DNA of 64,000 bases. Origin: an uncultured Verrucomicrobiales bacterium. GTDB lineage: Bacteria > Verrucomicrobiota > Verrucomicrobiia > Verrucomicrobiales > Akkermansiaceae. The notes beneath the pieces were generated by a model, which did not search any database, was not told the origin of the DNA, and saw nothing but the letters and a program-made list of their open reading frames with translations. The stretch spans positions 1 through 64,000 of the forward strand of contig CALFVF010000011.1 in the NCBI GenBank assembly GCA_937928735.1, written 5' to 3'. The position numbers were made by a program, and so were the translations under genes. Shown one piece after another: positions 1 through 64,000 of this stretch; the first letter of the stretch is position 1, and every line of letters begins with the position of its first letter.

Positions 1-232
1 TCTGATTAGGATGATTTCTGATCATGTAGGTGCAAGGCTATTGAGAGGGTTTCTACCAAACCCGTGCACCTTATGCATCCATAATCTCACAAAAGGCTAG
101 ATTTCAGGCAGGATGAGCTGTTTTTCAGGAAGCCCTATTTAGCGCCCTAGCGGCTAGATTACTTTCTACGGATCTCTCCACTCATGAAAAAACTCATGAT
201 AGATCCTATCGGTTAGAAAACACACTGGGCTT

Positions 233-299
233 AAAAAAAGCGACCCGCACTGAAAACAGTTACAGGATCCCTCCCAAAAACCTGTATCCATCAGTGCGG
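233..299 (-). terminator. Candidate terminator downstream of pssA
   Basis: Read on the minus strand, 9-bp perfect arms (299-291 with 253-245) and an inner 6-bp pair are followed after about five bases by a run of seven T (complement of 239-233). It lies about 75 bases past the pssA stop and could end that transcript. The same hairpin might instead belong to a small RNA on the plus strand. Confidence 0.45.
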
Positions 300-324
300 A
301 TCTCTGTGAACAATAACTATTTTT

Positions 325-345
325 ACCTTAACGACAAGGTTTTTT
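325..345 (+). terminator. Candidate rho-independent terminator, plus strand
   Basis: A 5-bp stem (325-329 with 336-340) with a 6-base loop runs straight into six T (340-345). The stem is short. No plus-strand gene ends just upstream inside the window, so it would serve either a gene left of the window or a small RNA starting within 1-300. Confidence 0.4.
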
Positions 346-374
346 CTCTAATTTCTTTGTGAACATACGCTTAA

Positions 375-1178
375 TTATTCCGCAGAATCAATCCTGCGTT
401 GCCAGTTCTTTGAAAGTAAAGGCCTCAAGACTCCATACAGTAAGTACAATGTAAATATAACTGTTGGAGTGTACCACCGAGTGAGCTCATGGACGAGTAA
501 CCATATAATGCAGACGAAGCCCAAGATACTCCAAACAGAGCCTTTTGTGGACCAGTCCACCTTCTTAAAACTTGGATACCTAACATTACTGATCATCAGA
601 CCTGAGAGTCCAAGCATTGCTGCCGCTAATATCCAGCGCCATGCCACGGGCATGTCGGTTTCTTGATTGTAGAGGTGAATCAGTAGAAATGTTAGTGAGG
701 CGATGAAGCCCGCTGCCATCGGGATAGGGATACCTCGGAAGTCCATGGAGTCACCGGGTTTTTTGGGCATATTCGCGAGGCAGTTAAATCGCGCCAAACG
801 TATTGCTCCACAGAGCAAATACACAAAGGCGATGATCCAGCCAATTTTCTCTGGGAGAGAGAATAATACGGCTTTGGAAACCAATAGTGCTGGCGCCATT
901 CCGAAGGAAACAACATCCGCTATCGAATCAAACTCTTGGCCAAAGGGTGATTCCTGCCCCCCTAGACGAGCGAGGCGTCCATCGAGTAAATCAAAGATAC
1001 AGGAGCCAAAAATAAACAAAATTGCGTTTTGATAAAACGGATAGGCCTTGTCGAAGGCTTCGACCTGCATCCCATTGAAAATCGTTAAGACCGCCAAAAA
1101 CCCACAGCAGAGATTCCCTGCTGTCATTGCATTGGGTAGCAAATAGATTTTAGGCTCTTGATAGTCCTCCTCACTCAT
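375..1178 (-). CDS. pssA: CDP-diacylglycerol--serine O-phosphatidyltransferase
   Basis: Transfers phosphatidate from CDP-diacylglycerol to L-serine to make phosphatidylserine, the precursor of phosphatidylethanolamine, in the inner membrane. The CDP-alcohol phosphotransferase signature is complete: D66-G67-x2-A70-R71-x8-G80-x3-D84-x3-D88. Several hydrophobic segments surround it, and 267 residues suits the membrane-bound type II family. The ATG at 1178 is well supported by an AGGAGGTGA ribosome-binding site a few bases upstream. The gene is divergent from the rhodanese-like gene at 1206, with a 27-base gap between start codons. No psd gene is adjacent. Confidence 0.93.
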   Translation of the reverse strand: MSEEDYQEPKIYLLPNAMTAGNLCCGFLAVLTIFNGMQVEAFDKAYPFYQNAILFIFGSCIFDLLDGRLARLGGQESPFGQEFDSIADVVSFGMAPALLVSKAVLFSLPEKIGWIIAFVYLLCGAIRLARFNCLANMPKKPGDSMDFRGIPIPMAAGFIASLTFLLIHLYNQETDMPVAWRWILAAAMLGLSGLMISNVRYPSFKKVDWSTKGSVWSILGFVCIIWLLVHELTRWYTPTVIFTLYLLYGVLRPLLSKNWQRRIDSAE

Positions 1179-1205
1179 GTCACCTCCTAAGAAACACAGG
1201 ATCAG

Positions 1206-1796
1206 ATGAAGAAACAGTGGAAAATTCCACCCAGCCCAGTAATATCACACATTATGATTTCCCTAGACAAAGACTCCACAATGGACGAGCTCACACGCAG
1301 CTACCCAGGAGCGAGGCGTGCCTTGTTTGCAAAATATCATATCGGTGGCTGCAGCTCCTGCGCCTACCAGCCTGAGGAAACAATCTCTGAGGTCTGCCTG
1401 CGTAATTCTCTGGATCTCTCCGAAGTCATCCAACATGTGGAAGACTCCCACAAGCACGATAAAGAACTCCTCATCAGTCCCCAGCAACTCGCGTCTATGA
1501 TAGACAACAGCGCTCCATTCCAGCTCATTGATACGCGCACCCGTGAGGAGCACGAGGCTGTGAGCATTGCTGACTCGCAGTTTCTAACAGAAGCTCTTCA
1601 GCAGAGCATCTTTGCTCAGTGCACACCTGAGAGCACTATTATTCTCTATGATCATACAGGCCGTGATGTACTGGATAAAGTCGCCTGGTTTGTCGGCCAC
1701 TCTTTACCTCAAACCAAGGGGCTCGAGGGCGGGATAGATGCCTACAGCCAACAAATTGATTCTTCACTGCCACGCTACCGACTCGAACTCGATTAA
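1206..1796 (+). CDS. Rhodanese-fold protein lacking the catalytic cysteine, with N-terminal CxxC domain
   Basis: The 196-residue protein has two parts. Residues about 17-85 form a small helical domain with a G-G-C49-S-S-C52 motif, reminiscent of the DUF1858/ScdA-type N-terminal domains linked to thiol or iron-sulfur chemistry. Residues about 90-185 form a rhodanese-like domain (LIDTRTREEHE, then ILYDHTGRD). In active rhodaneses the loop after the Y carries the nucleophilic Cys; here that position is Asp149, so sulfurtransfer is unlikely and a binding role is more plausible. ATG 1206 has AGGA upstream; a later ATG at 1254 is possible. It precedes metH on the same strand by about 110 bases, which may only be positional. 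Confidence 0.7.
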   Translation: MKKQWKIPPSPVISHIMISLDKDSTMDELTRSYPGARRALFAKYHIGGCSSCAYQPEETISEVCLRNSLDLSEVIQHVEDSHKHDKELLISPQQLASMIDNSAPFQLIDTRTREEHEAVSIADSQFLTEALQQSIFAQCTPESTIILYDHTGRDVLDKVAWFVGHSLPQTKGLEGGIDAYSQQIDSSLPRYRLELD

Positions 1797-1908
1797 AAAG
1801 GAACTCACGCATCATCTCATCATGATATGAGGATATGTGGCCTTGCTATTCCCCTATTCTCTTCTAATTTCGCCCTTCTCACCCCTCTCAGTAACCGCTC
1901 ACTATCTC

Positions 1909-4900
1909 ATGGCCAGACCAGACAGCACAGCAGAACTCACCCAGGCTCTCAACGAGCGAATTTTAGTCCTCGATGGGGCGATGGGCACCACGATTCGTGG
2001 CTATGGCCTAAGCGAAGAAGATGCTCGTGGTGAGCAGTTTAAGGACAACGACAAGGATCTGCTGAACAATGGAGACATTCTCAGTATCACACGCCCAGAT
2101 GTGATTCGGGATATCCACATGCGATTCCTCCAAGCAGGGTCTGACATCGTGGAGACAAATTCCTTCTCAGGGACTTCCATCGCCCAGTCTGAGTTCTTTA
2201 TTGAAGATCCACGCGAGTCTGGGGAAGGCCGCAAGGATCCCGATTTCTACCAAGGCGTCATTGAGAACGAATTTCTCATCGACCTCGCCCACGAACTCAA
2301 TGTCGAATCCGCCAAGCTCGCACGCAGTGCCTGTGATGAAGTAGAGGCAGCTACGGGGATCAAACGCTATGTCGCGGGCGCTATTGGCCCTATGACTGTG
2401 GGGCTCAATAACTCCGCAGTTGATCCCAATGACCCTGGATTTCGTGTCGTCACCTGGGATCAGGTCTACCTCGACTACAAACGCCAGATTCGCTCTCTTA
2501 TCGAAGGTGGGATAGACATCATCATGGTGGAAACCATCTTTGATGCGCTGAATTCCAAGTGCGCTCTAGTCGCCGCCCAAGACATCTTTGAAGAAGACGG
2601 TATCCGCCTGCCCATTATCATCTCTGCGGCTGTCGGGCGAGGTGGGGAAACCATGATTTCTGCCCAAAAGGTCGAAGCACTCTGGAATGCCGTTTCCCAT
2701 GTGAATCCTCTCGCTGTAGGGCTCAACTGCTCCTTGGGCCCAGATGAGATGCGTACTTTCATCAGCGAACTCTCCTCTTGCTGTGAAACCTTCGTTTCCT
2801 GCTACCCGAATGCCGGCATGCCAGACCCACTCTCCCCCACGGGTTTCCCCAAGCTCCCCGAGGATATGTATGAGCATCTCAAGGACTTCGCGGAGGCAGG
2901 GTTCATCAACTTCGCTGGTGGCTGCTGTGGCAATACCCCCGAACACATCGAGGCAATTGCCCGAGCTGTCAAAGACGTCAAACCTCGCACCCTTCCCACA
3001 GCCGAGCCCCTGCTGCGACTCTCTGGCACCGAGCCCTATAATCACACCGAGGATAAGAACTTCCTAATGATCGGGGAGCGCACCAATGTCGCAGGATCAC
3101 CGAAGTTTAGAAAACTCATCCAAGAGGGCAAACTCGAAGACGCGCTCAGTGTCGCACGCCAGCAGGTGGACAATGGTGCCCCCGTCATCGATATCTGCTT
3201 TGATGACGGCCTCATTGATGGTGTCGACATGATGACACGCTTCCTTAATCTGGTACAATCTGAACCAGATATCACCAAGGTTCCCATTACAGTGGACTCC
3301 TCCAAATGGGAGATTATTGAAGCTGGCCTCAAGTGCCTCCAGGGCAAGGGTATCGTGAACTCCATCTCGCTAAAAGAAGGAGAAGAGAACTTCAAACGCC
3401 AAGCGCGCACCATCATGAAATACGGCGCGGCTGTGGTTGTGATGGCCTTTGATGAGCAGGGACAAGCCGCGACTTATGAGGAAAAGATCCGAATCTGTGA
3501 GCGCGCCTACAAGATTCTAGTTAATGAAGTTGGCTTTAATCCCCAAGACATCATCTTTGACCCTAACATTCTCACTGTAGCCACTGGTATCGAGGAGCAC
3601 AATAACTACGCGGTGGATTTCTTTAACGCCACCAAATGGATCAAAGACAATCTCCCCGGTGCCAAGATCTCAGGAGGCGTGTCCAATGTCTCCTTCTCCT
3701 TCCGTGGGAATAACCCCGTGCGCGAGGCCATGCACGCCGCCTTCCTCTACCATGCTGGCAAAAACGGCATGGACATGGGCATTGTCAATGCCGGCATGTT
3801 AGAAGTCTACGATGAGGTGAAGCCCAAGATGCTCAAGCACGTCGAAGACGTGCTACTCAATCGCGACCCAGACGCCACTGAGCGCTTACTTGACTATGCC
3901 GAGCAATTTCGTGGCGTGAAAAAGAAAGCGCAAGAGGAAGATCTCAGCTGGCGCGAAACCACCGTGGAGAAGCGCCTCGAATACGCCCTACTCAAGGGTA
4001 TCGACACCTTTATCACCGAAGACACCGAGGAGGCGCGCCAGCAGTATGGCCGCCCGCTCAAGGTCATTGAAGGCCCTCTGATGGATGGGATGTCAGTGGT
4101 GGGTGATCTCTTTGGTGCGGGTAAAATGTTCCTCCCCCAAGTGGTGAAATCCGCCCGTGTGATGAAGAAGTCTGTCGCCTATCTGGAGCCCTACATGGAG
4201 GAAGAAAAGGAAGAGCATATTCTCAAGCGCATTTCTGAGTTACAAATAGAAACTCCTGAGCTCAGTGAGTCCAATGCCCGCATTCAGGTCGAAAAGTCCA
4301 TGTCCGCTGGCCGTATCGTCATGGCCACTGTGAAAGGAGACGTGCATGATATTGGTAAAAATATTGTCGGGGTCGTGCTCGCCTGCAATGGCTTTGAGGT
4401 CATTGACTTAGGAGTCATGGTGCCCTGTGACAAGATCCTTGAAATCGCTGTGGAGAAGCAAGTCGATGTTATCGGTCTCTCTGGCCTCATCACCCCTTCT
4501 CTGGATGAAATGGTCCACGTCGCAAAGGAAATGGAGCGCCGCGGCCTAAAAATCCCAGTACTAGTGGGAGGAGCCACCACCTCGCCCGCCCACACAGCGG
4601 TGAAGATCGCCCATCACTACAGTGGTGCAATTGTCCACGTACTGGATGCCTCACGCTCAGTTCCTGTCACCACCTCCCTCATCAGTGAAGAGCAGCGAGA
4701 AGACTTTATTGCGAAGAATGAAGAGCGCCACCAGAAGCTGCGCGACACCTTTAATAAAAAGAGCAAACCCGTCATCTCACTGGCCAAAGCTCGCGAAAAT
4801 GCACCCAAATTCGACTGGAAAAACTACACACCTGCCAAGCCTGAGTTCACAGGAGTGCGCGTCTTAGAAAACCAGTCCCTGCGCGAGCTCGCCGACTATA

Positions 4901-5757
4901 TCGACTGGACACCCTTCTTCCACGCCTGGGAGCTGCGCGGCGTCTGGGACCGAGAGACTAAAGTCCTCAAAACGCGCAATGAAGCCGGTGCCGCCGAGGC
5001 TGCCAAGCTCTACATCGATGCCCAAGAACTCCTCGAAGACATTATTGAGCACAAGCGCTTCACCGCGCGTGGAGTCTATGGCTTCTTCCCTGCTAACTCC
5101 TCGGGAGATGACATCACAATCTGGAGCGATAAAGATCGCCAGACACCGAGAGCGAATTTCTACACACTGCGCCAGCAGATTGAGAAAAGTAGTGGCAAGC
5201 CCAACAATGCTCTTAGTGACTATGTCGCCCCCGATAAGGCCGATGACTATATCGGCGGCTTTGTTGTGGGTATTCACGGAGCTGACGAATGGGCCGAGGA
5301 ACTCAAGACCAAACAGCTCGATGACTACAAGGCCATCATGGTCAAAGCCATTGCTGATCGTCTCGCTGAGGCATGTGCCGAACTCCTCCACCATCGTGCG
5401 CGAGTTGCCTGGGGCTATGAGCGCAGTAATGAGTTTAACCACAATGAGCTCATTAAGGAAATCTACCGAGGCATTCGCCCGGCTCCCGGCTACCCCTCCC
5501 AGCCTGACCACACCGAGAAAACCACGCTCTTTGAGCTACTCGATGCCCCCACCCACACAGGAGTCGAGCTCACCGAGTCTTGTGCCATGCACCCCGGGGC
5601 TGCCGTTTCTGGCCTTCTGTTCTCCCACCCAGAGTCTCACTACTTCGCTATCAGTGACTTACAGAAAGACCAGATCGAAGACTATGCCACCCGCAAGGAC
5701 TGGGACACCCAAAAGGCAGAAACATGGCTAGGCCCATGGTTAGGCTATAGTGAGTAG
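1909..5757 (+). CDS. metH: Cobalamin-dependent methionine synthase
   Basis: Cytosolic enzyme moving a methyl group from 5-methyltetrahydrofolate through cobalamin to homocysteine. From the ATG at 1909 it is 1282 residues, usual for full-length MetH. Domains run in order: homocysteine-binding barrel with zinc ligands C274 (LNCSLGP) and C339/C340 (GGCCGN); pterin-binding barrel (starting near [10 protein letters not shown]); cap and B12 domain with the base-off ligand His813 in GDVHDIGK; C-terminal reactivation domain that binds AdoMet (RPAPGYP motif). The frame is open from 1837, but the first 24 codons look like leader and the conserved N-terminus (LDGAMGTTI) starts soon after 1909. No cobalamin riboswitch is visible upstream. 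Confidence 0.97.
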
Positions 5758-5792
5758 GCAAGCACGTAAACTGAGAGATTATCTATAAGCAG

Positions 5793-5819
5793 TTGGGGTA
5801 TTGGGGTATTGGGGTATTG
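5793..5819. repeat. 8-bp tandem repeat (TTGGGGTA), about 3.4 copies
   Basis: Three perfect copies of TTGGGGTA plus a partial TTG lie between metH (ends 5757) and the lipoprotein gene (starts 5910). Perfect short tandem repeats of this kind can change copy number by slippage. It sits about 90 bases before the lipoprotein start, where a change could alter promoter spacing. There are only three G4 tracts. Confidence 0.85.
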
Positions 5820-5909
5820 CAGCTGACAATCTAACAGCTTTAGGTTTCTAACTTGACTTGTCCTCACGTCATATGCTTCAAATAGAATATTCTTAGGCCA
5901 ATCCTTATC

Positions 5910-6866
5910 ATGAAGCTGTCATCTTGTTTTCCACTATTCCCCCTTTCCGGTATTCTCCTATTCACCAGTTGTACAAACAACGAGGAAGCCTTCCTTGAGG
6001 AAATTGATCACCTCGAAGGACGAGTTCATAAACTCGAAGGCTCTCTAAACAAACTGAGAAATGAACGTGACCACTACGCCAATCAGTACAAACAATACAG
6101 AGAAAGAGCGATTGTCGCAGAAGTCACACTCAAAGAACTGCAACTGTCTGACAGCAGTGCGGATGACGCCTCTCAAAAAGAAGCCGCACTCAAAGCACTC
6201 AAAGAAGAGCGGGAACTACGCCGTATTAAAGGCCTCGTTGATGAGCAGCAAGCCCTTCTCGACACCTTTATTGGAACAGAGTTTAAGAGCCTAAAGACCA
6301 ACTCTGGCAAAGAATATCTCTCCGCAAAAGTCGTCTCCGCCTCACCCATTGACATCGGTATTATGCACCAGAGCGGGAAAGTCACCCTCACTTATGATGC
6401 ACTTCCCGAAGAGATTTCTGAACAGATCGGCTACAACGAGGAAACCGCGGAATATGAGATCAAACGCCGCGCAGAAGAAGCCAAAGGTAAGAGCTCTTCC
6501 TCTCTTCGTAGCTCCACAGGAAGTCGCTCACAAGTCGCTAGCAATTCACAGCCTCGCACAATCACAAGAAGCACATCTGGGCCCACAGAAGAAACAGCAG
6601 ACCCAAAAGGCGTGATTTCTACCAAGGTAACACGCACATACAATCAAGGCGGTAAGACATACAAAGATATCGTCGTCATGGCACGCTCCAACGTCCACGC
6701 ACGATTAGTTGTTAATTCTGAGAAAATTATCACTATCGCGCCTAATGTGACCCAAAGTCACGACGTGATTTCTAAACCAGGCGGAGACTTCTCCGTACAA
6801 CTCGTCACATATTCAGGGACTGTTTTAGACTCAAAGGTAATCGCCAAGCGTAAAATTGGGCTTTAG
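5910..6866 (+). CDS. Predicted lipoprotein with coiled coil, function unknown
   Basis: 318 residues. The N-terminus is a short hydrophobic signal ending in a lipobox (LLFTS then C21), so it is probably lipidated. Residues about 26-105 are charged and heptad-like, predicting a coiled coil. The middle part (about 110-180) may be a small beta domain (ALLDTFIGTEFKSL onward). Residues about 190-225 are a Ser/Thr/Arg-rich low-complexity linker. The C-terminal 90 residues look like a beta-rich domain (VTRTYNQGGKTYKDIVV). I do not recognise the family. Its stop codon abuts the first copy of the dispersed palindromic repeat. Confidence 0.7.
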   Translation: MKLSSCFPLFPLSGILLFTSCTNNEEAFLEEIDHLEGRVHKLEGSLNKLRNERDHYANQYKQYRERAIVAEVTLKELQLSDSSADDASQKEAALKALKEERELRRIKGLVDEQQALLDTFIGTEFKSLKTNSGKEYLSAKVVSASPIDIGIMHQSGKVTLTYDALPEEISEQIGYNEETAEYEIKRRAEEAKGKSSSSLRSSTGSRSQVASNSQPRTITRSTSGPTEETADPKGVISTKVTRTYNQGGKTYKDIVVMARSNVHARLVVNSEKIITIAPNVTQSHDVISKPGGDFSVQLVTYSGTVLDSKVIAKRKIGL

Positions 6867-6870
6867 GTCA

Positions 6871-7030
6871 CTAGAGCTCACCTGCCTTCAATAGAGAAAC
6901 GCCTTCGAACTGTTTCCGATCAAGGCAAACGCAATTTCTTTTGCACGGATTCATAAGAATTATGGGCGATAGAGAGATGAAGAAATCTGAAGGCATTTTC
7001 AGAAACTAGATCATTTCAGCCCATAGCGGA
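6871..7030. repeat. Dispersed palindromic repeat, copy A
   Basis: First of three related intergenic copies (others 19206-19377 and 44962-45128). The best conserved stretch is 6890-7015: GCCTTC near 6901, then GATCAAGGCAAACGCAAT, a central ATTCATAAGAAT at about 6950-6961, and a terminal GAAGGCATTTTC that is the reverse complement of the left end. Copy A is decayed at its right flank. The element is noncoding and would fold into a long imperfect hairpin if transcribed. Confidence 0.75.
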
Positions 7031-7105
7031 ATCAAGCCGCACCCCAAAGCCATGGAAAGCTCTAAAGAGGGGTGCGAACAACAGCCGTAAGTCCAGGAGG
7101 TCATA

Positions 7106-7137
7106 TGGTATAATCATACCAATCATGCAATTCATGA
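7106..7137. promoter_or_regulatory. Candidate operator region upstream of the importer operon
   Basis: A 16-base palindrome (TGGTAT, four bases, ATACCA; 7106-7121) is followed by GCAATTCATGA at 7127-7137. The same 11 bases occur at 20609-20619 upstream of the sigma-54 promoter of glnB. This points to a shared activator site, but no regulator gene is nearby to name it. Confidence 0.45.
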
Positions 7138-7156
7138 GTTCTTCTAATTCTTCGTG

Positions 7157-7172
7157 GTATGCCAAATGCTTT
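7157..7172 (+). promoter_or_regulatory. Candidate sigma-54 promoter of the importer operon
   Basis: TGGTAT-N5-ATGCT keeps the invariant GG (7158-7159) and GC (7170-7171) with the required 10-base spacing. It deviates from TGGCAC-N5-TTGCW at three positions, so it is weaker than the glnB promoter. It would place the transcript start near 7183, about 20 bases before the ATG at 7204. Confidence 0.5.
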
Positions 7173-7203
7173 TCTATAGATGATGTAACCAATCATCTGC
7201 CTT

Positions 7204-8568
<1,365 letters not shown>

Positions 8569-8635
8569 AAGTTGTCCTCAGGACACACAACTCCTCCCAA
8601 ACGTTACTAACGACCCAAAAACTCCCTAAACTACC

Positions 8636-8675
8636 TAAGGTTCCCTGTGTTTCAGACTATTCACAGGGAACCTTA
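8636..8675 (+). other. Intercistronic 14-bp stem-loop
   Basis: A perfect 14-bp inverted repeat (8636-8649 with 8662-8675) encloses a 12-base loop between the receptor and permease genes. No T run follows (the next bases are CCCACTTTAAAAAG), so it is not a standard terminator. By analogy with other ABC operons, such a structure protects the upstream message from 3' exonucleases and gives more receptor than permease. That role is inference. Confidence 0.75.
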
Positions 8676-8702
8676 CCCACTTTAAAAAGAGAGTATTGCC
8701 CT

Positions 8703-10331
8703 ATGGCTAACAAATCTATCGATACTATTAAATACGGTTTACTGCGCATTATTGACGTCAGTGGATTCACCATCTTTGATCCCGTCGTTCGCCTCCTATT
8801 TGGCGAAGAACCTGCCAAGCAGACCTCAAAGATCCTCAAGTACATTGTTATCCCCACGATCTTCCTATTCGTCTGTATTTGGCTCTGGGCGAGTATTGCC
8901 CCAACGCATAAGACAAAATCTGGCCAGGTACCTACTCCTTCTCAAGTGATTGAAACTGTCGAAACTAACTACAGACAGTATGAGAGAGAGCAGGAAAAGA
9001 AAACCGCCTTCCTAACAACAGGCAGTGAACGAGACGCTCAAATCAAAGCTGCCAAAGAGCGCCTCAAGTCACTTGAGGAAGAATCCAAGGCCGCCCAGAG
9101 TGAACTCACCAAAGTAGAGGAAAGCTCTCTCACAGAAATAGAGAATAATCTCGCCCCCTTTAAAAAGGAAATTGAAGCCATCGCGGCCAAGCTAAAGACT
9201 TTAACAAGTAGCGCGAAGACCGAGCAAACCGCCCTCGCCGATGCTATCGCTGCTGGCACAGCTAAGCCTGAGACTCTGATCCAAGCCATCGCTGACTTCG
9301 AGACGCAGAAAGAAGCTCTCACCGAAAAGCGCTCAGAGCTCAACAAGCAGCTCACGGAAGCCCGCGAAGATCCCGATGCCCTTAAGGCAGCGCGACTCCG
9401 TGCCAATGCTGTGGCGAATGAAATTCAACACACAAATAGTGTCATTGATCACTACGAGAAGAAAAACAGAGAATATCAGGTCAATGAACTAATGACCAAG
9501 GCAGATGCTGCTGCCGCTCTCGCAAGTAGCTCAAAAGACCCCAAAGACATTCTCAAAGCCGCCAAAGACCAAGTACGCAATACCAAGAAGATCGAAGATG
9601 TCCAAGAGCGCGAATACGCCCCGACTTCCACTGTCTTCTGGCACCAGATTAAGCGCAGTATCTTCACTGTATTTGTCGGCTTCGTTATTGCTGCTGTCAT
9701 CGCCATACCGATCGGTATGATGTGTGGTCTCAACCGCATTGCCATGGCTTGCTTCACCCCGATCATCTCGATCTTTAAGCCCGTCTCCCCTGTGGTGTGG
9801 CTCTTGATTTTCCAGATCATTGTCGGTGCTTTCTTCCCAGATCCAGAGAACCACCCCCTCTTTGTTCTCTCCTCAACCTTGCCCTTCATCCAGGATCTTG
9901 GGGTCAACCCAGCGATGGTCTTCTCTGCTTGTACAGTAGCTATGTGTGCTGTCTGGCCAGCTCTTGTGAACACGGCTCTTGCGGTATCCTCCATTGAGCA
10001 AGATCACCTCAATGTCGCCCGTGTGCTTAAGCTCGGCTTCTTCGATCGTCTCTTTAAGATCATCATCCCTTCTTCCCTACCACTCGTATTCGCAGGACTG
10101 CGTATCTCACTGGGTGTTGGTTGGATGGTGCTGATTGCTGCGGAAGCACTCTCTTCCTCAGATGGTCTCGGCAAGTTCGTCTGGGATGAATACCAAAATG
10201 GCTCATCCTTCTCCTTCGCCAATATCATTATGGCCTGCTTCATTGTCGGTATCATTGGTTTCTTCCTCGATCGACTCATGATCTGTCTCCAACGCCTCGT
10301 CTCCTTTGATGAAGATGGCGCCACTGTCTAA
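8703..10331 (+). CDS. nrtB: NrtB-type ABC permease with long N-terminal coiled-coil extension
   Basis: Membrane subunit of the importer. The C-terminal half (about 305-535) is a BPD-type permease domain with several membrane helices and the coupling-loop motif [18 protein letters not shown]. This part alone has the size of ordinary NrtB proteins. Ahead of it are about 300 extra residues: a soluble start, a membrane helix (about 48-66) and a Glu/Lys/Ala-rich coiled coil (about 80-290) that would lie outside the membrane. The extension looks in-frame and intact. ATG 8703 has an AAGAGAG ribosome-binding site. The spacing of 17 bases to the first ATPase indicates co-transcription. Confidence 0.85.
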
Positions 10332-10348
10332 CACACACGAATAGAACC

Positions 10349-11251
10349 ATGTCTTTTCTAGAACTTAAGGATGTTTCCATCGGATTTGGCCCCGTGAGTA
10401 ATCGCTACGAGGTGCTTCAGAATGTAAACTTATCCATCAAAGAGAATGAATTTGTCGCCGTCATTGGCTTCTCTGGCAGTGGTAAGTCCACCCTCATGAA
10501 CTTACTCGCCGGTCTGGAGAAACCAGATAAGGGCGAGGTACTACTCAGAGGCCAGCCGATCACAGGCCCTGGTCCAGAGCTAGGTATGATGTTTCAGAAC
10601 TACTCACTACTTCCTTGGATGAGTGTGTATGAAAATATCGACCTAGCCGTACGCAGTGCGCGCCCAGAAATCGCACGCTCTGAGCGCAAGGACTACATCA
10701 TGCACTACATCAGCATGGTGAAACTCGACCACGCCCCAGACAAGAAGCCCCATGAGCTCTCAGGCGGTATGCGCCAGAGAGCCTCACTCGCCAGAACACT
10801 CTGCATAAGACCTGAAGTACTATTGTTAGATGAGCCACTCTCAGCTCTCGACGCTCTAACACGCTCTGACCTGCAAGATGAAATTCTACGCATCTGGGGT
10901 GAAGATAAGAAAACGGTCGTCATGATTACCAATGACGTGGATGAAGCCGTTCTTATGACAGACCGTATCGTGCCACTCACTATGGGGCCCGCTGCCACAC
11001 TGGACACACCCTTTGAGGTAAATATGGCGCGTCCTCGTGATCGCTACACGCTCAATAACAACCAAGAGTTCATCCGTCTAAAGACAGATATCACCTCCTA
11101 TATGATGGGGCTCAGTCAGGAGAAGAAGAAAGCTGCCGCCGCGAAAGTCCCTATGCCAGATATCGCGCCTAAGGACTTCTCTCTCCCCTCCAAGCGCCTC
11201 GGCTTTAAGAACCTCCAGGCTGTCAGCCCTGCATCCAGCTCAAAGGCCTAA
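10349..11251 (+). CDS. ABC transporter ATP-binding protein (NrtC/NrtD-like), first of two
   Basis: One of two different ATPases powering the importer. Walker A is GFSGSGKST (40-48), the signature is LSGG (137-140), Walker B is LLLDEP (158-163) and the D-loop follows (SALDAL). The H-loop position, His in most ABC ATPases, is Asn195 (ITNDVDEA). The partner ATPase has the normal His, so a heterodimer would have unequal sites. The protein is 300 residues, with a C-terminal tail of about 50 residues rich in Lys and Ala. It lacks the receptor-like domain found at the end of cyanobacterial NrtC. Confidence 0.88.
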
Positions 11252-11292
11252 ATCGCCCACCACACATCTAACAATTCCTTTTCATTTTACCA

Positions 11293-12171
11293 ATGAGCCA
11301 GCAAAAATTCGTCGAAATCTACAATCTCATTAAAGAATATCCAAATCCCTTTGGAGAAGACTTTCGAGTTGTCGATGGCTTTAACCTCAATATTCAAAAG
11401 GGAGAATTTGTTTCCCTCATCGGCCACAGTGGCTGTGGCAAATCCACCGTCCTCACTATGCTCGCAGGGCTCAATGAGATCTCAGACGGTGGTATCATTG
11501 TCGGCCCCAAGGAAATCTCAGGCCCAGGTCCCGACCGCGCGGTGGTCTTCCAGGCACCTTGCCTCATGCCGTGGATGACCGCCTACCAGAATGTGCAGCT
11601 CGGCGTGAATAATGTCTATCCACACGCGAGTAAAAAGGAGCGCCAGCAAATCATCGAATACGCCCTCTCTGCAGTGGGGTTAAAAGAATCGATGAAGAAG
11701 TACCCACGTGAGCTCTCTGGTGGCATGCAGCAAAGAGTGGGTATAGCGCGTGCGATCGCCCTGCGCCCCAGCGTGCTTTTGTTAGACGAGCCCTTCGGTA
11801 GACTCGACTCCCTCACACGTATGGAGCTGCAAGATGTTCTCATTGAAATCATTGATCGTGAGAAACTCACCGCAGTGCTAGTCAGCCATGATGTCGATGA
11901 ATCCGTCTTTATGTCTGATCGAGTCGTCATGATGACCAATGGCCCCAAGGCGAAGGTTGGTGAAATTCTAGAAATCGACTTTGAGCGCCCAAGAAACAGA
12001 GAAGTCATCTTTAAAGATCCCGCTTTCTTTGAGTTCCGTGAGCACCTCCTCGCCTTCCTTGAGCAGCGCGCTCACCTGCGGGGAGACATTCGAGTCCATA
12101 GCCGTGGTAACACCGTCGGCTACAGCACGGATGCAGTCACTGACTCTGAAGCTGCCATGGTGGCGCATTGA
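11293..12171 (+). CDS. ABC transporter ATP-binding protein (NrtD-like), second of two
   Basis: Second ATPase of the importer, 292 residues. Walker [10 protein letters not shown] (44-52), signature LSGG (141-144), Walker B LLLDEP (162-167) and H-loop His199 (VSHDVDES) are all canonical. The Q-loop region reads [11 protein letters not shown]. The tail after about 230 carries the ERPRNR segment seen in nitrate/taurine-type ATPases. It follows the first ATPase by 41 bases and closes the four-gene operon. The channel gene starts 33 bases after and may be read through, but has no obvious functional tie. Confidence 0.88.
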
Positions 12172-12204
12172 CTTCTCCCAAAAATCGAGAGATAATTCGC
12201 CTTG

Positions 12205-13047
12205 ATGTCTCAAGGCACAAAAGACCCTTCACTCAGACAACGCCTCAGAGACATCGTCTTTGAGGCGGAAACACCTCTGGGCAAGCTCTTTGATATCGCC
12301 CTACTCTGGCTGATAGGACTCAGTGTACTCGCAGTGATGCTAGAGACTGTCTCTAGTATCGGTAATCGCTACCGCGAGATGTTCTATATCGCTGAGTGGG
12401 TCTTTACGATTCTCTTCACGCTCGAGTACATCCTCAGACTCTGGGTATCGAAGCGCCCCAGCCACTACGCGAAGAGCTTTTTTGGCATTGTCGATCTACT
12501 CTCCATTCTGCCCAGTTACCTGCTTCTCTTCCCGGGACTTGGTGCCAGCACCTCCCTCGTTGTCATTCGTATCCTGCGCCTGCTGCGGATGTTTCGCGTG
12601 CTCAAGATGGTGCACCATATTCGTGGTGCGCGCGTCATTCTGCGCGGCCTTATCAATGCCCGAGCGAAGATCACCGTCTTTTTCTTCACCCTGCTTGTTC
12701 TCGCAGTCATCGCTGGCACCCTCATGTACCTTGTCGAAAAGGACACCCCGCAGTCCCAGTTCACCAGTATCCCCACAAGCATCTACTACGCTATTGTGTC
12801 GATGACCACCGTGGGCTACGGAGACATCACAGCTCAGACCCTCATTGGCAAGCTCCTCACCACCATTCTCATCCTCGCAGGATACGCCATTATTTCGGTA
12901 CCCACAGGGATCGTGTCCGCAGAATTCTACAAAAGCTATAAGGACGAAGATGAAACCACAGATGCCTGCCCATCCTGTGGCGTCCACGGTCACCTACTAG
13001 ATGCGAACTACTGCCGCCGCTGCGGTGACTCCCTCTCTGAGGAGTAA
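12205..13047 (+). CDS. Voltage-gated potassium-type ion channel with C-terminal zinc ribbon
   Basis: Inner-membrane cation channel of the six-helix voltage-gated superfamily. The S4 helix has basic residues at every third place (RILRLLRMFRVLK), and the selectivity filter is TTVGYGD (about 201-207), the potassium signature. After S6 a short cytoplasmic tail ends in a CPSC...CRRC zinc ribbon in the last 25 residues. The frame opens at TTG 12202; ATG 12205 is the likelier start. At about 280 residues it is the size of the KvAP-like bacterial family. Confidence 0.85.
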   Translation: MSQGTKDPSLRQRLRDIVFEAETPLGKLFDIALLWLIGLSVLAVMLETVSSIGNRYREMFYIAEWVFTILFTLEYILRLWVSKRPSHYAKSFFGIVDLLSILPSYLLLFPGLGASTSLVVIRILRLLRMFRVLKMVHHIRGARVILRGLINARAKITVFFFTLLVLAVIAGTLMYLVEKDTPQSQFTSIPTSIYYAIVSMTTVGYGDITAQTLIGKLLTTILILAGYAIISVPTGIVSAEFYKSYKDEDETTDACPSCGVHGHLLDANYCRRCGDSLSEE

Positions 13048-13135
13048 CCCCCTCTGCGAGGAAATAAACCATCTCCTGAGCCTGTAAACAAAGAGGCTTG
13101 AAATACCCCTCTCATGCTCTATCACACCACACGCT

Positions 13136-14317
13136 ATGGCACATTCAGTAGACGATGCTCTTAAGATCCTCACCAGTGGAGTGGCGAAGGTTCTCAACAC
13201 AGAAGAACTCAAAGAAAAACTCAAACTCGATCGCCCACTGAGAGTCAAACTCGGCGTCGACCCCACAGCTCCCGACATCCACCTCGGGCACACTGTCGCT
13301 ATCGAGAAACTGCGCCAATTCCAAGAACTCGGCCACACTGCCGTGCTCATCATCGGAGACTTCACAGCCACTGTCGGAGATCCCACAGGCCGCTCCGCGG
13401 CACGCCCACCTATCACGCGAGAGGAAGTCCTTGCGAACGCGAAAACCTACACCGACCAAGCCTTTAAAATCCTCGATGCCGAGAAAACAGAAATCGTCTA
13501 CAATGGTGACTGGTTTCGCAAAATGACCTACGAGGAAGTGCTCAAACTCAATAGCCGCGTCACCATGCAGCAGATGATGCAGCGCGAGGACTTTAAGAAA
13601 CGCATCAGCGAAGGCACTGAGGTACGCCTCCATGAAATCCAGTATCCTATCATGCAAGGCTGGGACTCCGTGATGGTGCGCTCAGATGTCGAACTCGGCG
13701 GCACCGATCAGCTCTTTAATAACCTTGTAGGCCGTGACTTGCAGAAAGAAGAAGGCATGCCTCAGCAAGTCGTCATCCTCATGCCACTACTCGAAGGACT
13801 CGATGGCATCAAAAAGATGTCGAAGTCCTCTAAAAACTACATCGGCGTAAGTGAGCCAGCCACAGAGATGGTGAATAAAATCATGAGTGTCTCCGATGAA
13901 CTCATGGATCGCTACTACAGCCTCTTACTCGGCCAGCAGCGAGACACAACTCTACACCCACGAGATGCCAAACTCGCCCTAGCAGAAGCGATCGCCACGC
14001 GCTACCACGACTCTAACAGCGCCAAAAGCGCCTGCGAACTCTGGATGCAACGCGGCCAAGGCGACCAGTCCGCCGGGGCCAAAGAACTCGCCCTCACCGA
14101 GCTACCCACCGAGCTCACCGTTCTCACCCTCGCCGCCGCCGCATTCAAAGTCGGCTTTGGCATCACCAAGTCCAATGGCGAGCTCAAGAAGCAATCCATT
14201 CTCCCCGGAGCCATCCAGCTCAATGGTGAAAAACTCCAAGACCCAGCAGCCACAGTCACACTCCAGGCCGGAGATATCCTACGCCTCAGCAAGAAGCACA
14301 CGGTACAGATCCTCTAG
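13136..14317 (+). CDS. tyrS: Tyrosine--tRNA ligase
   Basis: Charges tRNA-Tyr in the cytosol. A class I synthetase of 393 residues with the HIGH-type motif H49-L-G-H52 in GVDPTAPDIHLGH and KMSKS at 227-231. The specificity segment (ELGGTDQLFN) is present. The C-terminal 60 residues have the S4-like RNA-binding fold (GAIQLNGEKLQ, then TVTLQAGDILRL). The motif layout fits the TyrZ-like subgroup rather than the E. coli TyrS subgroup. It is a stand-alone gene with about 90 bases upstream. Confidence 0.95.
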   Translation: MAHSVDDALKILTSGVAKVLNTEELKEKLKLDRPLRVKLGVDPTAPDIHLGHTVAIEKLRQFQELGHTAVLIIGDFTATVGDPTGRSAARPPITREEVLANAKTYTDQAFKILDAEKTEIVYNGDWFRKMTYEEVLKLNSRVTMQQMMQREDFKKRISEGTEVRLHEIQYPIMQGWDSVMVRSDVELGGTDQLFNNLVGRDLQKEEGMPQQVVILMPLLEGLDGIKKMSKSSKNYIGVSEPATEMVNKIMSVSDELMDRYYSLLLGQQRDTTLHPRDAKLALAEAIATRYHDSNSAKSACELWMQRGQGDQSAGAKELALTELPTELTVLTLAAAAFKVGFGITKSNGELKKQSILPGAIQLNGEKLQDPAATVTLQAGDILRLSKKHTVQIL

Positions 14318-14468
14318 CATTCTCTATGCCCGCCTAAAGCTCTCCCTCTTATCTGATTCGCTATCTATAAAGGGCTTTAAACACCCATTTGACACGGATA
14401 GACCAATTCACTCACAGAGCTAGAATCCACGCATTCTCGTTGACTATCAGCTATCTTATGCTAGCTTT

Positions 14469-15017
14469 ATGGGAGACAGTCATCAAGGTAATAACTCCCC
14501 TATCGTGAGCAATACTAACTCTATTCTAGTAGGTCAATTTGACGGATTCATCTGGGTTCGGTGCGACGGCAAAGGTTCGTTTCACAATAGCCCTGAGATG
14601 AAACACTGGATTGATGGGCGCCTCAAAAAAGGTGTCCAACATCTCGTGGTTGATCTCGCTCACTGCACGGCTATGGATTCTACCTTTATGGGGACAATTG
14701 CCGCTGCTGCCATGAAGCTTATGCAGACTGGAGGTCTTATGGAGATCGCCCATGCCAGTGATAAAAATAAAGAATCACTAGAGGATCTTGGTCTAGATGC
14801 CGTCATGAAAATCAACAATTCTGAACCAATCTGGACAAACCAGCTTGATAGTATCTATCAGCAACTCAGCACTCCTAAAAGCATCCAGAATACAGACAGC
14901 ACTCAGCATATTTTTGATGCGCACAAGCAGCTCTGTGAGGCAGATGCGGACAATACCTCGAAATTTAACGCTGTGCTCGATTGTTTAGAGGCCGAGCTGG
15001 CTTCTCGTAAGAAGTAG
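14469..15017 (+). CDS. STAS-domain protein (anti-sigma factor antagonist type)
   Basis: 182 residues. Residues about 20-125 form a STAS domain: LVVDLAHCTAMDSTFMGTIAAAA matches the strand-loop-helix around the phosphorylatable Ser/Thr of anti-anti-sigma factors, with MDST in the usual place. The C-terminal tail (about 130-182) is helical and acidic. In partner-switching systems such proteins bind an anti-sigma kinase. No kinase or phosphatase is adjacent, so the partner is unknown. Confidence 0.75.
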   Translation: MGDSHQGNNSPIVSNTNSILVGQFDGFIWVRCDGKGSFHNSPEMKHWIDGRLKKGVQHLVVDLAHCTAMDSTFMGTIAAAAMKLMQTGGLMEIAHASDKNKESLEDLGLDAVMKINNSEPIWTNQLDSIYQQLSTPKSIQNTDSTQHIFDAHKQLCEADADNTSKFNAVLDCLEAELASRKK

Positions 15018-15132
15018 TTCTATAGTTTCTCCAACCACTCCCTCTTCACATCCTTGTTCTTCAAACGATTTTCGCTTTACCCCGCAGACTAGAGCCTTTA
15101 CACAACTGCCAACTTATCTCACTGACAGAGCT

Positions 15133-15243
15133 ATGATGAAGAAAAAAACAATCAAGATGTGCATCTACCTATTTATTGTCGCACACATCTGTACTTTTAT
15201 TTGGTCTGCCTACACGGTCGTTGACCTTATGGGGCTGGTATAA
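15133..15243 (+). CDS. Possible 36-residue membrane peptide
   Basis: ATG 15133 opens 36 codons ending at TAA 15241. The product has a Lys-rich start (MMKKKTIK) and a single hydrophobic helix of about 20 residues (YLFIVAHICTFIWSAYTVV), which is the layout of a small membrane protein. Only a weak purine-rich stretch precedes the start (GACAGAG). It lies in the gap between the STAS gene and the convergent panE. Chance cannot be excluded. Confidence 0.35.
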   Translation: MMKKKTIKMCIYLFIVAHICTFIWSAYTVVDLMGLV

Positions 15244-15282
15244 CTTCTGTTATTTACCCTACTTTGTAGAGCAATCCTCATC

Positions 15283-15327
15283 GCGCTATTTCTTATTGCG
15301 CTATTTCTTACCGCACTGTGCCTTATT
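15283..15327. repeat. 15-bp tandem repeat over the panE stop codon
   Basis: Two near-identical 15-bp units, GCGCTATTTCTTATT (15283-15297) and GCGCTATTTCTTACC (15298-15312), are followed by one degenerate unit to 15327. The array spans the panE stop codon, so the last residues of that protein (RNKAQCGKK) come from it. It looks like local duplication at the gene end. Confidence 0.7.
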
Positions 15328-16275
15328 GCGCTGCTCTATACACTGCTTCACTCGCTGTGCGAGTTCTGTCATTTCAGGTACAGAGAGACCTAGATTCTTA
15401 GCGATCTCAAGTGGTCGTGCCCATATGGCGTCGTATTCGACAGCACGGCCTTCGATGTAATCAATCATACTGGAGGGGCGGTAGGCTCCCATGGTGTAGG
15501 TGACACGAATTTGCTCCTCAAGAAAGCTCGCAGGTATCTGGTGTCCAAGTGCCTCTGAGACTTTAGCGACTTCTTGCATGAGTTCTCTCACCTCGTGCTC
15601 TCGTGATTTTTCCTCTAAGAGCGTGAGGGTGTCGACCCCTCCCTCAGCAATAGCTAGGCCATTGAAGGGAATGTTCCAGATGAGTTTTCGCCACTGCGCG
15701 GCTTCTAAATTCGTGACAATTTCACAAGGAATCTCTGCCTGCTGTGCGACTACTTTTAATTCTCGCACATAGGCTGAGTTCTCCTGCGTGTAGTCTCCGA
15801 TTCGTATGAGCCCAGAGGCTGTGTGTGATATGACTCCCGCACGGAGACGATTAATACAAACAAAGCACAATCCCCCAAGGACTCTGTGTGCTCCGAATAA
15901 ATCGGCTAGGTATTCGCAGTTTCCAAGACCATTCTGCAGTGTCAGTAGTCTTGTTTCTTTACCCACTAGGGGTGAAATCACTGCTTTCGCAGCGCAATTG
16001 GATGTGGTCTTCCACGCAATGATGACTAAGTCGACCTCTCCTATGTCTTCGCTATTGGAAAAACATTGCACTGGATTTAGGCTAAAATCACCACTCACAC
16101 TGCGAATCTCTAGTCCTCGCTCTTTCACCGCGGGATAGTCTGAGCGTAGCAAAAACGACACATCTCCCCCTGCTTGCGCTAGACGTGCTCCGTAGTAGCT
16201 CCCCACAGCTCCCGACCCCACTATCGCGATCTTACCTACTTGGGCGGCCCCTTCTTTATTGTCGTTTTTGTTCAT
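15301..16275 (-). CDS. panE: 2-dehydropantoate 2-reductase (PanE/ApbA family)
   Basis: NADPH-dependent reduction of ketopantoate to pantoate in pantothenate and CoA synthesis. The dinucleotide-binding loop is G20-S-G22-A-V-G25 (KIAIVGSGAVGSYYG). LLTLQNGLGNCE matches the substrate-binding segment, and the C-terminal helical domain has the conserved NIPFNGLA and the VEYDAIWARPLEIA segment. The length of 324 residues is normal. ATG 16275 is the natural start. Some paralogues act on other 2-keto acids, so the substrate is inferred. It stands alone on the minus strand. Confidence 0.85.
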   Translation of the reverse strand: MNKNDNKEGAAQVGKIAIVGSGAVGSYYGARLAQAGGDVSFLLRSDYPAVKERGLEIRSVSGDFSLNPVQCFSNSEDIGEVDLVIIAWKTTSNCAAKAVISPLVGKETRLLTLQNGLGNCEYLADLFGAHRVLGGLCFVCINRLRAGVISHTASGLIRIGDYTQENSAYVRELKVVAQQAEIPCEIVTNLEAAQWRKLIWNIPFNGLAIAEGGVDTLTLLEEKSREHEVRELMQEVAKVSEALGHQIPASFLEEQIRVTYTMGAYRPSSMIDYIEGRAVEYDAIWARPLEIAKNLGLSVPEMTELAQRVKQCIEQRNKAQCGKK

Positions 16276-16537
16276 TTGTGGCTAGTTCTCTCTTGCTATA
16301 TCCACTGCTGTTTTGTCATTCAAGTTCTCTCCGACTCATCCTTTAGGGTACCTATACGTCCAGTTTTTTGCATAATGTGTGCGATTATAACAAAATAAAG
16401 ATCAAGATAACCAGAGAATTTTATGAACGAATCCTTGGCGACTACTCCTTCTCCATGTTAACATGTTGACACACTAAGCAGTAAACCTCCGTGGCCACTC
16501 ATCGAATTCTACAGATTTTTACACTCTATCTCACTCC

Positions 16538-17236
16538 GTGACAGACGATTCTCCATCTTCACAACCTCATCCACTCCACCCAACTCCTCTTGGCGACTAC
16601 AAAGCCGAGGTGGATGAGAAGCGCCATGCCAAAGAACAAAATCAATTGATTCTCAATCGGCAAAAGCTGCGTGACGGCTGCTTGGACATGGATCGTATCA
16701 CACGAGATATTCTTTCTCCTGAGATCCTCAGTGCGGCCACTCTCGTGAAGTCAAATAACACGCCTCTTGAGGTGATTGAGCTCGAAACTGAAAGTCCTCT
16801 TGATCAGGAAATCTACCTACTCGGTATGCGCTTACGCTTTGGTAATAAGGAATTACCGACCAAAGTCGCCTTTGAGGGCGATCCTGAAACACATATATTT
16901 CACCTCTTCACTCGAATTCACGAGGAAGACGAACAAGAAGAGCTCATTCCCTTTCACGAGCTCATTCCTTCCCGTATACACGAAGTTCTCACACGAGTTT
17001 TCAAGGAGGTTCTACCAAAACTGAACTACCGGCCAAAGGTCATTCCAGATATTTTTTCCACAGATTCTTTCAAGGCTCCCTATCGAGTTCTTATGGAGGA
17101 AGAGGGCGAGACCGCTAATATCGCCACGACAGAGACTCTTAAAGAGGCCATTAAGATGGGCTCCACATTTAGCTCGATCTACAAGAAAAACGACACGCTA
17201 CGTATCGTTGATGCTAAAGAGACCTTGGTCTGCTAA
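16538..17236 (+). CDS. Hypothetical protein
   Basis: 232 residues, no family recognised. The start is a GTG at 16538 without a clear ribosome-binding site. Residues 1-50 are charged and probably disordered. The middle (about 70-150) looks alpha/beta with acidic runs (HEEDEQEELIPF). The end (about 165-230) includes ATTETLKEAIKMG and RIVDAKETL. No signal peptide or membrane helix is visible, so it is probably cytosolic. Its 3' end faces the mechanosensitive channel gene. Confidence 0.6.
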   Translation: MTDDSPSSQPHPLHPTPLGDYKAEVDEKRHAKEQNQLILNRQKLRDGCLDMDRITRDILSPEILSAATLVKSNNTPLEVIELETESPLDQEIYLLGMRLRFGNKELPTKVAFEGDPETHIFHLFTRIHEEDEQEELIPFHELIPSRIHEVLTRVFKEVLPKLNYRPKVIPDIFSTDSFKAPYRVLMEEEGETANIATTETLKEAIKMGSTFSSIYKKNDTLRIVDAKETLVC

Positions 17237-17294
17237 TACCAATGAGAAAAACCAATACCTTGGGACTCCACAAGAAGCCCCAAGATGCTCTAAA

Positions 17295-18212
17295 TTACTC
17301 TGCGGAGCGTCCACGTACGGCCTGATTAATTAGCTCTTCATTTGGCACAATAATAAAGCCACCGTCTCTGCGCTGTAGTTTCGTGGTCACTGGTCCCACT
17401 CCTGCGACTTTCACATGCTCTTGCTGGTATTCGATTTCCGTTCCTACCGTGTAGAGATCTCTCGCATAAACACCTGACACAATACTCTTGGCAAGTCCCT
17501 TTAGACCAAGCCCCATACAGATAGCTATGGCAAGGGCGAGTCCAGAGAGGATGATTTTCACCGATGAGTTTAATAGTTCCGTCTCTATACCAAGCTGGCT
17601 CAGTGCCACGGTGAGTACCAACACAAAGACAAAGCCAAATAGAATGTTCGCTAATGTCTTTGCATAAGACAGCCCTAGTGAGTCGAGGGCAGAGTGAACC
17701 GCATTCTGAATCAAATCTGCGACCATGAAGCCCACAAGCATGATAATTCCTGCCGTCATTACCTTGGGCAGGAAGCCCATGACGCGATCAATCAGAGCTG
17801 TCACATCCTCTACACCGAGATTATCCGCAGCATTTTTCACCACAAAGAGAATCACGACCCAAAAGATCCCTTTGGCGATGATTTCTGTGGGCGAGCCTTT
17901 GAGGCCTAGGCGGTTAAAGATCGCAGCTATTCCCGCCTTTTCCAATAAGGTATCAAACTGCAAGCCCTCTAGGGTCTTACCGACGAGACGGCGTAAAAAC
18001 TTCGCGACAAAGACACCGACAAGTAAGATTGCCACCCCGCCTATGAGATTAGGTAATGAGTTGACGATACCCTCCCACATGCCTGTGAAGGTTTTAATGA
18101 TAGGGTCAAGTATGATATCAAGTGCCCCTTGGGACTCTTGGACTTGACTAGCCAGTTCTTCCTTTGGCTGGTTTTCGACGGTGTCTGTCACTTGAGCGAT
18201 TGGTAAATTCAT
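17295..18212 (-). CDS. Small-conductance mechanosensitive channel family protein
   Basis: 305 residues with about five to six hydrophobic helices. The pattern is of repeated conserved TM-helix units (LPNLIGGVAILLVGVFVAKFL, then LPKVMTAGIIMLVGFMVADL), as in bacterial proteins with PF05552-type helices. The C-terminal 75 residues hold a short MscS-like beta domain (YTVGTEIEYQQEHVKV, then RRDGGFIIVPNEELI). It lacks the large alpha-beta vestibule of classical MscS. A role in osmotic release is inferred from the family. Confidence 0.8.
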   Translation of the reverse strand: MNLPIAQVTDTVENQPKEELASQVQESQGALDIILDPIIKTFTGMWEGIVNSLPNLIGGVAILLVGVFVAKFLRRLVGKTLEGLQFDTLLEKAGIAAIFNRLGLKGSPTEIIAKGIFWVVILFVVKNAADNLGVEDVTALIDRVMGFLPKVMTAGIIMLVGFMVADLIQNAVHSALDSLGLSYAKTLANILFGFVFVLVLTVALSQLGIETELLNSSVKIILSGLALAIAICMGLGLKGLAKSIVSGVYARDLYTVGTEIEYQQEHVKVAGVGPVTTKLQRRDGGFIIVPNEELINQAVRGRSAE

Positions 18213-18242
18213 AGTAATTGTGTGCGTTGTGTATGAAATTTT

Positions 18243-18497
18243 CTACGGTTTATAATCAATCGAGCTATCTCCTGAAATAGAGCCAAAAAATGCCCCACAA
18301 AACCCTGTAATAGCTTCTGAGAAACTAATGAAGACAAATGAGGTGGTTTGTTTGAGAATATTCTCAAGAATTGCCCTCTCTGTAATGCGATCAATACGCT
18401 CGTAATTAGGCGTCTCGTGAACCACCCAGCCTGCTTTATGAAAAAGCTGCTGCATTTGGCGCTCATGTTGGCTGTAGTTTTCATCATTAATCATCAC
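18243..18497 (-). CDS. Small protein translationally coupled to the ECF sigma gene
   Basis: 84 residues counted from GTG 18497, 83 from ATG 18494. It begins only a few bases after the stop of the sigma factor gene, so the two are probably translated together. The first 50 residues are polar and helical (QHERQMQQLFHKAGWVVHE). Residues about 52-76 are hydrophobic (FVFISFSEAITGFCGAFF), enough for one membrane helix. Position and layout suit a small anti-sigma or sensor partner, but no zinc-binding anti-sigma motif is present. The role is inferred from position only. Confidence 0.5.
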   Translation of the reverse strand: MMINDENYSQHERQMQQLFHKAGWVVHETPNYERIDRITERAILENILKQTTSFVFISFSEAITGFCGAFFGSISGDSSIDYKP

Positions 18498-18502
18498 TCT
18501 AT

Positions 18503-19126
18503 CTAGGTAAGGGGTAGGTCACCTCCTCCGGTGGTTTTCATGTAGGTTTCTTTAAAGACATCCAGAGCCCGATATAGCCTCATCTTGGCTGCAGAGAGCC
18601 CTATTTCTAGAACGTCTGCTATTTCTTGAATGGTTAATCCTGAAATAAATTTCATCACAATAATCTCTCTATCCACGTCTTTGAGCTTACCGATCACCTC
18701 GCGCACAATCTCACTGAGCTCTTCATCTTGTTGGTATGTATCATGTTCTGGTGTCAATTGTACGGTTTGTTCTTGGTATGCCTCAGAGCCTTCTCTTTTA
18801 CGGATTATCTTTGAGAGGCGGTTACGGCAGTAATTGTGCACAATTTTATACAACCAAGTCTTAAATTGTGAGCGCCCCTCAAATTGATGGATCTTGTGAA
18901 ACACCTGAATAAGGGCATCTTGTGCCACCTCCTCGGCATCATCCCGAGAGCCAATCACCTTCGCACAGGTATTGAGAACAAGGCCCTCGTACCGGCGCAA
19001 AAGCTCACGATACGCGGTCAGGTCATTGGGCAGTTCCTTCTTACATAGATCCACAATCTCCGCGTCAGATAAGTCCTCAAGACCCTCTACTCTGCGTGAT
19101 GCTAATTTACGTAATGCCTCTACCAT
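18503..19126 (-). CDS. ECF-type RNA polymerase sigma factor
   Basis: Alternative sigma-70 family factor of 207 residues. Region 2 spans about 40-110 (YRELLRRYEGLVLNTCAKVIG, then DDAEEVAQDALIQVFHKI and FKTWLYKIVHNYCRNRL). A variable linker follows. Region 4 is at about 140-195 with a helix-turn-helix (DREIIVMKFISGLTIQEIADVLEIG, AAKMRLYRALD). The N-terminal 30 residues are longer than in many ECF factors. It is divergent from dprA across a 312-base gap holding copy B of the palindromic repeat, and is followed by the small coupled gene. Confidence 0.9.
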   Translation of the reverse strand: MVEALRKLASRRVEGLEDLSDAEIVDLCKKELPNDLTAYRELLRRYEGLVLNTCAKVIGSRDDAEEVAQDALIQVFHKIHQFEGRSQFKTWLYKIVHNYCRNRLSKIIRKREGSEAYQEQTVQLTPEHDTYQQDEELSEIVREVIGKLKDVDREIIVMKFISGLTIQEIADVLEIGLSAAKMRLYRALDVFKETYMKTTGGGDLPLT

Positions 19127-19205
19127 AAGTTTCTACCATGATTAACTTGCGCCAGTTCTAGCACGCTCGCTCACGAGATGCAACAGCCTCTATGGCCAAG
19201 AATAA

Positions 19206-19377
19206 GCCTTTAGTCCGCCTTCAGTAACCTACTTTCAATGGAAAATGCCTTCAGGGTTTTTCAGATCAAGGCAAATGCAATTTCGCCTGCATAATTTCAT
19301 AAGGATTAGGGGTAACACAGAGGCCGAAAAAGCTGCATGCATTTTCGCAAATAAGGCTACTGGAAACGCCCTTAAGT
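19206..19377. repeat. Dispersed palindromic repeat, copy B
   Basis: This is the most complete copy. The inner arms GAAAATGCCTTCAG (about 19241-19254) and CTGCATGCATTTTC (about 19332-19345) pair, and the outer arms continue the pairing to both ends: AGTAACCT on the left with AGGCTACT on the right. The centre is ATTTCATAAGGAT. It fills most of the gap between the sigma factor and dprA, so it is transcribed only if promoters lie outside or within it. Confidence 0.8.
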
Positions 19378-19438
19378 AATCAAATGAACATAAATAGTGT
19401 TGAAATGCTTCCAGTTTCTCTCTATCAGAAATGGTACT

Positions 19439-20590
19439 ATGACATCGAGAGAAGCCATCATCGCACTCAATATGTTGCCGAAATTAGGGCCCATTAAAGT
19501 CCGCAATCTCATTGATTCACTGGGATCTGCCGAGGCCATCTTCTCTGCCAGCACGACGACCCTGGAGTCCGTCCAAGGTATCGGCCCCTCGATTTCAAAC
19601 ATCATTCGCCACTGGCAGGACTATGTCGATCTGAGCCAAGAAATCCAGCAGGCCAGAGAGCGCCAAATACGCATCATCACCAAAGAAGACGCCTGCTACC
19701 CAGCACCGCTCCGAGAAAGCTATGATCCCCCACTTTGCCTCTATCTCTGGGGAGAAATCTTAGCGGAGGATAATCGCGCTATTGCCATGGTCGGCTCAAG
19801 GCGCACCACTCACTACGGTCGTGACACAGCCCACCAGTTCGCCTTTCAGCTCGCTCAGCTCGGCTACACAGTAATATCAGGCCTCGCGCGCGGGATCGAC
19901 ACCTACAGCCACGAGGGCGCTCTCGCTGGAGGTGGCAGAACAATTGCCGTCATAGGCTCAGGACTGACAAAAATGTATCCACCTGAGAATATGGCACTCG
20001 CCGAGCGTATTGCAGATGGGCGGGGTGCTGTCGTCTCTGAGTTCCCCCTCAATAAAGCTCCTGACAAAAAGACCTTTCCTATGCGAAATCGTATTGTGGC
20101 GGCTTGGTCCAGTGGGGTGTTAGTTGTTGAGGCACCCTCGCGCTCAGGCTCTCTGATCACTGCAAATATAGCCAACGACATCGGCCGCCCCATTTACGCC
20201 GTCCCTGGCTCTATCCAGCAGCCACTCGCCGCAGGCTGTCACCAGCTGATTCGCGAGGGCGCCACACTAGTGACAGAAGCCTCCCACATTCATCACGACC
20301 TCCAAGAAACACGCTCCAGTGGATTTGTACCTTTCCAGCCAGAACTCACGAACCAGCAGACACAAGAGCCCAAGCTACCTACCTCGCAGCCTCCAAGCCC
20401 ACAGCTCCCAGTGGAGCAAGCAGCCATCCTTGGCAGCCTACAGAATGAAGCACTTCTACTGGATGAAATCACAGAACAAACCCAACTCCCTATCGCCACC
20501 GTTTCTCCCTCTCTACTCGCACTCGAGTTACTCGGCCTCATCATAAAACTACCAGGTGCGCGCTACGCCCAGAGAGGACACAGCGCCTAA
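19439..20590 (+). CDS. dprA: DNA-processing protein DprA
   Basis: Binds incoming single-stranded DNA in natural transformation and loads RecA. From ATG 19439 it is 383 residues. An N-terminal helix-hairpin-helix (LIDSLGSAEAIF, then VQGIGPSISN) precedes the Rossmann-like core: VGSRRTTHYGR, SGLARGIDTYSHEGAL, AVIGSGL, FPMRNRIVAAWS, VVEAPSRSGSLITA and AVPGS. A winged-helix-like end (QLPIATVSPSLLALELLGLI) closes it. The frame is open 14 codons further upstream, but that stretch is unlike the family. With comF nearby it suggests competence. Confidence 0.95.
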   Translation: MTSREAIIALNMLPKLGPIKVRNLIDSLGSAEAIFSASTTTLESVQGIGPSISNIIRHWQDYVDLSQEIQQARERQIRIITKEDACYPAPLRESYDPPLCLYLWGEILAEDNRAIAMVGSRRTTHYGRDTAHQFAFQLAQLGYTVISGLARGIDTYSHEGALAGGGRTIAVIGSGLTKMYPPENMALAERIADGRGAVVSEFPLNKAPDKKTFPMRNRIVAAWSSGVLVVEAPSRSGSLITANIANDIGRPIYAVPGSIQQPLAAGCHQLIREGATLVTEASHIHHDLQETRSSGFVPFQPELTNQQTQEPKLPTSQPPSPQLPVEQAAILGSLQNEALLLDEITEQTQLPIATVSPSLLALELLGLIIKLPGARYAQRGHSA

Positions 20591-20597
20591 CAATCAT

Positions 20598-20639
20598 AAA
20601 TCATGAGCGCAATTCATGAAAATCATGTACAGAATGATT
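20598..20639. promoter_or_regulatory. Candidate activator-binding region upstream of glnB
   Basis: The stretch carries repeated ATCATG/TCATGA words, including GCAATTCATGA (20609-20619), identical to 7127-7137 upstream of the importer. It also holds the inverted repeat AATCAT-N7-ATGATT (20621-20639). It ends about 45 bases before the sigma-54 promoter, a short but possible distance for an enhancer-binding activator. Confidence 0.5.
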
Positions 20640-20682
20640 GCAGACCGTGATTTCTTCTCCTACACTAAAGAAGGATTAAATA

Positions 20683-20698
20683 TGGCACACAGTTTGCT
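20683..20698 (+). promoter_or_regulatory. Sigma-54 promoter of glnB
   Basis: TGGCACACAGTTTGCT matches the -24/-12 consensus TGGCAC-N5-TTGCW at every conserved position, with GG and GC exactly 10 bases apart. It predicts a transcript start near 20709 and a leader of about 74 bases before the ATG at 20783. It implies RpoN and an enhancer-binding activator elsewhere in the genome. Confidence 0.8.
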
Positions 20699-20746
20699 CT
20701 AGATTTCCATATATCTCTTAAATTCTGTTTCTATCACGCGATCTAA

Positions 20747-21130
<384 letters not shown>

Positions 21131-21190
21131 CAGCCCCACCACCCCGCACGCTATCTGCTAGAGTACTTGTACAATTCTAGTTATTTTATT

Positions 21191-21217
21191 AAGCTCATCA
21201 ATGTGGTGAGCTTTTTT
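21191..21217 (+). terminator. Rho-independent terminator of glnB
   Basis: A 7-bp stem AAGCTCA/TGAGCTT (21191-21197 with 21207-21213) ends in a T run (21212-21217). It lies about 60 bases after the glnB stop and 20 bases before the end of the convergent recO. Confidence 0.85.
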
Positions 21218-21236
21218 ATTGCGTCCATGCTATCAC

Positions 21237-21776
21237 TCACGAATCCTCGTATAAGAGATCATAGCAAGCTTGGCGCGTACGGGGCAGTTGACCATAAGCA
21301 CGCTGAATACAGGTCTGGGTAGAAACACCCTCTTCATAGACTCCTAACCCCCTCGCTACCTCCTTTTCATAGAAATGAAAGGCTCTTAAGTTCGCCTCTC
21401 CATTCTCTAGATAGCCGAGCCCTCTCTGTAGCAAATCGTAGAGTTCTTCCGCAGACTGGCCTGCTTCCATCACAAATTCCACCAGAGCACAGAAGTAGCT
21501 CGCCAGTACCATATTTCGGTAGTTTTTACGCAGATGCTCACGGTATTGCGCCACCTGCAGCTCCTTGAGTGTGTGGAGTTCACTCGTCCTGCTTTCCTTC
21601 CACTGAACTTCTGCTTGAAAGAACAGATCTAGTTTCCCCGCAAAGCTACTTTTTGGCCGTCTCGCCGCTTTCGCCACTGTTTTGACAATGCCCTCAGAGC
21701 GCATACACCATGTCACTATCAGACTGCTATCTGTGAGTTTCGTGAGCCTGAGAATCACACCTTGGTCTGATTTCAT
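21237..21776 (-). CDS. recO: DNA repair protein RecO
   Basis: Helps load RecA in the RecFOR pathway. The N-terminal OB-fold is clear (GVILRLTKLTDSSLIVTWC, then SEGIVKTVAKAARRPKSSFAGKLDLF). A helical domain follows (MVLASYFCALVEFVMEAG). From ATG 21776 the protein is 179 residues, shorter than the typical 230-250, and the Cys-rich segment of longer RecO proteins is missing. An earlier ATG at 21806 overlaps folC. The ATG at 21776 starts right after the folC stop, implying coupled translation. Confidence 0.8.
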   Translation of the reverse strand: MKSDQGVILRLTKLTDSSLIVTWCMRSEGIVKTVAKAARRPKSSFAGKLDLFFQAEVQWKESRTSELHTLKELQVAQYREHLRKNYRNMVLASYFCALVEFVMEAGQSAEELYDLLQRGLGYLENGEANLRAFHFYEKEVARGLGVYEEGVSTQTCIQRAYGQLPRTRQACYDLLYEDS

Positions 21777-21780
21777 AGGA

Positions 21781-23010
21781 TCACTGGCTGCTTGTTTCAA
21801 AGTCACTCTGCTCCAGAGCAGCCTTACACTGCCCTATCAGAAACAATGACCCTGCCACCAGCAAGTACTGACCCTTCGCCAGCGCCCACGCGTCTTCTAA
21901 ACTACCAGCGAGTTCTACATTCTGCCACTGATCCGGTAAGAATGCCTCCAGCTCTGCTGCCGTGTGTGTGCGTGGATTCTCAATTGGGCAGAGGATGATT
22001 GTCTCTGCAATTTCTGTGAGCTTCCCGAGCACCCCACCCACATCCTTACTCTGCACAGCGCCAAAGATAATCGTAGGCCTTACCCCCGGATACTCTGCCT
22101 TCCAGGTATTCACGAGCACTTCTGCTGCTTGTAGATTATGCGCGCCATCCAGCACGACTTCACAATCAGACCTCTTGTGCTCATACTCCCAGAGCTTCTC
22201 AAATCTTCCCGGCCAGCTGACACTCTCGAGAGCCGATTTTACCGTATCATACTTCAGATCCAGCCCCAGTGCATGCGCCGCACTCACCGCAAGGTGTGCA
22301 TTCTGTCGCTGATGCTCCCCCGCTAGATTCACGGTGTATCCCAGCAGAGGCCCCTCAATGATCTCTAGTGGCGCTCTCTTCTCATTCGCCACTTCCATGA
22401 TCACTCCCAGTGCCTCTGGGTGCTGGTGCGCTGCTATCACTGGCTTCCCTTCCACAATAATCGCGGCTTTCTCCCCAGCGATTTCCTCAAGATTTTCTCC
22501 CAGCCACTCGGAGTGATCCATCCCTATGGGTGTGAGTACACAGACATCTGCTGGCACTACAGTGGTGGCATCATAGCGCCCACCCATACCTGTCTCTAGC
22601 ACGAGCATTTCACAGCCTTGGTTACGAAAATGCTTCATCGCCACAGCGAGAGTGAGTTCAAAAAATGTCGGATGATTCGGCCAGCCACTCACCAGTTCCC
22701 TTAAGTCTGTGAGCAGACGCGCTGTGTTCTCCTCAGAAATCATCTCTCCTGCCACGCGGATCCTCTCGCGGAAGTGCACTAGATGAGGAGAGGTGAAGAG
22801 ACCCACTTTCACCCCACTATCTCTGCCCAGAGCATCCAGCATCGCACAGGTCGAGCCCTTGCCATTAGTGCCTGCCACATGCACGACCTTCACGCCATAG
22901 TCCGGAAAGGCCAGGCTCTGGCGCAGGAGCTTGCGGGGTGCATCAAGACCGAGCTTGATGCCGAAATTCTGCGTCGAATAGAGCCAGTCGAGAGCGTCTT
23001 GATAATTCAT
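21781..23010 (-). CDS. folC: Folylpolyglutamate synthase / dihydrofolate synthase
   Basis: Adds glutamate to dihydropteroate and folates in the cytosol. The Mur-ligase-like P-loop is GTNGKGSTC, followed by SPHLVHFRERI, the ETGMGGRYDATT segment, TPIGMDHSEWLG and the C-terminal VLDGAHN motif with TIIFGAVQSKD. All are family hallmarks. The size of about 409 residues is usual. ATG 23010 is preferred over GTG 23016. It sits between accD (47-base gap) and recO; the accD-folC order is common in bacteria. Confidence 0.94.
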   Translation of the reverse strand: MNYQDALDWLYSTQNFGIKLGLDAPRKLLRQSLAFPDYGVKVVHVAGTNGKGSTCAMLDALGRDSGVKVGLFTSPHLVHFRERIRVAGEMISEENTARLLTDLRELVSGWPNHPTFFELTLAVAMKHFRNQGCEMLVLETGMGGRYDATTVVPADVCVLTPIGMDHSEWLGENLEEIAGEKAAIIVEGKPVIAAHQHPEALGVIMEVANEKRAPLEIIEGPLLGYTVNLAGEHQRQNAHLAVSAAHALGLDLKYDTVKSALESVSWPGRFEKLWEYEHKRSDCEVVLDGAHNLQAAEVLVNTWKAEYPGVRPTIIFGAVQSKDVGGVLGKLTEIAETIILCPIENPRTHTAAELEAFLPDQWQNVELAGSLEDAWALAKGQYLLVAGSLFLIGQCKAALEQSDFETSSQ

Positions 23011-23057
23011 AGGCACTGTCTCATTTCGTGGCTCTTCATTCTAATCAGTAATGCTTC

Positions 23058-23885
23058 CTAGACGAGTAGATAGCCCAGTAACTGGCCCAATTTCTGACGT
23101 AAATCACGGCGATGCACGATCGTGTCCACAAGACCATGCTCCAGCATAAACTCGGCAGTCTGGAAGCCAGGAGGTAAGTCCTGATGAGTAGTTTCTTTGA
23201 CCACTCTGGGACCTGCAAAACCAATCATGCACTTCGGCTCAGCCAAGTTAATATCACCAATTGTAGCAAAAGAAGCTGTCACACCACCAGTGGTTGGATG
23301 AGTCATCACCGAAATATAGGGTAGCCCCGCTTCACTGAGTCGCGCCAGTGCTCCACAGGTCTTTGCCATTTGCATGAGAGAGAGCATACCCTCTTGCATG
23401 CGCGCACCCGAAGACGCCGAGATGATAATCATGCCGCACTTCTGCTTGATCGCATCCTCGACCGCTCGAGTGATCTTCTCCCCCACTACAGAACCCATAG
23501 AACCCGCAAAAAACTTAAAGTCCATCACAGCGATCATGGTGGGCTTACCCTGAATCGTCAGCTTCCCGGTCACAACAGCGTCATTAAGCTTCGTGCGTTC
23601 TCTAAGAATGCTGACCTTGTCCTCATACTTCGCAAAGCCCAGTGGGTTCTTAGAAAACAGATCCTGATTGGTCTCCTCAAAGCTATCTTCATCCGCCAGC
23701 ATCTGGATACGCTCACGAGATCCCAGTAAAAAATGATGCTCACAATGCGGGCAGACATTATCATTCTGCTTGAGATCAAGTGAGTGGATCAGCGCCTCGC
23801 AATCAGGGCATTTCGTCCAGAGATTATCTGGCATATTCTCGTTCTTCTTGGCCTTGCGAAGCTGTGGTTTATCAAAAATTCCCAT
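23058..23885 (-). CDS. accD: Acetyl-CoA carboxylase carboxyltransferase subunit beta
   Basis: Beta half of the carboxyltransferase that makes malonyl-CoA for fatty acid synthesis. A four-Cys zinc finger (C26, C29, C45, C48) opens the protein. The crotonase-like core has SASSGARMQEGMLSLMQM and MTHPTTGGVTASFA, which form the acetyl-CoA oxyanion-hole regions, and IGFAGPRVVKETT. The length of 275 residues is slightly below E. coli AccD but complete. The alpha subunit accA is not in the window. ATG 23885 gives MGIFDKP. Confidence 0.96.
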   Translation of the reverse strand: MGIFDKPQLRKAKKNENMPDNLWTKCPDCEALIHSLDLKQNDNVCPHCEHHFLLGSRERIQMLADEDSFEETNQDLFSKNPLGFAKYEDKVSILRERTKLNDAVVTGKLTIQGKPTMIAVMDFKFFAGSMGSVVGEKITRAVEDAIKQKCGMIIISASSGARMQEGMLSLMQMAKTCGALARLSEAGLPYISVMTHPTTGGVTASFATIGDINLAEPKCMIGFAGPRVVKETTHQDLPPGFQTAEFMLEHGLVDTIVHRRDLRQKLGQLLGYLLV

Positions 23886-23923
23886 AGTATGATAGCTTGT
23901 GGTAGCTCGTTGCTGGCGCCAGC

Positions 23924-24655
23924 CTAGCCTCTCACCGCGGAGAGGACAACAATGTTTTCACGCGGAAATTCTTGCCCAAGTATCGCAGCACAGGCATTCA
24001 CAGTCGCCCCCGTCGTGAAGACATCATCCACCAGTATCACGCCCTCGCTCTGTGACTTGTAGCGTTGGAATTCGGGGCGCAGCCGAAAGGCACCTTGGAG
24101 ATTCTCCAGTCTCTGGTTTCTAGAGAGTCTGGTCTGCGTCTTCGTACTACGCACACGCTTAAGTAACTTTCTCACAGGCAGATGCACCAGCTTAGAGAGC
24201 TCTTCCGCTAAAGCCTCGGATTGATTAAAGCCTCTCCGCCACTGCCTCTTCCAGTGCAAAGGAATAGGCACTAAGCACCAGTTCTCCACGTTCATGAAGC
24301 GCTCATCATTCTCAAAGACCTCAGCCATACAGAAAGCCAGTGCGCGCGCCAAATGTCTCTGTTTCTGATACTTCAGGCCATATATTAGACTTAGAGAAGC
24401 CTCACTACTCACTAGACTCGCCCTCGCAAAACCATAGGCCAGCTCCATGTCACTACAGTTAGGACAGCGAAATTGCGCCTCGATCACACCATCATAAGAT
24501 TCTCCACAGTACTGACAATATGGCATCTCCACCCTCGCCATATCCTGCGAACAATCTCCACATAAGTAGTGATCCTCCTCAATCGCCTGCTGACAGAAAT
24601 AGCAATGCGGAGGGTAGAGAATACGCAGTAGCTCTCGGCCAAAATTACGCCTCAT
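23924..24655 (-). CDS. comF: ComF-family phosphoribosyltransferase-like protein
   Basis: Competence-associated protein that acts in DNA uptake in Bacillus and Haemophilus. From ATG 24655 it is 243 residues. The N-terminus carries zinc-ribbon cysteines (HCYFCQQ, LCGDC, YCQYCG, CPNC). The C-terminal half is a type I phosphoribosyltransferase fold with LVDDVFTTGATV. The ATG overlaps the TGA of the upstream protease gene (ATGA), so the two are coupled. An upstream extension of 39 codons is open but out of family character. Confidence 0.88.
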   Translation of the reverse strand: MRRNFGRELLRILYPPHCYFCQQAIEEDHYLCGDCSQDMARVEMPYCQYCGESYDGVIEAQFRCPNCSDMELAYGFARASLVSSEASLSLIYGLKYQKQRHLARALAFCMAEVFENDERFMNVENWCLVPIPLHWKRQWRRGFNQSEALAEELSKLVHLPVRKLLKRVRSTKTQTRLSRNQRLENLQGAFRLRPEFQRYKSQSEGVILVDDVFTTGATVNACAAILGQEFPRENIVVLSAVRG

Positions 24656-25653
24656 TCTGACCCCTTTCCTCTCTGAATACTCACTTCCCGAGCACCCCCT
24701 CGCCCAGCCAGATAGATTCTTAAAACCACCATCACCAGTAGCAGAGACACCCAAGGCAGAAGCCCTGTCCACAGCTCACTGCCCATCCAGACCCTGCGAC
24801 TGGGTACCGCGAAATTCTTAGAATCTACTAACTCCTGGCTCCATTTAATGGCCAAAACCCAGCCCATATGCAGCCCAATTGACAGCCAGAGACCTCCAGA
24901 TCTCAACCTCGCCTCACTCAGCAACCACGCAATCATCACCAAGCTCACCCACTTCGGCGCCTGCTCCACCACATCCGTCGCCCCCGTAAACAATAAACCC
25001 AGTAGAACAAACCCTGCCCAAGGACTCTCCAAGTCATCCATAGCCATAGAATGGGAAGAATCCAAACTATGCCCCAAGACAAAAAAGACGGCACTCCAGA
25101 ACACGGCCCAGTTCAGTGAAACCGCCCGCATAAATAAACTCAATAACACACCACGAAAGAACCATTCTTCCAAACACGCAATCACAAGAGCAGAAAGCAG
25201 AAAGGAAATAAAACAGCGATACCACTCTACCTCCACCTCTGGAACCACCCAACCAAGCGCATACACCACCCAGACACACAGCGCCATAGACCCCGCCCCA
25301 AGACCAAAGCCCACAAGACAATCTCGCCAGAGACTTGAGCACGGAAATAAGCCCACATGGAGCCTTGGCTGCTTCAGCAAACGGATGAAAAACGGCAACA
25401 GCAACAAAGCCGAGAGCAAGAGCGCACGCTTAAAATAGCGGTGATAAGGAGCACGCGCACAGCGCTCCCCCAGCCAATTCCAAAACCCACCCGAAGCAAA
25501 CTCCCCAGATCCAGCCCGCTGGCTACAATCTCCCAAAAACCCTCCCACAGTATAGAGCACAGGCACTACAGACGCCGCAAGAAGCAAAGTCGCCACAGCA
25601 TACCCTAAGCAATAACAAACCTCTCTCGAGAAAGCGCCTCTCACATCAGCCAC
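24652..25653 (-). CDS. CPBP-family intramembrane glutamic protease
   Basis: Polytopic membrane protein of 333 residues. It has the three motifs of CPBP (CAAX protease and bacteriocin-processing) proteins: EEWFFR (EExxxR), FVLGH (FxxxH) and GLHMGW near the end. About eight hydrophobic segments are seen. The start is a GTG at 25653. Family members process prenylated or peptide substrates or give self-immunity; nothing here fixes the substrate. It overlaps comF by four bases. Confidence 0.82.
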   Translation of the reverse strand: MADVRGAFSREVCYCLGYAVATLLLAASVVPVLYTVGGFLGDCSQRAGSGEFASGGFWNWLGERCARAPYHRYFKRALLLSALLLLPFFIRLLKQPRLHVGLFPCSSLWRDCLVGFGLGAGSMALCVWVVYALGWVVPEVEVEWYRCFISFLLSALVIACLEEWFFRGVLLSLFMRAVSLNWAVFWSAVFFVLGHSLDSSHSMAMDDLESPWAGFVLLGLLFTGATDVVEQAPKWVSLVMIAWLLSEARLRSGGLWLSIGLHMGWVLAIKWSQELVDSKNFAVPSRRVWMGSELWTGLLPWVSLLLVMVVLRIYLAGRGGAREVSIQRGKGSE

Positions 25654-25787
25654 CCTAACGACAACAAAGACCAGAGCAATCTTAATCCTACCCTCACCAG
25701 AACCATCAGTAGTAAAACCATCGCCAGTGAAGCCATAGACCCCGAAACCAGAAAGCCCCCATCACACACAGTGACAGAAGCTTCTTC

Positions 25788-25815
25788 TACCAGTTAGTTT
25801 TTTGAGTTGGTATTA
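25788..25815. repeat. 28-bp sequence repeated inverted at 57046-57073
   Basis: These 28 bases are the exact reverse complement of 57046-57073, over 31 kb away. The sequence is AT-rich and weakly palindromic at its ends (TACCAGTT, AACTCAA, GGTATTA words). Here it lies between the CPBP protease start and the end of the tandem-repeat protein gene. It may be a mobile-element end or a terminator-like element. Confidence 0.7.
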
Positions 25816-25855
25816 TCATGGACTCACAACCCGTGGCGTGAGCAAATTGTCTCAA

Positions 25856-26332
25856 TTATCTTCGATAAGATGAGTACTTATAAGAACCACGGTACGACTT
25901 ACCCGAATGTCCATAAGAACCACGGTGAGATCTACCTGAATATCCATAAGAACTACGGTACGATTTACCTGAATGCCCATAAGAACCACGGTGAGATCTA
26001 CCTGAGTAGCTACGAGAGTAGTGATTCGAGTAATTATACCTCGGCTTATAGTTGTACTTCACAGAAGAATGCACCTTTCTGTGGTGGGAAGTATTCTTAT
26101 ATATCCCACAAGTATGATGAATCGGCTGGCGATAGTAGCTATACACAGGCTTCCCGTAGCTGTAGCCCTTAAAGACCTTTTTAGAATGCACCTTACAGCC
26201 ACAGCTAGCGTGCCCACTGACATAGGTCTTCGAGTGAATTACTTTACCTTTGTAAGACTGAGCCTCCGCCTGAGAAGGCGTCAGAACAAATCCCACAATC
26301 AGAGTCGTCATAAGTGTCAGTAGTTTTTTCAT
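25856..26332 (-). CDS. Secreted Tyr/Ser/His-rich tandem-repeat protein
   Basis: 158 residues with a Sec signal (about 1-24, cleaving after AEA). The mature part starts with a Cys-containing segment (SCGCKVHSKKVFKGYSYGK) and is then low complexity. The last 45 residues are four 11-residue units alternating between SGRSHRGSYGH and SGKSYRGSYGY types, encoded by 33-bp DNA repeats at about 25860-26000. The composition is strongly basic and aromatic with almost no acidic residues. It may be a surface, adhesive or polyanion-binding protein; no family was recognised. Confidence 0.65.
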   Translation of the reverse strand: MKKLLTLMTTLIVGFVLTPSQAEAQSYKGKVIHSKTYVSGHASCGCKVHSKKVFKGYSYGKPVYSYYRQPIHHTCGIYKNTSHHRKVHSSVKYNYKPRYNYSNHYSRSYSGRSHRGSYGHSGKSYRSSYGYSGRSHRGSYGHSGKSYRGSYKYSSYRR

Positions 26333-26562
26333 AAGCTATATCAGTGGTTCGCCTACTTCGACGGCAGCGTATTTGGATTTATTCATAAAAAATAATTCAC
26401 TAGGATTCATTTTATCAAAATCAACGAAACAAGTATTTCAACGCTAGTTCGTTCAGGCTTTTTTATACCAGTGAAGAAAACAATCTGGTAAAAGGCGCCT
26501 ACTTAGAAAAGATGTTCACTTGAACTTGAGTCTTTACCTTGCGCATTAGAATCTATCATGAA

Positions 26563-26931
26563 ATGCAAGAATTTATCCTTTATCAGACTGAAGATGGAAA
26601 AAGCCAGATCCAGCTGCGCGCCGATCAGGGCACAATCTGGCTCTCCCAGCGTCTAATGAGCGAACTCTTCGATGTCAGCCAAGATAATGTGGGCTCGCAT
26701 CTCAAAAACATCTTTGAAGATGAAGAACTGAGTCGAGATGCAACTACCGAAGAATCCTCGGTAGTTCAAAAAGAAGGGAAACGCGAGGTTCGGCGCCCAC
26801 TGACTCTCTACAATCTAGAGGCCATTCTCGCCGTCGGCTACCGCGTGGAGTGCAGTTCCGTCGCTGGGTTCTTCCCTGCTCAATCACTCAGGAAAGACCA
26901 CTCACAAGTACCGCTCAAAGTAACCAGATAA
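26563..26931 (+). pseudogene. Truncated, frameshifted RhuM-family protein gene
   Basis: The 5' part encodes the conserved N-terminus of RhuM-like proteins (about 330 residues when complete): IWLSQRLMSELFDVSQDNVGSH, EGKREVRRPLTLYNLEAILAVGYRV. At about 26847 the frame breaks: the expected next motif, VQFRRW, appears at 26850 in another frame, with a few residues missing before it. Neither frame continues into the remainder of the family, so the 3' two-thirds is lost. RhuM proteins are often on islands and near toxin or defence genes. Confidence 0.75.
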
Positions 26932-26945
26932 ACCACCCATAAACA

Positions 26946-27806
26946 ATGACCACCAACCGTGATTACGTAGGCGACCTTTTTGAACAAGACTATTCTGCAT
27001 CGTTACCCCCAAGTCACTCTTCTTCATCAGATAAAAAAGACAAAGGCGAACACACCCATAGTAAATACGTTGTCTATGTCGATGAAAGTGGAGATCATAG
27101 AATGCAAACGATTGATACACAATTTCCAGTTTTTCTCCTCGCCTTCTGTATCTTCCACAAGGGGCACTATAGCAAGAAGGTCGTTCCTGCCCTCGAGCAA
27201 TTTAAGTTCAAACACTTCGGTCACGATCAAATCGTCTTACATGAGAGCGAAATCCGCAAAGAATAAGGTAAATTTCGAATCTTCCCCACAAGGAAACACA
27301 AAAACCAATTTCTCGATGAGCTAACAACGATCATCGAAAAGAGCAATTTCATCTTGATCAGCTGTGTAATCGATAAAGAACGCCTGAAGAATCAGCAAGA
27401 AAAGCCCTCGAACCCTTATCACATAGCCCTCAGATTTTGCCTGGAAACTCTCCACCAATTCCTAGAGGAAGAGGGTGAGGAAAAGGCACTGACTCACGTT
27501 GTCGTCGAACAGCGTGGTAAAAAAGAAAACAACGAACTCGAACTTGAATTCCGCAGGATCTGCGATGGTCAAAACGTTTCTGAGAAGAACTTTCCTTTCG
27601 AGATTCTCTTCTCTGATAAGAAAGCGATGTCATCGGGACTTCAGTTGGCGGATCTCGTCGCTCGCCCAATCGGTCTCAGCGTATTTCGTGATGATCAAAA
27701 GAACCGTGCTTTCCAAGTGCTCGAGAAGAAACTTTTCTGCAAAGGTGGCCGACAAAAGTTCGGAAAAGACTATAAAAACTGGGGTATAAAATCTTTCCAT
27801 TCCTAA
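26946..27806 (+). pseudogene. DUF3800 protein gene with one in-frame stop
   Basis: The frame runs for 286 codons from ATG 26946 to 27806 but holds a TAA at 27264-27266 after codon 106. Both sides match DUF3800: YVVYVDESGDH and VFLLAFCIF before, and SNFILISCVIDKERL, FEILFSDKKAMSSGLQLADLVARPIG after. The product would be broken as HESEIRKE-stop-GKFRIF. A single base change (for example from CAA, GAA or AAA) explains it, so the decay is recent or the base is miscalled. DUF3800 proteins resemble RNase H-like enzymes and are common on mobile DNA. It lies 14 bases after the rhuM remnant. Confidence 0.8.
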
Positions 27807-28281
27807 AAAGCGAAAGGCCCCGATGACACTCACCGAGACCGCGACGCCGACTAGGTTCTCCCAATCCACTTAGAAAAACAAGCTAAACTTTTCAAACCAT
27901 TCATTTCCCTTGCCCACATTCTCCAAAGAAGCTGAATTTGAAAGTAGCGTAATCAAGTAATTAGTCCAACACGGCTGAGAGCGAAATGTAGTAGACTCTC
28001 GAGCAGATCACAGACTTGCGCACGACACTCAAGTTCAATGGGTTCATCAATAATAAGTCGGTATCGATTAAACGGAATAATATGTCCAATACACATTACT
28101 TCGATAATACTGGTGAAGAACAACTCGAAGAAATCGCCACCAGATCGAGAAGTATTGTATTCATAACGATATTCTCCTCGTTCCATTTTTCACGGTATAT
28201 TCAGAATACGGACAAAGGAATCGCATTGATCCTATCTCGCATCGGGGATAGTCATATTGTGTTCATAATTTTCATTCTACT
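27807..28281. other. Gap between DUF3800 remnant and xylulokinase
   Basis: No convincing gene. A 77-codon minus-strand frame (28186 to 27953) starts MERGEYRYEYNTS and includes LIIDEPIELECRAQVCDLLESLL; a 95-codon plus-strand frame overlaps it. Neither has a recognisable family or clear ribosome-binding site. The minus frame has slightly more protein-like composition. The region is probably more accessory debris. Confidence 0.4.
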
Positions 28282-29799
28282 ATGGCCTATACACTTGGAT
28301 TAGACAGCTCGACTCAAAGCCTCACTGGCACCATCATTGACACAGTACAGCATAGTCTGCTCGCGAGTGTTTCTATCAACTTTGGCCAAGAACTCCCCCA
28401 GTACGAGGCGCAGAATGGCTATGTGACCAATGAGAAAAATGAATTTCTCGCCTCACCTCTCATGTGGCTGGATGCCCTTGAGCTCTTGCTAGTGAAATTC
28501 CAAAAGCAAGGAGTTGATCTCTCTCGTATCCAGAGTATCGCGGGGACAGCGCAGCAGCATGCTACTGTCTATCTCAATGCCAGCTTCCCCTCCCTTCTCG
28601 CTGGACTCTCAGACTCTGCGGCTCTTTCTTCCTCTCTCTCTAGCCAAATCGCCCCAGCTCTGAGCAGAGAGCTTAGTCCGATCTGGATGGATCAGACCAC
28701 TCAGCAAGAATGTGCTGAGATTTCTCATGAAGTCGGTGCTCAGGCACTACACCGCTCCACGGGCTCACTGGCTACCGCGCGCTTTAGTGGCCCCCAGATT
28801 CGTAAGTTTTCTAAAACTCAGCCTGAAGCCTACGCAAACACCGCGAGTATTCATATGGCGAGTTCCTTTCTCTGCTCCGTTCTCGCGGGTAAGTTAGCCC
28901 CTCTCGATCTAACAGATGCTTCTGGTATGAACTTGCTGGATCTCTCTACAGGCACTTGGAACCAGCAAGTACTGGATGCCACAGCTGCCGATCTCGCAGA
29001 GAAACTCCCTGAGCTCAGTGCCTCCACCAAACCTGTGGGCTCTATCGCTAGGTATTTCTGTGATACATATGGTTTCCTGCCTAGTACGACTATTCTGCCG
29101 TGGTCTGGTGATAATCCTGCGAGTCTAGTGGGTATGGGGGGCACCAATCAGCCACGCCTCATTATTAGCCTAGGGACAAGTTACACGGTCTTTGCCTCGA
29201 TGACTGAGCCTAACATTGATCCTCAGGGCTATGGTCATGTGTTTGCCAATCCTCTTGGTGGCTATATGGCGCTGAATTGCTTCACCAATGGTGCTCTTAC
29301 CAATGACACCTTGCGGGAAGCCCACCAGCTAGACTGGGCAGAATTTAACCACTATGCGCAGCAACCTCCTACAGAGATCCAGCCAGATTTGAATCCCTTC
29401 GTGATTGATGAAATCACACCACCTAGAGCAGCCAATGCACAGCTGCGCGAGTGCTCAGACCAGCCCGCAGAGACGATTCGCCAAGTCCTTGACCATACTT
29501 TCCTCAACATCAAGCAGCAGTCCAGCTGGATTCCTCTGCCAGAAGACACGATTTATGTCACAGGCGGTGCCTCCCGCTCCTCTGGTATCTGCCAGACGAT
29601 TGCTAACGTGTTCAACAGAAAGGTGCAGCTGCTCCAGTCTCCTGACTCGGCCTCTCTGGGAGCGGCCATGCTTGCTGCCCATGCGACTGGGCTCGCCGAT
29701 ATTGAAACCTTATCTAACAAATTGATTCAGCGCAGCGAGACATACTACAGCCCTCAGCCAGAATCTGCCACTATCTATGAAGCATTTTTGTCCAGGTAA
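28282..29799 (+). CDS. xylB: Xylulokinase (FGGY carbohydrate kinase)
   Basis: Phosphorylates D-xylulose at O5 for entry into the pentose phosphate pathway. 505 residues. The N-terminal ATPase fold has LGLDSSTQSLTG, IAGTAQQHATVY aligns with the sugar-binding strand, LPWSGDNPASLVGMG carries the catalytic Asp, and VTGGASRSSGICQTIANVF is the C-terminal FGGY signature. Xylose isomerase is not adjacent. It is followed convergently by the 308-residue gene. Confidence 0.88.
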   Translation: MAYTLGLDSSTQSLTGTIIDTVQHSLLASVSINFGQELPQYEAQNGYVTNEKNEFLASPLMWLDALELLLVKFQKQGVDLSRIQSIAGTAQQHATVYLNASFPSLLAGLSDSAALSSSLSSQIAPALSRELSPIWMDQTTQQECAEISHEVGAQALHRSTGSLATARFSGPQIRKFSKTQPEAYANTASIHMASSFLCSVLAGKLAPLDLTDASGMNLLDLSTGTWNQQVLDATAADLAEKLPELSASTKPVGSIARYFCDTYGFLPSTTILPWSGDNPASLVGMGGTNQPRLIISLGTSYTVFASMTEPNIDPQGYGHVFANPLGGYMALNCFTNGALTNDTLREAHQLDWAEFNHYAQQPPTEIQPDLNPFVIDEITPPRAANAQLRECSDQPAETIRQVLDHTFLNIKQQSSWIPLPEDTIYVTGGASRSSGICQTIANVFNRKVQLLQSPDSASLGAAMLAAHATGLADIETLSNKLIQRSETYYSPQPESATIYEAFLSR

Positions 29800-29809
29800 T
29801 AGATATTTG

Positions 29810-30736
29810 TTAGTACAATAAAATTCTTATAGCTATCAGATTTTTATTAGATTCATCAGGCTTATGGATTCTATCTTCTGTGTAGACTAGGCAGTGTATC
29901 TGGTCTTTCTTTCTAAAGCGCAGAGCTGAGCGTGTGATGATGCGCTCTTGATTCGGAGAGTGCTCCTTAGCACTGTCTTGGTAAGTTGCTCTGACTCCTT
30001 GAGTCGCTATCACTTCGTGGACTTTCTCCCCCACTATCACAGACTCTGCGCGGTACTGGCCTGGTGCAAGGCTCGATACTTGGCCATTCAAGGTTTGTGC
30101 AACATGCAATCTTGAGTGATTCACGGCAATAAAGAGCTGCTGGGTCTTCAGATATTCACTGAGATCAAGTGCTTTCACCTCCACGCCCTCAAACCAAGGT
30201 GCTTTCTTCTGATTTTCCCCCGACTCTTCTCTCCCTTGGTTTGCAAAGACAAAGAGAAGCTGCCTCTGCCTGGCTCTGAGGGCGCCTAGCGAAAACCACT
30301 CTACTTTTTGGGAAGACCCTGACTCCACCTTTCGGTAGCACTGCAGTGCGCTATCAGCGGGCACGGCAGTCCACCTAATACTTGGTGCTGAGAGGATGTG
30401 GTTTACTTTGACTCTGGTGAATGGTGATTTTCTAACAGAATCTGAATTTTCAAAATCTATCTTTACTGACTGATTCGCTGATATCCAGACTGGATTTGGT
30501 AGGATTTCTTCCCACTCAGAGGCTAGCATTCGACCTTCATAGCTCTCTCCATTCTCACCTGCCACGCTAAATCGCCTCTGGGGTAATGGGCCTATAGCTA
30601 CAATGGCGATGTAGGCACTCTGATCTTCTTGATGATTCTCTGTGACATCTAACCCTACTTGCCCCAGACAAGGAAATTGAACCATGACACTAACAAGTAG
30701 AATGCAATACATAGGAAATAAATTCATAACAAACAT
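29810..30736 (-). CDS. Hypothetical secreted protein, partner of the giant pilin-like gene
   Basis: 308 residues with an N-terminal hydrophobic signal (FPMYCILLVSVMVQFPCLG). No known domain recognised. The mature part is beta-rich with Trp/Arg-rich patches (SIRWTAVPADSALQCYRK, LGALRARQRQLLFVFANQG). It begins only 6 bases after the stop of the 1326-residue gene, so the two form an operon and probably act together outside the inner membrane. Confidence 0.65.
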   Translation of the reverse strand: MFVMNLFPMYCILLVSVMVQFPCLGQVGLDVTENHQEDQSAYIAIVAIGPLPQRRFSVAGENGESYEGRMLASEWEEILPNPVWISANQSVKIDFENSDSVRKSPFTRVKVNHILSAPSIRWTAVPADSALQCYRKVESGSSQKVEWFSLGALRARQRQLLFVFANQGREESGENQKKAPWFEGVEVKALDLSEYLKTQQLFIAVNHSRLHVAQTLNGQVSSLAPGQYRAESVIVGEKVHEVIATQGVRATYQDSAKEHSPNQERIITRSALRFRKKDQIHCLVYTEDRIHKPDESNKNLIAIRILLY

Positions 30737-30742
30737 ATAGGT

Positions 30743-33700
30743 CTAGATATCACTCTCTGAGAGCCAGCGTGTGGAGATGATCTGGAATCGCCTTCCGTGG
30801 CGCTCATTCAGCGTTGAGAGATTTCCTTTCTCTACAGCACCTGTTTGCTTATTGATGACTAAGGCACTCTCTGTGGGTGCGTTCTGATCGTTTCTTAGAT
30901 AACTTGTCGAACGCATTACCCTTGCCTCTAGATAAGCTTTGGCGTGGATCACCCCCAAGCTCGAGGATTCTCCATACGCTCTCACTGTAAAACTATCTCC
31001 TCTTACAGTCATGGCGGGTGCTAGGCACTCTAACAAGTCTGATTGAATCATATACCCGGGGAGACCCCACGCCTTTGAGTCTGGTTGTGCTGTACGCTTC
31101 TCGTCACTCTTCGCTCCTTCTTGTTCCAAGTCATACAAGTAGCTTTTAGAAAAGAGGGCGAGGTTATTGTCTTTGGATCCTTTTGCTAGCTCATCCACTG
31201 TACTCGTATCGAACTTAGAGTCGACCTGTGCATTCAGCTCTGCTTGTGCGATAGCGTGTTCTAAGGTACCTGATCTTGAGGCTTCTCTCTGCGCGGGTGC
31301 TAAGCGCCGATTGATAAAATCACTCATCGATAAGAAGGGGCCACGCTCCTTCACTACTGCTACAATCGCCTCCGCTAAGCGCTTGGTTTCCTCAGCAGTG
31401 AGCTGGCGAGCTCCTTGCCATGCTTCCTCGTGCTGGGGTGATACTGTTGTGCTATCACCTTGCTTCTGGGCTCTACGATAGCGACTATAGGACACAGCCG
31501 CCTCTGCTCGCCCACCTCCAGCCAAGGGGCGTGACTTAGCGAGATTTGTTGATAAAAAGGCTCTCCACGCAGGTACTGAGACAGAGTTGACATTGAACAT
31601 GCCTCGGTAGCTTAGATGCTGCGCATTCTGCCAAAATCCATAGCTGAGGCTATCTTCACTACGGAGCAAATCCTCGATTTCCTTCTCACTACCTCTCCGA
31701 TAGTTCGTCCTTATGATATTGGTATTCCATGAGCCATCTCCACGGAAGGCTGAGCCATCTTTCTTCAGCTTTAGGCCAGATAGAAAGTAGGCGTCCCATA
31801 AATTATGGTTCACTTCATAGGCGATATCATAGGCTAGTAGCTCATTCTCTGAGCTATAGCTTTGGCCGTTTACTGTGCGAGAGGCGGCTTCATTTCCGAT
31901 TTGTAGCAGCCCTGCTGATTCGAGCTGGTAGGCACGTGGCCCATGCTCAAAGAGCTCTTCACCCGAGGTGGTAAATCCACCTAACAAATAGTCCCAGCGT
32001 GTCTGTGCAATCATCGTATCTGGTGAGGGTTTCGTGACCTCGCGGTGAGCTGTCGCTTGTGCAGGAGCGTGCAAGTCTCTCAGAGAATTTCCAATAATAT
32101 AGCTAGGACTCCAGGAGTACGGACTGAGCTGGGCATGCCTGAGCGCTCCCAGCGAGAGAGCGCCATAGCGCGGATGAGGAAGGTCAAAGAGGATAACATC
32201 TGGAGAGGCGCTATAGTCCTGTGTCATCCCAAAAGGATTCTTCTTATGCTTGCCGTTCTCAAAGATAGGCTGGTCTCTCACATCATTGGGCGCTGGTGCA
32301 TTCATCTGCGTCATCCACGCGCCACTATTCATCGCCGCCCAGTGGCTCGCACTTGCAGAAGCTGGCGAGCGAGTCACTAAGTGGGCACGCATATTCCAGT
32401 TCGCAATACTCGCTGGATTCACCGCCATGTGCTCACCCTCCCACTTATTCACTCGATAGGGAGCTCCTCTAGCTTCTGCCTTGGATTCATCTAACCAGAG
32501 TAACTTGATTCCAAAAGCATGCGTGTTAGGGCCAACTTTCTGAGGATTTTCACGAAACGTTTCTAAGTTTCCAAACAGACCACCAGAGCCAGAACCTGCA
32601 TAGCCAATCGACTGTGAGCTAAACTGATGAAAGCTCGAAGAAGCCACGCCACTCGCCCCACCCAGTAGGAGCTGCATAGTTGGTAGATATTCTATGTTTT
32701 CATAACTCTCCGCACTCCCATACTTAAGCACATAGGCGAAGTTATCTGGCTGTCTGTAGAAGTTCGGCTTCTTTGTCAGTGCCCGATTCACCGTATAGTT
32801 AATCTGGTAGTCAAAGATTTCACCAAAGTCTAACAATTGTCGATCGCTTAGGCTCAAAGTACGAATACCCCTCCTCTTATGTCGCTGGTAGAGTCCACCT
32901 TGCATTTGATGGATGAAATGATGTCCCTCACTAGGTAGAGAGCTCGCACTGAGACGATTACGACTCGGATTCTCCGTGTCATAATGAGTAACTATCGTGC
33001 CCCCTGCGCTCTCAGCAGCATTCTCTATAATGGGGAGAAAAACGAGGCATTCCCCATGGCCAAAGTCACTAGGCTCTAGTGTAAAAGCGAGAAATCGACT
33101 ACCAGGAAACAAACTACTATTGACCCGCCCCTTCTCTAACTTCACGCGGAATTGATAGGCCTCTGTGTTTCCTTTCCCCAGTAGCCCTCCTTGGTAATTT
33201 TCTTTTCTCCAATCCGTGAACACCGAGTTACTAGGGTTCTGCCTAACAGCTGTCTCTACAGCACCGTCGCTAAGGAAAAAGAACAGAGATCCATGCCCAT
33301 TATAGAATGGATTAGGTATCAAGACTGTCATTTCTGGGGTCTTAATTGTTCGATTGTACGGATTCCACAGACAGACTCTGGGCTGAATGTGCGTGCGTAT
33401 ATTTCCCTTTCCATCATGGGAGAAATAAAAGTGCCAGCGGCAGTCAGTCATCACAGGCTGAATCTTCGGCGCTCGTACAGACCAGTGTCTCATATCAGCA
33501 CATACGCCATCTGAGATCTCATAGGGCCACGCTTTACTCGGCCTTCTACGGCTAGCGGAATCTGGTAATCGATCTAAGGTGTAATCTGACCTATAGCGCT
33601 CCAGCCCCCAGTGTCTCAATGCAGCAAAAGAAGGGCCTAACACGCCATGATCAGTACCCGCGATCATTGGCTCTTCTGTAGAAAACACCCGCCCATCTGG

Positions 33701-34723
33701 TGCCTCGAAGTGAAGAGATTCTACCTCTGGCTTAGCAAACAATACAGGTGTCAAATCACGCTTTAGCGCTCCTAGACTCACATCCACGTGGAGTCCCTCA
33801 GCGTGATGAGTGAAGTCGTGGTAGCCTAACTGAAGCGCCTCCTTGTAGGAAGATTCCGTGAGCTCAAGACTTCGATAACTAAGCACTTCTCTTTGCTGGC
33901 GGTCTCGTGCCGCACGAAATCCTAAAAAAGACACGCTCTCAACCTCACCCTCTTTACCAGTCACATCCAATGCGATCGCCTCAGGATCTGCCGCCTCATA
34001 CACTGCTAGAGCTAAGTCACTCTCTCCATTCTCATCAGAAAGTTCATTAGATAGCTCACCAGATGACTCACCAGATGATGTCGATCCAATGTCTGCTTTG
34101 AGATTATCATTCGCGATCCACCAGCCATACTTACCATGATTAAGTTTGATCTTCTCCACTTGGACAAACTCACTTTGCTCTGCACTCGCCCCGAGACTTC
34201 CCATTCCAACAAGTGTTACTGGATCTGTTAGTTTCTCCACAGGTGCCAGATCCCCACTCACCAGCCAGCTCTGCAGCAACTCCTTTCTCCATTCTTGTGA
34301 GCCATGATCCCGCTGATCCGAATAGTAAGCAGAGCTCTCATAAGGTGTATTACTGGGATCTCCTTTACCAATCACTGGGAAATCACCACCCTCCTGACCG
34401 TCCATAGTTGTCTTCCAGACACCGAGCCAATGAGGATGCTCCACTTCTCCCAGTAGGGCTGCCTCCGCACACACTCGCTGATCCGGGCCCAGCGCATTCT
34501 GTAAATCCGAGATAGCTAGTGTGAGTGCCAGCCTCGCATTCGCGCGAGCAATGGATCGATGCGTCTCTTCATCAAATTCGTCTCTGGTGCTTGAACTCAG
34601 ATGCAGCATCGAGAGGGACACAAGTACTAGTACAGACACGAGAAGAAGAGTCGACACCAATGCGTAACCATGACGAACACACCGTGGCCCAGACTCCCTA
34701 TGAATTTGTGACTTAGAATTCAT
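30743..34723 (-). CDS. Giant pilin-like protein resembling Verru_Chthon cassette protein A
   Basis: 1326 residues. Residues about 18-45 are a type IV pilin/PilX-like hydrophobic helix (HGYALVSTLLLVSVLVLVSLSML), followed by ARANARLALTLAISDLQNALGPDQRV, a segment I know from verrucomicrobial large prepilin-like proteins such as Verru_Chthon cassette protein A. The remaining 1200 residues are mostly extracytoplasmic and of unknown fold. A GspK-like feature is the late stretch ending VARVMRSTSYLR-like residues near the C-terminus. AAAGGTGAG precedes ATG 34723. The usual cassette partners B, C and D are not adjacent; only the 308-residue gene is. Confidence 0.75.
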   Translation of the reverse strand: MNSKSQIHRESGPRCVRHGYALVSTLLLVSVLVLVSLSMLHLSSSTRDEFDEETHRSIARANARLALTLAISDLQNALGPDQRVCAEAALLGEVEHPHWLGVWKTTMDGQEGGDFPVIGKGDPSNTPYESSAYYSDQRDHGSQEWRKELLQSWLVSGDLAPVEKLTDPVTLVGMGSLGASAEQSEFVQVEKIKLNHGKYGWWIANDNLKADIGSTSSGESSGELSNELSDENGESDLALAVYEAADPEAIALDVTGKEGEVESVSFLGFRAARDRQQREVLSYRSLELTESSYKEALQLGYHDFTHHAEGLHVDVSLGALKRDLTPVLFAKPEVESLHFEAPDGRVFSTEEPMIAGTDHGVLGPSFAALRHWGLERYRSDYTLDRLPDSASRRRPSKAWPYEISDGVCADMRHWSVRAPKIQPVMTDCRWHFYFSHDGKGNIRTHIQPRVCLWNPYNRTIKTPEMTVLIPNPFYNGHGSLFFFLSDGAVETAVRQNPSNSVFTDWRKENYQGGLLGKGNTEAYQFRVKLEKGRVNSSLFPGSRFLAFTLEPSDFGHGECLVFLPIIENAAESAGGTIVTHYDTENPSRNRLSASSLPSEGHHFIHQMQGGLYQRHKRRGIRTLSLSDRQLLDFGEIFDYQINYTVNRALTKKPNFYRQPDNFAYVLKYGSAESYENIEYLPTMQLLLGGASGVASSSFHQFSSQSIGYAGSGSGGLFGNLETFRENPQKVGPNTHAFGIKLLWLDESKAEARGAPYRVNKWEGEHMAVNPASIANWNMRAHLVTRSPASASASHWAAMNSGAWMTQMNAPAPNDVRDQPIFENGKHKKNPFGMTQDYSASPDVILFDLPHPRYGALSLGALRHAQLSPYSWSPSYIIGNSLRDLHAPAQATAHREVTKPSPDTMIAQTRWDYLLGGFTTSGEELFEHGPRAYQLESAGLLQIGNEAASRTVNGQSYSSENELLAYDIAYEVNHNLWDAYFLSGLKLKKDGSAFRGDGSWNTNIIRTNYRRGSEKEIEDLLRSEDSLSYGFWQNAQHLSYRGMFNVNSVSVPAWRAFLSTNLAKSRPLAGGGRAEAAVSYSRYRRAQKQGDSTTVSPQHEEAWQGARQLTAEETKRLAEAIVAVVKERGPFLSMSDFINRRLAPAQREASRSGTLEHAIAQAELNAQVDSKFDTSTVDELAKGSKDNNLALFSKSYLYDLEQEGAKSDEKRTAQPDSKAWGLPGYMIQSDLLECLAPAMTVRGDSFTVRAYGESSSLGVIHAKAYLEARVMRSTSYLRNDQNAPTESALVINKQTGAVEKGNLSTLNERHGRRFQIISTRWLSESDI

Positions 34724-34833
34724 AAAAACTCACCTTTATCTAAAAAATAATTAATAGATTGTTAGTGAGTCAATGTTTCTTTATGTCATGGGGAAAAGTT
34801 TTCTACGCTCTCCAACAGATGATCAAAAGCACC

Positions 34834-35928
34834 CTAAAAAGCCCTAGAAACAAAAGGAGAAGTCATACTCCGAAGCAGTGCACTGTAATTGAGCTGAAAA
34901 CTTACAGTTTCTCCGACATGAATCGGTGGATGTGGTTTGCTAATGCTTATCACAAGATGATCACTACTCGCTGATAGGATTCCTATGCCTTCTGGCGCCA
35001 GCAAGCCCTCATGATCGGTATCTTGCCTACCAATAGCGAGAATAGCTTGGGTAATGTTACCTTTTAATTTGTTAGATTTGGTTTCTCCAAAGGCTGCCTG
35101 CGCGATACACCCCCATGGCTTTGCCGGCTTTATGCCTACCTCTATCACCTCCGCTACCAGAGTGAAGGCATCGGTATGCAGATCTTCAACACGCTTACGC
35201 TGCAGTGGTTCACAGCCAAGCAAAAGCGCTTCACCAAGACGAAGATGATTCACTCGTCCTAGATCCATGGAGCTTAGCGCCCAGTTCAGATTAGCGGAAT
35301 TACCTGCGGAGACGACCTTTACGATCGTACCAAATGTTCTATCAAGTAGATTAGCAAGCTCTGAGAGTTGATCCATATTTCTCTGGTCAGGGGCAACACC
35401 ACTACGACAGGCCAAATTCGCACCGATACCTAGAAAACGAATATTTGGCAAACAAAGTGCATGACGCACTACCGATTCTAACTGCTCAGGTAAAATACCT
35501 TCACGAAGATCTCCAATCTCTACCATGAGAATCACGCCGTGGTGACGATTGATCTTTTGCGCTTCTTTGGAGAGCCGTGTGAGAACACTTATCTCGGTGT
35601 TGAGACTAATATCTGCATATTGCACGACTTGAGCTACCTGACTAAGCATTGGCGTGCGAATCAATGACATAGGAGATTGATCCTGTAAATTTAGGTGTTC
35701 TGAGTTTCGCATGGAGCGGATATTTTCTATCCGCGCGTCACCCAAGCCCGCAGCGCCAGCTTGTAGCCACATTGCCGCTATTTCAGGCATTCCTAAAGTC
35801 GCTTTCGTGACAGCTGTTACTGCGATGCCTTTTTTGTTTAAACGCGTGATTAAAGTCGCAGCGTTATGGGAAAGTTTTGCAAGATGAATTTCTAGACGAG
35901 GACAAGGGAGCAAAGAACCCTCATTCAT
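34834..35928 (-). CDS. Alanine/ornithine racemase-type PLP enzyme
   Basis: 364 residues of the fold-type III PLP family. The PLP lysine is K42 in AVTKATLG, and the barrel segments GAAGLGDARIENI, MVEIGDLREGI, LGIGANLACRSG and VSAGNSANL fit the alanine/ornithine racemase subgroup (Orr/YhfX-like). The substrate is not decided by sequence. Its ATG overlaps the end of the DUF1611 gene by 8 bases, so they are coupled and likely share a pathway of D-amino acid metabolism. Confidence 0.8.
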   Translation of the reverse strand: MNEGSLLPCPRLEIHLAKLSHNAATLITRLNKKGIAVTAVTKATLGMPEIAAMWLQAGAAGLGDARIENIRSMRNSEHLNLQDQSPMSLIRTPMLSQVAQVVQYADISLNTEISVLTRLSKEAQKINRHHGVILMVEIGDLREGILPEQLESVVRHALCLPNIRFLGIGANLACRSGVAPDQRNMDQLSELANLLDRTFGTIVKVVSAGNSANLNWALSSMDLGRVNHLRLGEALLLGCEPLQRKRVEDLHTDAFTLVAEVIEVGIKPAKPWGCIAQAAFGETKSNKLKGNITQAILAIGRQDTDHEGLLAPEGIGILSASSDHLVISISKPHPPIHVGETVSFQLNYSALLRSMTSPFVSRAF

Positions 35929-37081
35929 TAGCGGTAGCGCCTCCCAGGTGAGGAAAGGCTCTAAAGACCATATCTACTAAATCCTGACTCGGTCGCTTGA
36001 GAGCATCGGTGACTGGAATTTTGAGATTATTTTGATACTCTTCTATGGCTAAATGAATGTCTTCTTCTGACATGTTTTCATGATTTAGAGTTAGGCCAAT
36101 TACCTTAGTGTTAGAAAATGTCTCGATAAGATTCACCTCCGACTTGGGCTTAGGCATTGGCATATGCTCAAAGTCACATCTATGCTCCCGACCAGGTGCA
36201 TGCTGCAAGATGACAGCTTGAGGGCAGCTACCACGTAAAATAAAGCTAGAAGTCGAATAAGCGGGGTGGCTGAGAGCTCCTTGTCCTTCAATGAGAATGA
36301 CTTTAGGAGCTTCCTGCTCACAGGCTCGAATGATTTCCCCCTCTAACTCTCCTGCACAAAATTGAGAGGGCACTGCATCAAGCGCGAGCCCATAGCGTGC
36401 TCCTTGCATTAAACCTGTCTGGCCTGTGCCAATCAGAATGGCCTCGATACCACGCTCATTAAGAGCCTGTGCTAGTATACTAGCGGTCGTGCGCTTACCT
36501 ATAGCGCAGTCCGTACCCAGCACAGCAATACGAAGACAATTTATATCTTCCACCGCTCCACTAAAGACTCTGAGTTCTTTCTTATCCCGGGGTTTTCTTA
36601 CATCCCGTATCCTGATGTTAGATTGTTCACTCGCGGCAATAAATTCTGGGTCATCATTGAGAAATTCGTGCAATCCGTTGACAATATTCATCCCATAACC
36701 AATGGCTCGAAGCATCACTCTTCGCTCTAGCAGGGAAAGCACTCCCGTGGCGGGCGCAATGCCAAAGATAAAATGATCTGGAAGTTTGCCTAAATGCGCC
36801 AGAGTTGTCCCCAAGTCTTTATAGATGGGGATGCCATTGGCTGATTCTTCCAAGACTTCTCCCGCATCTTGGCCACTCAGGGTACTATCAATGATTGCTA
36901 GTATTTTATATTTTTCTGAGTGCCTAACAAGACCGTTGGCGGTTTTACCGTCAATTTTGCCGAAATTATTTTCGCAATAGACGATAGCTGTTTCCATACA
37001 ACCATTCGATGGCTGAGCTGTCGTAGTGGCTGTAGTGGAGAAAAAAGCTGTATCCGTGGAGTCAATTTTTTGTTGTATCAT
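35921..37081 (-). CDS. DUF1611 (DgcN-like) protein
   Basis: 386 residues. After about 28 variable residues comes a Rossmann-like N-terminal domain (KTANGLVRHSEKYKILAIID). Then a P-loop domain: GTDCAIGKRTTA (189-200), GTGQTGLMQGARYG, DAVPSQFCAGELEG, LIEGQGALSHPAYS and LQHAPGREHR, all typical of DUF1611. Family members called DgcN have been described as D-glutamate N-acetyltransferases in marine bacteria. Pairing with a racemase supports an amino-acid role. ATG 37081 is used; ATG 36997 is an alternative that drops the variable stretch. Confidence 0.8.
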   Translation of the reverse strand: MIQQKIDSTDTAFFSTTATTTAQPSNGCMETAIVYCENNFGKIDGKTANGLVRHSEKYKILAIIDSTLSGQDAGEVLEESANGIPIYKDLGTTLAHLGKLPDHFIFGIAPATGVLSLLERRVMLRAIGYGMNIVNGLHEFLNDDPEFIAASEQSNIRIRDVRKPRDKKELRVFSGAVEDINCLRIAVLGTDCAIGKRTTASILAQALNERGIEAILIGTGQTGLMQGARYGLALDAVPSQFCAGELEGEIIRACEQEAPKVILIEGQGALSHPAYSTSSFILRGSCPQAVILQHAPGREHRCDFEHMPMPKPKSEVNLIETFSNTKVIGLTLNHENMSEEDIHLAIEEYQNNLKIPVTDALKRPSQDLVDMVFRAFPHLGGATANE

Positions 37082-37404
37082 ATTGGCATTTCAAATCTTT
37101 TTAGAAAGGGCCAATTGAGAACTACCAAGACAATCGTGTCTGGATATGAATGAAAATCTCCAACCAATCAAAAATGGATAAGAAGGAATTCTTACATGAT
37201 CTACTCTAAAGAACAGCTTAAACCCGCATTTATTTAGAAATAATTCTCCAAAACCTAATAAAGGGCACCTCTGAAAACCTCACAAAACTCCCATGCCCTC
37301 CCATTGCTTGGTTCTATGCGAAATAATCCATCACTTACGCGGCATCTCCGCTAGCCTAACTTCTGATAAACTAGCTCTCTTAGCAGCTATATTTGGGTTG
37401 ATGC
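37082..37404. other. Gap between DUF1611 gene start and redoxin gene end
   Basis: No gene seen. It should contain the promoter of the minus-strand DUF1611-racemase pair. At 37161-37176 it holds a 16-base word, CAACCAATCAAAAATG, that recurs at 58128-58143 upstream of ribD, in the same orientation to the gene. At 37261-37270 is AAGGGCACCT, a word that recurs near repeat ends and gene starts elsewhere. Confidence 0.5.
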
Positions 37405-38592
37405 CTACTCCACCATTCCCGTCAGCTTCTCAAGCCCTAGTACAATTGCGCGGCGCATCTCAATAATATCCACGAGACCTGTGTGGCGGTAGAGTACCTC
37501 TCCTCCCGGAGCGATGACTACTGTGTGGGGAATAGGACCTTGCCACTCGGTATCGAGGGCATCAGCTAAGGCGTCGAGGTCATCACTCTGGTAGTGGAAG
37601 TTATTGGTGGTGCGTTTTTCACCTTCTTCCATCTGCTTCACTGTGTGTGGAGACAGTGGCAGGTGCTCATTTTTGAGAAACTTCAGTGCCTTGGCGGACT
37701 CGTTTTTACCATCGAGTGAAATGGTAATCATTTCTAGTGGGCGGCGCTGATACCTACGGTAGGCGTCAATGAGATCGGGAAATTCTTCCACACAGGGGCC
37801 ACAGTAGGTCGCCCAGACATTAATCACACGGATACGATCTGTCTTGTTCTCTGCTAGCTCCTTAACCTCTGACGCTGTGATGGGCTCCAGACTGACTGGC
37901 AAGCTCTGCCATTCTTCGCGCTTTTGCTCAGCGAGCTCTCTCTTCCAGGCCCACTTTGTTGAGCAGCCATAGCAGCGCTCCACGGGCTTTTCGATAGTGC
38001 CCCCTGCAAGTACTTTGTCGACTTTTTCTTGTAGAGTTGCACGTGGAGCTGGCCCATAGGAGCGGCGACCATTATCAAACTGGCCATGATAGAGTAATTT
38101 ACGATCTGGCCCGAAGAGGAAACAATGTGGCGTGGCGAGTGCCCCATAGGCTTTTGAGGCTTCTTGGGTATCACCATCATAGAGATAGGGATAGTGAAAG
38201 GCGTCTTCCTTTGCCACCTTCTTCATTTCCTCAAAAGTATCCCCATACACGGAGTAACCATACTCCCAGAGCTGGAGCGCTTCGGGGTCATTTCCAGAAA
38301 TGGCGACAAATCCCACACCCTTCTGCTTGTACTCAGCAACAAATTCATTGATGCGTCCACGCGCACAGCGGGCATCGGGACAGTGATTACTGGTAAACAT
38401 CACAACTAAATACTGCGAATCCGAAAAGTCCCCTAAGCTATATGTCTTACCGTCGGTGCCAGGTAAGCTAAAGTCTGGTGCCTCCGCCCCTATCTCTAAG
38501 GGAACGGGCTTAAACTGCTCTGCACCACTCACTGAAGTCACGGAAGTCGCCACCACAAACGAGAGGCTAAGTAACGCTGCTTTACTCATCAT
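37405..38592 (-). CDS. Secreted two-domain thioredoxin-fold protein (redoxin plus TlpA-like)
   Basis: 395 residues from ATG 38592, with a Sec signal (about 1-23). Domain one (about 30-190) is an AhpC/Redoxin fold with FTSNHCPDARC, of the kind seen in planctomycete/verrucomicrobial redoxins with a CPxxR-like site. A short Cys pair (RCYGC) follows. Domain two (about 250-395) is TlpA-like with the redox motif WATYCGPC. Both probably act on extracytoplasmic thiols. A GTG 12 codons upstream is open. It is divergent from the DUF1549-DUF1501 pair. Confidence 0.82.
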   Translation of the reverse strand: MMSKAALLSLSFVVATSVTSVSGAEQFKPVPLEIGAEAPDFSLPGTDGKTYSLGDFSDSQYLVVMFTSNHCPDARCARGRINEFVAEYKQKGVGFVAISGNDPEALQLWEYGYSVYGDTFEEMKKVAKEDAFHYPYLYDGDTQEASKAYGALATPHCFLFGPDRKLLYHGQFDNGRRSYGPAPRATLQEKVDKVLAGGTIEKPVERCYGCSTKWAWKRELAEQKREEWQSLPVSLEPITASEVKELAENKTDRIRVINVWATYCGPCVEEFPDLIDAYRRYQRRPLEMITISLDGKNESAKALKFLKNEHLPLSPHTVKQMEEGEKRTTNNFHYQSDDLDALADALDTEWQGPIPHTVVIAPGGEVLYRHTGLVDIIEMRRAIVLGLEKLTGMVE

Positions 38593-38820
38593 GGGGATAT
38601 CATACGCGAGATATAGGTATCCTCCCACGCTAAATTTTTGAAAATTTTAGCCCATCTCTACTGACACGGAATCACGCTGATTCTGCTCAAATAGGTAGTA
38701 CTCAAGTTCGTCTATTGCACTGAGTCTTCTCATTCGTTTTAACTTTCTCTTAACTATTTTTGCATCTTCTTTGTCACCTTTTTGGGTTAATTTAGTAAAT
38801 CCCTATAAGAACATACCCTC

Positions 38821-40851
38821 ATGAAGACACTCTCCATCATCCTCCATAAAACCTACTTCTGGCTCTTACTCTTCCTGAGCTCTACCTTCAGCTCTGCAGA
38901 AAATCCACTCTCGATCGCTCGTAACACCAGCTTAGAAATCGACGCTCTTATGCAAGCTGAGTACACGAAACTGGGCATTACGCCACAACCTCTTCTCAAT
39001 GATTCTGCCTTTCTGCGCCGCGCCTATGTGAGTATTCTTGGCCGTATCCCCACAGCAGAGGAGTCAAAAGCATTTCTCAGCGACTCTACAGAGAGTAAAC
39101 GCCACGAGTTGGTTGACTCGCTCATAGATTCTCCAGGTTTTCAACATAACATCTTCTATATGTTTGCTGATATGCTTCGCCTAAAGACCCACCATGAGAG
39201 AGCGGGTGCAAGCTGGCACCTATGGCTCAAGGACGCTGTGGAGCAGAATCTCCCCTACGACAAGATGGTCTATGCCATGCTCAGTGCCGAGGGACATGCA
39301 CGGGATAATCCCGCCGTTGGCTACTACTTGCGTGATCGCAATATGCTCCTCGATAATGTGTCCAACACTGTCCAGATCTTCCTTGGCACCCAGATCGGCT
39401 GCGCACAGTGTCATGATGATCCCTTTGAGGACACCACGCAGTTAGACTACTATCAGCTTGCCGCCTTTAGTGGGCAGACTCGCTACAATCACTCCGATAT
39501 TGCCCAAAAACGTATCCAAAAACTCAATACCCAGCTCCGCGAGAAACAACCCGCAGAAACCACTATTAGCCGTAAAAAAGCACGCAAAAAACAACGCCGA
39601 GCCAGTCCAGAGCTCAAAGAAATCACCCAGCTCTTTCGACAATTTCGCCGCTCAGAAATCACCTCCTCACCAGACAAGAAACTCCGCTTACCCCACGACT
39701 ATCCCTACAATGACGCGAAGCCTAACGATGTCGTAGAACCACACACTCTCTTTGGTAAGATGCCAGATCTTGAGAACTACGAGAACTCAAAGACCGCTTT
39801 TGCCGCATGGGTCACTTCTCGGGAAAACCCCATGTTCACAAAGACCATCGTCAATCGCCTCTGGGCGCAAGTCTTCGGCTATGGTCTAGCAGAACCCCTC
39901 GACGCCTGGACATCCTCCACCAAAGCCTCCCACCCAGAGACTCTCGCCATGCTCCAGAAAGTCATGCATGTCACAGACTTTGATGTGAAAGAAACAATGC
40001 GAGTCATGTACCACACCGCTCTCTTCCAGCGCCAAGTCGCGCCCGAAGAAATCGAACTCGGTAAAGCCCACACCTTCCACGGACCCGTACTCAGACGCCT
40101 TTCTGCCGAAGAGATCTACGATTCTTATTTAACTATCGAGCATGGAAACCTCGATCCTAAGCAAAACACAAACATTACTAAGACCCTAGAGGAACAATCC
40201 AAGTACATCGATTTCGTCCGCCAAGCTCCACTCGAGAAAGTCATGGAAATGTCCAAGAACTACCAAGCCTATGAAGAGCAACGCTACGCCCTACAAAGTA
40301 AGCGTAACAAAATACGCCTTAGCCACGAAAAGGCCAAATCAAGTAACGATCCCGCAGAGATCAAACGCACTCGCGCCCTGTTACAAGCCGTCGCTAAGGA
40401 ATCCAAAGAACTCACCAACCAAAGCACCTACACCAAGGCCGTGATTGCCCTCACCCAGCCCGTCCTGAGAACCCCCTATCCTAAAACCCCACTACGCGCC
40501 TCTGAGCTCCCCGCTCCCTACCGGCCTAATTCTCTACTAAAGCAATTCGGCAGCTCTGACCGCGAGACCCCAGATGCCAGCCACACAAAGGCGAATATCC
40601 CCCAAGTTCTCAGCATCTTTAATGGCCAAGCCATCGAGCGTATCGCAGATAGAAAAGGCCGCCTTTCTCAAATAATCCGCCAAGCTGATTCTCCTAAAGA
40701 TCGCCTCGATACTCTATTTCTTAGCATCTACAGTAGCTATCCGACGGAGAGAGAGCGTACGGATCTGCTACCCCTCATGGACTCACCTCTCGACACCGCC
40801 ACACTTGTGCGCGCTATGCTCACCTCCAAGCGCTTCCTCTTCCTCCAATAA
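38821..40851 (+). CDS. DUF1549/DUF1553 domain protein
   Basis: 676 residues with a Sec signal (about 1-26). The N-terminal DUF1549 part has DSAFLRRAYVSILGRIPT and VQIFLGTQIGCAQCHDDPF, a CxxCH-type motif that could bind haem. A Lys/Arg-rich coiled stretch (about 225-275) sits between. The C-terminal DUF1553 part has SRENPMFTKTIVNRLWAQVFGYGL and FQRQVAPEE. These pairs are abundant in planctomycetes and verrucomicrobia, with proposed but untested roles in degrading sulfated or complex glycans. The gene next to it is the DUF1501 partner. Confidence 0.88.
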   Translation: MKTLSIILHKTYFWLLLFLSSTFSSAENPLSIARNTSLEIDALMQAEYTKLGITPQPLLNDSAFLRRAYVSILGRIPTAEESKAFLSDSTESKRHELVDSLIDSPGFQHNIFYMFADMLRLKTHHERAGASWHLWLKDAVEQNLPYDKMVYAMLSAEGHARDNPAVGYYLRDRNMLLDNVSNTVQIFLGTQIGCAQCHDDPFEDTTQLDYYQLAAFSGQTRYNHSDIAQKRIQKLNTQLREKQPAETTISRKKARKKQRRASPELKEITQLFRQFRRSEITSSPDKKLRLPHDYPYNDAKPNDVVEPHTLFGKMPDLENYENSKTAFAAWVTSRENPMFTKTIVNRLWAQVFGYGLAEPLDAWTSSTKASHPETLAMLQKVMHVTDFDVKETMRVMYHTALFQRQVAPEEIELGKAHTFHGPVLRRLSAEEIYDSYLTIEHGNLDPKQNTNITKTLEEQSKYIDFVRQAPLEKVMEMSKNYQAYEEQRYALQSKRNKIRLSHEKAKSSNDPAEIKRTRALLQAVAKESKELTNQSTYTKAVIALTQPVLRTPYPKTPLRASELPAPYRPNSLLKQFGSSDRETPDASHTKANIPQVLSIFNGQAIERIADRKGRLSQIIRQADSPKDRLDTLFLSIYSSYPTERERTDLLPLMDSPLDTATLVRAMLTSKRFLFLQ

Positions 40852-40894
40852 TCCACCTACCCCAATAACCACCCAACAATCACCCCAAATCATC

Positions 40895-42211
40895 ATGAAA
40901 CACCTCGACTCACTCTCGCGCCGCCACTTTCTGGCCGAAACCGCCAAGTCCTGCTTTGGCCTCACTATCGGTGGCTCTATGGCTAGCATGTTTCAACAAA
41001 GTGCCTCAGCAAATTCTCTCAAACATTCTCTCACTGGCTCAGCTGGAGGAAAGGCCAAGCACGTCATCTATCTGATGATGACTGGAGGGATGTCCCACCT
41101 AGACACCTTCGACCCAAAGCCTGATGCCGCTGCTGATATACGAGGAACCACTAGATCCATCAACGGGAAGACCCCAGGGATCCAGCTTGGCCACTGCCTG
41201 CCTAAGCTCGCCGCCATGTCTGAGGATATTAGTTTGATTCGCAATATGACGAGCACACAGGGCGCCCACAGTCAGGGTCAGTACTTCATGCGCACCGGCT
41301 ACACACCGCGCTCCAGTATCACCCACCCCTCCACAGGAGGCTGGGTGAACCACTTCACCCATGATGCCACCGCCACCCTACCAGGCTTTATCTCGATCCA
41401 CTCTGGAAACGAACACCCCGGCGAAGGTTTCCTCCCTCCCCACCTCAGCCCACTACCAATCACAAGTGCCCAAGAGGGTCTACCGAACACATCGCTCGCG
41501 AGAGGAGTAGAACAAGAACAATTTGAGAAACGCATGCAGATGCGCCAGCTCCTCGATAGCAAATTTGACCAAAGCTTCGCCAAAGGCCAGAGTAGTGTGC
41601 GCGCCTACGATGCTATGTATGATGCTGCTCTCAAGCTCATGAAGAGTGAGGACTTACAAGCCTTTGACCTCAGCCAAGAGACCAAAGCCACCCAGCGCCT
41701 CTATGGTGAATCGAACTTTGGAAAAGGAGCCCTGCTGGCGCGCCGCCTCATCGAACATGGCGTGAAGTTTGTGGATCTAAAGTTAGGCGGCTTTGACTGG
41801 CATGGTGATCTAGAGGAGCAGATGGAGAGTCAGCTCCCCGTGGTGGATGAAGTCATCTCAGGCCTCCTCTATGACCTCAAGCACCGTGGCCTACTTGACT
41901 CCACACTTGTGGTTGTCGCCACAGAATTTGGTAGATCTCCAAAGATCAACCAAAACAGCGGCCGCAATCATTTCCCGAAAGCCTTTAGTACCATGATGGC
42001 CGGTGGTGGTATCAAAGGTGGCTTCGTCTACGGCGAGACAGACCAACACGGGGAAAATATTATTGGTGAGAAAGTCGACGCGACCAATATCAATGCAACC
42101 ATAGGACAGGCCATGGGACTCCCCTACGATAAGGTCATCTACTCCCCATCAAAGCGCCCATTTTCCATGGGAAATCGCCACGGAAAACCGATTCTTGAGC
42201 TCTTTAGCTAA
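40895..42211 (+). CDS. DUF1501 protein with Tat signal
   Basis: 438 residues. The signal has a twin-arginine motif (SRRHFLAETAKS), so the protein is exported folded. The DUF1501 fold, related to alkaline phosphatase/sulfatase, shows KHVIYLMMTGGMSHLDTFDPKP, GQYFMRTGYTPRS, LDSTLVVVATEFGRSPKIN, GRNHFPKAFSTMMAGGGI. It starts 43 bases after the DUF1549/DUF1553 gene. The frame is open further upstream but the Tat start at 40895 is clear. Function unknown. Confidence 0.88.
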   Translation: MKHLDSLSRRHFLAETAKSCFGLTIGGSMASMFQQSASANSLKHSLTGSAGGKAKHVIYLMMTGGMSHLDTFDPKPDAAADIRGTTRSINGKTPGIQLGHCLPKLAAMSEDISLIRNMTSTQGAHSQGQYFMRTGYTPRSSITHPSTGGWVNHFTHDATATLPGFISIHSGNEHPGEGFLPPHLSPLPITSAQEGLPNTSLARGVEQEQFEKRMQMRQLLDSKFDQSFAKGQSSVRAYDAMYDAALKLMKSEDLQAFDLSQETKATQRLYGESNFGKGALLARRLIEHGVKFVDLKLGGFDWHGDLEEQMESQLPVVDEVISGLLYDLKHRGLLDSTLVVVATEFGRSPKINQNSGRNHFPKAFSTMMAGGGIKGGFVYGETDQHGENIIGEKVDATNINATIGQAMGLPYDKVIYSPSKRPFSMGNRHGKPILELFS

Positions 42212-42236
42212 AACGTATCTCCGGTAACAGTTACAA

Positions 42237-42279
42237 GAACCACCCTCTTCTCCCACTTTCCTCCCCATGAGGGTGGTTC
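42237..42279. terminator. Perfect 11-bp inverted repeat between convergent genes
   Basis: GAACCACCCTC (42237-42247) pairs with GAGGGTGGTTC (42269-42279), loop of 21 bases. It lies between the DUF1501 gene and the end of the rhomboid gene, whose stop it overlaps. Likely a two-way transcription end, though no T run follows. Confidence 0.55.
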
Positions 42280-43090
42280 ACTCTCCCTCTCTAGCCTCAC
42301 GCTTCGCACGAGCGCGCGCCAGATCAGCTTTTGTCAGAGTTTTTCCAAGGAAACGCCGCCCCATCCAGAGCCCAGCGAGTGCCCCACCAAGGTGGCAGGC
42401 GTGACTGACAACTTGGTTGTTTTCTGCCCCACCCGAAGCTTGATTAGCTGTCGCTTGACCGGCGAACTCCGAACCAGCTACGCCACCAAATGGTGGTAAC
42501 TTGAGCTGATACCACAGTAACCAGATTAGACTGATAAAAATCCCATAGCGTAGTGCTTTCCCACGAATCGGTGTCGGCCATAGACGAGCTTCTGGAGAGA
42601 GAATGGTCAGACAAATCCACAGTGCCAAGACCCCGCCAGACATACCCACCAGCCAGATCTCCTGCTGACCCTTCCCCACCAGATACCAGTCCGCCATAAG
42701 GTGGCACAGCCCACCCGCAAATACCCCAAGTGCAAATGTCTTTAGCGATTCTAGACCACCCACATAACGAAACATCCTTCCCCCAAATAACCACAACCCC
42801 CAGGTATTGAGCCCAAGGTGGAACCAACCTGCATGCACCAGTGCATAGCTCAGCAGAGTCCAAACCTCACCGCCTAATACCCCTTCTCGGTGGCAACTCA
42901 GTGGCCACTGCAATACCATGGCCTCTACACCTCCCGAGTAGCTCGCCCAAATCTGAATCCCTATCATGAGAAACAGCACGAGAGTCAACCAGTCCATTCC
43001 TGGACTATGGCAGTTTCTGGCCCATGCCATGCCCCTCTCTGCGTATGATTTCACAAGTGTCCTATAGCACAGTAACGCAATAGCCACCAC
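42278..43090 (-). CDS. Rhomboid-family intramembrane serine protease
   Basis: Six-helix membrane protease, 270 residues. The catalytic Ser is S151 in GMSGG; the partner is H233 in SHACHLGGALAG; HLGLN at 91-95 is the helix-2 HxxxN motif that forms the oxyanion site. All key residues are present, so it is probably active. GTG 43090 is the longest start; ATG 43030 is possible. It faces the DUF1501 gene; no substrate is evident. Confidence 0.88.
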   Translation of the reverse strand: MVAIALLCYRTLVKSYAERGMAWARNCHSPGMDWLTLVLFLMIGIQIWASYSGGVEAMVLQWPLSCHREGVLGGEVWTLLSYALVHAGWFHLGLNTWGLWLFGGRMFRYVGGLESLKTFALGVFAGGLCHLMADWYLVGKGQQEIWLVGMSGGVLALWICLTILSPEARLWPTPIRGKALRYGIFISLIWLLWYQLKLPPFGGVAGSEFAGQATANQASGGAENNQVVSHACHLGGALAGLWMGRRFLGKTLTKADLARARAKREAREGE

Positions 43091-43167
43091 CCTAGAGAAT
43101 CCATCCGTAAGATTTATCGTCTACCGAATGACTGGACAAGGCCTCTTCACTGAAGATAGTTAGCGCT

Positions 43168-43497
43168 ATGGATCTTAACGAATTGGTTCAGAACTGTGCG
43201 GAATGGCTACGCATGCACCTCTATGAAATCACACTCTCATGGGTTGCTGCGACTCTTGTCATCTATGGCAGAGAGATATTTACCCTACTGCGCGATCTCA
43301 TCAAAAAGTGGAATATCATACTGCGCGTCCTCGTCTTTATCCTCTTCTGCGCCTTTGGCTACGGCTGGCTCACCTTCCAGATCGCTCAGTTCATCGAGGC
43401 CCAGCTTGCTCACGCGGCAGACCTAAATCTCGTGGTATTCACCCTAGTCGGCTTTATCGTCATCGGGGTACTCGCTGAGCGCAAAAAACAAATTTAA
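43168..43497 (+). CDS. DUF3392-like small membrane protein
   Basis: 109 residues with three hydrophobic segments (HLYEITLSWVAATLVIYG, IILRVLVFILFCAFGYGWLTF, LVVFTLVGFIVIGVLAE). The start, the spacing of helices and the C-terminal AERKKQ ending resemble DUF3392 proteins of proteobacteria, whose role is unknown. It ends 9 bases before xseA, so it is probably in the same transcript. Confidence 0.65.
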   Translation: MDLNELVQNCAEWLRMHLYEITLSWVAATLVIYGREIFTLLRDLIKKWNIILRVLVFILFCAFGYGWLTFQIAQFIEAQLAHAADLNLVVFTLVGFIVIGVLAERKKQI

Positions 43498-43506
43498 TCC
43501 TCATCC

Positions 43507-44874
43507 ATGAGCAAAGACTCCACCATCAGTGTCACACGCCTCGTACGGCGAATGCGCAATCTCCTCGAAATCGAGCTAGGTGAAGTCTGGGTTGAGGGCG
43601 AAATCTCGAATTTACGGCGCCAGTCCAGCGGGCATTGCTACTTCACGCTCAAGGACAATGGCGGCCAAATCAGCTGTGTACTCTTCCGTGGACAGGCCAA
43701 GTCCGTACAAGCTGAGCTCAAAGACGGCCTCCAGGTGCGCGTCTACGGCGAGGTCTCACTCTATGAAGCCAGAGGCAGTGTCCAGCTCATCATCCGCAAG
43801 GTCGAAGAAGACGGCCAAGGTGCACTCCAAGCCAAATTTGAGGCGCTTAAGAACAAACTCCAAAAAGAAGGTCTCTTTGAACAACACCAAAAGCAAGCCC
43901 TACCCACTCACCCACTCAGCGTAGGACTCATCACCTCAGCGACAAGTGCCGCACTTCAGGATATGCTCCATATCCTCGGCCGCCGCGCCCCCTGGATACA
44001 GCCCTACCTCTACAACGTCCCCGTACAGGGAAAAGGAGCCGAGCGAGATATTGTCAAAGCTCTAGAAGCATGGTCAGCACCCGAGAAACACCAGCTCCCC
44101 CCAGTGGATGTCATTATTGTCGGCCGCGGTGGGGGCTCACTCGAAGATCTCTGGAACTTTAATGAAGAAGTTCTCGCCCGCGCCATCGCTGCCTGCCCGA
44201 TCCCTATAGTCTCCGCTGTGGGGCATGAAATCGACTTCACTATAGCGGACTTTGTCGCAGACATGCGCGCCCCCACCCCAAGTGCTGCCGTAGAACTCAT
44301 CTCAGCGGACAAAGAAGAACTCCTCAAGCGCCTACAGACAAACAAACAAGCCCTCCAGCGCTGCCTCCACAACCGCATTGAAAACCTAGAGCTCAGACTA
44401 AGACAAGGCAAACGCAGCATTCTCAACCAAACGCACGAGCGGCTACTCAGAGAACCCCTCATGCGACTCGAGCAAAACCATAGCGCACTAGTCGAGAGCC
44501 TGCAGACAGCTCTCAAGAGCAAGCAGGAAGCCATACAGACACTCAGCCTACGTCTGCAGCCACTTCACCCAGAACAGCTCGTAGCGCGCCAGCAAGAGCA
44601 GCTTAAAGAAAAGACACAGAGACTACAGCGTGCCCATCAGCAGCAACTGACCGACCTAGAAACAAGACTCAGCCACTATAGTGGTCTACTAAGAACTCTC
44701 GGCCCAGAGTCCACCTTCCAGCGCGGCTTCTCAATCACTCTGAATCAAGACGGAAAAGTCATCCAGAGCCCAGACTCACTCACCACCGGTGACACCATCC
44801 ACACCCACTTCCAGCAAGGACACCTCGTTTCCCGTGTTGAGGAAGTGAAGAAAGGCGGAAAGAATCAAACTTAA
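43507..44874 (+). CDS. xseA: Exodeoxyribonuclease VII large subunit
   Basis: Cuts single-stranded DNA into short oligonucleotides. The N-terminal OB-fold (GEVWVEGEISNLRRQSSGHCYFTLKD) is followed by the catalytic core (VGLITSATSAALQDMLHIL, IIVGRGGGSLEDLWNFNEE, PIVSAVGHEIDFTIADFVADMRAPTPSAA), a coiled coil (about 270-400) and a C-terminal segment ending in VEEVKKGGKNQT. 455 residues, normal. No xseB follows. Its last 120 bases recur, diverged, at 46837-46960. Confidence 0.95.
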   Translation: MSKDSTISVTRLVRRMRNLLEIELGEVWVEGEISNLRRQSSGHCYFTLKDNGGQISCVLFRGQAKSVQAELKDGLQVRVYGEVSLYEARGSVQLIIRKVEEDGQGALQAKFEALKNKLQKEGLFEQHQKQALPTHPLSVGLITSATSAALQDMLHILGRRAPWIQPYLYNVPVQGKGAERDIVKALEAWSAPEKHQLPPVDVIIVGRGGGSLEDLWNFNEEVLARAIAACPIPIVSAVGHEIDFTIADFVADMRAPTPSAAVELISADKEELLKRLQTNKQALQRCLHNRIENLELRLRQGKRSILNQTHERLLREPLMRLEQNHSALVESLQTALKSKQEAIQTLSLRLQPLHPEQLVARQQEQLKEKTQRLQRAHQQQLTDLETRLSHYSGLLRTLGPESTFQRGFSITLNQDGKVIQSPDSLTTGDTIHTHFQQGHLVSRVEEVKKGGKNQT

Positions 44875-44961
44875 TCGTTTAGTTCGCCCACTCATAACAT
44901 TGTTTGAACCCTGATTCACAGACAATACAAGGTACCTCGACTGACCTCATTTTTGAAAAAA

Positions 44962-45128
44962 TCTAAAGGACACCTCCGACAACTGCTTTCGATAAAAAAT
45001 GCCTTCAGATTGTTTCCGATCAAGACAGACACAATCTCTCCTACATAAATTCATAAGAATTGTGGGCATTACAGAGATAAAGAAAGCTGGCGGTATTTTC
45101 GGAAATGAGGTTACCGTAAGTACCCTAC
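44962..45128. repeat. Dispersed palindromic repeat, copy C
   Basis: Copy C begins about 90 bases after xseA. It shares TAAAGGACACCTCCG at its left end, AAAAATGCCTTCAG at about 44995-45008, TTTCCGATCAAGAC, the centre AATTCATAAGAATT (45048-45061) and GCGGTATTTTCGG at about 45090-45102, with right-end complement to the left end. It is intergenic like the other copies. Confidence 0.8.
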
Positions 45129-45156
45129 ACAATGCAGAACGTCCTCTGAGATGATA

Positions 45157-45480
45157 TTATCCCTGTGACTCTTCGATCTCATCATACAGATCTATGACTT
45201 TATTCTGCGAAGCTTTACCTTCCTTAAGTTTTCTCAATGTATTAGGAGGAACATTCCATTGCTCACCAGCCTCAGTGATAATGCCCACTGTTTTTCTGTT
45301 CAATTTGAGAATGGTTGCCCGCTGCAGCCCTTGATCAGGTATGTCGATACTTACCTTCTCTCCTGGATTAAACTGCATCATATTTTCGTGCCGTTTCACG
45401 TCTCTTAAGAAATTAATTTGAGCGACCACTTTCTTATTTAGCTCAAGTAGCTCTTCATAGGTTAAACTCGATACATCCAT
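45157..45480 (-). CDS. Hypothetical protein with helical start and SH3-like barrel
   Basis: 107 residues. Residues 1-32 are a helix (YEELLELNKKVVAQINFLRDV), reminiscent of oligomerising helices. Residues about 36-88 look like a small beta barrel (NPGEKVSIDIPDQGLQRATILKLNRKTVGII, then WNVPPNTLRKL), a pattern seen in several nucleic-acid-linked families. Possibly a DNA- or RNA-binding protein, but no named family fits. It is in the accessory block next to xseA. Confidence 0.55.
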   Translation of the reverse strand: MDVSSLTYEELLELNKKVVAQINFLRDVKRHENMMQFNPGEKVSIDIPDQGLQRATILKLNRKTVGIITEAGEQWNVPPNTLRKLKEGKASQNKVIDLYDEIEESQG

Positions 45481-45629
45481 ATTTCACACAGTTTAGTAGC
45501 TATAATATGTAAGGATGAAAAGAATTTTGAGTTTATTTTGATTCCACAAAACAGTTCGCTTCCATAAGCATCTGAAAACTCCACCAGCTAGAGCTTGACC
45601 TAGAGTATTCAACTTTTCACCTTTTGGGT

Positions 45630-46784
45630 ATGGGGAAAAAGAAAAAAGGCAATTCGAGAAAGGAACCAGAGAACTTAATTCCATTTGAACAGGAAAAGGA
45701 AAAGTTCTTGGGTATGATTGGGAACGTCCTCTCAGATAAGGACTTCTCCTCTGCAGAGGAAGCGACCCAATTTCTGAACGAAGCTTTCACAGGGCGATCC
45801 ATGTCTGACTCTCTCGCTGAGTGGGACACACGACCACCGAGCCTTCTCGATGAAGCCCATGACGTTCTTGATAGAATTGATCCTGACGCTCCTTTAACGT
45901 CTCAGCGTCGCTACGCCAAGAAAGCACTCGATATCACCCCAGATTGCATGGAGGCCTGGGAAACGCTGGCCTGGAGTTACGAATCTCCCAAAAAGATCGA
46001 GGAAGCCCACCTCAAGGGCATCGCACATGGTCGAGAGCTCCATGCCGATCTGATTGCAGAGATCGATGAGCAGCACGGGTTGTGGGGCTATGTCGAGGCA
46101 AGACCATTCATGAGATTGTTTGAGAGTCTAGCCGATTTTTATTCCCAAGACGGTCTTGCTGAAAAAGTCCTAGACGTTCACGAGCAGATGCTAGCACTTA
46201 ATCCCGGTGACAATCAGGGGATTCGAGGACCGCTTCTTAACGGCTACATCAAGCTCGACCGACTGGATGAAGCTCAACGGCTCGTCGAGCAATTCCCAGA
46301 CGATATGGATCTAGGTATTGTCTACGGTCGAGTTTTACTCGAACTCGTCAAGACTTTGGACACTGATTACGATTTTGAAACTATACTAAAAAAAGATCAC
46401 AACGGACGTCTAGCACCATCCACATTCGACAATCAAGTCTTCACAAAAGCCAAAACACTCATGCGTGAGGCCATCAAGCTCAATCCATACGTCCCACTTC
46501 TTATCGAGCACCCAACATCCATGTATCTCGAATCCCCACCATACTATCAGATGGGGTCACCCGACGAAGCTATGAATTTTATCAAACATTATGGGATCGA
46601 CTGGTTTGGCTCAATAATTGGATGGGTGTTTATGGGAGCTTTCAGCGCCCAGGCCAAGGCTCGTATCAATAAGGATAAAACCGCTATGAGAAACTCCTAC
46701 AAGGATTTATTAAGCTACCTTGACGGCATAGACGAGACACCTTGGCAGAGTGTTCTCATAGAGGAGATGGATAAGTTTCGCTAG
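45630..46784 (+). CDS. TPR-type protein with ST7-like C-terminal segment
   Basis: About 384 residues from ATG 45630. The N-terminus is very basic (MGKKKKGNSRK). The middle holds tetratricopeptide-like helices (CMEAWETLAWSYESPKKIEEA, KVLDVHEQMLALNPGDNQG, DEAQRLVEQFPDD). The segment LMREAIKLNPYVP, then YYQMGSPDEAMNFI, resembles a conserved piece of bacterial TPR proteins and eukaryotic ST7. The role is unknown; probably protein-protein interaction. A strong GGAGGT lies just past its stop with no gene behind it. Confidence 0.6.
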   Translation: MGKKKKGNSRKEPENLIPFEQEKEKFLGMIGNVLSDKDFSSAEEATQFLNEAFTGRSMSDSLAEWDTRPPSLLDEAHDVLDRIDPDAPLTSQRRYAKKALDITPDCMEAWETLAWSYESPKKIEEAHLKGIAHGRELHADLIAEIDEQHGLWGYVEARPFMRLFESLADFYSQDGLAEKVLDVHEQMLALNPGDNQGIRGPLLNGYIKLDRLDEAQRLVEQFPDDMDLGIVYGRVLLELVKTLDTDYDFETILKKDHNGRLAPSTFDNQVFTKAKTLMREAIKLNPYVPLLIEHPTSMYLESPPYYQMGSPDEAMNFIKHYGIDWFGSIIGWVFMGAFSAQAKARINKDKTAMRNSYKDLLSYLDGIDETPWQSVLIEEMDKFR

Positions 46785-46836
46785 GAGGTAAGAACTGCAT
46801 TGGTTCTCAGATAGTGGGCCAATGGAGCGCTCCTTT

Positions 46837-46960
46837 TTCAAGATGGTAAAGTCATCGAGAGGTCCACACTCGCTCACCACCGGTGACACCATCCACACCC
46901 ACTTCCAGCAAGGGCGCCTCGTTTCCCGTGTTGAGGAGGTGAAGGAAGAGAACGAGTAAA
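46837..46960 (+). pseudogene. Displaced copy of the xseA 3' end
   Basis: These bases match xseA 44744-44874 at roughly 85 percent by eye, including a 43-base identical run from CTCACCACCGGTGACACC onward. One extra base breaks the frame near 46865. It ends in its own in-frame stop (VEEVKEENE) instead of the present xseA ending. There is no upstream part of xseA here, so it is a fragment. It marks the far edge of a roughly 2-kb insert after xseA. Confidence 0.85.
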
Positions 46961-47034
46961 GTATTTCCCGTGCTTTACATTAAGGACTTCATGCCGATCT
47001 AAACTACACGAAATATCGTGCCGATTACCGATAT

Positions 47035-47433
47035 TTATACAGATTTAAATTCGCAAGAATTTGCAACTACCCAACCATCTAACCCATATGAAGACGAGAT
47101 TTCAAACATCTTGTACCCTCCTTGACTGAGATCCTCAATCATCTCATCAATAGAATCTTTCCAAAACGAAGGCCACCCCGCTATTTTATGCCCTTCATTG
47201 ATGAGGTCACGATCACGAATCAAAATAGATTGAGTCTCAACTTCTTGAACATCAAAGATGATCGAAGGTAAAATCGAATTTCGAAAGTAGTGATCAAGAA
47301 CTCCTCCAAAAATAACATCAGTTTCCTCAGCAGGTTCTTCTCCATACGCATATTCAGTATGGAGAATGATTTGTTTTAAAACTCCGTCTACTTCATATGA
47401 GATGATATGATTGTCATGAATGGATAGGCTCAT
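47035..47433 (-). CDS. Hypothetical protein, immunity-protein-like
   Basis: 132 residues, cytosolic by appearance. ISYEVDGVLKQIILHTEYAY, TDVIFGGVLDHYF, ILPSIIFDVQEVE and KMFEISSSYGLDGWVVANS form an alternating beta/alpha pattern I associate with uncharacterised families often found as small orphan or immunity-like genes. No toxin gene is adjacent. Start ATG 47433. Confidence 0.55.
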   Translation of the reverse strand: MSLSIHDNHIISYEVDGVLKQIILHTEYAYGEEPAEETDVIFGGVLDHYFRNSILPSIIFDVQEVETQSILIRDRDLINEGHKIAGWPSFWKDSIDEMIEDLSQGGYKMFEISSSYGLDGWVVANSCEFKSV

Positions 47434-47448
47434 TCTTATAAAATAACT

Positions 47449-48144
47449 CTACCGCTTGAAGTGTGGCACGACAGAGGATGAAAGGCGTTTAGAATGGAGC
47501 TGACCAACGTCCTTATTCGCCCTCGCCACCACTGAGCTATTGGATCCGTTTTGGTATTGTGTTATTATCTTTTTAAGTCGCTTACTCACAGTGTCTCGAG
47601 CGCCCTGCAAAAGAAATTTCTTAGGGATCTTCATAAGAAACGATCGCCACTTGTAGTCGCTACGATCTCGATTTGATGACATGATATAGTCTCTCAGTTC
47701 AATTGCGGTTTCTAGGTTGAATGCCCAAAGCAAGTCCCTCTTGAATTCGATTTGAAAGTACGCGTTGTGGGGCCACTGAAGTTCGTATCGACGATGAAGA
47801 CAGCAACTCGGACAAGTGATTGAACCAGAGTCCAACCCCGAACCTCGATAAAGGAATTTAGAATGCGCCCAATCTAACCGATCGTATCCTTCGGGAAGCT
47901 CTCTGATCGTGTCTACTGTCCGGCCATGCAACCCGGCGTAATAAACTGCCGCATGCCAACTGTGGCCACAACTATCCTTGCAGAGGAGATAGTCGAATTG
48001 ATCATTCTCTTGAAAGAACAAAATATCCTTCTTCTCACGAATCCGAACGATTTCAGCGAACTCGAAGAATGCTAGTTCACCACACAAGGGACACCGAACA
48101 TCTAAAGTGTGAGGCATCGGGTTCCACTCGTAGGGCAGTGTCAT
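47449..48144 (-). CDS. Hypothetical zinc-ribbon protein
   Basis: 231 residues. Cys pairs CPLC (about 18-21), CKDSCGH (about 50-56) and CPSCC (about 109-113) suggest one or two zinc ribbons. WHAAVYYAGLHGRTVDTI lies between them. The C-terminal half is basic and helical (KRDLLWAFNLETAIELRDYI, then KWRSFLMKIPKKFLL). It ends in a low-complexity Ser-rich tail. No family named. It may pair with the 132-residue gene, whose start is 15 bases after this stop. Confidence 0.55.
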   Translation of the reverse strand: MTLPYEWNPMPHTLDVRCPLCGELAFFEFAEIVRIREKKDILFFQENDQFDYLLCKDSCGHSWHAAVYYAGLHGRTVDTIRELPEGYDRLDWAHSKFLYRGSGLDSGSITCPSCCLHRRYELQWPHNAYFQIEFKRDLLWAFNLETAIELRDYIMSSNRDRSDYKWRSFLMKIPKKFLLQGARDTVSKRLKKIITQYQNGSNSSVVARANKDVGQLHSKRLSSSVVPHFKR

Positions 48145-48174
48145 AGCGCATATTTTCTATGCCAGCCTACACCT

Positions 48175-48897
48175 CTATCTCCCCTCAGCAATACGATCGG
48201 CGAGAACTTTTGGAAGTCCTGCGTCCATGATCTTTTGCTGAGTTGTCTTGATATCATACTCTAGGCGGCGGAAGACAACAATGTTGTTGTCCGTATCATA
48301 AATACAGTAGGAGGCGCGCCAGTCTCCGTCTCGAGGCTGGCCCACAGATCCTGCATTGATAAAATACTTCATGCCTGGCTCAATGGCCACGCTCTCTGGC
48401 TGGACTTCCTGCACGCGTGATCCACGCACAAAGACACGGGGTACGTGTGTGTGCCCATGGAAGCAAACTTGGGTAAACTGGTAGGAGAAGTTCGACATTG
48501 CATCGAACTTATTGGTCACATAGTTCCAGATATTTGGCTGGTCTAGTGTGGAGTGAACCACTGTGAAGTCACCTACTTGTCTGACCATTCTGAGGCGCGC
48601 TAGCCACTCGCGCTGCTCCGCATCGAGCTGCTGGCGAGTCCACTGCAGTGCCTCAGCGGCGACAGGATTCATCATTTCTAGTGAATGGTCACCACCACAA
48701 TCTTCATCGTGATTCCCCTTCACCACTGGGCAGTCCATGGATTGTATTTTCTCCAGGCAGGCCACTGGGTCAGCATTATAGCCAACCACATCCCCTAAGC
48801 AGACATAGCTTTCGCATCCCTGGGCTTCTGCGTCTTCCAGGCATGTGTTGAGTGCTTCCAAATTGGCATGAATGTCTCCGAATAGGGCGATTTTCAT
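48175..48897 (-). CDS. Metallophosphoesterase (YfcE/MJ0912-like)
   Basis: 240 residues of the calcineurin-like fold. Metal ligands are D8 and H10 (FGDIHAN), D36 (LGDVVGY), N62-H63 (KGNHDED), a later His (VVHSTL) and GHTH. The set is complete, so it is probably an active phosphodiesterase or phosphatase. Substrate unknown; relatives cleave diverse phosphoesters. It stands alone on the minus strand. Confidence 0.88.
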   Translation of the reverse strand: MKIALFGDIHANLEALNTCLEDAEAQGCESYVCLGDVVGYNADPVACLEKIQSMDCPVVKGNHDEDCGGDHSLEMMNPVAAEALQWTRQQLDAEQREWLARLRMVRQVGDFTVVHSTLDQPNIWNYVTNKFDAMSNFSYQFTQVCFHGHTHVPRVFVRGSRVQEVQPESVAIEPGMKYFINAGSVGQPRDGDWRASYCIYDTDNNIVVFRRLEYDIKTTQQKIMDAGLPKVLADRIAEGR

Positions 48898-49076
48898 AAA
48901 TGTTGAATCTTTATGGTTTAGAGATGCGCTTTCCCAGAGGAAAGGAAAAGAAAAAAACGCGAATCTCGTAGTTTTGGGGTAATTTTTATCACAGAGGCCG
49001 CTAGAAAGCTGATTTCACGCGAAAAATGATAGAATATGCTTAGAAGATGGCTCTCTGCCAATCAAGAGCGAAATCC

Positions 49077-50003
49077 TCATTCTTCCTCCAGATGCAGTGC
49101 TCGACTCACACCTCTGCGCATCACTCCTACATCCGGTGAGACATCTGTCCAGTGCTGGAAAGAAAATCGTCCCTGATGCACTAGCATAGATAGCCCATTG
49201 GAGATACGAGCACCCCGCCTGCTCGATTCTGCAAGTAAGCGTGTTTGTATAGGATTATAAATCGTATCATACACACAGTGGCTCTCTGTCACAAATTCCA
49301 CGGGTAGTGGTAGTGCATCATCTTGCTTTAGACCCAGAGAAGTCGCATTAATGATGAGGTCCACTTTCGCCATCACTGCACGCAGTTCTTCATCTGTGGT
49401 GCCGACAATCTTTAGCTCATTGACAGAGTAATTCTCTATGAGATCACGCTTAATGGGCTCTAACTTGCTGGTTGTCCGATTAGAGAGAACCAGTAAAGGG
49501 CTCCCCTCACGAGCGCATTGTGTGGCAATCGCGCGACCGGCTCCTCCCCCCGCTCCCATGATCAGAACTCGAAGCTCGCCCAGTGACTGACCGAAGTCCT
49601 GCGCAATCGCCGCAGAAAGCCCAGGGCCATCTGTATTGTGCCCAGACCAGCCTTCTTTATGAAAAGATATCGTATTAGTCGCACCCATGGCTCTGGCGTC
49701 CTCAGTAAGCTCTGAGCAGAGTGACATCGCCTCAAGCTTATGAGGAACCGTGACATTACAGCCGATAAACCCCAGTGCCTCCATTTTACGAAAACAAGCC
49801 TCCACCTGACCTGGTGGCACCTTCACTCGAATATAGCGAGCATTTTGACCAGCTAAATCAAGAGCTGGTTGATGCATCTCCGGCGAGACAGAGTGATGAA
49901 TAGGATCCCCAATCACCGCGAAGCGTGCTGGCACGCTCTCACCAGCATCAATCACGCTGCGGTCATCCAAATCATCAAGCTGGAATGTTTGTTTCTGATT
50001 CAT
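49077..50003 (-). CDS. aroE: Shikimate dehydrogenase (NADP+)
   Basis: Reduces 3-dehydroshikimate in aromatic amino acid synthesis. 308 residues, slightly longer than usual because of an N-terminal tail of about 25. HSVSPEMHQPAL binds substrate, NVTVPHKLEA carries the catalytic Lys, MGAGGGAGRAIA is the NADP loop, and SNRTTSKLEPI with NATSLGLKQDDALP and YDTIYNPIQTRLL are all typical. The start ATG 50003 sits in a region with repeated ATGA words. Confidence 0.93.
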   Translation of the reverse strand: MNQKQTFQLDDLDDRSVIDAGESVPARFAVIGDPIHHSVSPEMHQPALDLAGQNARYIRVKVPPGQVEACFRKMEALGFIGCNVTVPHKLEAMSLCSELTEDARAMGATNTISFHKEGWSGHNTDGPGLSAAIAQDFGQSLGELRVLIMGAGGGAGRAIATQCAREGSPLLVLSNRTTSKLEPIKRDLIENYSVNELKIVGTTDEELRAVMAKVDLIINATSLGLKQDDALPLPVEFVTESHCVYDTIYNPIQTRLLAESSRRGARISNGLSMLVHQGRFSFQHWTDVSPDVGVMRRGVSRALHLEEE

Positions 50004-50104
50004 TCATTGCTAAGTAACTTAAGGCACCTCACTGGTAAAGTCTATCAACACATATCAGGCAGTGAAACAGTAGCTATCACCACTCCACTCATTCTCGCCT
50101 CAGG

Positions 50105-50455
50105 CTATACTGACATCATTCTCGCTATTACGAGACTCCCAAGAAAGCTGCACAGTAAGATAGAGAAGAATGTCCCTACCAATAAAGCTCTCGTATAGCG
50201 AGTATTCGCCGCCACAAACGCAGAAACGATCAATATCAATGAAGCCGCCAACAAGAAGTACACTGCAAGAGTCCCTCCGATTTTATGACCCACCGAAAGA
50301 AAAGTAACCATTGGAGCTGCGATGAGTAGAAAGACTAGATTCAGCAGAGTTACACCACTTCCACCACTTCCACCATCAACCAACAGCCCGATAATACAAC
50401 CCACAACGTGAGCAGAAGCCACTACTTTTAAGTAGTGCTTTTTTGATGGTTTCAT
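50105..50455 (-). CDS. Small membrane protein, function unknown
   Basis: 116 residues with four hydrophobic segments (VVASAHVVGCIIGLLV, LLNLVFLLIAAPMVTFLSV, GTLAVYFLLAASLILIVSAFV, LLVGTFFSILLCSFLGSLVI). A Gly/Ser loop (DGGSGGSG) lies between the first two. No family recognised. It is monocistronic by spacing. Confidence 0.6.
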   Translation of the reverse strand: MKPSKKHYLKVVASAHVVGCIIGLLVDGGSGGSGVTLLNLVFLLIAAPMVTFLSVGHKIGGTLAVYFLLAASLILIVSAFVAANTRYTRALLVGTFFSILLCSFLGSLVIARMMSV

Positions 50456-50558
50456 TTGTTCTATTTAATCTAACAAAAAATATCTTATTAAATAGCTCAT
50501 TAACGCTCTTCTCTAACCAAAGAAATCGACCAAGCAGTCTGCGAGCCGAGTCGAATGA

Positions 50559-50771
50559 TCACTCACCTTCCGCAGTCGCGCGTATATCTGTAAGTGCTGC
50601 TATGAAGTCACCGAGTATTTCTGCGGGTACCATGATCGTATCACGATTTCCACCGACATCTTCTGTGATTTTTAGCACTTTACCCCGCGCGTTTGACTTC
50701 AGGTCTAAAAAGAATTTTTTGCGATCTGCTATGATCTGCTCCGTATGTAATAAGTCGTCGTTATATCCCAC
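50559..50771 (-). CDS. PUR-family (DUF3276) nucleic-acid-binding protein
   Basis: 70 residues with one PUR repeat: DRKKFFLDLKSNARGKVLKITEDVGG, then DTIMVPAEILGDFIAAL. This matches the bacterial PUR-alpha-like family, which binds single-stranded DNA or RNA and often acts as a dimer. A good GGAGGCAAG ribosome-binding site precedes the ATG at 50771. Known from spirochaetes, Bacteroidetes and verrucomicrobia. Confidence 0.75.
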   Translation of the reverse strand: MGYNDDLLHTEQIIADRKKFFLDLKSNARGKVLKITEDVGGNRDTIMVPAEILGDFIAALTDIRATAEGE

Positions 50772-50893
50772 CTTGCCTCCTTAAGTTCAATTCACCATCT
50801 ATTGGTTGTTTAAATTTCGCACTGAGCTTCCTCTTTCGTCAACGTAAATTATCGCTTTTTAGCCTTACAGCTAAATCATGGCGTAGTGACACA

Positions 50894-51775
50894 TCAAGGC
50901 TCTGTCCCTAACTCTGAGAGAATACGAATCCCCTCAGCATCAAGAGTCGGTAGCACTCGATCAGAGTCTTCTCTCTGCTTTGAGGCATGCAATGCCGAAT
51001 AGCCCAAAGATTCTCTATCTACATTCTCTAACTCAACCCCCCTGAGGGCGATGATTTGCTCTGAGGGATTAAGGCGATCCAATCGAAACTTCGTGTACCC
51101 ACGCCCGAGCCTCACCCCATCTGAGTGATGCAGCTCAAGGTGCAAATGAGCTAAATACGCACCACCAGCTGTGCCCACGCTGCCGAGCTTCTCACCTCGC
51201 CCGAGTAGACGACCCTGTGAGACTACGATGTGCTCTAGATGCGCGTACATGCTGTGCAGCAGGCGCCCATTCTTGTCTTTATGTGCTAGCACAACGACAT
51301 TGCCCCAGCCCTCAGCGGGTACACCTGTGTAGACCACCAGACCATTAGCAATCGCATAGACGGGGTCACCTAAGTCACTGTTTTGTCCACCTATGCCATT
51401 GATATCATCACCCGTGTGATAGCCACCTCTCGAACCATTATTTTCCCAGAATTTCTGCGCATTATAAGTCATCGCTCCTGACTGCACACCCATGGGAAAA
51501 TCAAATCTCGGTGCTTGTGGGATGAGAAAGCGATCAAAGCAGTCGTGAAACATCATTCTTGGATCAAACTGACCTACCTTCTTCTGCCCTGATTTCGTAT
51601 CTGTTAGTGAGCCTGTATTCTGTGGAAATCCATAGGGCACATAGGCCTGCTGTGGCCCTTTTAAACTACGGATCGCAGGCTCTGGCATACTTTGTTTCTC
51701 TAACACTCGAGTGGCTGTCCAGCCAAAACCTAGGATCAAACAGAGTATACAGAGGGGTAAAATGAGTTTCTTCAT
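50894..51775 (-). CDS. M23-family metallopeptidase (LytM-like)
   Basis: 293 residues with an N-terminal membrane anchor or signal (about 3-20). The zinc site is H-x3-D (YHTGDDING) and HLHLEL, with a typical YAHLEHIVVSQGRLLGRGEKLGSVGTAGG core. It probably cuts or binds peptidoglycan cross-bridges. It starts 3 bases after the OmpA-type gene, so they are co-transcribed and likely work together at the cell wall. Confidence 0.88.
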   Translation of the reverse strand: MKKLILPLCILCLILGFGWTATRVLEKQSMPEPAIRSLKGPQQAYVPYGFPQNTGSLTDTKSGQKKVGQFDPRMMFHDCFDRFLIPQAPRFDFPMGVQSGAMTYNAQKFWENNGSRGGYHTGDDINGIGGQNSDLGDPVYAIANGLVVYTGVPAEGWGNVVVLAHKDKNGRLLHSMYAHLEHIVVSQGRLLGRGEKLGSVGTAGGAYLAHLHLELHHSDGVRLGRGYTKFRLDRLNPSEQIIALRGVELENVDRESLGYSALHASKQREDSDRVLPTLDAEGIRILSELGTEP

Positions 51776-51778
51776 TCT

Positions 51779-53206
51779 CTAAAAATCGAGATAGATCTCC
51801 GTTCTTCGGTTCGCACGCCGCCCTGAGGGATCATCGCGGCCATCATCAAGTGTATTTGGTCTTCTGGGCTGATTCATCCCATGGGCTTCCTTACGAATTT
51901 GGCTCTCTTTGACACCAAGACTCGCTAGGTAGTCAATCACCGCGTTCGCACGGCGACTGGATAGAGTCTGATTGTAAGAAGCGGAGCCTTTGGCATCTGT
52001 GTGGCCTGATATGACAATACTCTTATTAGCATCTAGCTTGAGTAACTCTGAGACAATCTGGAGCTGCCTCTTATTTCTCTCCGTGAGGTCTTGCTGATCA
52101 AACTCAAAGTAGATCACCAGTGTCTGCCCTCCCTGTGGATGATTCGCCAGTGGGGTGTAATAGACATCGCCACCTGCCACTCTCTGCGCGTAGTCTTGGA
52201 TGAGTTTATCGAGATTAATTTCATGAATCTTCCACTTTGACTGGGCACTCTCGCGCTGCAGCAATAGTGAAAATTCTGCATCTTCACTCCCATTCTCAGA
52301 AACCAGAGAAGCAATAAATCCAGCCACTAGATCCCGATTATAAACAGCACGCAGAGGTTTTTGACGATGAAGTTGATACTTCCCTTCTTCAAATAAGATA
52401 CAGAGACCTGCTATGCTAGCATCTGAGACTTTCTGCGACTCGACGAGCTCTTTGGCTGCCTCGAATCTCTGTGCCAGTACGTGAGTTACGAAATGGTGTG
52501 CACAGTCGAGTGCATCACGCTGGCGCTCAGGCTCCTCTGCTCCCTTAGCTAGTCCACCTTTCCCGTTTTCTGTAGCGCTCTCTTTCCCGCTTGCTTCTCC
52601 TATGGCTCCTAGAGCTTTGTCATAACTTCCACTCAGATCACTAGAAAGCTTTCTACGAGGTAGTTCTATGTCTTCAATAGCCCAGTGACCATCTGCCTGC
52701 TTCCTCAGCTCAAAGATGATTTGTTCTTTTTCTTCGAGATTAAGAGCCCAGCGTACCTGTTTGCCCTGCTCTAGTAGACCAATCACTTGAGAAGGATCAT
52801 CACCATCAAGAGTGAGACCATGCTTATAAATCAGGTCTAACAAGCGCTCTTGTTTCTCATCGCTCAAAGCCTCTTTACCAATGAGTCCTGCGAGGCGCTT
52901 ATACTGATCCCCAGCGTTCTGCTGATTGGCAATATCCACGATCTCATCCATCAGCTGCTGAGACGCGGAGAACCTCAGCGAGGCCCCGAGCTGCTCCATC
53001 GCCACAGAATCGATATCTTGGGAGTCACCAGTTGTAAAATCCCCTTTTTTAGAACCGAGAGAGCCAAATGCAGAGGCGTCTTTGCCCCCACCCTGATCGT
53101 CAAGACCGCCACCACAACGCTTCGAGTAGAGCACAAAGACAACAAGAACCACAACAGTAGCTGTGGCTGTTAGAGCGATCAATAATGGTGAACGTGGTTC
53201 CTCCAT
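51779..53206 (-). CDS. OmpA-family C-terminal domain protein, membrane anchored
   Basis: 475 residues. A single helix near the start (about 8-26, LLIALTATATVVVLVVFVLY) anchors it. The middle (about 60-340) holds two repeated units with similar helices (LMDEIVDIANQQNAGDQYKRLAGL) and no named domain. The C-terminal 115 residues are an OmpA/MotB peptidoglycan-binding domain (VIYFEFDQQDL, ISGHTDAKGSASYNQTLSSRRANAVIDYL, NRRTEI). The M23 peptidase follows. Confidence 0.82.
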   Translation of the reverse strand: MEEPRSPLLIALTATATVVVLVVFVLYSKRCGGGLDDQGGGKDASAFGSLGSKKGDFTTGDSQDIDSVAMEQLGASLRFSASQQLMDEIVDIANQQNAGDQYKRLAGLIGKEALSDEKQERLLDLIYKHGLTLDGDDPSQVIGLLEQGKQVRWALNLEEKEQIIFELRKQADGHWAIEDIELPRRKLSSDLSGSYDKALGAIGEASGKESATENGKGGLAKGAEEPERQRDALDCAHHFVTHVLAQRFEAAKELVESQKVSDASIAGLCILFEEGKYQLHRQKPLRAVYNRDLVAGFIASLVSENGSEDAEFSLLLQRESAQSKWKIHEINLDKLIQDYAQRVAGGDVYYTPLANHPQGGQTLVIYFEFDQQDLTERNKRQLQIVSELLKLDANKSIVISGHTDAKGSASYNQTLSSRRANAVIDYLASLGVKESQIRKEAHGMNQPRRPNTLDDGRDDPSGRRANRRTEIYLDF

Positions 53207-53343
53207 GAGCTAGGAGCTTACTGCGAAAGCCCTCCTATGCCCAATAAAATATGCCTAATAAAATATCACTCATCACCAAAACTACCATATTGATAATAAA
53301 ACTATAAGACACCTCCGACCATCTCACTTCTGAGCGACTCGCC

Positions 53344-56202
53344 TCAGAGCCACTTTCCGGTCACAGATTGGGCATTCGCTCTAATCTGATCTGGCGTACC
53401 CTCAGCCACGAGCTGACCACCATGGCGCCCTCCTCCTGGTCCTAGATCAATCACCCAGTCAGCAGCAGCGATGACATCTAAATTATGCTCAATCACAAGT
53501 AGTGAGTGACCAGCATCACGCAAGTGATGTAATACACCCAGTAAGACCTGAATATCCTCGAAGTGCAGCCCTGTCGTGGGCTCATCGAGTAAGTAGAGGG
53601 TGTGCTGAGCCCCTGATTTCGCCAGTTCTGCCGCTAATTTCACGCGCTGCGCCTCACCACCACTTAAGGTATTCGCTGGCTGTCCGAGACCCAGATAGCC
53701 GAGGCCTGTATCACAGAGAGCTGTGAGAATACGGCACAACTTAGGAATGGTGGAGAAGAACTGGGCCGCCTCTCGCACAGTCATCGAGAGAACATCCGCG
53801 ATACTTCGACCCTTATAGATCACTTCGAGTGTCTCACGGTTATAGCGCCGTCCTTGGCAAGCCTCACAGGGCACGTAGGCATCCGCGAGGAAATGCATAT
53901 CAATACGAATGACACCATCTCCCAGACAAGTCTCACAGCGGCCGCCACGGACATTAAAACTAAAGCGCCCAGCACTATAGCCCCGCTGGCGAGATAGTGG
54001 TAATTTCGCATAGAGGGCGCGAATATGATCTAGAGCACCCGTGTAGGTCGCAGGATTGGACCGAGGGCTTTTCCCCAAAGGGCTCTGATCCACGACAATG
54101 ACCTTATCGAGTAGATCCATACCTTCTAGACGATCGTGCTGACCAGGTGGTGTCTTTGCACCATGAAACTGGCGCGCAAGGGCACGGCGTAGAATATCAT
54201 CAACTAGAGTAGACTTCCCACTGCCACTGGGCCCTGTGACACAGACAAATCGCCCCAAAGGAATGGTGACATCAATCCCGACTAAATTATGCTCAGAAGC
54301 ATTGATAATGCGTAATTCTCCGCGTTGATTCTGAGACTGTGCAGGCTCTATGGTGGTCGCTATAGCATTCTGATCTTTCTTTTTCTGAGCTATCTCTTTC
54401 TGCTTCTGCGCGAGCCACTTTCCTGTGAGAGAATCTTTGACCTTCATGAGATTCTCAGGTGCACAGCAAGCAAGTAATTCCCCGCCGTGTATTCCTGCAG
54501 CGGGCCCGAGATCAATCACCCAGTCAGCAGCACGTATGGTCTCTTCATCATGCTCGACAACTATCACCGTATTACCGGCGTCTCGCAACTTTTTGAGAGC
54601 TGCAATCAGTCTCTGATTGTCCTCTTGATGCAGGCCAATACTTGGTTCATCCAGAACATAGATCACACCAGAGAGGCCAGCGCCAATCTGAGTCGCCAGG
54701 CGAATACGCTGGGCTTCACCACCACTGAGAGTCGCGCTCTTCCGATCCAAGGTCAGGTAGGAGAGCCCCACATCACTCAAAAACTGGAGTCTCTCTGTAA
54801 TCTCTCCCACAAGACTCACACAAGCTTCAGAATTTGATTTCTCAAGACTCAAGGTTTCTAGCCATGCTAGTGCCTCCTCGATGGGTAGGGCACAAAAATC
54901 ATAAATCCCCAAATCCCTCCAACCAGAGAGAACAATAGAAAGAATCTCAGGCTTTAGGCGCTTGCCATGGCATTGGACACACTGACGGTGGGTGATATAG
55001 CGTCCCATACTGCGTTTCACAGTATCACTGCTGCTTTCTTTAAAATGTCTCTCCACATAGTGACAGAGCCCTTCAAAAGGTTTTTCCCACGGTATCGTAT
55101 GACCATCTTTCTCCCATAAAAAGGTAATCTCTTCTTCACCAGTACCATAGAAGAGAGCTTGGATAAATTCTTCGGAAACTTCCACCAGTGGCGTCTCTAA
55201 ATTTACTTTAAAATGCTTCGCAAGACCCTCAATCTGGCGAGTCATCCAGCCTTTTTTAGCCTTCGAGCCAGCACCCAGTAAAACGGCTCCCTCAGCTAAG
55301 CTAAGATCTCGATTCGGCACAACAAGGGAAGGGTCAGAAAACTGCTCTGTTCCCAGACCATGACAGGCATCACAGGCGCCAGTAGGGGAGTTAAAAGAAA
55401 AATGCTTCGGCGATACAGCAGAGAGCTCAAAGCCTGTCTTTGGATTCCGATAGCTCGTCGCAAATACGATCTCACGCCATTCTTGCCCATCAGGCTCACA
55501 GACAAGGGCGAGTGCCTGCTGGCTAGAAATTCGCAGCAATGTCTCCACCGAGTCGGCAAAACGACTCTCCGTGCCCTCTCGAACCACTAAGCGATCAATC
55601 ACGATCTCTACGCACTCAAGAACATCTGGCCACTGACTCGCTGCCTCATCGACTTCGAGCAAATCACCATTAATCCGAATTCGTACAAACCCCTGACGCT
55701 GCATATCCGTTAGTAATTTCTCAGCGTCCTCGATCTCAGAGAGGGGTAGGGGGGCAAGTAAAATGACTTTTGTGCCTTCTTCGAGCGCCAATAAGACCTT
55801 CACGATATCCTGAGCTGTCATTTTCTCAAGGCGCTCTCCTGTCTCTGGATCATGAGGAATACCCGCAGCGGCATAGAGGATTCTTAGGTAATCATAGATT
55901 TCTGTGACAGTCGCAATTGTGGAGCGTGGATTCACACTGCCGGTTTTCTGCTCAATGGCAATGGCCGGTGAGAGACCCTCAATGGAGTCCACATCTGGTT
56001 TCTCAAGTTGTTCTAAAAACTGGCGCGCGTAGGCAGAGAGACTCTCGACATAGCGGCGCTGACCCTCTGCATAGAGTGTGTGAAAGGCTAGTGAGGATTT
56101 ACCACAGCCACTGGGACCTGTAATGACCACAAATTGACCTCGAGGAATATCCACATCGATATTCTTAAGATTATGCTGTTTTGCACCTCGAATTTTGATC
56201 AT
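53344..56202 (-). CDS. uvrA: Excinuclease ABC subunit UvrA
   Basis: DNA damage sensor of nucleotide excision repair. About 952 residues with two ABC modules: Walker A GPSGCGKSS and GPSGSGKST, signatures LSGGEAQRIRLA and LSGGEAQRVKLA, Walker B YVLDEPSIGLH and YLLDEPTTGLH. The zinc-finger cysteines CDACHGLG, CVQCHGKR and CETCLGDG, CEACQGRRY are present. ATG 56202 is preferred; GTG 56208 adds two residues. Confidence 0.97.
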   Translation of the reverse strand: MIKIRGAKQHNLKNIDVDIPRGQFVVITGPSGCGKSSLAFHTLYAEGQRRYVESLSAYARQFLEQLEKPDVDSIEGLSPAIAIEQKTGSVNPRSTIATVTEIYDYLRILYAAAGIPHDPETGERLEKMTAQDIVKVLLALEEGTKVILLAPLPLSEIEDAEKLLTDMQRQGFVRIRINGDLLEVDEAASQWPDVLECVEIVIDRLVVREGTESRFADSVETLLRISSQQALALVCEPDGQEWREIVFATSYRNPKTGFELSAVSPKHFSFNSPTGACDACHGLGTEQFSDPSLVVPNRDLSLAEGAVLLGAGSKAKKGWMTRQIEGLAKHFKVNLETPLVEVSEEFIQALFYGTGEEEITFLWEKDGHTIPWEKPFEGLCHYVERHFKESSSDTVKRSMGRYITHRQCVQCHGKRLKPEILSIVLSGWRDLGIYDFCALPIEEALAWLETLSLEKSNSEACVSLVGEITERLQFLSDVGLSYLTLDRKSATLSGGEAQRIRLATQIGAGLSGVIYVLDEPSIGLHQEDNQRLIAALKKLRDAGNTVIVVEHDEETIRAADWVIDLGPAAGIHGGELLACCAPENLMKVKDSLTGKWLAQKQKEIAQKKKDQNAIATTIEPAQSQNQRGELRIINASEHNLVGIDVTIPLGRFVCVTGPSGSGKSTLVDDILRRALARQFHGAKTPPGQHDRLEGMDLLDKVIVVDQSPLGKSPRSNPATYTGALDHIRALYAKLPLSRQRGYSAGRFSFNVRGGRCETCLGDGVIRIDMHFLADAYVPCEACQGRRYNRETLEVIYKGRSIADVLSMTVREAAQFFSTIPKLCRILTALCDTGLGYLGLGQPANTLSGGEAQRVKLAAELAKSGAQHTLYLLDEPTTGLHFEDIQVLLGVLHHLRDAGHSLLVIEHNLDVIAAADWVIDLGPGGGRHGGQLVAEGTPDQIRANAQSVTGKWL

Positions 56203-56363
56203 TTCCACGCCATAAAACTAACCAGCCAGAGTAAAAACGCGAAACTTTTTCACTCTTCTTTTCTTAAGGGCACCTCATCTAGAGACCTTAGAGAGTAAAG
56301 ACTAGAACTCTTGGGAAATGAGATTTCCAAAGACACTCTCAGGCCATAGTCTTCCCATTATTC

Positions 56364-57035
56364 ATGAAAACAGTCATTACAGGAGGGCAGGGGACTCTAG
56401 CTCAAGAATGCGCCCAGTACTTGAGAGGCGAAGTACTTACCCCATCACGTAATGAGCTCGATGTCACCGATCCTCAGGCCATTGCTTCTTACTTTTCTGG
56501 CCTCCATGATGTCGAGCTTCTTCTCTGTAATGCCGCAGTCATAAAGGATCAGCTGCTACTGCGAATGAACGAGCAAACATGGGACACAACAATAGAAACC
56601 AATCTCAATGGAGCCTTTCGCTGTGCGCAAGCATTCGCTAAACAAAAACTCTCCCAGCAAGGAAAGCAAGGAAAGCAAGAAGGGCACATCCTCTTTTTTT
56701 CCAGTTACTCAGCATACCGGCCACACACTGGCCAGTGCAATTATGCCGCCTCAAAGGCCAGTTTAATCGGCCTAACAAAGTCATTAGCCAAAGAACTAGG
56801 AATGCAGAATATTCGAGTGAATTGCATTCTTCCAGGCTTTATTCCCAGTGCTATGACGACAAATCTCTCTGAAGCCCAAAGAAACAAAATTCTCAATCAA
56901 CACACTCTGGGTCGATTCAACACGGCCAAACAAGTCGCTGAATTCATCCAGTTTCTCCATCTTCATTTACCACACACCTCAGGTCAGGTCTTTAACTTAG
57001 ATAGCCGGATATTGCCTGATTCATCCGCTCTATAG
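56364..57035 (+). CDS. SDR-family oxidoreductase
   Basis: 223 residues, short-chain dehydrogenase fold. The nucleotide loop is TGGQGTLA in place of the usual TGxxxGIG; NAA motif is LLCNAAV; the catalytic Tyr and Lys are in YAASK with Ser in FFSSYSAY. IRVNCILPGFIPSAM is typical of FabG-like enzymes. It may be a 3-oxoacyl-ACP reductase or another reductase. Convergent with ribD; the 28-bp repeat lies between. Confidence 0.82.
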   Translation: MKTVITGGQGTLAQECAQYLRGEVLTPSRNELDVTDPQAIASYFSGLHDVELLLCNAAVIKDQLLLRMNEQTWDTTIETNLNGAFRCAQAFAKQKLSQQGKQGKQEGHILFFSSYSAYRPHTGQCNYAASKASLIGLTKSLAKELGMQNIRVNCILPGFIPSAMTTNLSEAQRNKILNQHTLGRFNTAKQVAEFIQFLHLHLPHTSGQVFNLDSRILPDSSAL

Positions 57036-57045
57036 CACTAGTAGC

Positions 57046-57073
57046 TAATACCAACTCAAAAAACTAACTGGTA
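57046..57073. repeat. 28-bp sequence repeated inverted at 25788-25815
   Basis: An exact reverse-complement match to 25788-25815. Here it lies between the SDR gene and the end of ribD, whose stop codon (57064-57066) it overlaps. An AT-rich pair of imperfect arms (TACCAACT and AACTGGTA) with a CAAAAAACT loop suggests a weak hairpin. Confidence 0.7.
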
Positions 57074-58113
57074 TAACGCTTCACTATACCCTGGACTAGC
57101 ACATCATTGTCTATTTTAGTGTAGCTGATTTCCTCTAGTTTTGTGGCTATATCAGCTTTTTGCACACCGTGGCCCGCAAAGCCAGTATCAGAACCTCCAG
57201 TCACCAAAGGGGCGTAGAAAATCGCATATTCATCAATGAGGTCTTGATCGACAAACTCACCCATCAAACGCCCTCCACATTCTAACAAAACTGTCTGACA
57301 ACCTAGCTCTGTAAGGCTCTTTAACACCTCAAGCATCGGTTTATCTTCGTACACAAGTGTACGATCTGCATAAGTGTCAGAGAATAAATGGGCGTCTTTG
57401 GGTAAATTCGCTCTAGAGCGATTCGTCAGCACGACACGGTAGGGCTGTTGCTTGTTTTTTGGAATATCGATTCCCCTTAGAGTCAGTCTAGGATTGTCTT
57501 TTCTCACCGTTCTCCCACCCACAACTATAGCGTCTGCTCTCAGCCTTAAATGTTGGACAATTTCTCGGGATTTCTCAGAGGTCAGCCACTGGCTCTCACC
57601 GGGAGGGCGGGTGATTTTCCCATCCAGACTCATCGCTGTCTTACCAATCACCCATGGTAGGCCCGTTGTCATCGATTTACGAAATGGTCTCAACAAACGA
57701 TCACAAGCTAGCTGCTCAACTCCCGACTTTACCTCGATACCATGTTCTTTTAAAAGGCGGTCTGCCGCACCTACATGCGCGGGATTTGGGTCCATACTCC
57801 CATAAATCACCTTTGAAATACCTGCTTCTAGAATAGCGGATGTGCATGAAGGGGTTCGCCCCTCCGTCGAGCAGGGTTCGAGAGTCACATAAAGTGTCGC
57901 ACCCTTTAGCACAGACATATCAAATCGCTCCCTAGCATTCGCAATCGCTTCGCGCTCCGCATGCCACTGGCCAGCTTGGCTATGAAATCCTCTTCCTAAT
58001 TCTTTTCCATCACGAACAATGACTGCTCCCACTAGAGGATTTGGGCTCGTACAGCCCTCCGCTTTTCTGGCTTCAGAGAGCGCAATTTGCATCCATGTAG
58101 AATCACATTCCAT
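57064..58113 (-). CDS. ribD: Bifunctional diaminohydroxyphosphoribosylaminopyrimidine deaminase/reductase
   Basis: Second and third steps of riboflavin synthesis. From ATG 58113 it is 349 residues. The deaminase half has the zinc sites HAEREA and LEPCSTEGRTPSCT and NPLVGAVIV. The reductase half has GKTAMSLDGKI, VGGRTVRKDNPRLTLRG and LLECGGRLMGEF. Upstream codons to 58134 are open but unlike the family. It reads away from the candidate origin. Other rib genes are absent from the window. Confidence 0.93.
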   Translation of the reverse strand: MECDSTWMQIALSEARKAEGCTSPNPLVGAVIVRDGKELGRGFHSQAGQWHAEREAIANARERFDMSVLKGATLYVTLEPCSTEGRTPSCTSAILEAGISKVIYGSMDPNPAHVGAADRLLKEHGIEVKSGVEQLACDRLLRPFRKSMTTGLPWVIGKTAMSLDGKITRPPGESQWLTSEKSREIVQHLRLRADAIVVGGRTVRKDNPRLTLRGIDIPKNKQQPYRVVLTNRSRANLPKDAHLFSDTYADRTLVYEDKPMLEVLKSLTELGCQTVLLECGGRLMGEFVDQDLIDEYAIFYAPLVTGGSDTGFAGHGVQKADIATKLEEISYTKIDNDVLVQGIVKRYTS

Positions 58114-58160
58114 GACTGAAAATGACCCAACCAATCAAAAATGAACACCCTAAATTTCAC

Positions 58161-58372
58161 TGTGAATAAGCCAGTCTCTCTTTGTGAAGAACTTGTTAAC
58201 TGTGGATAACTGTGAACAAACAGCATCCCACTCGCTCAACTCGTTCCCATTCATCTTTAATTTATTCACAGACTATTCACACCATGGAACATAGATAGAA
58301 TCAGTGAAGAACGGCAATAAAAGCAACTTATTCACACGTAGAAGAAGAAGAATATTTTATTAAAATAATGAA
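58161..58372. other. Candidate chromosomal replication origin (oriC)
   Basis: A 335-base gap holds at least six DnaA-box-like 9-mers: TTATTCACA at 58262-58270 and 58328-58336; its complement at 58161-58169; perfect TTATCCACA complement at 58201-58209; TTGTTCACA complement at 58211-58219; CTATTCACA at 58273-58281. An AT-rich stretch at 58351-58372 could be the unwinding element. Both flanking genes (ribD and the STN-like gene) point away from it. The G/C composition of the top strand changes sign across it. Confidence 0.75.
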
Positions 58373-58470
58373 TCTCTTCTTTCACTCAGAGAATAACTTC
58401 TCTCGAAAAGTCCTGTAACCTTCCGTGCAATGGCACATAGTATACACTAAATCAAAGACTCATTTCTATT

Positions 58471-59031
58471 ATGAACAAACATCTCATTCCTATTCTACTA
58501 AGCTCCATGGTAGTCACCAGCTTAAGCTTCGCTGACGAACTGCAAAACGAACGAAAGCAACACAGTGAGAAAATCCAACAAGCCTACAACAAGGGCATAG
58601 CGCTAAAAGCATTTGATCCTGATCAAGCCGCTCTTCATTTCAAAGAAGTACTTCAGCTCCAACCTCGCCACTCGAAAGCACAGTATGAATTAAATTATAT
58701 CAGAACGCATCGTGATAAAATCCTCAAAGAGAAACAAAGTAGACAAGTCGCCGCTAGTTTTAAGAAAATGAGGTTTGCTGTCGTAGATTTTTCACAGGAA
58801 CCACTCGTTGATGTCATCGATACACTCTACGCTTATATGGACAGAGATTATGGTGTAGATCATGGCGTCAATCTGATTCTAAAAGACCCACAAGGTAAAA
58901 TCAGACAAAAATTGGTCACTCTGCGTTTAAAAAACATACCCGCACCCGCGTTACTCGATTACATCGTACAGCAAGCTGGAGCTTCTTATAAATATGGCCA
59001 GTATGCGATAGAGATTTTTCCAGCACAATAG
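58471..59031 (+). CDS. Secreted protein with STN-like domain
   Basis: 186 residues with a Sec signal (about 1-21). Residues 25-75 are helical, TPR-like (AYNKGIALKAFDPDQAALHFKEVLQLQ). The C-terminal half (about 100-186) resembles the secretin/TonB short N-terminal fold: VTLRLKNIPAPALLDYIVQQAGASYKYGQYAIEI. Verrucomicrobia have many such small STN proteins with secretin-like machines. No secretin gene is adjacent. First gene right of the candidate origin. Confidence 0.65.
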   Translation: MNKHLIPILLSSMVVTSLSFADELQNERKQHSEKIQQAYNKGIALKAFDPDQAALHFKEVLQLQPRHSKAQYELNYIRTHRDKILKEKQSRQVAASFKKMRFAVVDFSQEPLVDVIDTLYAYMDRDYGVDHGVNLILKDPQGKIRQKLVTLRLKNIPAPALLDYIVQQAGASYKYGQYAIEIFPAQ

Positions 59032-59133
59032 AGGGTAGCTCTAGTAGCCCAAGATATTATCTGAGCACAGGGAGGTTTTTTTAGTAAAGAATCTCCTATT
59101 GCTAATCTATGGATTCGAGATTAAGCCAATAGC

Positions 59134-60513
59134 GTGAATTCGGAGATTTTATATCAAGAGCTAGTTAAGCTCTTAGATGAAAGACGTGTTACTTGCGACG
59201 AAAATGCCCTTAGAGAGCATTCGACAGATAAATGGCATGCAAGTGCTATGCCTCAGGTTGTCGTCTATCCTGATGGATCTGGAGACGTTTCAGCGGTCAT
59301 GAAATTTGCCAGTGTCCATGATGTACCCGTGACGACTCGTGGGACAGGCACCGGTCATATTGGAGGGTGTGTTCCTGTGAATGGGGGAATTAGCCTCTCA
59401 CTGAAGCACCTGGATCAAATCATCGAGATCAGTCCTGAGGACGGCGTTGCCGTGTGTCAGCCTGGTGTCATCACAGGGAAGCTCCAAGACGCTGTACGCA
59501 GCCATGGCTGGTACTATCCACCAGATCCAGCCTCTCTCAAGGAATGCTGTATTGGGGGGAATGTCGCTACCAATGCTGGTGGGCCAAGGTGTCTGAAGTA
59601 CGGAGTGACAAAACAATATATCCTAGGTCTAGAAATTGTTTTAGCAAACGGCGATATCCTGCGAACAGGGGGTCGATGTCATAAAAACAAACAAGGATTT
59701 GATCTCGGTGCTTTATTCATTGGTTCAGAAGGGATGCTCGGTGTGATCACAGAAGTGACAGTGCGCCTTATACCGCATCCAAAAGAGAGAGCCATGATCG
59801 GAGCCGCATTCTCAGATTTTTCCCAAGCTGTTTCTGCTGTGCAGTCGATTCTCAACTCAGGTCTCTTACCGAGTGCGCTGGAAGTCACAGACTCGTTTAC
59901 CATGGCAGCAGCCCGAGATTATCTGGGTGCAGAGAAGATGCCGCCGGGTAATGCCTACTTGATGGTAGAAATTGACGGTCAGCCAGAGACTGTGAAGAGG
60001 GAGCTAGAAAAGCTAGAAGCCTATGTGAAGGAATTAGGCTCACTGCGCGTGGATGTGGCCGCGAATGAAGAAGCTTGTGAGGCCATTTGGCAGTTACGGC
60101 GTGATTTTTCCTATTCTCTCAAGGCAACGGGTTTAAGAAAACTGAATCAAGACGTTGTTGTTCCGCGCTCAAAACTCGTCGAACTTGTCGAATTTGCCCA
60201 TTCTCTACAGGAGGAAACGGGACTAGCTATAGCGTGCTTTGGACATGCAGGAGATGGAAACATACACACAAATGTGATGGTAGGTGACTGGGAAGATCCA
60301 GAAGTTAGAGCGTTAGCAGAAAAGACCTTAGATCGCCTTTTTAGTTGGTTGATGAAAGAAGGAGGAGCCGTAACAGGGGAGCACGGAGTGGGACTCGCGA
60401 AGAAACGCTGGCTCGCACAAGCATTGGGTGAAGTCTCCATGCAGACGCATCGGAGTCTCAAGTATGCGCTAGACCCTAAGAATATACTCAATCCCGGTAA
60501 ATTCTTAGACTAA
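59134..60513 (+). CDS. glcD: FAD-linked oxidase, glycolate oxidase GlcD-like
   Basis: 459 residues of the FAD-binding PCMH/VAO fold. VTTRGTGTGHIGGCVPVNGGISLSL binds FAD pyrophosphate, PDPASLKECCIGGNVATNAGGPRCLKYGVT is the classic GlcD signature, and the C-terminal region has FGHAGDGNIHTNVM and EHGVG. It oxidises a 2-hydroxyacid such as glycolate or D-lactate. GTG 59134 is the start. GlcE and GlcF are absent, so the partner or exact substrate is uncertain. Confidence 0.88.
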   Translation: MNSEILYQELVKLLDERRVTCDENALREHSTDKWHASAMPQVVVYPDGSGDVSAVMKFASVHDVPVTTRGTGTGHIGGCVPVNGGISLSLKHLDQIIEISPEDGVAVCQPGVITGKLQDAVRSHGWYYPPDPASLKECCIGGNVATNAGGPRCLKYGVTKQYILGLEIVLANGDILRTGGRCHKNKQGFDLGALFIGSEGMLGVITEVTVRLIPHPKERAMIGAAFSDFSQAVSAVQSILNSGLLPSALEVTDSFTMAAARDYLGAEKMPPGNAYLMVEIDGQPETVKRELEKLEAYVKELGSLRVDVAANEEACEAIWQLRRDFSYSLKATGLRKLNQDVVVPRSKLVELVEFAHSLQEETGLAIACFGHAGDGNIHTNVMVGDWEDPEVRALAEKTLDRLFSWLMKEGGAVTGEHGVGLAKKRWLAQALGEVSMQTHRSLKYALDPKNILNPGKFLD

Positions 60514-60562
60514 TATTACGTCAAACAAGAATCTGGTAGAAGAAATTGAAATCCAGATACCT

Positions 60563-60591
60563 AAAAACGAGCTCTTAACTAGAGCTCGTTT
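60563..60591. terminator. Two-way rho-independent terminator
   Basis: CGAGCTCT (60568-60575) pairs with AGAGCTCG (60581-60588), a perfect 8-bp stem with a 5-base loop. AAAAA on the left gives T on the minus strand; TTT follows on the right. It ends the glcD-like gene and the leftward entericidin gene. Confidence 0.8.
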
Positions 60592-60646
60592 AAGTGACTA
60601 GTAAAGCAATACTGGTCAATGATTCTGTTATATCTAACTGTATAAT

Positions 60647-60838
60647 CTAGCGAGGAGCAGGTACGGGGACATGGACTCTTGGTTGGAGGTTTTTTCCATC
60701 CCAAGTTTTTCCTGAAGCCGTATTAGAGACCCCAGAGCCGAAGTGGGATAAATCATTCCCAAAACCAGCCATTGTTTGGCAAGACTGTAGCATACCCGCA
60801 CAAAAAAGTGTAATAAGAGCAAAAGATAATTTTCTCAT
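60647..60838 (-). CDS. Entericidin-like small lipoprotein
   Basis: 63 residues. The signal ends in a lipobox (GMLQS then C20), followed by QTMAGFGNDLSHFGSGVSNTA, the typical entericidin A/B pattern. It is probably an outer-membrane lipoprotein of the small antidote/bacteriolytic peptide family; function in this phylum is unknown. It lies just downstream of the HtrA gene on the other side of its own promoter gap. Confidence 0.72.
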   Translation of the reverse strand: MRKLSFALITLFCAGMLQSCQTMAGFGNDLSHFGSGVSNTASGKTWDGKNLQPRVHVPVPAPR

Positions 60839-60898
60839 GAGTGGAGTGTAAGCGGATTTCGGTAGTTTGTAAATGTGAAATAAAATATGAAACTAGTA

Positions 60899-62389
60899 TT
60901 AGCGAATTCCCACAGCAGGTATTTCTAAAGGTTCTAAGTGTTCACCATTTCTATAGATATGTAGAGTAGTGGGTCGATTGGCTGCAGATTGGAGTAAGAA
61001 ATGGAAGAATTCATTTCTATTTCTTACTTGTTGATTATTCACGCCATAAATAACGTCACCGGTTTTCACAACTTTGTGTGCTGCAGAGTTAGCGAGGACA
61101 TTGCCAACCACCACACCACGTAAGCCACGAATTCTCTCCTTCATACTGAGGTTTCTCACTTCTATACCGACTGCATAGGCGACTTCTTGATTATTGGAGG
61201 GAACAGGCATGTCAGGATCACTGTCATTGGGATTTTCAGTGAGAGTGATCTTTAGATCCAGAATATTACCCTTACGCCATAAGGTCACAGGAATGGGAGT
61301 GTTCACAGGACTTCTATGAACTAGCTGAATCATATGTCTCACATTTTCGATATTTTGATGATCAAATTGGAGAACAATATCGTTTTCTAAAAGCTGTGCT
61401 TTTTGTGCGGGGCTCTCAGGTTGGATGTATTCTACAATCGCTCCGCCATCTTTTGAGTAGCCAAGTTTTGTACGGACGTCCCTGGTAATGTCCTGCATGA
61501 TGACACCGAGATAGCCACGGATTGGTTTTCCGCGTTCCAAAATATCAGTGAGAGACTTTTTGACATCATTGGCAGGAATCGCAAACCCGATACCCTGAAA
61601 GCCTGGATTTTTACTATCACTAGAGAAAATCGCCGAATTGATGGCTATAATTTGACCGCGAATATCAACAAGAGGCCCTCCAGAATTACCTGGATTAATA
61701 GCCGCACTGATTTGTAGAAGATCTCTCTGAGACTCGGAAAGGGAGCGCTCTTTGGCAGAAATAATACCTTGAGTCACAGTACCCTCATAGCCGAAAGGAT
61801 TCCCGATAGCAAAAACGAGTTCACCTACTCTTGCCTTATCGGAATTGCCAAAACTCAGAGGAGTAAACGTATCTTTACTCTGAAGCTTGAGGACAGCAAT
61901 ATCAAGGGAAGGGTCTTCACCAATGAGAGTTGCTTTATAGACTTTACCATTGTTTAAAGTGACCTTCAGAGAGTCTTTATTTTCAATGACATGGTAGTTA
62001 GTTACAATATGGCCTTCCTTAGTGACGATCACACCAGAGCCTTCTCCTGAAGTGTTTCTCTGGCGAATAAAGGTACGTCCAAAGATATCTCGGACTTGTT
62101 CATTGGCAATACCTGCTGTGTTGATGCTTACAACAGAAGGTAAGACAGCTTGTGTTAAATTGGAGGACTCTTTACTAATTCTCTCTAGAGCAGAGAGGGA
62201 ATTATCACCTGAGAAGAGAGCTTCCTTGGGTAAAGTATAGATTTCGGGGCGGTGCTGAGCTGTATTATCACCGCGTAGGAAATGAAATAAACCTTTGTCA
62301 CCTGTGTATGCACGGATGGCGTATACGGTGAGAAAGGCAACAGTGAATACTATAGTGAGAGCTATGAATCTACGATAGAGATCGTTCAT
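60899..62389 (-). CDS. htrA: HtrA/DegP-family serine protease with two PDZ domains
   Basis: 496 residues. An N-terminal helix (about 7-27) anchors or exports it. The trypsin-like triad is His in VTNYHVIE, Asp in SLDIAVLK and Ser in NPGNSGGP. PDZ one is about 285-370 (RGYLGVIMQDITRD, KDGGAIVEYIQPESPAQKA) and PDZ two about 395-485 (GLRGVVVGNVLANSAAHK). Periplasmic quality control is the family role. The gene is minus while its surroundings to the right are plus. Confidence 0.92.
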   Translation of the reverse strand: MNDLYRRFIALTIVFTVAFLTVYAIRAYTGDKGLFHFLRGDNTAQHRPEIYTLPKEALFSGDNSLSALERISKESSNLTQAVLPSVVSINTAGIANEQVRDIFGRTFIRQRNTSGEGSGVIVTKEGHIVTNYHVIENKDSLKVTLNNGKVYKATLIGEDPSLDIAVLKLQSKDTFTPLSFGNSDKARVGELVFAIGNPFGYEGTVTQGIISAKERSLSESQRDLLQISAAINPGNSGGPLVDIRGQIIAINSAIFSSDSKNPGFQGIGFAIPANDVKKSLTDILERGKPIRGYLGVIMQDITRDVRTKLGYSKDGGAIVEYIQPESPAQKAQLLENDIVLQFDHQNIENVRHMIQLVHRSPVNTPIPVTLWRKGNILDLKITLTENPNDSDPDMPVPSNNQEVAYAVGIEVRNLSMKERIRGLRGVVVGNVLANSAAHKVVKTGDVIYGVNNQQVRNRNEFFHFLLQSAANRPTTLHIYRNGEHLEPLEIPAVGIR

Positions 62390-62475
62390 GATTGGTGCGG
62401 AGTGTGTGATAGTAGTAGCGGAGTAGCAAGTTGGATGTGTTTGTAATTCGCTATTTGATTTAGTGTAGGGTAGTA

Positions 62476-62491
62476 AGTTCCACGTGGAACA
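62476..62491. promoter_or_regulatory. parS site 1
   Basis: AGTTCCACGTGGAACA, a near-perfect palindrome matching the universal ParB site TGTTYCACGTGRAACA at all but the first base. It lies upstream of mnmG. Confidence 0.85.
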
Positions 62492-62511
62492 GTGATATTG
62501 TCGACTGAAAA

Positions 62512-62527
62512 TGTTTCACGTGGAACA
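62512..62527. promoter_or_regulatory. parS site 2
   Basis: TGTTTCACGTGGAACA is an exact reverse complement of the Bacillus-type parS TGTTCCACGTGAAACA. It is 20 bases after site 1 and 71 before the mnmG start. Binding of ParB/Spo0J is expected. Confidence 0.9.
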
Positions 62528-62598
62528 AATTCAAGAGAATCTATCCTTGCTAGTCACTATCGCTTAGGTAAGTGTTTAGCTCTTTCAGAGTTTTCACA

Positions 62599-64000
62599 AT
62601 GTTTTGTTATCCAAAAGAATATGACGTATTGGTAATTGGTGCAGGCCATGCAGGTGTAGAAGCTGCTATGGCTGCTGCCCGTATGGGTTGCAAGACAGCA
62701 ATGCTGACACAAAATCTTGATACTATAGGTGCGATGTCGTGTAATCCAGCGATTGGAGGTCTCGCAAAGGGTCATATGGTCAGAGAGATTGATGCCCTCG
62801 GGGGTGCTATGGCGCTCAATACCGATGCTACGGGTATTCAATTCCGGATGTTGAATCAGAAAAAAGGCCCTAGCGTGAGAGCTCCTAGAGCACAATGTGA
62901 TAAAAAAGCCTACCAATTTCGCATGAAGTGGATGGTGGAAAATCAGGAGAATTTAGACCTCCACCAAGGCAATGTAGCTGAAATTTTGGTAGATTCTAAT
63001 GACACTGTTTACGGTATTCGGACGAGTTTGCAGATGGAAATTCGTGCGAAAACTGTCATTTTATCCGCAGGTACATTCATGAGGGGTCTTATGCATGTGG
63101 GCTTAAAGAATGAAAAGGGGGGGCGTATGGGAGATGCGATTTCCACAGTTTCAGACAGCCTCAAGGAACTAGGATTTGAGGTAGAGCGCTTTAAGACAGG
63201 GACGCCGTGCCGAATTAATGGTCGATCGATTGACTTTAGTCAATGTGAACGCCAAAACGGTGATACTCCGGCACCTCTATTTTCTTATATGTCAGACACT
63301 ATAGAATATAATAGAGATGATATATTTACATTAAATCATTGGGGTTCAGAAAAGTTCCACGTGGAACAAGCGCCATGCTGGATTACTTGGACGAATCCAC
63401 AGACACATGAAATTATCTCTGATAATCTGCATCAATCGCCGATGTACTCAGGTAAAATCGAGTCTGTAGGCCCTAGGTACTGCCCCTCCATTGAGGATAA
63501 GGTGGTTAAATTTGCAGAGAAAGAACGCCACCAGATTTTCCTAGAACCAGAAGGTAGACAAACACTGGAGTACTATATTAACGGTGTTTCGACATCCTTG
63601 CCCTATGAGGTGCAGCTGGATTTCTTGCACTCTATTTCTGGTTTAGAGAATGCTGAGATCATCCGTCCGGGCTATGCGGTCGAATATGATTACTGTCCTC
63701 CCACACAGCTGTATCCGACTCTCGAGACTAAGCGCGTCTCTCACCTCTATTTTGCAGGTCAGATTAATGGAACCTCAGGCTATGAGGAAGCTGCGGCACA
63801 GGGGCTGATGGCTGGGGTGAATGCCGCCCTAAAGGTGAAGGGAGAAGAGCCATTTTATCTCGGTAGAGATGAGGCCTATATCGGTGTGATGATTGATGAT
63901 CTAGTGACTAAGGGCTGTACGGAGCCCTACCGTATGTTCACTTCCAGAGCGGAGTATCGCCTACTACTGCGTCAGGATAATGCGGATTTACGCCTGACAA
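62599..64000 (+). CDS. mnmG: tRNA uridine-5-carboxymethylaminomethyl modification enzyme MnmG, partial
   Basis: FAD enzyme that, with MnmE, modifies U34 of certain tRNAs. From ATG 62599 the frame stays open past the right edge (467 codons present of about 620). The dinucleotide loop is GAGHAG (residues 14-19), followed by [58 protein letters not shown] and [18 protein letters not shown], all family signatures. It is next to parS sites and near the candidate origin, as gidA often is. No clear ribosome-binding site. Confidence 0.97.
63353..63368. promoter_or_regulatory. parS site 3, inside mnmG
   Basis: AGTTCCACGTGGAACA, identical to site 1, lies within the mnmG coding frame, where it encodes F-H-V-E-Q. 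Selection for ParB binding would constrain these codons. Confidence 0.82.

Follow-up and report, generated by a model that had tools for sequence, protein, structure and literature searches.

A very probable chromosomal replication origin between divergent ribD and STN-like genes in a verrucomicrobial draft genome

The commonest neighbour of the replication origin in bacteria is the dnaA-dnaN gene pair. The window analysed here, which comprises bases 1-64000 of contig C11 (147,610 bp) in a 2.65 Mb draft assembly of 40 contigs (94% complete), raises the question of whether the chromosome of its host begins replication elsewhere, since a sequence-only reading had placed a candidate origin in the intergenic region between ribD and an STN-like gene, away from dnaA and dnaN. 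The results presented below indicate that this region (58114-58470) is, with little doubt, the chromosomal oriC, and most likely a single bidirectional origin. The earlier proposal is supported by the sole minus-to-plus skew turn detected in the 1.97 Mb surveyed, by a parS-like site, by conservation among relatives and by the arrangement seen in the near-complete related genome G005.

The DnaA-box cluster and the adjoining unstable stretch

The features of the locus are listed here by coordinates and strand; no Rfam matches were found in the window.

57067..58113, minus strand: ribD, left neighbour; start taken as the ATG at 58113
58114..58470, no strand: very probable oriC, intergenic between the divergent ribD and STN-like genes
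58161..58169, minus strand: DnaA box TTATTCACA, exact
58183..58191, minus strand: DnaA box TTCTTCACA, one mismatch
58201..58209, minus strand: DnaA box TTATCCACA, perfect consensus
58211..58219, minus strand: DnaA box TTGTTCACA, one mismatch
58262..58270, plus strand: DnaA box TTATTCACA, exact
58273..58281, plus strand: DnaA box CTATTCACA, one mismatch
58328..58336, plus strand: DnaA box TTATTCACA, adjoining the AT-rich stretch; position kept in the genus
58339..58378, no strand: predicted DNA unwinding element, TAGAAGAAGAAGAA run plus AT-rich stretch (82% AT; the 40 bp of lowest stability in the intergenic region)
58388..58396, minus strand: degraded box TTATTCTCT, two mismatches; site of a better box in most same-genus relatives
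58471..59031, plus strand: STN-like gene for a short protein, right neighbour; weak similarity to the Amuc_1098 family of pilus secretins, a hint of Verrucomicrobiota
62512..62527, no strand: parS-like site TGTTTCACGTGGAACA, a single mismatch away from the palindromic consensus
62572..64000, plus strand: mnmG (gidA), running on beyond the window end

When up to one mismatch to TTATNCACA is allowed, seven boxes fall within 176 bp (58161-58336), four being exact and the orientation being leftward in four cases and rightward in three. The sequence-only reading, which had counted at least six DnaA-box-like 9-mers within about 180 bases and a single perfect one, is borne out on both points, the perfect box being TTATCCACA at 58201 on the minus strand. 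In stretches of all 40 contigs amounting to 1.97 of 2.65 Mb, no denser cluster was found, and the second-densest group, at C6:44133, holds four boxes in 200 bp. The Poisson expectation of an equally dense group anywhere is about 3e-5 for all boxes (1.97 Mb) and about 7e-6 for exact boxes only (2.65 Mb).

Two further observations concern the distribution of boxes in this genome. The intergenic region C6:44020-44627, located between trkA and a short gene that precedes fabD, is also box-rich (three exact copies of TTATTCACA along with several near boxes) and is possibly a DnaA-titration or regulatory site. Genome-wide, boxes are enriched some 3-5x over backward-read controls (42 versus 15 for TTATCCACA and 42 versus 8 for TTATTCACA).

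The AT-rich stretch that had been noticed after the boxes corresponds to 58339-58378, which is 82% AT and whose duplex stability ranks in the bottom 0.12% among the 40-bp positions of C11. Beside the right-most box, TAGAAGAAGAAGAATATTTTATTAAAATAATG presents the lowest stability of the intergenic region and is closed by the degraded box at 58388-58396 on the opposite strand. At the position of this degraded box most same-genus relatives carry TTACTCACA, TTATTCACA or a near form, and the order of elements at this edge (box, AAGAAGAAGAA, AT-rich stretch, opposing box) is conserved in the genus.

Skew, dnaA-dnaN and the parS-like site

A survey of GC skew over the same 1.97 of 2.65 Mb, again with stretches of all 40 contigs, revealed a minus-to-plus turn on C11 only, with a change point at 58965, a five-log-unit interval of 58530-59281 and a log-likelihood gain of 513. 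The optimum falls over the STN-like gene, approximately 200 to 900 bases to the right of the boxes, which speaks against the oriC reading. The search for a skew minimum elsewhere, an outcome that the earlier reading had named as refuting, returned none within the DNA surveyed. The remaining contigs are single-signed save for small fluctuations, a weak plus-to-minus trend at the start of C22 and near-zero skew at the start of C6, with the exception of C1, which turns sharply in the opposite direction (plus to minus) near 192 kb. This turn is likely to be the replication terminus. The best matches to a canonical dif site agree at 20 of 28 positions and none lies at the C1 turn, the search having covered C1 outside 200-205 kb.

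Fourfold-degenerate sites were used to separate replication from transcription effects. In plus-strand genes the skew at these sites changes from -0.56 left of the locus to -0.03 right of it (a difference of about 0.53), and in minus-strand genes from -0.02 to +0.56 (about 0.58). Because the shift takes place in genes of both directions, the change of sign is not due to gene direction alone, as the sequence-only reading had argued from the C-rich plus-strand genes on the left (metH, xseA). Of its eight hand-counted lines of G and C, six proved exact and two off by one base.

Clusters of DnaA boxes can also serve titration or regulation, and the cluster might accordingly be read as a datA- or DARS-like site, or as a DnaA-controlled promoter of ribD or of the STN-like gene, with the real origin lying elsewhere. 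The existence of a second box-rich intergenic region in the same genome, C6:44020-44627, favors such a reading, but that region shows no minus-to-plus turn, and the coincidence of the C11 cluster with the sole turn of this kind in the DNA surveyed, with an unstable stretch and with a nearby parS-like site would not be expected of a titration or regulatory site. We consider this explanation very unlikely.

The genome encodes DnaA (C23:48330; 511 bits, Bac_DnaA_C domain present) and, as stated in the sequence-only reading, neither dnaA nor dnaN lies beside the cluster: the two are adjacent to each other on C23. Their standing as the commonest origin neighbour suggests a further alternative, in which replication starts at dnaA-dnaN and the skew turn on C11 is an inversion boundary. 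Such an origin would require a minus-to-plus turn of its own, which no other contig shows in the stretches surveyed, and C23 has positive skew from end to end and lacks a box cluster. An origin at dnaA-dnaN was rejected on these grounds, the residual probability being, in our judgment, minimal.

The oriC reading of 58114-58470 is also congruent with the position of a parS-like site, TGTTTCACGTGGAACA, at 62512-62527, 4.2 kb from the boxes and just upstream of mnmG. This is the better of two such sites in the genome, only one other being found within two mismatches, and a ParB gene is present at C3:44508, so that the pair has the sequence make-up of a putative ParABS system close to the origin. 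In three related genomes (G005, G011 and G034), parS-like sites likewise lie near mnmG, no more than about 9 kb from the cluster.

The locus hence brings together the densest boxes of the DNA scanned, the skew minimum and an adjoining AT-rich stretch in a genome that encodes DnaA, as is characteristic of DnaA-dependent origins. We infer from these elements that DnaA, made from the distant dnaA beside dnaN, would load on the seven boxes, which form two facing arrays, and that the right-hand array would guide it to 58339-58378. This AT-rich stretch would then melt and take the helicase, two forks would depart from oriC in opposite directions and the parS-like site, 4.2 kb away, may function as the centromere for ParB-mediated segregation of the new origins.

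Conservation of the locus among relatives

Of 58 related genomes, 49 contain homologues of the STN-like gene, and 29 of these loci, excluding that of the window, were cut out for comparison. In seven of the 29, all belonging to the same genus (G002, G003, G004, G005, G006, G007 and G011), the STN-like gene is preceded by a box cluster. In another member of the genus, G010, the STN locus is devoid of boxes, and ribD is instead preceded by three exact ones. No exact boxes were found at those of the 29 loci that belong to other genera. Genera g7 and g8 present the divergent ribD-STN pair without a box cluster (loci L113, L115, L119 and L122), and the pair by itself is therefore no origin marker.

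A search with the intergenic DNA of the window yielded matches in G034, G024, G022 and G016, of which those in G034, G024 and G022 immediately precede ribD; the box-GAA pattern retrieved a further site upstream of ribD in G021. A cluster or box-GAA edge upstream of ribD thus spans three other genera (G034, G024, G022 and G021), and in G034, G024 and G016 a local minus-to-plus skew turn lies close to the site.

The near-complete genome G005 harbors four exact boxes in 196 bp (1,723,359-1,723,554), close to a minus-to-plus change. Negative skew predominates until about 1.65 Mb and positive skew sets in at 1.76 Mb, the zone between them being patchy. Speaking against the oriC reading, the skew of G005 contig C1 is patchy from 1.36 to 1.76 Mb; an island of positive skew at 1.55 Mb lies within negative DNA, a pattern of the kind left by recent inversions close to the origin.

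Given that the genome under study is a draft in 40 contigs, a misjoining of two contigs of opposite skew at this point might be invoked to explain the turn on C11. Nevertheless, G005 keeps ribD, the box cluster and the STN-like, glcD-like, degP-like and mnmG genes together, and in G007 the cluster also lies between divergent ribD and STN genes, making an assembly chimera extremely improbable.

Relation to known origins and polarity of the unwinding element

With 58114-58470 taken as oriC, the locus resembles the E. coli origin (gidA-mioC) in being apart from dnaA and in having mnmG/gidA within a few kilobases, but differs in its other immediate neighbours. In both origins the last box points its 3' end towards the AT-rich stretch. 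The box cluster, the unstable AT-rich stretch, the GC-skew minimum, the intergenic position and the proximity of a parS-like site and of mnmG (gidA) are also shared with DnaA-dependent origins of the Ori-Finder/DoriC type (PMC10225481), whereas the neighbours here are ribD and the STN-like gene instead of dnaA-dnaN. The region is very probably an ordinary DnaA-type oriC, and its novelty resides in its location, in a neighbourhood that is partly conserved across the family. A literature search on verrucomicrobial origins or ribD-linked oriC returned nothing relevant, and these results would establish where replication starts in a lineage, probably Verrucomicrobiota, without a described origin in the literature searched. 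They also point to an origin that has stayed next to either ribD or the STN-like gene in several genera, with dnaA-dnaN elsewhere in this genome, and provide a marker for orienting the draft genomes of the family and for growth-rate estimates.

In the basal unwinding system of B. subtilis, the DnaA filament leaves the boxes in the 3'-to-5' direction, following DnaA-trios with the consensus 3'-GAT-5' (PMC8287927, PMC6669920). The locus resembles this system in that an AT-rich stretch of triplet repeats comes after a box, but its conserved GAA run lies on the strand opposite to that needed for 3'-to-5' loading from the adjacent box. Such a system is defined by at least three 3'-NAN-5' trios on the strand that leads 5' from a box, with a spacer of up to 16 bp. 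On the correct strand beyond box 58328, a three-trio run begins 17 bp off, narrowly exceeding the published maximum of 16, and no runs of at least four trios at the published spacing were found on that side; left of box 58161 there is a weak four-trio run (CAC AAG TAA AAA). Due to the wrong polarity of the GAA run, which was dropped as a canonical trio, and to the spacing of the three-trio run, we claim no canonical DnaA-trio here.

The GAA run may instead be a spacer, a mirror-image element that the right-hand box serves, or an element that acts via its T-rich strand as in E. coli. That the conserved (A/T)AAGAAGAAGAA run between facing boxes is an unwinding element with a polarity opposite to that of the DnaA-trio seems unlikely; if true, origins in this family would be opened in a variant manner. 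The conserved box-GAA-box element offers a subject for testing how DnaA opens origins, and a GAA run after a box is also present in genera g6, g11 and g12.
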